Virus record (IMG/VR): IMGVR_UViG_3300046012_000620 | Coordinates: 1-29,680 of that record | Reading direction: 5' to 3' (one strand) | Origin: a virus | Length of the DNA: 29,680 bases | Part shown: positions 1 through 29,680 of the stretch, piece by piece | Position numbering within the stretch: the first letter of the stretch is position 1 | Layout of the letters: each line of letters opens with the position of its first letter | The notes under the pieces: model-generated | The model's database searches: none | The model's input: the letters and a program-made list of their open reading frames with translations, nothing else | What the model was told of the DNA's origin: nothing | Position numbers and translations under genes: made by a program

Positions 1-1
1 A

Positions 2-349
2 ATGATGATTCTTCTTCAAGAAAGTTATGAATTACATTTAAAGGCAATAACTAAAAAATCATCAAAGAAAAAGTCAAAAAAAGAGAAAACTGAGCCTTTA
101 TTTGAACCGTTTGATTGGACAAAAGGAGATCCATTCGAAGAGGTAGTGTTGTTTGTTTCGTGTCATGATCCAAGATCATTAGAATTATTTAATCAAATAG
201 CAAAATATGCTGCAAATCATAAAAAATTTAATATAGAATTTGTAGATTCCGTATGGGACTACAATAAAAGAAAAGGTTATATAACTCCTGCTCAATTCAA
301 TTCTTTGGTAAAACTTTATTATGCTTATGAAATGGAAATGGAAGAATAA
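2..349 (+). CDS. Hypothetical protein, Lys-rich N-terminus (5' end at window edge)
   Basis: An open frame of 115 codons begins two bases into the window, so the true start may lie outside it. The product has a strongly basic stretch at about residues 18-30 (mostly Lys and Ser), then a folded-looking region ending in helices around residues 85-112 with the segment GYITPAQFNSLVKLYY. The C-terminal helical segment resembles the tails of phage DNA-metabolism proteins that end in a short helix-turn-helix-like hairpin, but I do not recognise the family. It is the first visible gene of the plus-strand small-gene block, and is separated from the next gene by about 190 non-coding bases that hold short hairpins. 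Confidence 0.6.
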   Translation: MMILLQESYELHLKAITKKSSKKKSKKEKTEPLFEPFDWTKGDPFEEVVLFVSCHDPRSLELFNQIAKYAANHKKFNIEFVDSVWDYNKRKGYITPAQFNSLVKLYYAYEMEMEE

Positions 350-475
350 AAAAGCCTCTTGGATTGTTACCAAAGGGCATATCAATCCTTAAACAAAAAA
401 GAAAGAATAAAAAAAATAATAGGTCTTGATAAAAATCTAAAAACCTTTATAGTGGTGCCATATTTCAAAAAAAGC

Positions 476-511
476 CAACGATAATGTCATAACTCGTTGT
501 TAAAAAGCAAC
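476..511 (+). promoter_or_regulatory. Two mutually exclusive short hairpins in a gene leader
   Basis: CAACGA (476-481) can pair with TCGTTG (494-499), and GTTG (496-499) can instead pair with CAAC (508-511), so only one hairpin can form at a time. They lie 26 bases upstream of the ATG at 537. This may be a leader structure affecting expression of the HTH gene, but stems this short can arise by chance. Confidence 0.2.
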
Positions 512-536
512 ACTAAAATGTGAAAACCGGAATATT

Positions 537-767
537 ATGGGCATTAATGATTTTATAAATAATTTAGTTTCAAAATTACCCGCTCTTTGTACAAGTAAGG
601 ATTTAATTGTCCTGGGAATTTTTACCTCTGAAAATCAAGCCTATCATGCAAGAAAAAGTGGAAAATCTCCAGATTACTTTGAATTACCAAATGGAAAAAT
701 TAGATATCCAAAAGAAGCGGTTATAGAATTTTTAGAAAAGTCGAAAAGAATTTTAAACAAGTTGTAA
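537..767 (+). CDS. Small HTH DNA-binding protein, excisionase/MerR-like fold
   Basis: The 76-residue product looks like a winged helix-turn-helix protein of the excisionase/AlpA/HTH_17 type. A first helix pair spans about residues 18-45, with the recognition segment SENQAYHARKSGKSPDYF. It is followed by a wing-like strand (LPNGKIRYPKEAVIEFL) in which the conserved 'G-I-R-Y-P-x-x-x-V-x-x-F' pattern is clear. Proteins of this kind bind DNA as small regulators or recombination directionality factors. No integrase is visible in the window, so a regulatory role is more likely than excision. The gene starts a tightly packed plus-strand operon; the next ATG follows 5 bases after its stop. The Shine-Dalgarno sequence is weak (CGGA). 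Confidence 0.7.
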   Translation: MGINDFINNLVSKLPALCTSKDLIVLGIFTSENQAYHARKSGKSPDYFELPNGKIRYPKEAVIEFLEKSKRILNKL

Positions 768-772
768 ACCTA

Positions 773-1039
773 ATGAAATATTTATTAATCCTGATCCTTT
801 TTGTTCCAGCTTTAATCGTTGCAAAGCTTTGTCCCATCGAACAAGAAAACGAAAAGTTTATCAGACACAGAGTGAACCTGATTAGTAACGAAATAACGAG
901 AATTAAAAGCCGTATAAAAATGTATAAAAACGACAGAATTGATATTGAAATTTTTATAGCAGAAGTTGAGAATGCTCTCAAAGTTATAGAATATAATCTT
1001 GGAAGAATTGAATTAGAAAAAGAAGTTACAGCGTTTTAG
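773..1039 (+). CDS. Hypothetical membrane-anchored coiled-coil protein
   Basis: The 88-residue product opens with a hydrophobic segment (residues 3-18, ending in Ala-Lys-Leu-Cys) that looks like a signal anchor or an uncleaved signal peptide. The cysteine at 20 is not in a good lipobox. The remainder, from about residue 25 to the end, is a charged, heptad-like helix rich in Ile, Glu, Arg and Lys. A short N-terminal anchor plus coiled coil is the shape of some phage inner-membrane spanins and superinfection-exclusion proteins, but no lysis genes are next to it and I do not assign one. Its stop codon directly precedes the ATG of the next gene, so the two are probably translated together. Confidence 0.6.
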   Translation: MKYLLILILFVPALIVAKLCPIEQENEKFIRHRVNLISNEITRIKSRIKMYKNDRIDIEIFIAEVENALKVIEYNLGRIELEKEVTAF

Positions 1040-1342
1040 ATGATAGAGATTATTAATTACAAAGAAGTGAATCGTAACACACTCAAAGGTTACGCCGATG
1101 TGTATCTACCCAACTCAAAATTAGAGATATTTGGATGCTCCTATCACGTTAAAGACGGTAGAGAGTGGGTAAGTATGCCTCAAAAGGAGATCGCTCAATC
1201 TGACGGAACTAAGAAGTATTTTAGCGTGGTTAGATATAGAGAGACACCTCATCGAGATTCATTTTCCAGACATGTCATAGAAGCTATAAAGAATTATCAG
1301 ACCAAAACAATAAAACCTAACGACGAAGAGGTTCCATTTTGA
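1040..1342 (+). CDS. Conserved phage protein, SpoVG-like strand pattern
   Basis: The 100-residue product shows a pattern I know from many phage accessory proteins: 'N-x-L-K-G-Y-A-D-V-Y-L-P...L-E-I-F-G-C' followed by 'K-D-G-R-E-W-V-S-M-P', then 'Y-F-S-V-V-R-Y' and a C-terminal helix (RDSFSRHVIEAIKNY). This alternation of a first strand, a 'xDGRxWVSxP' loop and a final helix resembles SpoVG-type single-strand nucleic-acid-binding folds. The biochemical role in phages is not established. The ATG abuts the stop of the preceding gene, and its own stop overlaps the TTG start of the next one. It belongs to the early or accessory operon. Confidence 0.7.
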   Translation: MIEIINYKEVNRNTLKGYADVYLPNSKLEIFGCSYHVKDGREWVSMPQKEIAQSDGTKKYFSVVRYRETPHRDSFSRHVIEAIKNYQTKTIKPNDEEVPF

Positions 1343-1605
1343 AAGAGCAGATTTTACAACATTTAGATGAGCTATCAGAGTTCCTTAAAGGCTATTGCTC
1401 CCAAAAGGAAGAAGAAAAGAAGGTCAATTCCGAAAAGAAGTCATTTTCTGTTTACTTTGGAGATAATGAAGAAACAGTTGAGGGTGAGGCTTTTGGTATT
1501 ACAGACGATGGGATGCTTAGGATCTTTTCAGATGTAGTTAAAGGAAAAACAGAAGCAATATTTAAAAACTGGGACGCCATATTCGTTCAACCTCATGACG
1601 ATTGA
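1339..1605 (+). CDS. Hypothetical acidic protein with TTG start
   Basis: The frame opens with a TTG at 1339 that overlaps the TGA stop of the upstream gene. A good Shine-Dalgarno sequence (AGAGG, ending 7 bases upstream) supports this start, since no ATG lies nearby in frame. The 88-residue product begins with an amphipathic helix (residues 2-22), a charged linker, and then a small beta-rich domain (KSFSVYFGDNEETVEGEAFG and IFKNWDAIFVQPHDD) that may be a compact barrel-like fold. I do not recognise a family. The start of the following 33-codon gene is embedded in its last codons. Confidence 0.65.
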   Translation: MKEQILQHLDELSEFLKGYCSQKEEEKKVNSEKKSFSVYFGDNEETVEGEAFGITDDGMLRIFSDVVKGKTEAIFKNWDAIFVQPHDD

Positions 1606-1696
1606 TCAAATGATACTTAACATATTTTGCACTACTCTTTCAGTCGTACTTGGCAATTCTATAATTAGAGCGCTAAATAAAACTTTCGATGAGTAA
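1595..1696 (+). CDS. 33-residue membrane peptide bridging two genes
   Basis: An ATG at 1595 opens a 33-codon frame, MTIDQMILNIFCTTLSVVLG followed by a short polar tail (NSIIRALNKTFDE). Its first 11 bases overlap the end of the upstream gene, and its last 8 bases overlap the ATG of the nuclease gene at 1689. Without it, 83 bases inside an otherwise gapless operon would be empty. Residues 5-24 form one probable membrane helix. The overlaps at both ends are typical of translationally coupled phage genes. Function is unknown; small holin-like or membrane-modulating peptides have this form, but nothing specific supports that. Confidence 0.55.
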   Translation: MTIDQMILNIFCTTLSVVLGNSIIRALNKTFDE

Positions 1697-2072
1697 CCAA
1701 ATAGCTAAAGGTGGATGGGTAGAGATCGGAGGTAAACGATTTTATACTCGTTCACTTGCAGAAAAGAGATTTGCCCAATACCTACAGTTTCTAAAGGATA
1801 AAAAATCAATTAGCGATTATCACTATGAGCCTAAAACCTTCTGGTTTGAGGGAATAAAAAGAGGATGCGTTAGCTATAAGCCTGACTTTCTTATCGAAGA
1901 AATAGATGGATCTCATTGGTGGGGGGAAGTAAAGGGTTACATGGATCCTAAGTCAGCCACGAAGATTAAAAGGTTTCAAAAGTACTTTCCCGAAGAAAAG
2001 ATTCGAGTAATTGACAGTAAGTGGATTTCAACAAATTCAAACAAGCTTAAGGGATTAATCAAATGGTCATAA
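1689..2072 (+). CDS. PD-(D/E)XK endonuclease-like protein (DUF1064-like)
   Basis: The 127-residue product carries the ordered motifs of a small PD-(D/E)XK nuclease. There is a conserved Glu in the first helix (E25 in SLAEKRFAQYL), the 'P-D-F' strand (P65, D66, F67) and 'E-V-K-G' (E80, V81, K82), followed by a helix. The spacing and the N-terminal 'FYTRSLAEKRFA' closely match the DUF1064 group of phage Holliday-junction-resolvase-like nucleases, which are about this length. Such enzymes cut branched or replicating DNA in phage recombination or packaging. The catalytic set looks intact. It lies inside the early operon, its start is coupled to the 33-codon gene, and the next gene begins within its last codons. 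Confidence 0.75.
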   Translation: MSNQIAKGGWVEIGGKRFYTRSLAEKRFAQYLQFLKDKKSISDYHYEPKTFWFEGIKRGCVSYKPDFLIEEIDGSHWWGEVKGYMDPKSATKIKRFQKYFPEEKIRVIDSKWISTNSNKLKGLIKWS

Positions 2073-2227
2073 TTTACCACCATGTGGATTCGTTGGTAAA
2101 AAACGAGAAGCAATGCGTTATAAAAGAGAAAAAGCCTCAAAGCAAAGAAGGGACGATTTTCATACCTTTTGTGACCGTTTTGCCTCATGAGAGAAAAGAT
2201 ACCACTATCTATAGAGACAAAAAATGA
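2063..2227 (+). CDS. Small hypothetical protein, 54 residues
   Basis: An ATG at 2063, preceded by AGGGA about 8 bases upstream, opens a 54-codon frame starting MVIIYHHVDSLVKNEKQ and ending DTTIYRDKK. It overlaps the last 10 bases of the nuclease gene, and its TGA overlaps the ATG of the gene at 2224. The product alternates short hydrophobic strands (VIIYHHV, GTIFIPFVTVL) with charged turns and may form a small beta fold. No family is recognised. The ribosome binding site, the double overlap and the absence of any other gene in the interval make it a credible real gene. Confidence 0.6.
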   Translation: MVIIYHHVDSLVKNEKQCVIKEKKPQSKEGTIFIPFVTVLPHERKDTTIYRDKK

Positions 2228-2541
2228 CTGATTACAACGAAGAAATGTCAAAGATTCTTGGAATCTACAACCTACCTAAATTTTTAGAACTGATTGAGGA
2301 TATTTATGAGATTGTTCATTTATATAATGTGGATGAATCTGATGATTGGGTTAAGGATGTTGTCGGGAATGATAGCGTGCGTGATATTCGCCTTTGTCGT
2401 ACCGCTTTTCTTCTTAGTAAGCTTGCTCATAGGCACGCCGACTCGCTTAAGCATGTTAAGAGAAAAGCCCCAGGTTTTTGGCAAAGGGCAGAAAAATTAA
2501 CGAAACAACTAGACAATAAAAAAATTTCCGATAATCTATAG
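2224..2541 (+). CDS. Hypothetical all-helical protein
   Basis: The 105-residue product is predicted to be helical throughout: an acidic first half (residues 1-50, with SKILGIYNLPKFLELIEDIY) and a basic second half ending in AEKLTKQLDNKKISDNL. Central segments such as IRLCRTAFLLSKLAHRHADS are amphipathic, not membrane-spanning. Its ATG overlaps the stop of the preceding 54-codon gene. A shorter open frame lies in another register inside it and looks like a shadow. No recognised domain; general position suggests an accessory or DNA-metabolism role. Confidence 0.65.
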   Translation: MTDYNEEMSKILGIYNLPKFLELIEDIYEIVHLYNVDESDDWVKDVVGNDSVRDIRLCRTAFLLSKLAHRHADSLKHVKRKAPGFWQRAEKLTKQLDNKKISDNL

Positions 2542-2544
2542 ATC

Positions 2545-2745
2545 ATGTTATCGGACCGTCACAACAGAGAAGAAAAACAAACTAGAAGCATCATTATAGT
2601 CTCTTCGCTTTGTGTTATTTTCTTCATCATAGTCCTGATAGCTTTTCATCATATTTACATTTTAGAGAACAAGGACAAAGAAAATGCCCCTCAAACCTGG
2701 AACGAGCAAGGAAACAATCTCTCAAAATATATCTACCGAGATTAA
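2545..2745 (+). CDS. Small single-pass membrane protein
   Basis: The 66-residue product has a charged N-terminus (residues 1-13), one long hydrophobic helix at about residues 14-37 ([20 protein letters not shown]) and a polar C-terminal tail. This suggests an N-in single-span membrane protein. It starts 3 bases after the upstream stop. Its last 62 bases overlap a different-frame gene beginning at 2684. A membrane peptide of this layout could be a spanin-like, immunity or holin-accessory protein, but there is no motif to choose among these. Confidence 0.6.
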
Positions 2746-2836
2746 AACCCATCCCAAAAAACAGGCTATTGCCATAGCTCTTTCAAAGGCTAGGGAATCG
2801 GGAGCTAAAATACCCCTAAAAAAAAAGAAAAAATGA
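2684..2836 (+). CDS. Small basic conserved phage protein, 50 residues
   Basis: An ATG at 2684, with AAGGA about 8 bases upstream, encodes a 50-residue peptide beginning [20 protein letters not shown] and ending in a run of five Lys. The core '[18 protein letters not shown]' matches a widespread family of very short phage and bacterial proteins whose pattern is roughly 'MPL-K-G-x-S-K...N-I-x-x-E-x-K...P[12 protein letters not shown]'. The role of that family is unknown; its basic helix suggests nucleic-acid binding. It overlaps the membrane-protein gene by 62 bases in another frame, and its TGA overlaps the next ATG. Confidence 0.75.
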
Positions 2837-2910
2837 GTCTACTTACCTTAAATAGACCAAATAAGGAAAGTATGGTTATCGATTGGGATAGAGAGAGGAC
2901 AGAAAAATGA
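2833..2910 (+). CDS. Possible 25-residue peptide between two overlapping genes
   Basis: An ATG at 2833 overlaps the previous stop (ATGA), and the frame runs 25 codons ([20 protein letters not shown], then ERTEK) to a TGA that overlaps the ATG at 2907 (again ATGA). It exactly fills the only gap in this part of the operon, and an ATGA junction at each end is unlikely to be accidental. It may serve mainly to carry ribosomes to the next gene. There is no recognised family. Confidence 0.4.
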
Positions 2911-3236
2911 CAAGAGGCCGTTGTTCCCATTGTGGAGGTATTCATCCGAGTACTTATCACACTGAAAAATATATTACCGATGAAGGCTTCCCTCGACATC
3001 CCGATAGAGAAGAATACGAAAAAGCACATAGAAGAGCCGATAAGGCAGAAAAGAAGGCTTTTCCTAAAGGTTATCAGGAAATGAAGAAAGTAGATGATAA
3101 GCTTGGAAAGCATGAATTAGCTGGAAAGAATAGTAAGACTGGAAAGGTTGAAGTTAGCGAAAAGGTTCCTAAAAAGCTACGTGCTGAAGTTGCAATGCAT
3201 GAAAAGACCGAGAATAAAATCTTGAGAAAGAAATGA
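2907..3236 (+). CDS. Zinc-finger-like basic phage protein with HExxE motif
   Basis: The 109-residue product begins with a likely zinc-binding knuckle, C6-x-x-C9, followed by H13 and H18. A long charged helix follows at about residues 35-65. The C-terminal third has KVPKKLRAEVAMHEKTENKI, in which H98-E99-x-x-E102 is seen. The combination of 'KxG..ELAG' and 'V..EVAxHE..E' recalls a family of phage hypothetical proteins with a possible metalloprotease-like helix. HExxE alone is too weak to claim peptidase activity. The gene is coupled upstream through an ATGA overlap and has a Lys-rich neighbour downstream. Confidence 0.65.
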   Translation: MTRGRCSHCGGIHPSTYHTEKYITDEGFPRHPDREEYEKAHRRADKAEKKAFPKGYQEMKKVDDKLGKHELAGKNSKTGKVEVSEKVPKKLRAEVAMHEKTENKILRKK

Positions 3237-3288
3237 CAAATCTTTCGGCTACTTTTCACAGTAATGAAATTAAAAATTAGAGGAATTT

Positions 3289-3423
3289 ATGGATAAAAAA
3301 ATAGCAAAGATTCAGAAAGAAACAGCTAAAGTGGGAAAAGATCTTAAATCTCTTAAGAAGGCTGACAAAGTTCAAGATAAAATTGTTGAAAAAGCAAAGA
3401 AGATGAAGAAAAAAGGCTGTTAA
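3289..3423 (+). CDS. Small Lys-rich helical protein, 44 residues
   Basis: An ATG at 3289 with a strong Shine-Dalgarno sequence (GAGGA, 4 bases upstream) encodes a 44-residue peptide, MDKKIAKIQKETAKVGKDLK onward, ending KKMKKKGC. It is nearly all Lys-rich amphipathic helix with a terminal cysteine. Similar short 'MDKKIxKIQK.T.K..K.LKxxDKxxDKxVEKAK' peptides occur in phages and prophages, with unknown role; nucleic-acid or capsid association is plausible from charge alone. The next gene begins one base after its stop. Confidence 0.7.
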   Translation: MDKKIAKIQKETAKVGKDLKSLKKADKVQDKIVEKAKKMKKKGC

Positions 3424-3424
3424 C

Positions 3425-3583
3425 ATGTCTAGGAAGATTCGGCAGGTTAAATCTAAAGACGAAATCGTTTCTTTGAATAAGCAAGCCAATGCTGCATGGG
3501 TTAAGGAGAAAAAGAGACTTCCAGGTTATAAAACCTCCTTTAATGGTTTCACACCTTGGACTAGATCAACAACTCCCAAGTGA
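3425..3583 (+). CDS. Small basic hypothetical protein, 52 residues
   Basis: The frame opens one base after the previous stop and encodes 52 residues, MSRKIRQVKSKDEIVSLNKQ followed by a region with two aromatic clusters (AAWVKEKK, FNGFTPWTRSTTPK). It is basic, with a short helix and an extended, Pro/Thr-rich tail. No family is recognised. It is the last plus-strand gene before the minus-strand island; a weak hairpin (GCCGT at 3607, ACGGC at 3623) followed by T-rich sequence may end the transcript. Confidence 0.6.
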   Translation: MSRKIRQVKSKDEIVSLNKQANAAWVKEKKRLPGYKTSFNGFTPWTRSTTPK

Positions 3584-3615
3584 TTTCCTGAAATAAACGT
3601 CTCGAGCCGTAGGCG

Positions 3616-3828
3616 TTAAAGTGACGGCCTTTGTCTTTGCTCATTTGACCAATTGTAATTTCTTATATGAGACACATTCTTATATTCATTGCAAAAATCA
3701 CATACGCTTCTATGAAATGTTAAATGATGTCCAAAAGGGAAGTGTTTACCATTTTGATAGGCACAATCATTACAAATAAATTGTTTGGGTTCATTCTTTG
3801 GAAGAATTTCGTTATCTAACCAACTCAT
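3616..3828 (-). CDS. Small zinc-ribbon protein
   Basis: The 70-residue product has two Cys pairs with the right spacing for one zinc site: C19-x-x-C22 and C43-x-x-C46. A His-rich loop lies between them (HFPFGHHLTFHRS). This is a zinc-ribbon or rubredoxin-knuckle arrangement of unknown function. The ATG at 3828 lies only 5 bases beyond the A/T tract of a terminator-like hairpin (3834-3855), and no Shine-Dalgarno sequence is visible. It may be translated from a leaderless or very short leader mRNA, or depend on readthrough from the upstream minus-strand genes. It converges on the plus-strand operon. Confidence 0.6.
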   Translation of the reverse strand: MSWLDNEILPKNEPKQFICNDCAYQNGKHFPFGHHLTFHRSVCDFCNEYKNVSHIRNYNWSNEQRQRPSL

Positions 3829-3833
3829 AATTT

Positions 3834-3855
3834 AAAAAGCCGGCTTTGCGCCGGC
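3834..3855 (-). terminator. Rho-independent terminator, minus strand
   Basis: GCCGGC (3839-3844) and GCCGGC (3850-3855) form a perfect 6-bp GC stem with a 5-base loop, followed on the minus strand by a run of five T. It would end the minus-strand transcript coming from parA, the RHH gene and the DUF551-like gene. It lies directly before the ATG of the zinc-ribbon gene. Confidence 0.75.
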
Positions 3856-4072
3856 ACCGTTGTCATAGGGGGTACAATGATTTTCAACAATTCGATTCTA
3901 TGTTATATTTAAATTTAGATAAAAGATCATTTTTATCGGTCGCAAATTTTAATTTCATACAACGTCTAAAAAACACCCCACATAACAATAACAAACATAA
4001 GTGATTTTATCAGTCCTACATTTTATGATAATGATAATTATAGAAAGACATTAAATTTTTTGTTGATTTAGT
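3856..4072. other. AT-rich intergenic stretch, no gene seen
   Basis: About 217 bases between the terminator and the end of the DUF551-like gene carry no open frame that looks coding. They are very AT-rich and contain a partial match (TTTATCAGTCCTACA near 4005) to the TTATCAGA motif found in other intergenic regions. A promoter for the minus-strand zinc-ribbon gene may lie here, but I see no convincing -35/-10 pair. Confidence 0.4.
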
Positions 4073-4270
4073 TTACAGGTCATCAATTGTAAATAAAGGT
4101 TTATAGTGAGTCCAAGAGTCAGATGACAATATTTCTCGTTTAGAAATTATTTCTAACCATACTTCTTGAAGATCATCCCATTTGGCAATAGATGTTCTTA
4201 AATCATTTTTAACTTGATAGATACCATAGTTCGTAGGGGTGAGCTTTTCTATTTCAATCCAATCGTTCAT
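4073..4270 (-). CDS. DUF551-like small phage protein
   Basis: The 65-residue product starts MNDWIEIEKLTP, has a central 'GIYQVKNDLRTSIAKWD', and ends in 'DSWTHYKPLF'. This is the layout of DUF551 proteins ('W-I-S-V-x-D-x-L-P ... W ... V-T-H-W-M-P-L-P'), short proteins common in phages and mobile elements and of unknown function. The match is to the pattern and not to every residue. It lies downstream of the RHH gene on the same strand and is probably cotranscribed with the partition genes, ending at the terminator near 3834. Confidence 0.6.
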   Translation of the reverse strand: MNDWIEIEKLTPTNYGIYQVKNDLRTSIAKWDDLQEVWLEIISKREILSSDSWTHYKPLFTIDDL

Positions 4271-4315
4271 TTTTTTCCAATAATAACCAAAACGTAGTGA
4301 AATTTACCCAAAGTT

Positions 4316-4561
4316 TTAACCATTTTCTTTTTTTAGCTTCTCTTGAATAGCCTCAAGTATCCATGCTGTTCTGGATATCGAGAATCTATTTTTTAATACC
4401 TCATCAATTTTTTCCAAAAATACTTCAGGTAATCGAAGATGTAATGAGCACCATTTAATCGTTTGTTTCTTTTGGTCTTCATTAACCAGATCTCCTCTAC
4501 ATATCAATTTTTCAGATAAGCTATTATCTTTTTTTGGTACTAATCGTTTAACTCCGGCCAT
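4316..4561 (-). CDS. Ribbon-helix-helix partition/regulatory protein, ParG-like
   Basis: The 81-residue product has an unstructured, basic N-terminus (about residues 1-30) and a C-terminal ribbon-helix-helix pattern: strand TIKWCSLHLRLP, helix EVFLEKIDEVLKN, turn, and helix SRTAWILEAIQEKLKK. A mobile N-terminal tail plus RHH domain downstream of a short ParA is the arrangement of ParG/Omega-type centromere-binding proteins in type Ib partition systems. These bind the partition site and repress their own operon. The gene starts 29 bases after the parA stop on the same strand, consistent with a parA-parG operon. Confidence 0.7.
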   Translation of the reverse strand: MAGVKRLVPKKDNSLSEKLICRGDLVNEDQKKQTIKWCSLHLRLPEVFLEKIDEVLKNRFSISRTAWILEAIQEKLKKENG

Positions 4562-4590
4562 GTCTATCCTATGTAATAATATTGTATATT

Positions 4591-5235
4591 CTATGGTCTT
4601 TTTATGTATATTGTCTTGTATAAACTAACAAGCTCTTTTATAGCTTTCTTATCGTGTGTTTTCATTTCAATTATTCCTAAGCCTTCACTAGATGCATTAG
4701 CAAAAGCTTTTCTACAACCAATCGTTAAATTGAGACATTTTATTTCTTCGCATTCATTAAGAATTTCAATAGAGGCGTCATTATCTACTCCTTTAGAATC
4801 TGCCTGGTTAATAACGCAGTAAGATTTCAATTTAGGATTAGCTATTTTCATCTCCATAATAATGGTTTTAACATCCCCAATAGTCCAAACATCAAATGAT
4901 CTTGGTTTAAAAGGTATAAGATAAATATCCGCAATTGCTAAAGCAGATCTTTGACTTGTAGTATCTCTTCCCCCAACATCAATAATAATGTCATCGTAGT
5001 CATCTTTCATTCTTTGAATTTGAGTATGTAGGGTTTTTCCAAACAATTGAATGGTCGACCATTTTGTTGGTATTCCTAAAACTTCTCTTTGATTTGCCCA
5101 TTGAGATGAAGACTTTTGTTCATCTGCATCAACTAGTAGAACTTTTTTTTTGTCATTACTTCTTAAAACAGCAAAGTTAGTAGCTAAGGTCGTTTTACCA
5201 GATCCACCTTTAACTCCTCCTATAACAATTATCAT
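4591..5235 (-). CDS. parA: ParA-family partition ATPase (ParF-like)
   Basis: The 214-residue product has the deviant Walker A motif KGGSGKTT (residues 9-16), the A' motif LLVDADEQ (D36, D38) and Walker B DDIIIDVGG (D86). Its length matches the short ParF/type Ib ParA proteins, which lack an N-terminal HTH. These ATPases move plasmid or plasmid-prophage DNA to daughter cells. I start at 5235 because GGAGG lies 8 bases upstream of that ATG; an in-frame ATG at 5250 would add five residues but lacks a ribosome binding site. The RHH gene follows on the same strand. Its presence beside packaging genes implies that this phage can be maintained as a low-copy plasmid. Confidence 0.88.
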   Translation of the reverse strand: MIIVIGGVKGGSGKTTLATNFAVLRSNDKKKVLLVDADEQKSSSQWANQREVLGIPTKWSTIQLFGKTLHTQIQRMKDDYDDIIIDVGGRDTTSQRSALAIADIYLIPFKPRSFDVWTIGDVKTIIMEMKIANPKLKSYCVINQADSKGVDNDASIEILNECEEIKCLNLTIGCRKAFANASSEGLGIIEMKTHDKKAIKELVSLYKTIYIKRP

Positions 5236-5332
5236 ACAAAGAACCTCCATTGAATATGCTCAAAGTATACGAAGAATATACATAAACTCAATTAGACTTT
5301 ACAAAAAATGATTTGTTTGTTATCAGACTTAC
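5236..5332. promoter_or_regulatory. Divergent control region between parA and a plus-strand gene
   Basis: This AT-rich 97-base interval separates the minus-strand parA from the plus-strand gene at 5333. It contains GTATA and TATAC as an imperfect inverted repeat with a 7-base spacer (5256-5272), which could be an RHH operator or partition site. Near 5319 a TTATCAGAC element lies just before the plus-strand ATG. Assignment as a partition site is inference from position. Confidence 0.4.
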
Positions 5333-5515
5333 ATGAGTGAATTGACTGTGATACTTAAAGATTCAGAACGAACCTATCGAAAGAAGTTTTTAGCTTACGA
5401 AGATTATACGGTGAGCGAGAGCGATTCATTCATTAAACAATGTATAGAGGACGCTAGGAAGGATTTTCTTGGCGAACCAGAAGAAGTTACAGTAAAGATC
5501 TCTATTTCATTATAA
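5333..5515 (+). CDS. Small acidic hypothetical protein
   Basis: The 60-residue product reads MSELTVILKDSERTYRKKFL, then an acidic middle, then 'DSFIKQCIEDARKDFLGEPE' and a final strand EVTVKISISL. It looks like a small alpha/beta protein with edge strands at both ends. I do not recognise it. It is the only plus-strand gene between 3583 and 6007, and it diverges from parA. Its ATG is only a few bases downstream of a TTATCAGAC element, leaving no room for a Shine-Dalgarno sequence; a leaderless transcript is possible. Confidence 0.55.
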   Translation: MSELTVILKDSERTYRKKFLAYEDYTVSESDSFIKQCIEDARKDFLGEPEEVTVKISISL

Positions 5516-5542
5516 AAAAAAGGCCGGGCAACGCACCCGACC
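5514..5542 (-). terminator. Rho-independent terminator, minus strand
   Basis: GGCCGGG (5522-5528) pairs with CCCGACC (5536-5542) with one mismatch and a 7-base loop. On the minus strand it is followed by eight T. It lies downstream of the minus-strand zinc-ribbon gene that ends at 5611 and would insulate it from parA. The plus-strand gene ending at 5515 gains no T-run from it. Confidence 0.7.
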
Positions 5543-5610
5543 GATCGTATAATCTTTAGTGATTCAAATATATCCTATTCGTTTTTTTAACCAAACAAAA
5601 ATATCTCGAA

Positions 5611-5976
5611 TTACTCTAAGGAAAGAATAGAATTGATTAAAATTAGTGAAGCACAAAAATCATAATTACTCACAGGATTAGACATGGCAGTAGAGGGTAA
5701 TCTTTCATATCCTTTGATCATCTCATCTAGCATATTTATAAGATCTTTTTTAGATAGTTTGTCATTATTAGTAATGGTAGTGGAATCTTGTACTTTAACC
5801 ACTATTTCATTACCGTTATCATCTACTCGAATGAAGTTCTTAAAATCTTTGGCATAACATTTAAGGGCATCACCACTATCAACTGCTATTTCTCCGCACT
5901 TGCATAATACATAGTCTGTAGAGTGGAAAGATTCGATAATGGAATTACATAGTTTACATTTAGCTCTGTTTTTCAT
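5611..5976 (-). CDS. Zinc-ribbon protein, DUF7695-like N-terminus
   Basis: The 121-residue product starts MKNRAKCKLCNSIIESFHST and continues DYVLCKCGEIAVDSGD. The cysteines C7, C10, C25 and C27 form a zinc ribbon of the kind seen in a short, widespread phage/prophage family ('KNRAKCKxCxxIIESKHxHDxVxCxCGxIxVDGG'). That family is usually only 60-90 residues long. Here a further helical region follows (KKDLINMLDEMIKGYERLPS and a hydrophobic C-terminus). Function is unknown. It is transcribed away from the terminase genes, with its start 30 bases from TerS, and has its own terminator at 5514-5542, so it is probably an independent accessory gene. Confidence 0.7.
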   Translation of the reverse strand: MKNRAKCKLCNSIIESFHSTDYVLCKCGEIAVDSGDALKCYAKDFKNFIRVDDNGNEIVVKVQDSTTITNNDKLSKKDLINMLDEMIKGYERLPSTAMSNPVSNYDFCASLILINSILSLE

Positions 5977-6006
5977 AATATATACTTTACAACAAAGAGG
6001 TTAAAT

Positions 6007-6441
6007 ATGCCAGATCAAGAGGTAAAACAATCTCAAAAAATAGATTTAGGCGGAAGACCTGAAAAATATACTAAAGAAGTTATTGATGATTTAGCCGATG
6101 AATTTCTTGAATGGTTGAAAAAACCAAATAATGTTTGGTTCAAAGATTTTTGTTTAGATAAAAATATAGATCCTAGATTAATGACAGATTGGGCTAAAAA
6201 ATCTCACAAGTTTTCCGAAGCTTACATTTTAGCACAGGCTAGACAAGAGTCAAAATTGATGAATGGAGGGCTTTTTAACAAGATGAATGCTGGTATTGTC
6301 AAGTTCGCTTTAGTCAATAATCATGGATACAATGACAAGAAAGAAGTTAATGTTACTTCAAACGGAAATCCTCTTCCAGACTGGGCAAAACAAGCTGAAG
6401 GTCAATCTAAAGATTTAGTGAATGAGCTTATCAAAGAATAA
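6007..6441 (+). CDS. Terminase small subunit
   Basis: The 144-residue product begins with a short polar tail, then 'GGRPEKYTKEVIDDLADEFLEWL' and 'FKDFCLDKNIDPRLMTDWAK', a helix-turn-helix pattern typical of terminase small subunits of the P22/phi29-unrelated podovirus type. This is followed by a helical section (SEAYILAQARQESKLMNGGL) and a C-terminal tail that would contact the large subunit. These proteins recognise the packaging site and regulate the motor. A Shine-Dalgarno sequence (AGAGG) precedes the ATG. The gene overlaps the start of TerL by 20 bases, the usual operon arrangement. Confidence 0.8.
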   Translation: MPDQEVKQSQKIDLGGRPEKYTKEVIDDLADEFLEWLKKPNNVWFKDFCLDKNIDPRLMTDWAKKSHKFSEAYILAQARQESKLMNGGLFNKMNAGIVKFALVNNHGYNDKKEVNVTSNGNPLPDWAKQAEGQSKDLVNELIKE

Positions 6442-8749
6442 TCCTCTGATGGATCCTTATTGGAGGATCAATAACCTTTACCATATAGTTGATAAGCAAG
6501 GTCGAAAGATCATTTTCAAGCTTAACTGGGCTCAACAAGAACTTTATGAGAACGTCTGGTATTGCAATGTTATTCTTAAGGCTAGGCAGTTAGGTATATC
6601 CACATATATTTGCTTACTTTTCTTAGATAGATGTCTATTTAATTCAAATGTTTCAGCTGGGATTATTGCTCATACTGTAGAAGATGCTCAGGCTTTATTT
6701 AGACGTGTTAAGATTGCTTATGACAGTCTCCCTGATCAATTGAAAGACATAATTACGGCTGAAAATGATACCGCTCAAATGCTCAAATTTTCTAATGGTT
6801 CATCAATCCGTGTGGGTACATCATTACGCTCTTCTACATTTCAATACCTTCACATCTCAGAGTTTGGAAAGATTTGCGCAAAATACCCAGATAAGGCAAC
6901 CGAGATTATCACCGGCTCTCTCAATACCGTTGCTCCCGGTCAATATGTTTTTATTGAATCTACTGCTGAGGGTAGAGATGGATATTTCTATGATATTTGT
7001 AAAAGAGCGCAAAACGATAAAAATACTAAACGGGATCTTTCAAAGTTAGACTTCAGATTTCATTTCTTTCCATGGTATAACGAACCATCTTATAGAATTG
7101 GGTCAGTTTTTCCGGTTACAGATGAAATGCAACAATATTTTGATCACCTTTTTGCTTTAGGTATTAAATTAGATGAAGAACAGAAGAATTGGTACATAGC
7201 TAGAGAACAGACACAGAAAGAAGATATGAGGAGAGAATACCCATCTACTCCAGAAGAATCCTGGGAAGTGTCTAATGAGGGTCTTTATTATGGTAAGTAC
7301 ATGACTCTAGTTAGGTCGGAGAAACGTATAGGTAACATACCCTACAACGAATCACTTTTGGTCCATACTGCATGGGACATTGGCTACAATGATTCGAATA
7401 GCATTTGGTTTTTCCAAATATCAGGTAAAGAAATCTGGCTGATCGATTATGAAGAAGGTAGTGGGGAATCTTTATCTTATTGGATCAATGTTCTTAAGAA
7501 GAAAGACTACACTTATGGAAAACACATTGCTCCACATGATGTTATGGTCCATGAATATAGTTCTGGAATGACACGCCAAGCTTCTGCTAGGAAACTGGGA
7601 ATTAACTTTATACCTACTCAAAAAGTTGAGATCATTCCAGGCATAGATCAAGTCAGAAGTATTCTGAATCGCTGTTGGTTTGATGAAAGAAAATGTGCTA
7701 AAGGGATCAAAGCTTTAGATGCCTATAAGAAGGACTGGGATGAACGTCATGCATGTTGGAGATCTTCTCCCTTACATAATTGGGCCTCGCATGGATGTTT
7801 CACAGGTGAAACTTTGATATTGACGCGTACCGGAATGCGTCCCATAATGTTAATAGAAAAAGATGAAGAAGTTTTAACATTATTAGGCTGGATAAAATGC
7901 AACAAAGCGACATTAACGAAACGAAATGCAACTCTTGTGGCTGTTCAATTCCAAGACAATACAAAGGTAAGATGTACTCTGGATCATTTATTCTTGACGG
8001 AGAGCGGGTGGATATCTGCAAAAAACCTAGAGAAGGATATGAAGATCCAATTATCCTCGATATACTTACAACATATTTCAGGGGGCATTTATACAGAGTC
8101 TGGCCTCAACAAAGATATTTCACGAAAGGCGATTCCTACCTTCATAGAGATGTTTGGTCAGATGCTTTTGGTGAAATCCCTAAGGGATGTCATATACACC
8201 ACAAAGACAATGATATCAAAAATAATAGACTTTATAATCTTGAATGCTTGCCAGCCAAAATTCATCTTAGTTACAAACAGCCTAATTCCAAAGGATTATC
8301 AGATAAAGCTAGACAAAGAGCAACTGAATGGCACCAATCAGATGAGGGTAGAGAATGGCATCGAAGAAAAGCAATTAGCGAGAAAAACTGGAAGAAATGG
8401 AAAAGAGAAAAAAGACAATGTGTTCACTGCAATAAGGAATTTGATTGTCTCATTAGGAAAAATGGAGCATCTCAAAAATATTGCACAGCAAATTGTAAAT
8501 CAGCCAATCGTAGAGTCCGTGCAATTTCTAAATGAAAAAGAGGATGTATATTGTATAAATGTTCCAGACATTTCCCATTTTTCATTATCAAATGGAGCGA
8601 TAGTGCATAATTCAGATGCTTTTCGAACCCTTGCAACAGGTTTAAGTTTTGTAGAAAATCAACATTCTTTATCCGCAGCAGTTCAAGAAACTCAAAGGCA
8701 AAGAGATTACATTCAATCCAGATTTAATCCTCAAGCACGCAGTTTTTAG
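6422..8749 (+). CDS. terL: Terminase large subunit, intein-containing
   Basis: The 775-codon frame encodes a phage packaging ATPase/nuclease interrupted by an intein. ATPase motifs: deviant Walker A KARQLGIST (53-61), Walker B YLHISEFG with E147, and coupling motif ESTAEG (179-184). RNase-H-like nuclease motifs: AWDIGYND with D319, HIAPHD with D373, and, after the intein, SDAFR with D732. Residues 459-730 are the intein; removing it joins ...WASHG to SDAFRTL and leaves a 503-residue protein, the usual TerL length. The intein lies exactly at the third nuclease motif, a typical insertion point because precise splicing is needed for activity. It overlaps TerS. A second in-frame ATG at 6449 could be the true start, since neither has a clear Shine-Dalgarno sequence. 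Confidence 0.92.
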   Translation: MSLSKNNPLMDPYWRINNLYHIVDKQGRKIIFKLNWAQQELYENVWYCNVILKARQLGISTYICLLFLDRCLFNSNVSAGIIAHTVEDAQALFRRVKIAYDSLPDQLKDIITAENDTAQMLKFSNGSSIRVGTSLRSSTFQYLHISEFGKICAKYPDKATEIITGSLNTVAPGQYVFIESTAEGRDGYFYDICKRAQNDKNTKRDLSKLDFRFHFFPWYNEPSYRIGSVFPVTDEMQQYFDHLFALGIKLDEEQKNWYIAREQTQKEDMRREYPSTPEESWEVSNEGLYYGKYMTLVRSEKRIGNIPYNESLLVHTAWDIGYNDSNSIWFFQISGKEIWLIDYEEGSGESLSYWINVLKKKDYTYGKHIAPHDVMVHEYSSGMTRQASARKLGINFIPTQKVEIIPGIDQVRSILNRCWFDERKCAKGIKALDAYKKDWDERHACWRSSPLHNWASHGCFTGETLILTRTGMRPIMLIEKDEEVLTLLGWIKCNKATLTKRNATLVAVQFQDNTKVRCTLDHLFLTESGWISAKNLEKDMKIQLSSIYLQHISGGIYTESGLNKDISRKAIPTFIEMFGQMLLVKSLRDVIYTTKTMISKIIDFIILNACQPKFILVTNSLIPKDYQIKLDKEQLNGTNQMRVENGIEEKQLARKTGRNGKEKKDNVFTAIRNLIVSLGKMEHLKNIAQQIVNQPIVESVQFLNEKEDVYCINVPDISHFSLSNGAIVHNSDAFRTLATGLSFVENQHSLSAAVQETQRQRDYIQSRFNPQARSF
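7796..8611 (+). mobile_element. Intein (Hint domain) within TerL
   Basis: The 272-codon insert starts with Cys459 in block A (CFTGETLILT). It has a block B RCTLDHLFLT (517-526, H522) followed by GWISAKNLEKDMKI, and ends in blocks F/G (EDVYCINVPDISHFSLSNG...IVHN, 707-730). The terminal His-Asn and the following Ser731 complete a class 1 splicing set: Cys1, block B His, penultimate His, Asn and Ser+1. No LAGLIDADG motifs are present in this frame. The roughly 150 codons between the block B region and block F look low in information and coincide with an HNH endonuclease read in another frame. All splicing residues are present, so the intein is probably active. Confidence 0.9.
7972..8535 (+). CDS. 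HNH homing endonuclease, out of frame inside the TerL intein
   Basis: This frame is shifted relative to terL and lies wholly within the intein. The 187-residue product has the region YFRGHLYRVW...LHRDVW, the HNH core (H76, H77, D79, N85, N89: HHKDNDIKNNRLYNL), and a C-terminal zinc finger with C150, C153, C171 and C175. These are features of phage HNH homing endonucleases with a C-terminal Cys4 finger. I choose 7972 because AAAGG sits 4 bases upstream; an ATG at 7897 would extend it by 25 residues. It ends at its own TGA, so it is read as a free protein and not as part of the intein. It would mobilise the intein by cutting intein-less terL genes. Confidence 0.85.
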   Translation: MYSGSFILDGERVDICKKPREGYEDPIILDILTTYFRGHLYRVWPQQRYFTKGDSYLHRDVWSDAFGEIPKGCHIHHKDNDIKNNRLYNLECLPAKIHLSYKQPNSKGLSDKARQRATEWHQSDEGREWHRRKAISEKNWKKWKREKRQCVHCNKEFDCLIRKNGASQKYCTANCKSANRRVRAISK

Positions 8750-8791
8750 TCTTATTGCACTAATAAAATCTTTGATGTATCGTCTAGATAA

Positions 8792-10954
8792 TTAATTTCC
8801 GAGGTCATCATCAGCTATTATCTTGCCCCATGGGACAGCAAAATTGAACCAAATTTAGGTAATATTCGTCAGTGGCTAGATAATCTGTCATCAAAATTCA
8901 AGCCTTTAGAACAGGCAAGATGGAATCAAGCTAATATAGATACTTTATTTTACGCAGGAAGCCAAACCTTCGTAAATAGATATATGAATTCCGGAGCTCC
9001 TTTTAATTTTAATCAATACTACTTCAATTTAGTTCAGCAACCAGTAAATATGATTACTGGATATCAAAGACAGCACCGTAAATCTATTGTTTATCAAGCT
9101 GCTGATGGTGCTGACACAACTACAACCGATCAATATACACGCCTCATTTCAAATGTATGCCAAAAAGAAGGCATTTACGAAGCTTACTCTAAATCTTGCG
9201 AATTGGCAGCTATAGCTGGAATGAATCTACTTCAACCCTATTTAGATTTTACTGGCGACGATCCAGCTCAAGGGCAACTGAAACTCAAGATCTGGGAATT
9301 TAACAGTTTCTTGATAGATCCATATTTTAGGCAGCCTGATATGAGTGATTGTCAGTTTGTATGGTGCCAAGAATATATTTCAATGCAAGAAGCACAAGCT
9401 AGGTTTCCTGATAGGGTAAATCAGATTAGACCCATGCAAGGTTCTCCTCAACGGTATGGGTCTTTTTATTTTCTTCCAGAAAACTATAATATGGCAAGAA
9501 ATGATCTAATGGTTCTCTCTTATGTATGGTACAAATGGCGTAAGAAGAAAAAAAGACTCTATTCTAAGAAAAGAAACCAGTTCTTTGATTTTGCTGGAGG
9601 GGATGCACAACTTGAGCAAATTCTTTATAGCATTGATGATATGGAAGAAGTTACAGTTGAAGCACCATGCTGGAAATTAGCTGTAGTTCTTAATGACCAA
9701 TTGATGTTTCAAGGAGAAAATCCTCTTTGGGATGGTCCAGAATGTCCTTTTATACCTAATTTTTGGAACTACGATCCTCATATTAATTACTATGATTTAA
9801 GATCCAGATCTCTCATTTATACCATGAGATCTCCTCAATTCCTATTTAACCATAAAGTAATAAGCAATAATGATATTGCGTCTGCTACTATTAATGCTGG
9901 ATGGAAACGTAAGATTGGGGCGGTTGCTAACGAAGATAATCTTAAGAAAGCTGGTCAAGGTTGGGATGTAATCATCAATGATGGTTATGAATTATCAGAC
10001 GTTGAGAAGATTATACCTTCAGCTGTTCCAGAATCAGATCTAGCTTTAGCCGAGCAAATGTCTTCTCTGATCTTTAAAACAGCTGGTATCGATCTTGAAA
10101 ACTGGTCTGGTCAAAATGATAAGCAGGCATCGACTCTTACTTTATTGACAAAACAAGCTGCGAATTTAATGGTATTTCAAAAGTACTTTGATCAATGGGA
10201 TCAGGTTTTGAAGTTAGTAGGGGAAAGACTTCTTCAGATCGGATTAAACAATTGGTCAGCAGAAAAAATATCACTACTGATTAATGAAGAGCCATCACCT
10301 CATTTTTACTCCAGAATATTTGCTAAATATCAAACTGTTGTTGAGGAAGGCCTATTAACACCTACACAAAAGAATCTTCAAGCCCAGCAAATGCTTGAGA
10401 TTAACGAACGTTTTGGTCGTGAGGTATTACCTCCTTCAATGATCATTAAAGATATGAATATTCAAGGTAAAGCAGAAATTATGCAGTTCTTACAGCAGCA
10501 AGAGCAACAAGCTGCTCATCAAATGCAAGAACAACAGAATTTAGCCCATGCCTTTGAAGATGCAAAACTAAAAGAGATTTATTCAAAAGCAGCAGGAAAT
10601 ATAGCTACAGCAAGAGAGAGACATGGTAGAGCTGAGGCAAATATTGGTCTATTTGAAGAGCGTCTAAGTGAAATTACACGTAATAGAGCGCTGGCCACAA
10701 AAGATAAGATGGAAGCATTAGAGAAATTGGTCGATGTAATAGCTAAATATGGTGAGATAGAAACTGCTCTTAAAATGCATGAAATTGAGAGTTTCGATTA
10801 TCGTCAAGAAGGTAAAGAAAACATAGAGAAGGATGACGCAAAACGAACATCTCTTGCAAACGATTTTCAAAACAGTATAATGAATATTCAACAAGATGGG
10901 CAAATGCCCCAACAGAGGCTGCCAATTCCTCAAGAACAAATGGCAATGAGGTAA
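8792..10954 (+). CDS. Portal protein (5' end uncertain; first ATG at 8984)
   Basis: From the ATG at 8984 the frame encodes 656 residues of a podovirus-type portal. It has an N-terminal region with GYQRQHRKS and DQYTRLIS, a central section with IDPYFRQPDMSDCQFVWCQE, and a long Gln/Glu-rich helical C-terminus (about 500-620, QFLQQQEQQAAHQMQEQQN). The frame is open from 8792, and the 64 codons before the ATG look coding: SYYLAPWDSKIEPNLGNIRQ, then a stretch reading IDTLFYAGSQTFVNRY directly into the ATG. No ATG, GTG or TTG lies in frame there. Either an unusual start codon is used, a frameshift or sequencing error exists near 8792, or the 5' part is vestigial. The portal forms the dodecameric DNA channel at the head vertex. 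It follows terL, as expected. Confidence 0.85.
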   Translation, partial: LISEVIISYYLAPWDSKIEPNLGNIRQWLDNLSSKFKPLEQARWNQANIDTLFYAGSQTFVNRYMNSGAPFNFNQYYFNLVQQPVNMITGYQRQHRKSIVYQAADGADTTTTDQYTRLISNVCQKEGIYEAYSKSCELAAIAGMNLLQPYLDFTGDDPAQGQLKLKIWEFNSFLIDPYFRQPDMSDCQFVWCQEYISMQEAQARFPDRVNQIRPMQGSPQRYGSFYFLPENYNMARNDLMVLSYVWYKWRKKKKRLYSKKRNQFFDFAGGDAQLEQILYSIDDMEEVTVEAPCWKLAVVLNDQLMFQGENPLWDGPECPFIPNFWNYDPHINYYDLRSRSLIYTMRSPQFLFNHKVISNNDIASATINAGWKRKIGAVANEDNLKKAGQGWDVIINDGYELSDVEKIIPSAVPESDLALAEQMSSLIFKTAGIDLENWSGQNDKQASTLTLLTKQAANLMVFQKYFDQWDQVLKLVGERLLQIGLNNWSAEKISLLINEEPSPHFYSRIFAKYQTVVEEGLLTPTQKNLQAQQMLEINERFGREVLPPSMIIKDMNIQGKAEIMQFLQQQEQQAAHQMQEQQNLAHAFEDAKLKEIYSKAAGNIATARERHGRAEANIGLFEERLSEITRNRALATKDKMEALEKLVDVIAKYGEIETALKMHEIESFDYRQEGKENIEKDDAKRTSLANDFQNSIMNIQQDGQMPQQRLPIPQEQMAMR

Positions 10955-10956
10955 AT

Positions 10957-11214
10957 ATGAAACAACATAGTGATGATAGACCAGGTTCATTTAAATCTGG
11001 TGGTCAGAGAATCGATGACCATTCATTTTGGGCAGGTAAAGCTTCTAAAGAATCTCCAATGCCAATGGAATCAAAAATGAAACAAGAATCAAGTGCTGAA
11101 GGCTCAGGTTCTGTAATGAAATACGAAGATACAACTGAAGAAATTCGTAAAGGCCAAGTCGAATCTGATAAACAGATTAAAAATCGTCCATTAAAGCCAA
11201 ATTACAGAAATTAA
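10957..11214 (+). CDS. Small hypothetical protein after portal
   Basis: The frame starts 2 bases after the portal stop, with GAGG upstream of the ATG (shared with the portal's last codons). The 85-residue product is polar and apparently disordered: DDRPGSFKSGGQRIDDHSFW, then AGKASKESPMPMESKMKQES and a charged tail. It may be a small virion or chaperone-like protein for head assembly. No recognised domain. It belongs to a run of three short, hydrophilic proteins (with 11255 and 11523) between portal and scaffold. Confidence 0.7.
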   Translation: MKQHSDDRPGSFKSGGQRIDDHSFWAGKASKESPMPMESKMKQESSAEGSGSVMKYEDTTEEIRKGQVESDKQIKNRPLKPNYRN

Positions 11215-11219
11215 GGTTT

Positions 11220-11238
11220 AGCCATCTTATAGGTGGCT
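11220..11238 (+). promoter_or_regulatory. Intercistronic hairpin
   Basis: AGCCATC (11220-11226) pairs with GGTGGCT (11232-11238) through seven pairs, one of them G.T, over a 5-base loop. It sits between two small genes and just upstream of the AGAGG ribosome binding site of the next. No T-run follows, so it is more likely an mRNA stability or processing element than a terminator. Confidence 0.4.
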
Positions 11239-11254
11239 CCTTTAAAGAGGCACT

Positions 11255-11536
11255 ATGAAAAGAGTAAAACAACAAATTAATGCCGATTCAGGCTTTTCTG
11301 ATCCTGCTAAAATTAAAGAGCAAAGAGAAGTAAGTAAACCTGAAAATGGTATGAATTCTCCTTGGGATTTTAGATGCCCTCAATATGATCAGCGTTCAAG
11401 TAATTTCGTTAATGCTGGTACTCATTATGGGGTTGGGATAAATCAACCTGTAGGTCATGAAGGAAACCCAAAACAAAGAGTTTCTGTAATGCCTTTTGGT
11501 CGTCCAAGTACTATGAGAGTAGATGAAGAAGGGTAA
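11255..11536 (+). CDS. Small hypothetical protein with GVGIxQPVG motif
   Basis: The ATG at 11255 has AGAGG five bases upstream. The 93-residue product is polar, with a basic N-terminus (MKRVKQQINA), an aromatic middle (SPWDFRCPQYDQRSSNFV) and the segment GVGINQPVG at residues 59-67, followed by a Pro/Arg-rich C-terminus. The same GVGIxQPVG segment recurs in the next gene (11523), suggesting a shared short binding motif or a partial duplication. Function is unknown; the setting between portal and scaffold favours a minor head protein. Confidence 0.7.
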   Translation: MKRVKQQINADSGFSDPAKIKEQREVSKPENGMNSPWDFRCPQYDQRSSNFVNAGTHYGVGINQPVGHEGNPKQRVSVMPFGRPSTMRVDEEG

Positions 11537-11696
11537 GAAACCAAAGATTGCTCATACATCATCTAGTCCTAAAGGATCAGGTGATTTTCATGGAGTTGGT
11601 ATAAAACAACCAGTAGGGAAATTAAGAGAAAGTCATATCTTAGATAGAAATTCTCCTAATTCTAAGAAGATGAAGCCTCCAAGATCTTTAGCCTAG
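11523..11696 (+). CDS. 57-residue basic protein with GVGIxQPVG motif
   Basis: The frame starts inside the last codons of the preceding gene (ATG at 11523, 14-base overlap). It encodes a very basic 57-residue protein: MKKGKKPKIAHTSSSPKGSG, then DFHGVGIKQPVG, ending in KKMKPPRSLA. The segment at residues 24-32 (GVGIKQPVG) matches the one in the upstream protein (GVGINQPVG), which supports both as real. The overlap with the upstream gene and the repeated motif argue against a chance frame. Its 3' end overlaps the end of the minus-strand gene at 11662 by 35 bases. Function is unknown. Confidence 0.65.
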   Translation: MKKGKKPKIAHTSSSPKGSGDFHGVGIKQPVGKLRESHILDRNSPNSKKMKPPRSLA

Positions 11697-12165
11697 TTGC
11701 TTCTTGTCTTTTCTTTCTTCTAGCTTCATTACATACATCCCTATAAATCTGATTAATCTGGGCATCGCTTAAATCATCTGGTTCAGGAGCTTCTAATTCT
11801 ATTCTATGATTTTCAAATTGATCGATAGACCAAAGTGTTAAATCATGACCAGTTACATTACCTTTTTTATATTGAGTCCACATCTCTCTTGCTGGGATTA
11901 ACCAGCAAATCCGAATATTATCAGTCCCACAAATCCATTTAAAAAGCATAGAATTAGTCTGAGATTTTGGTTTAGTTAAACGTGGTTGCCATATTAAACG
12001 TTTACTTATCCCATCATCATCGGTTCTAGTATGTGCAAAAATATAAAAACTATTTTCTCCAAAGGGTCTTTGGTCAATTAGATTTTGGCAACACTCTGAA
12101 ATATCAAAGGATTGGGAGGTAAAATGTTTGTATCTATCGTAAGCATCTAAGGTTGTAATCTTCAT
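11662..12165 (-). CDS. Minus-strand hypothetical protein inside the head operon
   Basis: A 167-codon minus-strand gene interrupts the head genes. The product has a mixed alpha/beta appearance: a first segment MKITTLDAYDRYKHFTSQSF, a central hydrophobic and aromatic part (FYIFAHTRTDDDGISKRLIW and ICWLIPAREMWTQYKKG), and an acidic-to-basic helical C-terminus (DLSDAQINQIYRDVCNEARR, then KKRQEATRLK). I recognise no family. An ATATTATCAGA element lies 30 bases upstream of its ATG on the same strand, so it probably has its own promoter. Independent orientation inside a conserved module is how moron genes look, with possible roles in host control or defence evasion; that role is inference. Confidence 0.65.
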   Translation of the reverse strand: MKITTLDAYDRYKHFTSQSFDISECCQNLIDQRPFGENSFYIFAHTRTDDDGISKRLIWQPRLTKPKSQTNSMLFKWICGTDNIRICWLIPAREMWTQYKKGNVTGHDLTLWSIDQFENHRIELEAPEPDDLSDAQINQIYRDVCNEARRKKRQEATRLKILEASSS

Positions 12166-12194
12166 TTGTTTTCAATTCATCTTTTTAGTTTAAT

Positions 12195-12205
12195 TCTGAT
12201 AATAT
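12195..12205 (-). promoter_or_regulatory. ATATTATCAGA element upstream of the minus-strand gene
   Basis: One of four exact copies of ATATTATCAGA in the window. On the minus strand it stands 30 bases upstream of the ATG at 12165, where TATTAT could serve as a -10 box. It lies in the divergent interval between the minus-strand gene and the scaffold gene. Confidence 0.5.
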
Positions 12206-12241
12206 CCAAACGTTAAGCTTACGTCAAAGCTAAAGGATCAT

Positions 12242-12889
12242 ATGACAGCACCAATTCAAGAAAATCAAACACAAGAACAAAAAATAAGCGATAAAGAGCT
12301 TAATTTTAGAAATCTAGAAGCTAAATTTCAAAGAGAATTAGAAAAAGAAAGAGCTGCAAGAATTGAAGCTGAGAGAATAGTACAAGAAAGATCTGTTGTA
12401 CAAAAGGATGATGAAGATGATTCCGAGCCTTATGTTGATCATAAAAAACTTAATAAAACACTTGCCAGGTTTGGTGAACAGAATCAAAAACAAACTCAAA
12501 GTGAAATACAAAAAGCTGTGCAAACTGCTTTACAAGAAGAAAGAAAGCAAAACTGGCTAAAGCAAAATGGTGATTTTTACGAAGTTCTAGGCCATGCTGA
12601 AAAGTTAGCTATGAAAGATCCTGATTTAGCTGAGTCCATACTTGAAATGCCTGAAGGTTTTGAAAGACAAAAACTTGTATATAAGACTATTAAAGCTCAA
12701 GGCTTACATAAACCAGAACAAAAACAACCATCTATTCAAGACAAAGTCGATGCAAATAGAAGAAGCCCTTATTACCAACCAACAGGAGTAGGAACTGCAC
12801 CATATTCGACTTCCGGAGATTTTAGTAAAGGCGGCCAGGAGCAGGCTTATAGAAAAATGCAGGAACTTAAACAAACATTACGACTCTAA
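12242..12889 (+). CDS. Capsid scaffolding protein
   Basis: The 215-residue product is highly charged and mostly helical. The N-terminal half is a coiled coil (about residues 15-50, KELNFRNLEAKFQRELEKER) with an acidic patch DDEDDSEPYVD. The centre is Gln/Lys-rich (QNQKQTQSEIQKAVQTALQE), and a helical domain follows (GDFYEVLGHAEKLAMKDPDL). The C-terminus is basic and helical (QEQAYRKMQELKQTLRL). This is the composition of tailed-phage scaffolding proteins, which assemble inside the procapsid and bind the capsid through a basic C-terminal helix. Position directly before the capsid gene agrees. AGGA precedes the ATG. There is no sequence motif that proves it. Confidence 0.75.
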   Translation: MTAPIQENQTQEQKISDKELNFRNLEAKFQRELEKERAARIEAERIVQERSVVQKDDEDDSEPYVDHKKLNKTLARFGEQNQKQTQSEIQKAVQTALQEERKQNWLKQNGDFYEVLGHAEKLAMKDPDLAESILEMPEGFERQKLVYKTIKAQGLHKPEQKQPSIQDKVDANRRSPYYQPTGVGTAPYSTSGDFSKGGQEQAYRKMQELKQTLRL

Positions 12890-12942
12890 TTTGATAAAAA
12901 ACTAAACATTTGATATATATTAATATCCGCCTGCCCTGCGTA

Positions 12943-13053
12943 ATGGGCAAATCGCGTAAGAAGCATCGCAACTTCATTCAACGTGATCGAGAACAGCGTA
13001 AGGTAAGTTCGCTAACTGATCATCACGGTAAGACTAACCTCTATCTGAGGTAA
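12943..13053 (+). CDS. Possible 36-residue basic leader peptide of the capsid gene
   Basis: An ATG at 12943 opens a 36-codon frame ending at 13053, two bases before the capsid ATG. The peptide MGKSRKKHRNFIQRDREQRK, followed by a 16-residue tail ending NLYLR, is strongly basic. Its codons (CGT, CGC, AAG, ATC, TTC) are richer in G and C than the surroundings and look like highly expressed genes. No Shine-Dalgarno sequence is visible, and the ATG sits beside a short stem (TGCCC 12932-12936 with GGGCA 12945-12949). It may be a real small virion or leader peptide, or a structured untranslated leader. I am not sure which. Confidence 0.45.
   Translation: MGKSRKKHRNFIQRDREQRKVSSLTDHHGKTNLYLR
13038..13051 (+). 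promoter_or_regulatory. Hairpin covering the capsid Shine-Dalgarno sequence
   Basis: ACCTC (13038-13042) pairs with GAGGT (13047-13051) over a 4-base loop. GAGG is the ribosome binding site of the capsid gene, whose ATG is at 13056. Ribosomes reading the 36-codon ORF to its stop at 13053 would open the hairpin, coupling the two. Confidence 0.45.
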
Positions 13054-13055
13054 AT

Positions 13056-13333
13056 ATGTCTATTACGACAACTGGTAATTTAGGACCAATGATTCTTCAG
13101 TCGCTTGCGCCTGCAATGCTCTATGTTCCTACCCCTACCATGAATTACATCACAGTCTGCGATAAAGTTAGTATGCCAGCTAATGGTGGTACTACTTGCA
13201 GATTTATGCGTCCACGCGCATTACAACCGCCTACCGTACAGTTAGGTAATTCAGGGATTGACCCCCCAGCACAAGTGCCACAAAGAGACATCATTGATGC
13301 TCAAATGGCATTTTTTGGAACAGGTTGCATCAT
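13056..13333 (+). CDS. Major capsid protein, N4-gp56 family, exon 1
   Basis: This is the 5' part of the capsid gene, 92 codons plus two bases, with GAGG five bases before the ATG. It encodes MSITTTGNLGPMILQSLAPA, a region NGGTTCRFMRPRAL, and a final FFGTGCII. This is the start of an N4-gp56-type capsid protein, in which a 'YGTG...I-N-E-Q-V' strand normally follows. Read without splicing, the frame would continue into the intron and stop at 13385 after an unrelated tail (GKSSLIDLELAA). Joining to exon 2 at 13582 gives one 981-base, 326-residue frame, in the size range of this family. The protein forms the icosahedral shell. It is preceded by the scaffold gene. Confidence 0.85.
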
Positions 13334-13581
13334 AAAGTTTGTGATGGGTAAATCTTCTCTGATAGACTTGGAACTCGCAGCGTAAAGACGGCGACAACAA
13401 GGCGGAACCCAATAGGGACCGTGAACGTAGTAAGCGAGAAGACACAGGAAACTGTGATGCGGTACTCTGGACATTGCAGTAATGCAGTGAGGGAAGTGCA
13501 ATAGGCTTCCTCGCCAAACCGGCGAAAACCATGTTTTTTTTAGTGTTTTCGCCAGTTTGGTCATAAAAGTAACAGAAAAAG
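13334..13581 (+). ncRNA. Group I intron in the major capsid gene
   Basis: A 248-base, ORF-less insert. P1: exon CATCAT (13328-13333) pairs with intron GTGATG (13341-13346) over a 7-base loop, with the conserved U.G wobble at the 5' splice site; the intron ends in G at 13581. Excision rejoins the capsid frame as ...GCII-NEQVILQ. Further stems: CGG-AA-CCC-AATA-GGG-A-CCG, which has the P4/J4-5/P5 shape; CACAG-GAAA-CTGTG with a GNRA loop; CATTGCA-GTAA-TGCAGTG; and a long 6+9-bp hairpin at 13514-13560 with eight T in its loop (P9-like). I have not assigned P3 and P7. Lack of an internal endonuclease means mobility would need help from elsewhere. Confidence 0.85.
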
Positions 13582-14284
13582 AAACGAACAAGTAATTTTG
13601 CAAGATCAGGAAGGTGTTTTAGCCTGGGTTTCTGAACGTCTTGCAGTAGCGATGCGTCAAGCAGAGGATTTGATCCTCCGTGATTATATCGTTTCAGCAG
13701 CATCAGAAATTAATGCTGGTGGTGGCTCAAATGGTTTTAATCCAACTAACCTTGGAATTAGCGATTTTTCTTTGGTAGCTACTACACTCGATACCAACAA
13801 TGCCTACAAATTCATGTCAGGTATTGAAGGTATGGATAGATTCGGTACAGGCCCTGTTCGTTCAGCATATTTCATGCTGTCATCAACAGAGCTACAATCA
13901 GACTTTGATTCATTAGTAGGAAGTGGTTTCCTTTCACAATGGAACTACCCAACTAATGCAAGTTGTCTTCCATCTGAGTATGGTTCGGTTTATAACATCC
14001 GTATCCTTACTTCATCGGAAGCACCTGTAGCTAGAAATGCTGCAACTAATAGCAGTGGAACTACCAACGACGTTTATTACAATACTGTCTTAGGTAAACA
14101 GGCTATTACACATATTAATCAGGACGGCTTTAGCATGAACCTGATTTATCGTGACCCATATTATTCTGGTATGCTCGCTCAAAATGCTACTTTGGCAGTT
14201 AAATTTGCTCAAGCGCAAGCGATCACACAGGATACTGCAATCAGAAACCTCTTAAGCACACGCTTAAGCAATTTAGGAGTGTAG
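13582..14284 (+). CDS. Major capsid protein, N4-gp56 family, exon 2
   Basis: This is the 3' part of the capsid gene, beginning inside the codon split by the intron. It encodes NEQVILQDQEGVLAWVSERL, AVAMRQAEDLILRDYIVSAA and SEINAGGGSNGF. The 'VLQDQ...ERL-x-x-A-x-R-Q-A-E-D' segment is the hallmark of the N4-gp56 capsid family. The C-terminal region runs through DGFSMNLIYRDPYYSGMLAQ and ends RLSNLGV. A frame starting at the TTG at 13598 can be read alone, but it would lack the first strand and the Asn-Glu-Gln that complete the conserved block, so splicing is the better reading. The next gene starts one base after its stop. Confidence 0.88.
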
Positions 14285-14285
14285 T

Positions 14286-15422
14286 ATGACAGAATATTCT
14301 AGAATGGCAAAAGGTAGATTTACTTCTACTGGGGGAGCACAAGTTGTTAACCTTCCATTTAAACCAGACTATGTAGAGATCACTAACTCATCAGCATGGA
14401 TTACCCCAGCTCAACACGGTGTTCCTTTTGCAAAATGGGATGCGAATTTTTTAAATTCAACTCCAGCAAACGTAACCTTGATTGAGGTTTTCAATGCTAC
14501 TCCTGTATTGACAACTGACTCTGTTTTAACTAACGGTATTTCCGTTTTTTCAGCAGGTCAATTACTTCAATTCGGGCCTACGCTCTCTATTAGTGGTATT
14601 ACTAAAGCAGCTGCTGCTGTAGTAACAACAACTGCTAGCCATAACTTAGCTAGTGGTGATGTAGTAGTTTTCCAAGGTTTGTTTCAGTCATCAACAACTG
14701 GTATGCCTCAGATTGCGGGTATTCCTTTTACTGTGACTGTAACAGGTGCAACAACCTTTTCTATTCCTTGGAACTCTAACCAGTCTAATTATACAGCTTT
14801 GAGCGGTTCTCCATCAGGTGCTACAGTTAAGAAGGTTCTTTATCCTTATCTGTATTTCCCAGGTACAACTGTTATCAGCGCTATTACTACTGGTACAACT
14901 ACAACTATTGATACAGCAAGTGCTCATAATTTCCGTATAGGGCAAGAAGTGGGCTTTAGAGTTCCTCAGCAATGGGGTACTGTAGAGTTAAATTCGTTAC
15001 CTAACCTATTTACACCTGGTTCTCCAGTGTATGGGTATGTGACAGCAGTAACGGATTACAACACAGTAATTGTGAATATCGATAGCTCAGCTTATACAGC
15101 CTTTAATAGTAATCAAACCGTTGCAGGAACTCCTGGCTTATCTTTTGCTCAGATTTTTGCAGCAGGAGATGTTAATTCAGGCGGTGAAGCAATTTCAGCA
15201 GGTTCATCGTTATATCCACCACCAATTTTTGAACCAATTGGTACAACACAATTTGGAACAATTAATGGTCCTGCTATTCGCGGTGCTTTTGTGAACAATA
15301 CTTCACAAGGTTTCATCGTAGGTGCAGGTGTTGGCGTAACTGATACTTCAGCCGTATTAGTTGGCGCTACAGGAAACTCTATTGAGTGGAGAGCTTATCT
15401 TCATGATTTTAGTTCACCATAA
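14286..15422 (+). CDS. Virion protein with FCCH-like repeats
   Basis: The 378-residue product is beta-rich and Thr/Ser/Gly-rich. Two copies of a 'H-N-L-x-x-G-D-x-V' unit, as in the E1-FCCH domain family found in many phage virion proteins, are seen at about residue 119 (SHNLASGDVVVF...GIPFTVTVTGATTFSI) and residue 214 (AHNFRIGQEVGFRV). The N-terminus MTEYSRMAKGRFTSTGGAQV and the C-terminus (SIEWRAYLHDFSSP) resemble head-decoration or tail-associated proteins. The next gene, 15487, is a shortened paralogue of its middle portion. It follows the capsid gene with a one-base gap, so it is probably made in large amounts. A terminator at 15456-15478 closes this transcript. Confidence 0.75.
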   Translation: MTEYSRMAKGRFTSTGGAQVVNLPFKPDYVEITNSSAWITPAQHGVPFAKWDANFLNSTPANVTLIEVFNATPVLTTDSVLTNGISVFSAGQLLQFGPTLSISGITKAAAAVVTTTASHNLASGDVVVFQGLFQSSTTGMPQIAGIPFTVTVTGATTFSIPWNSNQSNYTALSGSPSGATVKKVLYPYLYFPGTTVISAITTGTTTTIDTASAHNFRIGQEVGFRVPQQWGTVELNSLPNLFTPGSPVYGYVTAVTDYNTVIVNIDSSAYTAFNSNQTVAGTPGLSFAQIFAAGDVNSGGEAISAGSSLYPPPIFEPIGTTQFGTINGPAIRGAFVNNTSQGFIVGAGVGVTDTSAVLVGATGNSIEWRAYLHDFSSP

Positions 15423-15437
15423 TTGAGTGGCAAATAA

Positions 15438-15448
15438 ATATTATCAGA
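15438..15448 (+). promoter_or_regulatory. ATATTATCAGA element before a terminator
   Basis: Exact copy of the intergenic 11-mer, 38 bases upstream of the ATG at 15487. The terminator hairpin lies between this element and the gene, so any transcript starting here would meet it at once; it may be attenuated, or the element may be an operator and not a promoter. Confidence 0.45.
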
Positions 15449-15455
15449 TGTAACT

Positions 15456-15478
15456 TAGGGGGAGAAATCCCCCTTTTT
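15456..15478 (+). terminator. Rho-independent terminator after the capsid operon
   Basis: GGGGG (15458-15462) pairs with CCCCC (15469-15473) over a 6-base loop, then TTTTT. It stands 34 bases after the stop of the FCCH protein gene and would reduce read-through from the capsid genes into later genes. Confidence 0.85.
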
Positions 15479-15486
15479 AGGATGTT

Positions 15487-15921
15487 ATGACATCAGTCGG
15501 AACAGTAGTTTCATATCCAATACCTGCATATTCGAATGTACCTATTGAATCAAAGTTTTATCAACCAAGTAGATTTGTTATATCGGCAATTTCTTTAGGT
15601 TTAACAACTATAGTATCGACTACAGCCGCTATGAACTATGTGGTGGGTCAACTTGTTAGATTAATAATCCCTCCATCTTTTGGAAGTATCCAATTAAATG
15701 AAGCTAAAGGGTACGTTTTATCAATTCCAACATCCACTCAAGTAGTTTTAAGCATCAATTCTTCAATGAATGTTGATGCTTACATTGCTTCTAGTTCTTT
15801 AGTTGAATCTGCTCAAATTCTAGCTATTGGGGATGTAAATACAGGGACTACGAATACATCAGGAAGAACAAATACAGGAACTTACATTCCTGGATCATTT
15901 ATTAATATTTCACCTTTGTAG
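15487..15921 (+). CDS. Shortened paralogue of the preceding FCCH virion protein
   Basis: The 144-residue product parallels residues of about 190-300 of the upstream protein: 'FVISAISLGLTTIVSTTAAM...GQLVRLIIPPSFGSIQLNE' matches 'TVISAITTGTTTTIDTASAH...GQEVGFRVPQQWGTVELNS', and 'AQILAIGDVNTG' matches 'AQIFAAGDVNSG'. It is therefore a tandem duplicate that has lost the N-terminal FCCH unit. The ATG is preceded by AGGA, directly after the terminator hairpin. It is probably a minor virion protein. Confidence 0.7.
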   Translation: MTSVGTVVSYPIPAYSNVPIESKFYQPSRFVISAISLGLTTIVSTTAAMNYVVGQLVRLIIPPSFGSIQLNEAKGYVLSIPTSTQVVLSINSSMNVDAYIASSSLVESAQILAIGDVNTGTTNTSGRTNTGTYIPGSFINISPL

Positions 15922-15926
15922 GTAAC

Positions 15927-16517
15927 ATGACACAGAAACCAAAAACTAGTAACTCGATTGCTGAACAAGAGTTAGATAAAGCTGAAGCCCAGTTTGAAGC
16001 ATTTGATCAGAATATCAAAGAAATGACTTTAGATAGAATGAATGCGGCACCAAAAAAAGAACAAGAACAACAAACAAAACTCTCTCAATCAGAAATTGCT
16101 AAATCTAAAGATATTTATCTTAAGCCAGAAAAAGCCATTAGTTGCAGTCCGAAGGATAAATTTAATGAAGATTACCGTAAACAGTATGAATTTGATAAAG
16201 AATATGTGCAATTTATAGCAGAAAATAAAGAAATTATCGGTGAAACCATTGATATTTGGACAAGACCTTATGCGGGTATGCCTGCAGAATACTGGAAAGT
16301 GCCTACTAATAAACCTCTTTGGGGCCCAAGATACTTAGCAGAACAGATAAAGAGAAAGAGCTATCACAGATTGGTAATGCAGGAAAATAGAATTTCTTCG
16401 GCAGATGGTATGGGTCAATATTATGGCACAATGGCAGTTGATACCTCTATTCAAAGACTGGATGCTGTTCCAGTAAGTTCAAGAAAATCAATTTTTATGG
16501 GAGCTAGTACCTTTTAA
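15927..16517 (+). CDS. Hypothetical virion-associated protein
   Basis: The 196-residue product has a disordered, Gln/Glu/Lys-rich N-terminal half (about residues 1-65, with IAEQELDKAEAQFEAFDQNI). A compact-looking second half follows (FDKEYVQFIAENKEIIGETI, WTRPYAGMPAEYWKVPTNKP, LWGPRYLAEQIKRKSYHRLV). The second half resembles a conserved protein found between capsid and adaptor genes in phages with this capsid type, whose role I do not know. AGG precedes the ATG. Its stop overlaps the next ATG by one base (TAATG). Confidence 0.7.
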   Translation: MTQKPKTSNSIAEQELDKAEAQFEAFDQNIKEMTLDRMNAAPKKEQEQQTKLSQSEIAKSKDIYLKPEKAISCSPKDKFNEDYRKQYEFDKEYVQFIAENKEIIGETIDIWTRPYAGMPAEYWKVPTNKPLWGPRYLAEQIKRKSYHRLVMQENRISSADGMGQYYGTMAVDTSIQRLDAVPVSSRKSIFMGASTF

Positions 16518-17725
16518 TGTTTCTTCTTGAAGATATCCTCACATACATAAGACGCATCATTAAAACACCATCTAATGCAGTTGTGAGTGATGATCTTCTC
16601 ATAGATTATGTTAATAGATTTTGGATTGCTGATGTTGATGCGAGATTGCAAGTATTTGACCTTAAAACCAAATATCAATTTCAAACACAGCCAGGTGTAG
16701 ATCAATATAATATGCCATTATATAATGTTCAAACAGAGCCTGGAAATCAATCCATTGGATCCTATCCGGTATATCAAGGATTTCTTGGCCCCTGTTATAT
16801 AAATGGTGTTGAAGTATCATTCCAAACTCAAAAAAGTCTTTTTTTTAATGCTTATCCAAATGTAACTCAAAACTTAGGTGTAGTCGCTATAGGTAACGGA
16901 ACTTCAGGTCCCTACACCTTACAATTCCCAATTCTTCCATCAACCGCTCCTCCTAATCCCCCATTAAGTGGAATATTAAGAGGACATATTGATATTTCAG
17001 GAATCATTGCAACTGGAGCAAATCAAGATCCACCAGTAGTTAGCAATTTTTTAACAACAGTGCCTGTAACAAGTGTAAAACCAGCAGTTTATATTACTAC
17101 AATTGGCTCAGATGGTTCTAATGTAGTAGTTGCGGATAGTGGCCAGTTTCTACAGGGAAATATTAACTATGGTCTACTAATGACTCCTGGTAATGCCCCT
17201 TTTGGAAATACTGGATTACCCAATGGAGGTTCGTTAGTAACTCCATATGCAACCACTCAAAACACAGTTAATTATTTTACTGGAACAGTGACAAATCTTT
17301 ATTTCCCGGTATCTATTCCTTCAGGAAATAATATAAGTGTTCAGTGTCAGTACTTTCAATCTGGTCTTCCAAGATCCATTCTTTTTTACAATAACACCCT
17401 AACATTGAGAAGTCCTCCAGATACCCAATATCTTGTAGAGCTCGATGCTTATCTGTCTCCAGCGGCATTTTTAAATACTGATGCCGCTATCCCTTTTGGA
17501 TATATGTCAGAATATATAGCAAGAGGGGCTGCTAGAAAAATTCTTTCAGATACAGGTGATATTGAACAATTTCAGTTTTATGAACCCTTTTTCAGAGAAC
17601 AAGAATTATTAGTTTGGAAAAGAAGCCAAAGACAATGGACATCTACTCGTACAGAAACAATATATAGTCGAGGAAATGGCATGGGAAACAATTTAGGATA
17701 TAACCAAATGGGCGGGACTTTATGA
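16517..17725 (+). CDS. Probable head-tail adaptor / connector protein
   Basis: The 402-residue product begins MFLLEDILTYIRRIIKTPSN, followed by AVVSDDLLIDYVNRFWIADV and DARLQVFDLKTKYQFQTQPG. Here helices are followed by 'Y-x-F-x-T-x-P-G-x-x-x-Y-N-M-P', the pattern of connector proteins (gp4/gp11-like) that sit under the portal. The middle (about 90-300) is Gly/Pro/Thr-rich and variable; the C-terminus returns to helices (FGYMSEYIARGAARKILSDT) and a Gly/Asn-rich tail. Position between capsid and tail genes agrees. It overlaps its neighbours at both ends (TAATG, ATGA). The adaptor call rests on pattern and order, not on a definite family match. Confidence 0.6.
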   Translation: MFLLEDILTYIRRIIKTPSNAVVSDDLLIDYVNRFWIADVDARLQVFDLKTKYQFQTQPGVDQYNMPLYNVQTEPGNQSIGSYPVYQGFLGPCYINGVEVSFQTQKSLFFNAYPNVTQNLGVVAIGNGTSGPYTLQFPILPSTAPPNPPLSGILRGHIDISGIIATGANQDPPVVSNFLTTVPVTSVKPAVYITTIGSDGSNVVVADSGQFLQGNINYGLLMTPGNAPFGNTGLPNGGSLVTPYATTQNTVNYFTGTVTNLYFPVSIPSGNNISVQCQYFQSGLPRSILFYNNTLTLRSPPDTQYLVELDAYLSPAAFLNTDAAIPFGYMSEYIARGAARKILSDTGDIEQFQFYEPFFREQELLVWKRSQRQWTSTRTETIYSRGNGMGNNLGYNQMGGTL

Positions 17726-18285
17726 CAAATTTTAGTTACAATGATGCAGTTCCTGCAGCCAACAACAATCCATCCGTTGATCAGCCCGACATGCAAATAA
17801 ATACTCTTTCAACCGATCAAATTCTCGCTATTGATCATATCTCATTCAATACGAATAATGGCGGGCAGCATAAGCAAATTACTTTCAATATCGATAATGC
17901 TTCTGGCTTTCCTTATATTCCTACAATACCTACTTCTCCTCCTGTTTTATTTACACAGAACGTAAATGCTCTCCCAGAGCTCTTTTATTATTCAGGAGAT
18001 GCAGCTCATGGATCATCTCAATATGTTCAAGGAACTAATGGAAGTACTTTTCTTTTTGGTGGAATCATATTGAAATGGTTTACTGTTACATCTGCCTCAA
18101 CTAACTTTATTCAGACTTTTGCAGGAGTTGGTCTAACTAATTTTCCAAATAATGCATTTGGTGCTGTTGCAACTATTGGTGGAGGTGTTTTTACTGTTAA
18201 TCTTCAAAATTTAACAGTTGCCCAAGTCCAAATAACAAAATCAGCTGGAAGTCTTCCTATAACAGTATTCGTGATAGGTAATTGA
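17722..18285 (+). CDS. Hypothetical virion protein
   Basis: The 187-residue product starts through an ATGA overlap with the adaptor gene. It is beta-rich, with a polar N-terminus (NFSYNDAVPAANNNPSVDQP), a middle ITFNIDNASGFPYIPTIPTS, and a C-terminal segment (FGAVATIGGGVFTVNLQNLT and SAGSLPITVFVIGN) resembling trimeric fibre or cap folds. No family is recognised. Its stop abuts the ATG of the tail-hub gene, so it is probably a tail component. Confidence 0.6.
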   Translation: MTNFSYNDAVPAANNNPSVDQPDMQINTLSTDQILAIDHISFNTNNGGQHKQITFNIDNASGFPYIPTIPTSPPVLFTQNVNALPELFYYSGDAAHGSSQYVQGTNGSTFLFGGIILKWFTVTSASTNFIQTFAGVGLTNFPNNAFGAVATIGGGVFTVNLQNLTVAQVQITKSAGSLPITVFVIGN

Positions 18286-21090
18286 ATGGGAGAAAAACTA
18301 GTTATTGGACCTATAAACAAGGGTCTAAAAACAGATCGTGAACCCTTTAATATAGATAATGACTCTTTCCCTGTTTTAATAAATGCCTATCAATGGAGAG
18401 GGAGAGTTAAAAGAAAAAGAGGGACTTCCCTTCTCAATAGACTAAAAAGGTTCTTTAACTCCTCATCATTATCTTATAATTCTGGATCAGCCACAATAGT
18501 ACTTGATGGAAGTGGAGTAGGTAATCTTCTTATTGGTTTTTCTTTACAGGCAAATGGTAATATTGTCCCTGGCACTGTAACAATAACAGCACCTGGTCCC
18601 ACTGTTTTTACTGATCCTTCAATGGACGGTAGCTTAAGTCCTAGTGGAACAATTAATTATGCAACAGGGGTAATTACAATATTAGCAGAAGCTGGCCAAG
18701 CAGTTTCAGCAGTATTTAATTATTATCCTGATCTTCCTGTGATGGGACTTGAAGACTTTATTTCCGCTTCAACCCAATTTCCTGGAACTTTAGGATTTGA
18801 TACAACTTATTCTTATAATATCACTACAGCTTTTCCCTATAATATTTATGATGTGAGTTTTTATAAAAACCCCCCTGCAAATGGAACAACACTACCTGGA
18901 TATGTTCAAAAACTTATAGTTACACCAACATCTTGGAATGGACTAGATTATCAGCAATTTTGGACAGTTAACTATCAAGGCGCTCTTTGGGCCACAAATG
19001 GTATAACGGTTCCTTTCACCACCACAAATATTGGAATGCAATTTAAAGCAATTACAGGAGCCGCTGGAGCTTTGGGTCCTCCTGCTTTTGTAATTTTAAC
19101 CATTCCTGGTCATGGTTTAGTTGCTGGAGATTTTATTTTTATAAATGAAATACAAGGCATGACAGGGATAAATTTTCAAACAGGATATGTAGTAGTTATA
19201 ATAGATCCTAATACTGTTATAGTTGAATTGCCAAATGCTGTAATAGGTGGGGTATATGTATCAGGTGGGATAGCTCAATACTTAACAAACAGGGCCGATC
19301 CTACATTAGATGGGATACGGTGGTATGATGGAGATCCAACAAATGGGAATGCAACTAATCCTGTTCTTAGCGGGAATCTTGGCTGGGTTAACTTTGCACC
19401 GCCTCTGTCTCAGCTTAGTTATTCAATAGCTGATCTACCACCCGCACAGTATTATCTAGTTGGGGCTAGGATGATTGTCCCTTTCAAAGATAGATTATTA
19501 TTTTTAGGCCCTGTTATACAAACATCTAGTGCTAACAGCCAAATTTATTTACAAGACAGCATAATCTACAGTCAAAATGGTACACCCTATTATACGGCTT
19601 CTTATACAAATTCACCTAATGCAGCCATTGATACTCCTACGTCTGCAGCAAATATTTTTCATCCTATTTTAGTTCCTATAAATCAAACAGCAACTTCAAC
19701 AGCATATTTTGAGGATCAATCTGGATTTGGTGGATTTATAACAGCTGGCATTGATCAGCCTATTACCACAGTTTCAGCTAATGAAGATGTATTAATTGTT
19801 GGATTCGCTACATTACAAAGTAGATTGATTTATAGTGGAAATGACTTGGTTCCTTTCAATTTCTTCGTGATTAATTCAGAACTTGGGTCTGCAAGTACCT
19901 TCTCCGCGATCAATATGGACAAGGGAGTGCTCACAAGAGGATCTAGAGGATTCATAATAACAGCTCAGGTGGGGGCAGAAAGATTCGATTTAGACATTCC
20001 AGATTCAGTTTTTCAAATAAATCTAGTTCAAAATGGAAATGAACGGTTTTGTGCTCAAAGAGACTTTATTAGTGAATGGGTTTATTTCACATATCGTTCT
20101 AATTCAGCAATTAGCAAATTTCCAAGTCAAACTCTACTTTATAACTATCGAGATAATTCTTGGGCTACTTTTAACGAAAGTTACACAACTTATGGGTCTT
20201 TTAGGAGAGTAACAGGATTTACTTGGGCAACTGTTGGCAATACTTATCCAACATGGTCCGTTTGGAATGCTCCATGGAATGCAGGCGCCTCAACATTACT
20301 ACAGCAAGATGTTATCGCAGGTAATCAGCAAGGTTTTGTAATTTTTAGGGATAATGGAACAACAACAGAGGCTAATTCTCTCTATATTCAAAGTATTTCA
20401 GGAAGCACAGTTATATCTCCCTCTCATGGATTAAATAGGGGAGATTACATTGTAATTAGTGGAGCTTTAGGGACTATAGGTTCTTTGATTAATGGAAAAA
20501 TCTTTTCCGTAAATGGGACTCCAACGGAAGATAGTTTTATTTTAAATCCTTCCATTGGCTCAGGAACTTATCTTGGTGGAGGGTTAATTAAGAGAATGTA
20601 TGTGCCCTTTGTACAAACTAAGCAATTCCCAATGGCCTGGGGTTTAGGTAGAAAAACAAGAATAGGGGTTCAACAGTATCTCTTAACAACAACAGCTAAA
20701 TCGCAGATCACACTATTAATTTATCTTAGCCAAGATGCCAATAATGCCTATAATAATGGACCAATTATTCCAGCATCTGGATCAGAGAATTATGGTTTAA
20801 TCTACTCTCAGGTTCTTTTTACATGCCCAGAAAGCTCTAATTTAGGCCTAACTCCTGCGAACACAAACCTTCAGATGATTTCCCTCATTAACTCTACTGG
20901 AACTAATGCAACAAGCCCACAATCCCAAATTTGGCATAGAGTAAACACTTCTCTAATAGGGGATACAGTTCAGTTAGCATTCACATTATCAGACGCACAA
21001 ATGAGACAGGAATCATTTATCAACCAATTTGATGAAATTGAGTTACATGGTGCTATTCTAGATCTCACACCTAGCCAGATGCTATCATGA
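18286..21090 (+). CDS. Large tail hub/tubular-like structural protein with FCCH domains
   Basis: The 934-residue product begins MGEKLVIGPINKGLKTDREP, FNIDNDSFPVLINAYQWRGR and VKRKRGTS. An opening of this kind, 'x-N-x-G-L-x-T-x-x-x-P...A-x-x-x-x-G-x-x-x-x-R', is seen in podovirus tail nozzle/stabilisation proteins (gp10/gp12-like). FCCH-like units occur near residues 276 (HGLVAGDFIFINE) and 714 (HGLNRGDYIVISGA). The centre contains a probable beta-propeller (from about 370 on, VGARMIVPFKDRLLFLGPVI and VLIVGFATLQSRLIYSG). The C-terminus ends DEIELHGAILDLTPSQMLS. The following gene overlaps its stop (ATGA). Its size and position suit the tail nozzle through which DNA leaves the head. Confidence 0.7.
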   Translation: MGEKLVIGPINKGLKTDREPFNIDNDSFPVLINAYQWRGRVKRKRGTSLLNRLKRFFNSSSLSYNSGSATIVLDGSGVGNLLIGFSLQANGNIVPGTVTITAPGPTVFTDPSMDGSLSPSGTINYATGVITILAEAGQAVSAVFNYYPDLPVMGLEDFISASTQFPGTLGFDTTYSYNITTAFPYNIYDVSFYKNPPANGTTLPGYVQKLIVTPTSWNGLDYQQFWTVNYQGALWATNGITVPFTTTNIGMQFKAITGAAGALGPPAFVILTIPGHGLVAGDFIFINEIQGMTGINFQTGYVVVIIDPNTVIVELPNAVIGGVYVSGGIAQYLTNRADPTLDGIRWYDGDPTNGNATNPVLSGNLGWVNFAPPLSQLSYSIADLPPAQYYLVGARMIVPFKDRLLFLGPVIQTSSANSQIYLQDSIIYSQNGTPYYTASYTNSPNAAIDTPTSAANIFHPILVPINQTATSTAYFEDQSGFGGFITAGIDQPITTVSANEDVLIVGFATLQSRLIYSGNDLVPFNFFVINSELGSASTFSAINMDKGVLTRGSRGFIITAQVGAERFDLDIPDSVFQINLVQNGNERFCAQRDFISEWVYFTYRSNSAISKFPSQTLLYNYRDNSWATFNESYTTYGSFRRVTGFTWATVGNTYPTWSVWNAPWNAGASTLLQQDVIAGNQQGFVIFRDNGTTTEANSLYIQSISGSTVISPSHGLNRGDYIVISGALGTIGSLINGKIFSVNGTPTEDSFILNPSIGSGTYLGGGLIKRMYVPFVQTKQFPMAWGLGRKTRIGVQQYLLTTTAKSQITLLIYLSQDANNAYNNGPIIPASGSENYGLIYSQVLFTCPESSNLGLTPANTNLQMISLINSTGTNATSPQSQIWHRVNTSLIGDTVQLAFTLSDAQMRQESFINQFDEIELHGAILDLTPSQMLS

Positions 21091-21557
21091 GTGCAAATGT
21101 TATCAATCAGATGCCTTATCTTAGGACAACTAGAAACTTTCCAGAGGAACTGAAACAACTCACTGTCGAGATAAATAAATCTTATGTCGATATCGCAAAT
21201 GTAGTTAATGCAAGAATCATAGGAATTTTTCCAACATTAAGACCTGCAATTACCGGTGAAAGTTGGTTCTTAGTAGCTAATCAAAGACAACAGACACTTA
21301 GACAAGTCTATACATTCACATCTACTTCTTCTATTAATCATGGAATTTCAGTGAATGATACCAATCAATTCACTTCTTGCTATGGGTCCTACACAGACGG
21401 TACAAATTCCTATGGGATTATTTGGGGTAGTTCAGTAGCTATAGCTGGTCAAATTACATTCTATATTACAGCAACTCAGATTGTGTTTTTAGTAGGAGCA
21501 GGAGCGCCTGCATTAACTAGGGGAAGGATTATTCTTGAATGGCTTTCTCAAGTGTAA
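21087..21557 (+). CDS. Small structural protein, tail-associated
   Basis: The 156-residue product starts by ATGA overlap with the tail hub gene. It opens MSANVINQMPYLRTTRNFPE, followed by ELKQLTVEINKSYVDIANVV and NARIIGIFP. This sequence continues as a compact beta domain (QRQQTLRQVYTFTSTSSINH, SYGIIWGSSVAIAGQITFYI). Short proteins with an N-terminal 'R-x-F-P-x-x-L-x-x-x-x-x-E-x-x-K-x-Y-x-D-I-A' helix and a beta-sandwich follow the nozzle in several podoviruses and may be tail spikes or needles. It appears to be a minor tail protein; the exact role is unknown. Confidence 0.6.
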   Translation: MSANVINQMPYLRTTRNFPEELKQLTVEINKSYVDIANVVNARIIGIFPTLRPAITGESWFLVANQRQQTLRQVYTFTSTSSINHGISVNDTNQFTSCYGSYTDGTNSYGIIWGSSVAIAGQITFYITATQIVFLVGAGAPALTRGRIILEWLSQV

Positions 21558-21588
21558 AAATGTTATTGTGAAAAAAAAGAGGTAAAGC

Positions 21589-22185
21589 ATGTCATCACTT
21601 TCAGGATATTCAGGAATGAGGGGTCCTACAGGCGGGAGTCTACAAGGGAATTCTACAGGTGGAAACATCATTCCAAAGGGATATAACTTAGGGCAACTCC
21701 AACAGTTTGGTCCTGAGCAGATGGAGCTTTTTAAAAGCCTTTTTTCTCAAGTTTCTCCAGATAGCTATACATCAAGATTAGCTGGCGGTGATGAATCTCT
21801 ATTCAATGAGATGGAAGCCCCAGCCTATAGAAACTTTAATGATGTATTAGGTGGTTTATCTTCTCGTTTTAGCGGAGGTGATCTATCTGGCGGTCGGGGT
21901 AGCTTAAGTGCGCGTCGCAGTAGCGGTTTTCAAAATGCAACCACTTCAGCTGCTTCAAACTTTGCTCAAGATTTACAATCGCAAAGACAGGGCTTACAAC
22001 GTCAAGCCATTCAAGATTTAATGGGAATGAGTAATACCCTTTTAGGACAAAGACCTCAAGAGAAATTCTTAGCTCAAAATCCTCAAAAACAAAATTCATT
22101 TCTACAGCAATTGCTATTAGGTTTGAGTAGTGGAGTTGGTCAAGGATTTGGTCAAGCAGGCGCTGCTTTTTTAGGAGGATTATAA
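21589..22185 (+). CDS. Internal virion / ejection protein A
   Basis: The 198-residue product has a Gly-rich start (GYSGMRGPTGGSLQGNSTGG), then PEQMELFKSLFSQVSPDSYT, a middle with 'FNEMEAPAYRNFNDVLGGLS' and 'GGRGSLSARRSSGFQNATTS', and a glycine-rich amphipathic C-terminus (LLLGLSSGVGQGFGQAGAAF). Proteins with this 'APAYRNF...RFSG...SARRSSxFQ' pattern are seen in podoviruses at the position of the internal DNA-ejection proteins. The final hydrophobic/Gly segment could insert into membrane. GAGG precedes the ATG. The next two genes look functionally related. Confidence 0.65.
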   Translation: MSSLSGYSGMRGPTGGSLQGNSTGGNIIPKGYNLGQLQQFGPEQMELFKSLFSQVSPDSYTSRLAGGDESLFNEMEAPAYRNFNDVLGGLSSRFSGGDLSGGRGSLSARRSSGFQNATTSAASNFAQDLQSQRQGLQRQAIQDLMGMSNTLLGQRPQEKFLAQNPQKQNSFLQQLLLGLSSGVGQGFGQAGAAFLGGL

Positions 22186-22186
22186 A

Positions 22187-23410
22187 ATGGTACAGATTAT
22201 TCCAGCAGCACCGCAAAAGCAAAGCTTTTCAAGTCAACTTGGATTAAATTTGGGAAGTGGAATTGGCTCAGGTGTAGGTCAAGGTGTACAACAACATTAT
22301 AAAAACAAATTTGAAAAAGAAGCTCAAGAGGCTCAATTCCAAAGGGATTTACAAAAGCTCCATTTTCAAAAAGAATTAGAAAAAGAGTTGCAGAAAGAAA
22401 AGTATGGGTATGAGAAAGAACTTCAAGGATCTAAATCTCAAGATAAAGTTAATTTATTAAAACAATTGGGTCTTTTTGGGGATAATTCACAAGAAATCAC
22501 TCCAGAATCTTCCGGTAATAGATTATCAAATCAGGAACTTTCTTCAGAATCATCTAATAGTCTTTCAAATCAATTAGCTCCTGATCAAATTGCTGCTATT
22601 TCCTTGTTACATCCAGAATTAGGTAAAGTATTACAAGATCAAATTAAAGGTAGCGAAAAGAAATTTGTCGGAGATAGATCTTATCATAGTGATTATGCTA
22701 AAAAGGCTGAAGAAAGTGCTACTCAATTAAGAGAGTCCATTCCGAAAAAAGAAATGGCATTAAATTATGCAAGAAATGCTGTTGAAACCGCTAATTTAGG
22801 ATATTTTTCACCTGATAAATTAGCTGATGTAACTGGAATGGATCTTTTTAGAACTGCTAAGGGAGCTCAATTAGTTACAGCAGGTAAAGAAAACTTATTA
22901 AGTAATATGGGAAGAGTGAGCGCTCGAGCTCAAAACATTTGGTTTGAACAGCGTTTGAATTCGATGTTCCCAAAGATTGGTCAATCAAAAGAAGCCAATC
23001 TGACTGTTCAGGAAATGTTAGAAGGCGAAGTGGCTTTAGATAAGGCTTATTTAGATGAATTTGATAGATTAACTCAGTCTGATGAATCTAAATATGGGTA
23101 TGTAAAAAAAGATATTTCAAAAAGAGCTCATGATGCTTCAAAACCATTAGAAAAAGAAATCTTATCTAGAACTACTTACAGAATGAAAGAAATTGAGGAA
23201 GTAGAAAAAGGTTTAACTGCTTTAAAAAAAGAAGTAGGAAAAAATGTAGTACAAGGAACGCCTTTAACCTTACAAATGGCAAAACTATATAAAGAAAAAT
23301 TTGGAGATAATGCTTTAGCTGTTGCCAAAAAGAATGGCTACCATATCCCAACTCTAGAAGAATTTCAAAACTATAGACTAACACCTCAGCAATCTAGGTC
23401 TTTAGAATGA
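22187..23410 (+). CDS. Internal virion / ejection protein B, coiled coil
   Basis: The 407-residue product begins with a Gly-rich, weakly hydrophobic segment (SSQLGLNLGSGIGSGVGQGV) that resembles the C-terminus of the preceding protein. A long charged coiled coil follows (about 40-90, NKFEKEAQEAQFQRDLQKLH), then an Asn/Ser-rich linker and further helices to the end (KEMALNYARNAVETANLGYF). Such a sequence fits internal core or ejection proteins that form the trans-envelope channel. A strong GGAGG lies before the ATG. Its stop overlaps the next ATG by 4 bases. Confidence 0.65.
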   Translation: MVQIIPAAPQKQSFSSQLGLNLGSGIGSGVGQGVQQHYKNKFEKEAQEAQFQRDLQKLHFQKELEKELQKEKYGYEKELQGSKSQDKVNLLKQLGLFGDNSQEITPESSGNRLSNQELSSESSNSLSNQLAPDQIAAISLLHPELGKVLQDQIKGSEKKFVGDRSYHSDYAKKAEESATQLRESIPKKEMALNYARNAVETANLGYFSPDKLADVTGMDLFRTAKGAQLVTAGKENLLSNMGRVSARAQNIWFEQRLNSMFPKIGQSKEANLTVQEMLEGEVALDKAYLDEFDRLTQSDESKYGYVKKDISKRAHDASKPLEKEILSRTTYRMKEIEEVEKGLTALKKEVGKNVVQGTPLTLQMAKLYKEKFGDNALAVAKKNGYHIPTLEEFQNYRLTPQQSRSLE

Positions 23411-24735
23411 CAAATACTATTTTTGATCTAGTTGAAGAAGATATTCCAGAAGGTAAAGAAGGTTTTTTTGCTTTAGCAAAAAATGCACCGGAATCTAAGG
23501 ATGACTCTTTTTTTAATAATGTGTCAGATTATGCAAAGACATTCTTAAAAGGAACTTCTGAAGGATTAAGTCGATTAGGTCGAATGATGGGCCCTTTGCA
23601 AGATTATTCTGGAAAAGGAACACACGAAGAATTAGAAGAACAAACTCAAAATCTCGATGAATTACTTCCTACTGAAGAAGGTTTTGTTCAAAAAGGAATT
23701 AGAAGAGGACTAAAACAATTACCTTCAGTCGCATCATTTCCAGGAGTAGGGATTGGTATAGCTCCAAGGGCTGGAATTGCTGGATTTGCCGGTCAGACAT
23801 CTGAAGAATTAGGTGCCCCAGAATTAGTACAAAATCTAACCGAACTTACAGCTTATATTGGGCCAAATGTTACAAAAAAATTGCTAGAGTCAGGTAATAA
23901 TAAAGCTCTAATAGCAGCCGCTAGAAAATTTGGATTATCAGATGAAGCAATTACACCTCTTATTCAACCCGAACTTAAACAAAAGTGGCTATCAAAAATA
24001 TCTCCTAGAAGAGGCGGGACTCAAGCAGCCCTAGAAAATACTAAGGCTCAATTAAGCAAATCTTATAGTTCCATTCAGAATTCTCTTCCAGCATCCCACA
24101 AACTTTCCAAAGAAATATCTCATGATCTAGTACAGAATATCGAAAATAAGCTATTTGAAATGCCTTCAGGTGTAAGAGGAAAGATAAAGTCTGATTTCGA
24201 AGATTTATTGTCGAAACCCATTACTGGAAACTCTTTGATCAACTTTTGGGTAGATATAAATCATGAAGTTGGAAAAAACAGCAAACAACTTTCGCTTTTA
24301 AAAGAACCTCTTAAAGAAGCAATGAAGAGTATTTCTCCAGAACTATCAAAAGATTTTGAGATGATAAATACTTTATATTCCAAATATTACCCTATTGCAA
24401 AAAGATTAGAGCCAAATTTAAGAAGTGATATAATGAGCATTGTTAAGCCATTAGGTCTTTTAAGTTCCCTTTTAACGGGATATTATCCTGGAATTTTGGA
24501 ATTTGGATCTTATGCTGCATCTTCAAAATTAGCCCAACAAATGCTTTTGAATCCTAGATTTCAACAAATATCTAAAAAAATGATAGCAGCATTGGATGAA
24601 AATAAATTTGGTACTGCCAAAAAATTAACAGATCTTTTAACTCATGAAGTTAAGAAAATTTCTCCAGAAATGGCAAAAGAATTAGAAACTATTACAGATG
24701 AAGATCTACAAAAATTATTCTCTAATCATCAATGA
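23407..24735 (+). CDS. Internal virion / ejection protein C, helical
   Basis: The 442-residue product starts by ATGA overlap with ejection protein B. It has a polar N-terminus, then LPSVASFPGVGIGIAPRAGI, AGFAGQTSEELGAP (a Gly/Ala-rich hydrophobic stretch at about 100-135 that could enter membrane), and a long mostly helical body (ISPRRGGTQAALENTKAQLS, KELETITDEDLQKLFSNHQ). It is the last of three probable ejection proteins and ends the plus-strand run. I do not see a lysozyme or peptidase motif. Confidence 0.6.
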   Translation: MTNTIFDLVEEDIPEGKEGFFALAKNAPESKDDSFFNNVSDYAKTFLKGTSEGLSRLGRMMGPLQDYSGKGTHEELEEQTQNLDELLPTEEGFVQKGIRRGLKQLPSVASFPGVGIGIAPRAGIAGFAGQTSEELGAPELVQNLTELTAYIGPNVTKKLLESGNNKALIAAARKFGLSDEAITPLIQPELKQKWLSKISPRRGGTQAALENTKAQLSKSYSSIQNSLPASHKLSKEISHDLVQNIENKLFEMPSGVRGKIKSDFEDLLSKPITGNSLINFWVDINHEVGKNSKQLSLLKEPLKEAMKSISPELSKDFEMINTLYSKYYPIAKRLEPNLRSDIMSIVKPLGLLSSLLTGYYPGILEFGSYAASSKLAQQMLLNPRFQQISKKMIAALDENKFGTAKKLTDLLTHEVKKISPEMAKELETITDEDLQKLFSNHQ

Positions 24736-24783
24736 AAATAGGGAGAATAAAAAAACATGAAAAAAATATAAGTATCAAAGACA

Positions 24784-24945
24784 TTATTTTTTCTCCTTAA
24801 GCAAATCAATAAACATTTCGTATAGTCTGTCGGTTCTTGAACTTTGTTGTTGCATGTCTTTTTTTATTTCGCGAATGTCTGTATGAATGTAAAAAATACC
24901 ACCAAGTAAAGTTGCTATAATTGTAAATACTTGAATCCATTCCAT
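24784..24945 (-). CDS. Small single-span membrane protein, 53 residues
   Basis: On the minus strand an ATG at 24945, with AGGGG four bases upstream, encodes MEWIQVFTIIATLLGGIFYI followed by a charged helix (TDIREIKKDMQQQSSRTDRL) and YEMFIDLLKEKK. A hydrophobic N-terminal helix (residues 3-20) plus an amphipathic tail ending in 'R-T-D-R-L-Y-x-M-F-I-x-L-L-K' matches a group of short bacterial and phage membrane proteins that I have seen but that have no assigned role. Holin or holin-accessory function is possible. It converges with the ejection gene at 24735, and an HTH gene lies upstream on the same strand. Confidence 0.7.
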   Translation of the reverse strand: MEWIQVFTIIATLLGGIFYIHTDIREIKKDMQQQSSRTDRLYEMFIDLLKEKK

Positions 24946-24962
24946 AATACCCCTAAAGAACT

Positions 24963-24973
24963 ATATTATCAGA
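24963..24973 (+). promoter_or_regulatory. ATATTATCAGA element flanking the HTH gene
   Basis: Exact copy of the intergenic 11-mer between the membrane peptide gene and the HTH gene. It is 18 bases upstream of the minus-strand ATG at 24945 but in the opposite orientation, so it looks more like an operator than a promoter for that gene. Confidence 0.45.
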
Positions 24974-24994
24974 CATCTATAATTTTAAGGTTAA

Positions 24995-25210
24995 TTATAC
25001 AATCTTTGTATTTATATTTAAAGTATAACTAATCAAAGCCATTCTTTCAACTTCACATGTTGGAATCCTATACATCGATTTTTTCCCAGAACCAATTTTG
25101 AAGGCATTTATTCTGCCACTTTTGATCGAATTTCTTATCGTATTTGGATGAACATTTAACATTTCGGCGAATTCTTTAATGGAAAGATAGGCTAGCTCGG
25201 GGGTTTTCAC
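24995..25210 (-). CDS. HTH_17/excisionase-type DNA-binding protein
   Basis: The 71-residue product reads 'AYLSIKEFAEMLNVHPNTIR' and 'NSIKSGRINAFKIGSGKKSM', then 'YRIPTCEVERM'. This is the classic HTH_17/MerR-like layout: helix 1, turn, recognition helix (VHPNTIRNSIKSG), then a wing ending 'x-Y-R-I-P'. Such proteins are recombination directionality factors or small regulators. No integrase is present in the window. It lies alone on the minus strand between late gene blocks, flanked on both sides by ATATTATCAGA elements (24963, 25295), so it may regulate the fibre genes and itself. The most likely start is the ATG at 25210. Confidence 0.75.
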   Translation of the reverse strand: MKTPELAYLSIKEFAEMLNVHPNTIRNSIKSGRINAFKIGSGKKSMYRIPTCEVERMALISYTLNINTKIV

Positions 25211-25294
25211 GTTTTTGTATTGTGAGGAATATGAGCTTTTGTATCAAGATGGTTATCTTTGTTATCTAAATTTTTTATTATTGACTATTTTCGA

Positions 25295-25305
25295 ATATTA
25301 TCAGA
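25295..25305 (+). promoter_or_regulatory. ATATTATCAGA element upstream of the tail fibre gene
   Basis: Exact copy of the intergenic 11-mer, 33 bases before the tail fibre ATG at 25339 and in the same orientation as the copies near 12195 and 15438 relative to their genes. TATTAT in it could be a -10 box. TTGACT at 25281 is too close to be its -35. Confidence 0.5.
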
Positions 25306-25338
25306 TGTTTAGTGTGAACAAATTATAAGGAGTAGGAA

Positions 25339-27840
25339 ATGAGTCTTGTTTATGGCATAGGCGGATTAGTAGGAACAGCACCAAAACCAGTAACTGGAAG
25401 TGGAATCCCTCCATCAAGCTACAAAGGATTGCTAGGACAACAATATTTCGACATTTCAACAACTCCTCCTACTGAATATATTTATAATGGGCAAACCTGG
25501 TCAACAGGTGGTGCTTCGCCTGCAAGTACTACAGTTATGGGAAGTGTTTTTCTCTCAACTTTAGCTCAACTTCAAGCGGGGACTGCTCCAACAGGATCCT
25601 ATGTTCCTTTAGCAAATGATGTTTATACTTTTGTAACTGCTACTGCAATTGCTGGAGCACCGGACGCTACTACAGCTGTTAAAGGTATTGTTTATCTTGC
25701 TACAAACGCTCAAGCTGTCGCAGGCTCTTCAGTAAATGCTAATACAGCTATCGTTCCTTCAAACTTAGCCTCTGTTTTTGCAGCTCCTCCAACTATTGGC
25801 GGAACTACTCCTGGAGCAGCAACATTTACAACTCTTGGTTTTACAACCATGACCGGTACCGCTGGTGGTACTTGGGCGTCTGGTGGTACAGCAATTTCAA
25901 TTGGTGCCGATGCAACTACAGACACAATTAATATTGGTACAGGCGCAGCAGCAAGAACAATCCATATAGGTGATTCAACTCAGGCTAACTTAGTGACAGT
26001 GGGTTCGGCTACAGGTGCTGCAGCTCTTACACTAAAAGCAGGTACTGGTAATTTTGTATTAACTACAGCTGCAACAACCACAGTTACAATGGGAGCAGCT
26101 CAGACAAGCGGTACTTTCACAATTGGTGGAACTGCTGCTACTGGTACTTTGACCTTAGGTAGCTCTTCAGCAACCAATACAATTGTTCTAGGTAATGGAT
26201 CAGGTACTACAACCGTTAATATTGCAAACGTAACCACTGATGGTGCTGTTGTAGTAGGTAATGGCATGACTACAGGTACTATTACAGTCGGTGGAACAGC
26301 TCAGACAGGTACAATTACTCTTGGTTCAAGTTCAGGTTCAAACTCAGTAGTTATAGCTGGTGGATCAGGTGCTGGAACTGTATCAATTGCAAACGTTCAA
26401 ACAGCTGGTGCTGTGAATGTCGGCGCTGGTATGACCTCAGGAACCATTACTTTAGGCGGAACAGGATTAATGACAGGAACTATTTCGATAGGTCCTGGAA
26501 CTGGCGCTCAGTCAATTCTTGTCGGTTCAAGCACTGGAGTAAAAACAATTACTGTTGGTGGATCTTCAGCAAACCTCATCACAATTGGGGATACACAAAC
26601 AGGTGGTAGCATCTCTTTAGGTGCTGCAATGACCACAGGTACATTGAATCTTGGTTCGACAGGAGCTGGTACAGGTATACTGACAATCGGTGGCGGAACA
26701 GGCGCCCAGACAATTAATATAGGCCATTCTACTGGTGGAAAGACAATTAATATCGGGGATGGCGCTGGTGCCAACGTAATTACTGTCGGATCAGTTACTG
26801 GTGCTTCAGGAATTGTGGAAAAAGTAGGTACTGGTAATTACTCATTAGACGGGGTAACTAATTCTACTTATGCCATGGGAGCTTCAACTACTACAGGAAG
26901 TATCACTATTGGGGGTACAGCTCAGACGGGTGATTTAGTTCTCGGTTCATCAAGCGGTACTAATGCCGTCAAAATTATGAACGGCTCAGGTGCTGGTACT
27001 TTAAGTTTAGGTGTTGTCCAAATTGCTGGTGCAATCAACATGGGAACTGCCATGACTACTGGGACTATTACAGTCGGTGGTACAGGTGCTCATACAGGTA
27101 CAATTGCAATTGGCCCAGGAACAGGCGCTCAAACTGTAAATATTGCCAATTCTACTGGCGGAAAAACTATTAACATTGGTGCAGGAGCTGGTGCTAACGT
27201 AATCACTATCGGTTCTGTAACTGGTGCAGCTGGTATCGCACAATTAGTTGGAACAGGTAACTTTTCTTTAGATGGCGCTGCAACATCAACCTATACATTT
27301 GCACCTTCTACAACCTCTGGAACTATTAACTTCGGGGGAACAGGCGCAAATACTGGAACTATGACTATTGCTGGTGGTACAGGCGCTCAAACTATAAATA
27401 TCGCAAATTCTACAGGCGGTAAGACAGTAGCAATAGCTACAGCCGCGGCAGTAAATACTGTAACAATAGGTTCAACCAACAGTACATCAACCACAACCAT
27501 TAACTCAGGAAGTGGAAATACTAATGTAACTGGCGGTCATCTTGTTATTGCATCAGTAGCTAAAACTCTATTAGTGAATGGGGGAGCGGTTACAGACTTC
27601 ATTGGAACTGGGGTTCTAACTGCAGGTACTCAAACCATTGCAAATACAAATATTGCTACGGGAGATTTAATAATCATTTGCAGAACAGCTGTGAATGCAT
27701 CGACCACTTTAGGGGAATTTACTTACACAATTAGCAACGCGACAAGCTTCACCGTGACAAGTGTAATCCTGGGCACACCTGGGTCGACTCAGACCGGCGA
27801 TGTGTCAAGCTACGGATATTTCATCGTACGTCCGTTCTAA
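25339..27840 (+). CDS. Tail fibre with beta-solenoid repeats
   Basis: The 833-residue product has an N-terminal attachment part (about 1-150, with YKGLLGQQYFDISTTPPTEY and a 'D-A-T-T-x-x-x-K-G' unit typical of fibre shafts). A long repeat region (about 170-760) follows, made of short units such as 'TxGTITxGGT', 'GTGAQTINIxxSTGGKTINIG' and 'GxxANVITIGS'. Larger repeats each begin 'GTGNxxL' at about bases 26041, 26824 and 27247. Such Gly/Thr-rich strand repeats form trimeric beta-solenoid fibre shafts. The C-terminus (ATGDLIIICRTAVNASTTLG to FIVRPF) is non-repetitive and probably the tip. AGGAG precedes the ATG. The last 100 or so bases use more G and C than the shaft. Confidence 0.8.
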   Translation: MSLVYGIGGLVGTAPKPVTGSGIPPSSYKGLLGQQYFDISTTPPTEYIYNGQTWSTGGASPASTTVMGSVFLSTLAQLQAGTAPTGSYVPLANDVYTFVTATAIAGAPDATTAVKGIVYLATNAQAVAGSSVNANTAIVPSNLASVFAAPPTIGGTTPGAATFTTLGFTTMTGTAGGTWASGGTAISIGADATTDTINIGTGAAARTIHIGDSTQANLVTVGSATGAAALTLKAGTGNFVLTTAATTTVTMGAAQTSGTFTIGGTAATGTLTLGSSSATNTIVLGNGSGTTTVNIANVTTDGAVVVGNGMTTGTITVGGTAQTGTITLGSSSGSNSVVIAGGSGAGTVSIANVQTAGAVNVGAGMTSGTITLGGTGLMTGTISIGPGTGAQSILVGSSTGVKTITVGGSSANLITIGDTQTGGSISLGAAMTTGTLNLGSTGAGTGILTIGGGTGAQTINIGHSTGGKTINIGDGAGANVITVGSVTGASGIVEKVGTGNYSLDGVTNSTYAMGASTTTGSITIGGTAQTGDLVLGSSSGTNAVKIMNGSGAGTLSLGVVQIAGAINMGTAMTTGTITVGGTGAHTGTIAIGPGTGAQTVNIANSTGGKTINIGAGAGANVITIGSVTGAAGIAQLVGTGNFSLDGAATSTYTFAPSTTSGTINFGGTGANTGTMTIAGGTGAQTINIANSTGGKTVAIATAAAVNTVTIGSTNSTSTTTINSGSGNTNVTGGHLVIASVAKTLLVNGGAVTDFIGTGVLTAGTQTIANTNIATGDLIIICRTAVNASTTLGEFTYTISNATSFTVTSVILGTPGSTQTGDVSSYGYFIVRPF

Positions 27841-27850
27841 TGAGGTTCCA

Positions 27851-27888
27851 TTAATTCTCCTTTTAACCTGGGTTCGAAGGAGAATTAA
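27851..27888. repeat. Perfect 12-bp inverted repeat after the tail fibre gene
   Basis: TTAATTCTCCTT (27851-27862) is perfectly complementary to AAGGAGAATTAA (27877-27888), with a 14-base spacer. No T-run follows on either strand, so it is not a standard intrinsic terminator. The right arm contains a Shine-Dalgarno-like AAGGAG with no start codon after it. It may be a protein-binding, processing or recombination site. Confidence 0.6.
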
Positions 27889-27977
27889 GAAAGGTTGAGA
27901 AGAAGTATATAAAAACATTTGACAAGTCTGATAAATGAAGGTCAAAATGAGAAAAACAAAAACCGGAGCCACGTTAA

Positions 27978-28214
27978 ATGTTAAAAAACCTAAGTAGATT
28001 AGAAGCTGTAATTAATGACAAAACATATCATTTCTATTGTGATGTAGATTCACAAATTCAACATGCTAAAGCAGCTCTTTTTCAATTTTTAGGGTATATA
28101 AATCAAGTTGAAGAAGCAGCAAAAGCACAGCAAGAGGAAAAGTCTGATGTGCCTGTTGAGTCTAAAGTGGAACCCCTAGATCCTTTAAAGGAAAAAAATG
28201 GCGATCAACAATAG
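27978..28214 (+). CDS. Small hypothetical protein between fibre genes
   Basis: The 78-residue product begins MLKNLSRLEAVINDKTYHFY, then CDVDSQIQHAKAALFQFLGY and an acidic Pro/Glu/Lys tail. The N-terminal part (ETYHFYCDVDSQI-like strand, then helix HAKAALFQFLGYINQVEEA) resembles short phage proteins that follow fibre genes and may be fibre chaperones. Its last 17 bases overlap the next gene. GGAG precedes the ATG at about 10 bases. Confidence 0.65.
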   Translation: MLKNLSRLEAVINDKTYHFYCDVDSQIQHAKAALFQFLGYINQVEEAAKAQQEEKSDVPVESKVEPLDPLKEKNGDQQ

Positions 28215-28521
28215 TCAGAGAGCTGGATTTGCAGCAGAATTAACAGGTGTAATGACTGGTAGTTGGGTATCTATAGGTACCCTCAGTCAAAGCCCAGTAA
28301 TTATTATTTTTGATAATCAGGGTTCTGCTTCTATCGCTATTTCTGTTGATGGTGGGACAACAACTTGGAGAACATTTCCAGCTGGAGAAGCTTTGGTATT
28401 AGATTTAAGGGGTAATCATGGTCTTGCCCCTAATTATACCTTTGATGTAGGTACCAATTTTTCAGGAAATGGCGCTTCTGGAACTTTTTCAATATCTTAT
28501 ACTTATGCTATCAACTCTTGA
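28198..28521 (+). CDS. Small virion / fibre-associated beta protein
   Basis: The 107-residue product begins MAINNSQRAGFAAELTGVMT, then VIIIFDNQGSASIAISVDGG, 'TTWRTFPAGEALVLDLRGNH' and a final 'GTFSISYTYAINS'. Alternating strands suggest a jelly-roll-like small structural domain, and the pattern 'D-N-x-G-x-x-x-x-x-I-S-x-D-G-G...F-P-A-G-E-A-L-V-L-D-L-R' is one I associate with phage capsid- or tail-decorating proteins. GGA lies upstream of the ATG inside the previous gene. Function is unknown. Confidence 0.65.
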   Translation: MAINNSQRAGFAAELTGVMTGSWVSIGTLSQSPVIIIFDNQGSASIAISVDGGTTTWRTFPAGEALVLDLRGNHGLAPNYTFDVGTNFSGNGASGTFSISYTYAINS

Positions 28522-28529
28522 GGTAGAAA

Positions 28530-29006
28530 TTGTCACAAATATATAAAGCAGCTTCTTCATCACCTGTAGTAGCAACAAGCTATGTGACAGATAGTGGAAC
28601 AGCGGTTCCAGCAGCAAACATCTTAAATGTTGTAACACCAGGTAGTGGAACGGAAGGTATCATTACCTCTGGTTCTGGGAATACTATTACCATAACATTA
28701 ACAGAGACGGCCACCTTCTACACGAATGTGACGTTTGGTATGTCGCCATATACTGTTACAGCTACAGATTACTACATATCAGTAGATGCTTCAGGCGGAG
28801 CCGTCACTATCAATTTACCTGATTCTCCAGCAGCAAATAGAGAGTTTGTAGTTAAAGATAGGCTAGGTGTTGCAAATACTAATAACATCACCGTTAAATC
28901 TTTAACTGGGGCATCCACAGTTGATAGTCAGGCAAGTTATGTTTTTACGGATAATTTTGAATCATTGGAAATGCTTTTCCATGGCGCTAACTATGAAGGA
29001 TTTTAA
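28530..29006 (+). CDS. Fibre tip / tail fibre-like protein, TTG start
   Basis: The frame opens at a TTG at 28530 supported by GAGG six bases upstream; no ATG is near. The 158-residue product reads [20 protein letters not shown], then [20 protein letters not shown] and [20 protein letters not shown]-like strands, ending in [14 protein letters not shown]. The middle ([40 protein letters not shown]) is a common beta-strand cap of phage fibre and spike proteins. It has a visible rise in G and C around 28700-28750, as at the end of the main fibre gene. Confidence 0.65.
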
Positions 29007-29008
29007 AA

Positions 29009-29680
29009 ATGGCTAACGTAGGTTCAGGTTCATCAGGTAAAACTCTCATCGGGGCAGGTAATGGAGCTAGTCCAACTTATGCCGATATTGGTACCAATTC
29101 AGGTCTGACAGCTCATGGAGTTGTTGTTTCTGAAGGTAATTCAGCTTTTACATCCGCAACGCCTGGAACAGCAGGATGGGTTTTGACAAGTAATGGTCCT
29201 AGTTCTGATCCAACATTCCAATCAACCTCTTCTTCAGGTGCAATTACTAAATTAACAACTCAAGATTCAACAATTGTACTTCCTTCTGGAGGAAATGTTA
29301 ATTGGAGCGGATCTGGAAGTTTGACAACTACTGGTTCAGGTGCAACAGCTACTTTGGGTTTAACTGGTTTAACAAATCACGCAGTTTTAGTAGGCGCAGG
29401 AACTTCTACAATTACCAAACTTTCAGTTGGGGCAACAGGAACAGTTTTAGCAGGAGTAACAGGGGCTGATCCAGCATTTACAGCAACACCATCAGTTACC
29501 TCTATTACTTTAGGTGGCGGAACAGCTTTAAGTGTTTATCAAGAAGGTTCTTTTACCCCCACCTTAACCGGGGGATCATCAGCAGGCACAACAACCTATT
29601 CAGCACAAAATGGCTATTATACAAAGATTGGTAACATCGTATTCATATCAATTTTTATAAGTATTACAGGAGCATCAGTT
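29009..29680 (+). CDS. Tail fibre/tip protein, 3' end outside the window
   Basis: An ATG at 29009, two bases after the previous stop, opens a frame that runs off the window. The 224 codons seen encode MANVGSGSSGKTLIGAGNGA, then SPTYADIGTNSGLTAHGVVV, a Gly/Thr/Ser-rich shaft (TATLGLTGLTNHAVLVGAGT, GATGTVLAGVTGADPAFTAT) and a receptor-binding-like cap 'EGSFTPTLTGGSSAGTTTYS' with 'NGYYTKIGNIVFIS'. The 'NHAVLVGAGTSTITKL...GxVLAGxTGADPAF' units recur in phage fibre genes. The cap resembles C-terminal fibre domains of the 'F-T-P-x-L-T-G-G...Y-x-K-I-G-N' kind. The remaining C-terminus is not visible. Confidence 0.75.
   Translation, partial: MANVGSGSSGKTLIGAGNGASPTYADIGTNSGLTAHGVVVSEGNSAFTSATPGTAGWVLTSNGPSSDPTFQSTSSSGAITKLTTQDSTIVLPSGGNVNWSGSGSLTTTGSGATATLGLTGLTNHAVLVGAGTSTITKLSVGATGTVLAGVTGADPAFTATPSVTSITLGGGTALSVYQEGSFTPTLTGGSSAGTTTYSAQNGYYTKIGNIVFISIFISITGASV

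Follow-up and report, generated by a model that had tools for sequence, protein, structure and literature searches.

A putative homing endonuclease gene nested out of frame within the intein of a phage terminase large subunit

The terminase intein and its second reading frame

We analysed a stretch of viral DNA of 29,680 nucleotides (IMG/VR record IMGVR_UViG_3300046012_000620), referred to as the window, in which the gene of the terminase large subunit (TerL) is an open reading frame without a stop codon along its whole length (6422-8749). It lies directly downstream of the terminase small subunit gene (TerS) and is followed by a portal gene; the window also holds a gene for a ParA/AAA_31-like ATPase on the opposite strand (4591-5250, minus). 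TerL contains an intein, and the intein contains a second gene in another frame, as laid out in the following features:

6007..6441, plus strand: terminase small subunit gene, given as context (Pfam GP3_package, 1.7e-12)
6422..7795, plus strand: TerL N-extein with the ATPase and most of the nuclease domain (PHROG TerL matches)
7796..8611, plus strand: intein of 272 aa, inserted between HNWASHG and SDAFR (Pfam Intein_splicing, 4e-12; empty sites; HINT fold)
7796..8059, plus strand: N-terminal splicing half, residues 1-88, blocks A and B (AlphaFold2 pLDDT mostly >90; T61xxH64 conserved)
7820..7848, plus strand: promoter-like block TTGACG-N17-CATAAT, which precedes the HNH start and lies within codons of the intein (position common to 32 of the 33 members of group A, defined below)
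7897..8535, plus strand: gene of a putative HNH homing endonuclease of 212 aa, with ATG 7897 as the favoured start and the stop at 8533-8535 (-1 frame relative to TerL; Pfam HNH_3, 2.6e-13)
7972..7974, plus strand: alternative internal start ATG with AAAGG before it (sequence)
8063..8491, plus strand: TerL-frame linker, residues 90-232, predicted disordered (pLDDT 31-39; substitutions track the HNH frame)
8137..8265, plus strand: HNH_3 catalytic domain, HNH-frame residues 81-123 (Pfam HNH_3; invariant residues)
8419..8496, plus strand: C-terminal Cys4 zinc finger of the HNH protein (C175, C178, C196 and C200, numbered from the 7897 start; conserved)
8492..8611, plus strand: C-terminal splicing half, residues 233-272, blocks F and G, ending V-H-N (pLDDT about 90; V270-H271-N272 conserved)
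8612..8749, plus strand: TerL C-extein, beginning S-D-A-F-R (sequence; empty-site comparison)

The intein extends from Cys1 (7796-7798) to Asn272 (8609-8611) and is followed by Ser +1 (8612), and all of its splicing residues are found: C1, T61xxH64, H271-N272 and S+1. Together with the Intein_splicing match, these residues bear out a preliminary description of the locus, which had recognized a TerL intein with complete splicing blocks at both ends. We infer that the intein splices itself out of TerL.

In the AlphaFold2 model of the TerL-frame intein, residues 1-88 and 233-272 form a HINT fold that is broken by about 143 disordered residues corresponding to the HNH-coding stretch, and the PDB matches of the model are mini-inteins (TM up to 0.84 by target). 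The canonical in-frame endonuclease domain is absent from this intein, the HNH sitting in the -1 frame. That the intein's own frame carries no endonuclease, as had been described, agrees with a HNH_3 match in the other frame and with the disorder modelled for the middle of the TerL frame. Judged by its substitutions, the linker (8063..8491) is, in the TerL frame, a passive read-through of the HNH gene.

The second frame (-1) is free of stops from 7867 to 8532, which amounts to 222 codons, and its protein matches the PHROG HNH endonucleases (2.8e-22). Within the HNH domain H99, H101, H102, N114 and H123 are invariant. AlphaFold2 predicts a confident fold for this frame (mean pLDDT 88.7), of which the best structural match in the PDB is weak (I-HmuI, PDB 1u3e, E 0.06); a sequence search of the PDB with the HNH protein gave no useful match. 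The HNH domain (HNH_3, 2.6e-13), the Cys4 finger and the separate stop that had been assigned to an ORF at 7972-8535 are thus retained, while the start at 7972 probably gives way to an upstream one, given that a CxxC in the HNH frame is conserved before it. The partial overlap of block B with the HNH N-terminus, also pointed out at that stage, is seen in the comparative data.

Recurrence of the nested layout and its probable relation to homing

Related loci were collected by profile scans of viral and bacterial collections, each scan contributing its best 80 loci by similarity to the query, which biases the set; the matches listed comprise 277 loci, equal to 214 non-redundant HNH genes. An out-of-frame HNH flanked by intact intein halves is the arrangement in 172 of these 214 listed relatives; the HNH uses the -1 frame in 155 of them and the +1 frame in 17, and it is in frame with the intein in none of the 214. 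The rest of the 214 listed divide into 19 with the intein halves in different ORFs, 19 without a detectable intein and 4 at contig edges. Counted by sequence, the nested layout occurs in about 170 distinct viral and prophage sequences among the matches listed. A search of viral contigs with the HNH protein returned eight relatives, all eight with intein and HNH in different frames, and phage records added four nested cases and, in Lactobacillus phage CL2, a split one; they also contain free-standing homologues close to terminase genes.

The nested loci range from 27 to 71% in G+C, and the dominant families among 60 scanned N-exteins are terminase large subunits. Public annotation of the nested locus gives only TerL in Acinetobacter phage Highwayman, Tetrasphaera phage TJE1 and a Rhodobacteraceae phage. 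Since the layout recurs in independent contigs and in deposited phage genomes, a sequencing indel is excluded. The preliminary description had proposed a search for TerL inteins of equal layout, which the 172 nested cases among the 214 listed relatives answer, and had named as contrary evidence a frame-restoring indel or homologues with an in-frame HNH, neither of which was found among these listed homologues.

The TerL genes of L002 and L003 are free of the intein, are 78-79% identical to the window's N-extein, and contain a clean empty site (HNWASHG directly followed by ADAFR), with Ala at position +1 where the window has Ser. For loci whose exteins can be aligned, mean identity is 50% in the HNH against 35% in the exteins, and HNH identity is still about 50% in some pairs of loci whose exteins have no detectable similarity. 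Mini-inteins without any HNH are found at the same TerL site in L280 (ctRVW222) and L281 (Mic1).

Further arrangements were observed among the relatives. L279 (Brochothrix phage BL3, 1936-2604) has a split TerL with the same site and only the C-terminal zinc-finger remnant of the HNH, in another frame. In L016 (Lactobacillus phage CL2, 506-2771), L103, L109, L110 and L185, the TerL-IntN frame stops, the HNH gene comes next, and IntC with the TerL C-terminus lies in another ORF; these loci resemble split TerL inteins whose halves are separated by the endonuclease gene. Among L055, L266, L205, L217 and L071, some TerL ORFs contain, further upstream, another N-terminal block of intein type, which suggests a second intein in some of them. 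In group A, the 33 closest relatives that form the window's own clade, the TerL motif is HDW-x-SH-x-ADAFR and the insertion point shifts by a few codons between relatives.

A matrix of the homing site was built from the C-extein codons D-A-x-R-Y (GAYGCNNTNMGNTAY). Of 139 loci outside group A, 76 have a match to this matrix upstream of the HNH core; the control rates are 1% for the HNH body, 10% for the N-extein and 12% for the minus strand. A stricter pattern of the mimic is present in 66 loci outside group A compared with 2.6 expected from codon shuffles. The mimics fall in different frames relative to the HNH, and therefore the constraint acts on the DNA. A mimic also lies upstream of the HNH in the free-standing relatives L019, L021 and L023. 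Within the window's clade, the matrix finds no mimic in any of the 33 loci, and a separate count of matches gives 12.55 per 20 against 12.57 in controls. Based on the insertion site and on the mimics of other clades, the homing target would lie near the D-A-x-R-Y codons; the empty sites, the conservation of the HNH and the remnant and mini-intein stages are consistent with a homing cycle.

The HNH could instead be a packaging accessory nuclease that works with the terminase, as proposed for HK97 gp74, an HNH protein acting with terminase (PMC10448857), and the free-standing HNH homologues do adjoin terL. We consider this role improbable, since the intein-free close relatives have an empty site without HNH, and since the presumably spliced element that contains the HNH occupies one and the same site in TerLs that are unrelated. 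The homing-site mimics upstream of the HNH start in other clades, together with the remnant and mini-intein stages, also argue against a packaging role.

Initiation of the HNH gene and selection on both frames

The 33 members of group A share, almost without exception, a CxxC in the HNH frame just ahead of ATG 7972, and a start codon stands 10, 13 or 15 codons before it in all 33; in the window this codon is ATG 7897. The conserved upstream CxxC and the start codon shared by all close relatives make 7897 more likely than 7972, and the HNH start is probably ATG 7897. A start at 7972 alone is disfavoured by the same CxxC. Ribosome-binding sites are weak at both candidate starts.

At the same place of the intein, upstream of this start, 32 of the 33 group A members have TTGAC-17-xATAAT-like boxes that score above synonymous recodings (mean z 1.75), and codon-level conservation at synonymous sites reaches a mean z of 19 at the block, vs 0.04 in the extein control. 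The window's single match, taken alone, is not above chance. From this conservation the block would be an embedded promoter of the HNH gene, although it could instead reflect another function at the DNA level. Sigma-70-like sites are not enriched in the other clades (mean z 0.22). Within the spacer of the block (7826-7842), the codons CGT and GGA are about as conserved as the boxes, and a further DNA element may thus lie there.

Another route to the HNH protein would be -1 ribosomal frameshifting during TerL translation, which would yield a TerL-IntN-HNH fusion rather than a protein with its own start. The -1 frame does hold 155 of the 172 nested cases among the 214 listed relatives, and the window has an in-phase A_AAA_AAC heptamer near 8020. 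However, in-phase slippery heptamers occur in 19 of 76 loci where 22 are expected, showing no enrichment, and 17 loci use the +1 register; the conserved positions of the start codons and the promoter-like block upstream of them also speak for separate initiation. We regard frameshifting as very unlikely, and programmed -1 frameshifting was rejected on the heptamer counts.

Selection on the two proteins can be followed through codon positions. In close pairs of the window's clade, differences are most frequent at intein codon position 3 within the splicing halves (0.41 and 0.49 vs 0.12-0.16), while over the HNH domain they peak at intein position 2, which is HNH position 3 (0.46 vs 0.15 and 0.21). 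In the +1 clade the peak over the HNH domain is found, as predicted, at intein position 1, again HNH position 3 (0.41 vs 0.19 and 0.12), and in the flanks it is back at intein position 3. The wobble thus shifts to the HNH frame over the HNH domain, and does so differently in the +1 clade, therefore both proteins are under selection; a check for dual-frame constraint had been recommended in the preliminary description, and the switch of the substitution peak exactly over the HNH domain provides it. In intein codons 45-75, where both coding functions overlap, there is little or no excess at position 3, and codons 60-75 are slow at all three positions; by this substitution pattern, codons 60-75 are truly dual coding.

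The TerL frame is open in 173 of 184 loci, compared with 11.2 expected under synonymous shuffles of the HNH codons, and on these counts its openness is itself selected. For the window alone, the same shuffles predict 1.8 stops in the TerL frame (P about 0.09), which is weak evidence. The original argument that the openness of both frames is telling thus stands for the family and is weak for the window's locus by itself. The reading of the second frame as a fossil or artefact of assembly, to which the modest odds of dual openness at one locus (P about 0.09) lend something, has a negligible probability and is contradicted by the recurrence in independent contigs and deposited phage genomes and by purifying selection on the HNH frame.

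Interpretation and relation to known systems

The locus is, very probably, a mobile intein of TerL that contains, nested out of frame, a separate and independently expressed gene for its homing endonuclease, and the comparative data support the initial interpretation of an HNH with its own start and stop inside a complete intein. Ribosomes reading TerL would cross the whole element and produce a TerL in which a disordered loop of about 143 residues separates the two HINT halves of the intein; by excising itself, the intein would restore TerL. Translation of the HNH protein would begin separately, at a start codon of its own in the -1 frame, and its gene would probably also be transcribed from a promoter embedded in the N-terminal coding sequence of the intein. 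The HNH protein would cut intein-free terL near the conserved DAxRY codons, and repair off the intein-bearing copy would spread the whole element.

In inteins, the endonuclease is understood as a domain of the same polypeptide. The dCTP deaminase of cyanophage CL131 contains such an intein, with HintN and HNH_3 and the endonuclease in frame (PMC6293099); it resembles the window in having splicing blocks and an HNH_3 endonuclease inside a phage gene, but there the HNH is part of the intein polypeptide, whereas the window's HNH is a separate gene in another frame. The ShiLan domain, on the other hand, is an out-of-frame HNH inside a phage methylase gene that has no splicing domain, and for which neither intein or intron splicing nor a ribosome-binding site was found (PMC11855218, 2025). 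In both cases a zinc-finger HNH occupies another frame of a host gene whose own reading frame is uninterrupted, but only the window has a complete splicing domain. The ShiLan HNH was rejected as a close relative (weak similarity, 26 bits), and no convincing intein halves were found in the ShiLan gene.

The open-access literature that was searched yielded no account of a complete intein with an endonuclease gene in another frame. The earlier statement that no example is established therefore holds, within that literature, for a complete intein, and needs qualifying because ShiLan is an out-of-frame HNH in a phage gene and thus a partial precedent without a splicing domain. I-HmuI, the best though weak structural match, is a phage HNH homing endonuclease, but it is intron-encoded and its overall similarity to the window's HNH is low. 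Split inteins with a free-standing endonuclease gene between their halves are known as 'fractured genes'. They share with the window an endonuclease encoded apart from the halves, and the relatives L016, L103, L109 and L110 look like them; in the window, by contrast, the TerL frame is continuous and the endonuclease gene overlaps TerL.

The genes of T4 I-TevI, I-TevII and I-TevIII lie within a splicing element and have their own promoter with a homing-site-like operator upstream (PMC2988022). The likeness consists in a separate gene within a splicing element, with an upstream mimic in the other clades of this family and a candidate promoter in the window's clade, and the difference in the carrier, which in T4 is a group I intron removed by RNA splicing. 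Because the carrier is here an intein and not a group I intron, the HNH gene must coexist with a second coding frame. The resemblance to intron-encoded endonucleases proposed at the outset holds, as a promoter-like block (window's clade) or homing-site mimics (others) lie upstream of the HNH start. We lean slightly towards a widespread class of phage inteins, with an autonomous out-of-frame endonuclease gene in the -1 or +1 register and an embedded promoter or mimic operator, which would be a hybrid between an intein and intron-style autoregulation.

The nested HNH gene is missed by standard annotation. As the endonuclease is a separate overlapping gene, its expression can be uncoupled from host-protein expression and from splicing. 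The system suits the study of relations between intein states, because one TerL site and its immediate neighbourhood show inteins in the free-standing, nested, split and endonuclease-free states, and its recurrence, the exact frame switch of selection and the candidate control elements embedded in it make it a natural system for the evolution of overlapping genes.

Follow-up and report, generated by a model that had tools for sequence, protein, structure and literature searches.

A predicted small group I intron in a phage capsid gene carries an in-frame, putatively degron-like LAA tail

The window analysed here, a metagenomic virus contig of 29,680 nucleotides (IMG/VR record IMGVR_UViG_3300046012_000620, taken at its full length), contains a terminase gene and, further downstream, a major capsid gene that is split in two. 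The terminase gene (6422-8749) harbors an intein (PF14890, residues 494-730, E 3e-11), and an HNH endonuclease reading frame (7897-8535; HNH_3, E 3e-13) lies wholly within the intein in a different frame; the endonuclease of the terminase intein may be coded in this overlapping frame. At the capsid gene, the product of the 3' exon matches the major head protein phrog_1357 (E 3e-12). The frame opened at 13056 terminates at a stop codon at 13383-13385, and the downstream capsid frame resumes at 13582 (Table 1). The original prediction had placed the break at 13334, had anticipated that removal of 248 bases would restore a conserved segment within a single 326-codon frame, and had noted that the capsid would be truncated without splicing. 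The reading frames and the comparison with uninterrupted relatives bear this out.

For this comparison, both exons were aligned with the best 80 of 203 IMG/VR matches to the 3' part of the capsid gene. In most of these 80 relatives, 15 nt separate the aligned exon ends, compared with 263 nt in the window, so the insert comprises exactly 248 nt, from 13334 to 13581. Its excision yields ...GTGC-ATC-AT/A-AAC-GAA-CAA (GTGCIINEQV; slash, insertion point). The capsid reading frame is uninterrupted in 59 genes of an unbiased set, with an empty site at the insertion point that reads TGYATCATH/AACGAACAAG or near it, as exemplified by TGTATCATT/AACGAACAAG in relative L001. A nucleotide search of phages with the window capsid gene gave no match, and hits in bacterial genomes fell into bins of conflicting phyla (Bacteroidales, Chlamydiia, Patescibacteria, Pseudomonadota, Nitrospiraceae). 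Inteins and programmed ribosome bypass likewise restore an interrupted frame, yet either in place of RNA splicing has a negligible probability here: an insert of 248 nt, which is not a multiple of three and has an in-frame stop inside, excludes an intein, and a bypass element would not be expected to possess the covarying ribozyme core and internal guide sequence (IGS) pairing described below.

As a check on its group I interpretation, the original prediction proposed a covariance search with Rfam model RF00028. This search returned no match in the window, even below the gathering threshold at E <=10, nor did it recover seven homologous loci at E <=1, which suggests that RF00028 is blind to this intron subfamily. 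Related capsid genes carry inserts at other codons, two of which, in L022 and L052, match RF00028 at 85 and 75 bits. Since RF00028 gave no match, we built our own covariance model, termed R1, which captures the nested part of the structure and derives from 22 short homologous introns with the window excluded. R1 matches the window insert at 129 bits (E 1.1e-30), the runner-up place in the window scoring 10 bits, and also finds the RF00028-positive introns of L022 and L052 (45 and 43 bits). The classical elements P3, P4, P5, P6, P7 (as a pseudoknot), P8 and P9 were placed on the 22-homologue alignment. With the P7 pseudoknot included, 97.5% of the cells in this alignment are paired, the covariation score is 0.499 as against 0.176 after shuffling and at most 0.12 with partners slid, and 25 of 36 pairs show double changes. 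P7 itself is 100% paired with double changes in four of its six pairs, P3 covaries with 96.8% of cells paired, and every core helix covaries except P4, which is nearly invariant. A DNA pattern of the P3-P4 region taken from the inserts retrieved at least 119 stretches in viral contigs.

Table 1. Features of the interrupted capsid gene and its insert (positions in the window)
Feature	Position	Strand	Basis
5' exon, major capsid gene (codons 1-92 and two bases of codon 93)	13056-13333	+	94-100% identity to N-terminus of closest uninterrupted relatives
Predicted group I intron, 248 nt, ORF-less apart from exon-fused tail	13334-13581	+	exact excess over uninterrupted relatives; R1 match at 13349-13493
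P1: exon CATCAU (13328-13333) with IGS GUGAUG (13341-13346), U.G at 5' splice site	13328-13346	+	sequence; homologues
Exon-frame extension KFVMGKSSLIDLELAA, codons 94-109 and stop	13335-13385	+	translation; AA or xA tails recur in intron family
P10 strand GUUU; partner is 3' exon AAAC (13582-13585), 4 bp	13337-13340	+	sequence inspection
P3: 13353-13359 with 13436-13442, enclosing P4-P5-P6	13353-13442	+	R1 alignment; covariation
P7, guanosine-site helix, pseudoknot with P3, bulged	13425-13468	+	covariation in 22 homologues
P7 pairs A13425-T13468, G13427-C13467, A13429-T13466, G13430-C13465, T13431-A13464, A13432-T13463			
P8 hairpin, CACAG-GAAA-CUGUG, GNRA loop GAAA	13443-13456	+	family alignment, R1, predicted fold
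P9 hairpin, GNRA loop GUAA at 13479-13482	13472-13489	+	family alignment, R1, predicted fold
P9.1 (about 13491-13512) and long P9.2 hairpin (13514-13561)	13491-13561	+	predicted fold
Omega-G, final intron base	13581	+	sequence; family ends GTAACAG..G
3' exon, major capsid gene (end of codon 93 to stop)	13582-14284	+	restored 326-codon frame

The individual hallmarks named in the original prediction are present as well. These include the CATCAT/GTGATG pairing with U.G at the splice site and the terminal G; the insert is also small and lacks an endonuclease, as noted there. At the P1 position of the homologues, a predicted IGS of 5-9 bp fits each intron's own, different exon. The predicted fold of the insert reaches -81.9 kcal/mol (z = -3.96; 0 of 200 shuffles equally good) and contains P8, P9, the P4-P5-P6 stack and the long 3' hairpin; it thereby recovers the previously noted P4-P5 element, GNRA hairpin and 3' hairpin and adds P9 as a second GNRA hairpin. 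Together, the R1 match, the covarying helices, P1, P10, omega-G and the empty site support the group I interpretation, and we consider the insert almost certainly a group I intron. On sequence evidence it is a small, endonuclease-free member of a phage-borne subfamily overlooked by Rfam. The metagenomic origin of the contig and the silence of RF00028 might instead point to a decayed intron, or an insertion of another kind, that has lost splicing and leaves a capsid pseudogene, or to a contig misassembly. We regard this as very improbable, since the core helices, P1, P10 and omega-G are all intact, both exons are likewise intact and 94-100% similar to their closest relatives, and homologous introns occur in many independent contigs. 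Many of these homologues also contain short open reading frames of roughly 30-60 codons, whose ATG directly follows the GGGGCAAG-like strand of P6 (L100, L101, L111, L120, L124 and L162).

When the exon frame is read into the insert, it continues for 16 codons, ends in ...SSLIDLELAA and is closed by a stop; the LAA-stop occupies 13374-13385. The unspliced product would consequently be a 109-residue capsid fragment with the C-terminus LELAA, a free end that resembles SsrA/ClpX-type degrons (LAA or a close variant). SsrA tags usually end in LAA, with LVA as a used variant (PMC9382460). The tail is encoded in cis by the intron rather than added by tmRNA and is not an SsrA tag proper. The P5 core sequence partly dictates the Leu of this tail, while the AA-stop is free. 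Neither the in-frame ...LELAA tail nor its recurrence across the intron family was part of the original prediction, and searches of a library of open-access papers turned up no report of intron-encoded degradation tags.

To describe this recurrence, we defined a class A set of 60 introns in which the exon frame stays open through the predicted 5' splice site. The set retains two exceptions, L160 and L184, which resemble endonuclease reading frames rather than host exons (L160 was tested and L184 clusters with it), and L095, whose frame is probably wrong. The exon frame ends in AA in 41 of the 60 introns and in A in 50, whereas in their two alternative frames AA closes 1 of 119 readings (p 1.5e-24 for AA, uncorrected for kinship); many of these introns are related by descent and most lie in one capsid superfamily, so this and the following p-values overstate independence. 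Among large open reading frames of the same loci, 39 of 2104 have an AA end. The tails read LELLAA, SVIAA, SVMVA, ENYLLAA, SEKLAA, RLVA and others, each followed by a stop. The pattern used to collect the introns ends at the tail's Leu codon, and Leu is therefore partly fixed by data selection, in contrast to the AA-stop. Tailed introns also occur in tape measure genes (7), in the anaerobic ribonucleotide reductase gene nrdD (2) and in a P22-like coat gene, and a second group I subfamily shows a weaker effect (AA in 6 of 31 exon frames vs 0 of 60 other frames). About one sixth of the class A introns have no Ala tail, among them L106 and L151 (..QVN), L154 (..TFS) and L015 (..LAI), and the same is true of related introns in two named phages, in Twort TerL (..INLF) and Desulfovibrio phage 7757 (..WAR).

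The in-frame stop could also be read more simply. In many group I introns, in-frame stops are viewed as stalling ribosomes so that the intron can fold (PMC3984707); here, the stop of an ordinary group I intron would only bar ribosomes from the ribozyme core, and LAA would be a by-product of P5 RNA, many of the P5 tags indeed lying within a hairpin such as CUGC-NUAA-GCAG. However, AA tags are found in P5 (32) but also in P6/P6a (9) and, in other cases, ahead of the core, within 5' extensions or the mini-introns described below. Codon usage varies too, with GCA, GCT, GCC and GCG all serving for Ala and all three stops occurring. Ala-Ala-stop is present in the core of 44 of 60 introns read in frame, as against 9 of 41 introns whose longest reading frame ends before the core, and some of these nine are mis-assigned. 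A further contrast comes from intron position within the same capsid gene: early introns of the same family, which truncate the protein at 36 residues or fewer, have an A end in 0 of 6 distinct cases, whereas truncation at 88 residues or more is accompanied by A in 15 of 16 and by AA in 12 of 16 (Fisher, p 9e-5 for A and 3e-3 for AA). Locus L022 holds both kinds, a tailless intron at codon 36 and one with KLAA-stop at codon 90. The recurrence of AA thus depends on position, frame and length, and we consider the by-product explanation unlikely. The controls on frame, fragment length and unread cores lead us to reject a frame-independent RNA motif as the source of the tails.

Twenty related capsid genes have, upstream of a full intron, a coreless element of 30-79 nt (for example L033 3679-3719, L310 about 1440-1471 and L110 about 3599-3628). 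These mini-introns, whose boundaries were chosen by hand, end in G in 20 of 20 cases, and all can form a P1 of 6-9 bp with U.G and usually P10. Their P1/P10 guide covaries with the exon sequence, and for each element between 0 and 4.8% of shuffled controls pair equally well. Mini-introns carry or create an Ala tail. The 59 uninterrupted capsid genes and the window yielded none, and every gene of the unbiased set with such an element contains a full group I intron as well. At L083, a full intron occupies the same site with the same guide as a mini-intron. As judged from these pairings and their distribution, mini-introns are most readily understood as core-deleted introns that would be spliced by the ribozyme of their neighbor. 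More broadly, this phage group has an intron hotspot in its capsid gene, with insertions at many codons (L142, L312, L182, L083, L311), and the L142 capsid gene has up to about five interruptions.

Compared with known bacterial and phage group I introns (RF00028; Hausner et al. 2014, PMC3984707), the window intron shares P1 with U.G, the P3-P9 core, the P7 pseudoknot, P10 and omega-G, and it likewise interrupts an essential phage gene within a conserved region. Unlike these, it is RF00028-silent, measures 248 nt, has no visible P2 and no endonuclease reading frame, and its exon-frame extension ends in a degron-like LAA. The terL intron of Staphylococcus phage Twort (MT151386), annotated as spliced with terL joined from three exons, is a weak R1 match (20.8 bits, E 4e-4) that shares P3-P5 sequence; it differs in its predicted endonuclease and in its unspliced tail RTINLF-stop, which lacks AA. 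In Podoviridae sp. ctn9Y15 (MW202674), an intron of the same family (R1, 107.8 bits) splits a coat gene that is annotated as P22-type and as two genes rather than as intron-containing (L316 2691-4206). The first part of this coat gene ends in AYFLLAA-stop, and the tag lies just before the core instead of in P5 as in the window. With SsrA (tmRNA) tags and ClpXP degrons, the window tail has the C-terminal LAA in common, some homologous introns having LVA. Unlike an SsrA tag, this putative degron is encoded in cis by the mRNA's own intron and would need no ribosome stalling. The likeness is to the usual LAA ending of SsrA tags, and the protease and tmRNA tag of the host may differ.

In bacteria, translation takes place during transcription. 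An intron in the gene of an abundant structural protein therefore risks a flood of assembly-poisoning fragments. We propose that the window intron combines self-splicing with a conditional C-terminal degron in its 5' part, a reading that we consider quite probable. Splicing would start with an exogenous G attacking at P1's U.G pair, on the 3' side of CATCAU, and the exons would be joined after omega-G with the assistance of P10, forming the junction CATCAT/AAACGAAC in the 326-codon capsid mRNA. A ribosome running ahead of splicing would instead read through P3 and P4 into P5 and stop directly after ...LELAA. ClpXP or a comparable protease would be expected to degrade the resulting fragment, with its SsrA-like end, and so to spare capsid assembly from poisoning. 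The intron-encoded degron would in this way dispose of capsid fragments arising from unspliced mRNA, with the presumed toxicity of truncated capsid as the reason for its existence. Such a role would exceed the accepted ribosome-stalling view of in-frame stops and would still be compatible with it. Whether phage group I introns generally bear cis-encoded degrons that mimic SsrA, some of them supplied by mini-introns that need a neighbor's ribozyme core, is an extension for which we see even chances.

The group I model of Rfam overlooks an intron subfamily that is widespread in phages, and capsid genes split by such introns may consequently be misannotated as gene pairs, ctn9Y15 being one such case. 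A cis-encoded degron, if true, would constitute a second, protein-level safeguard beyond ribosome stalling and could help explain the persistence of introns in capsid and tail genes.
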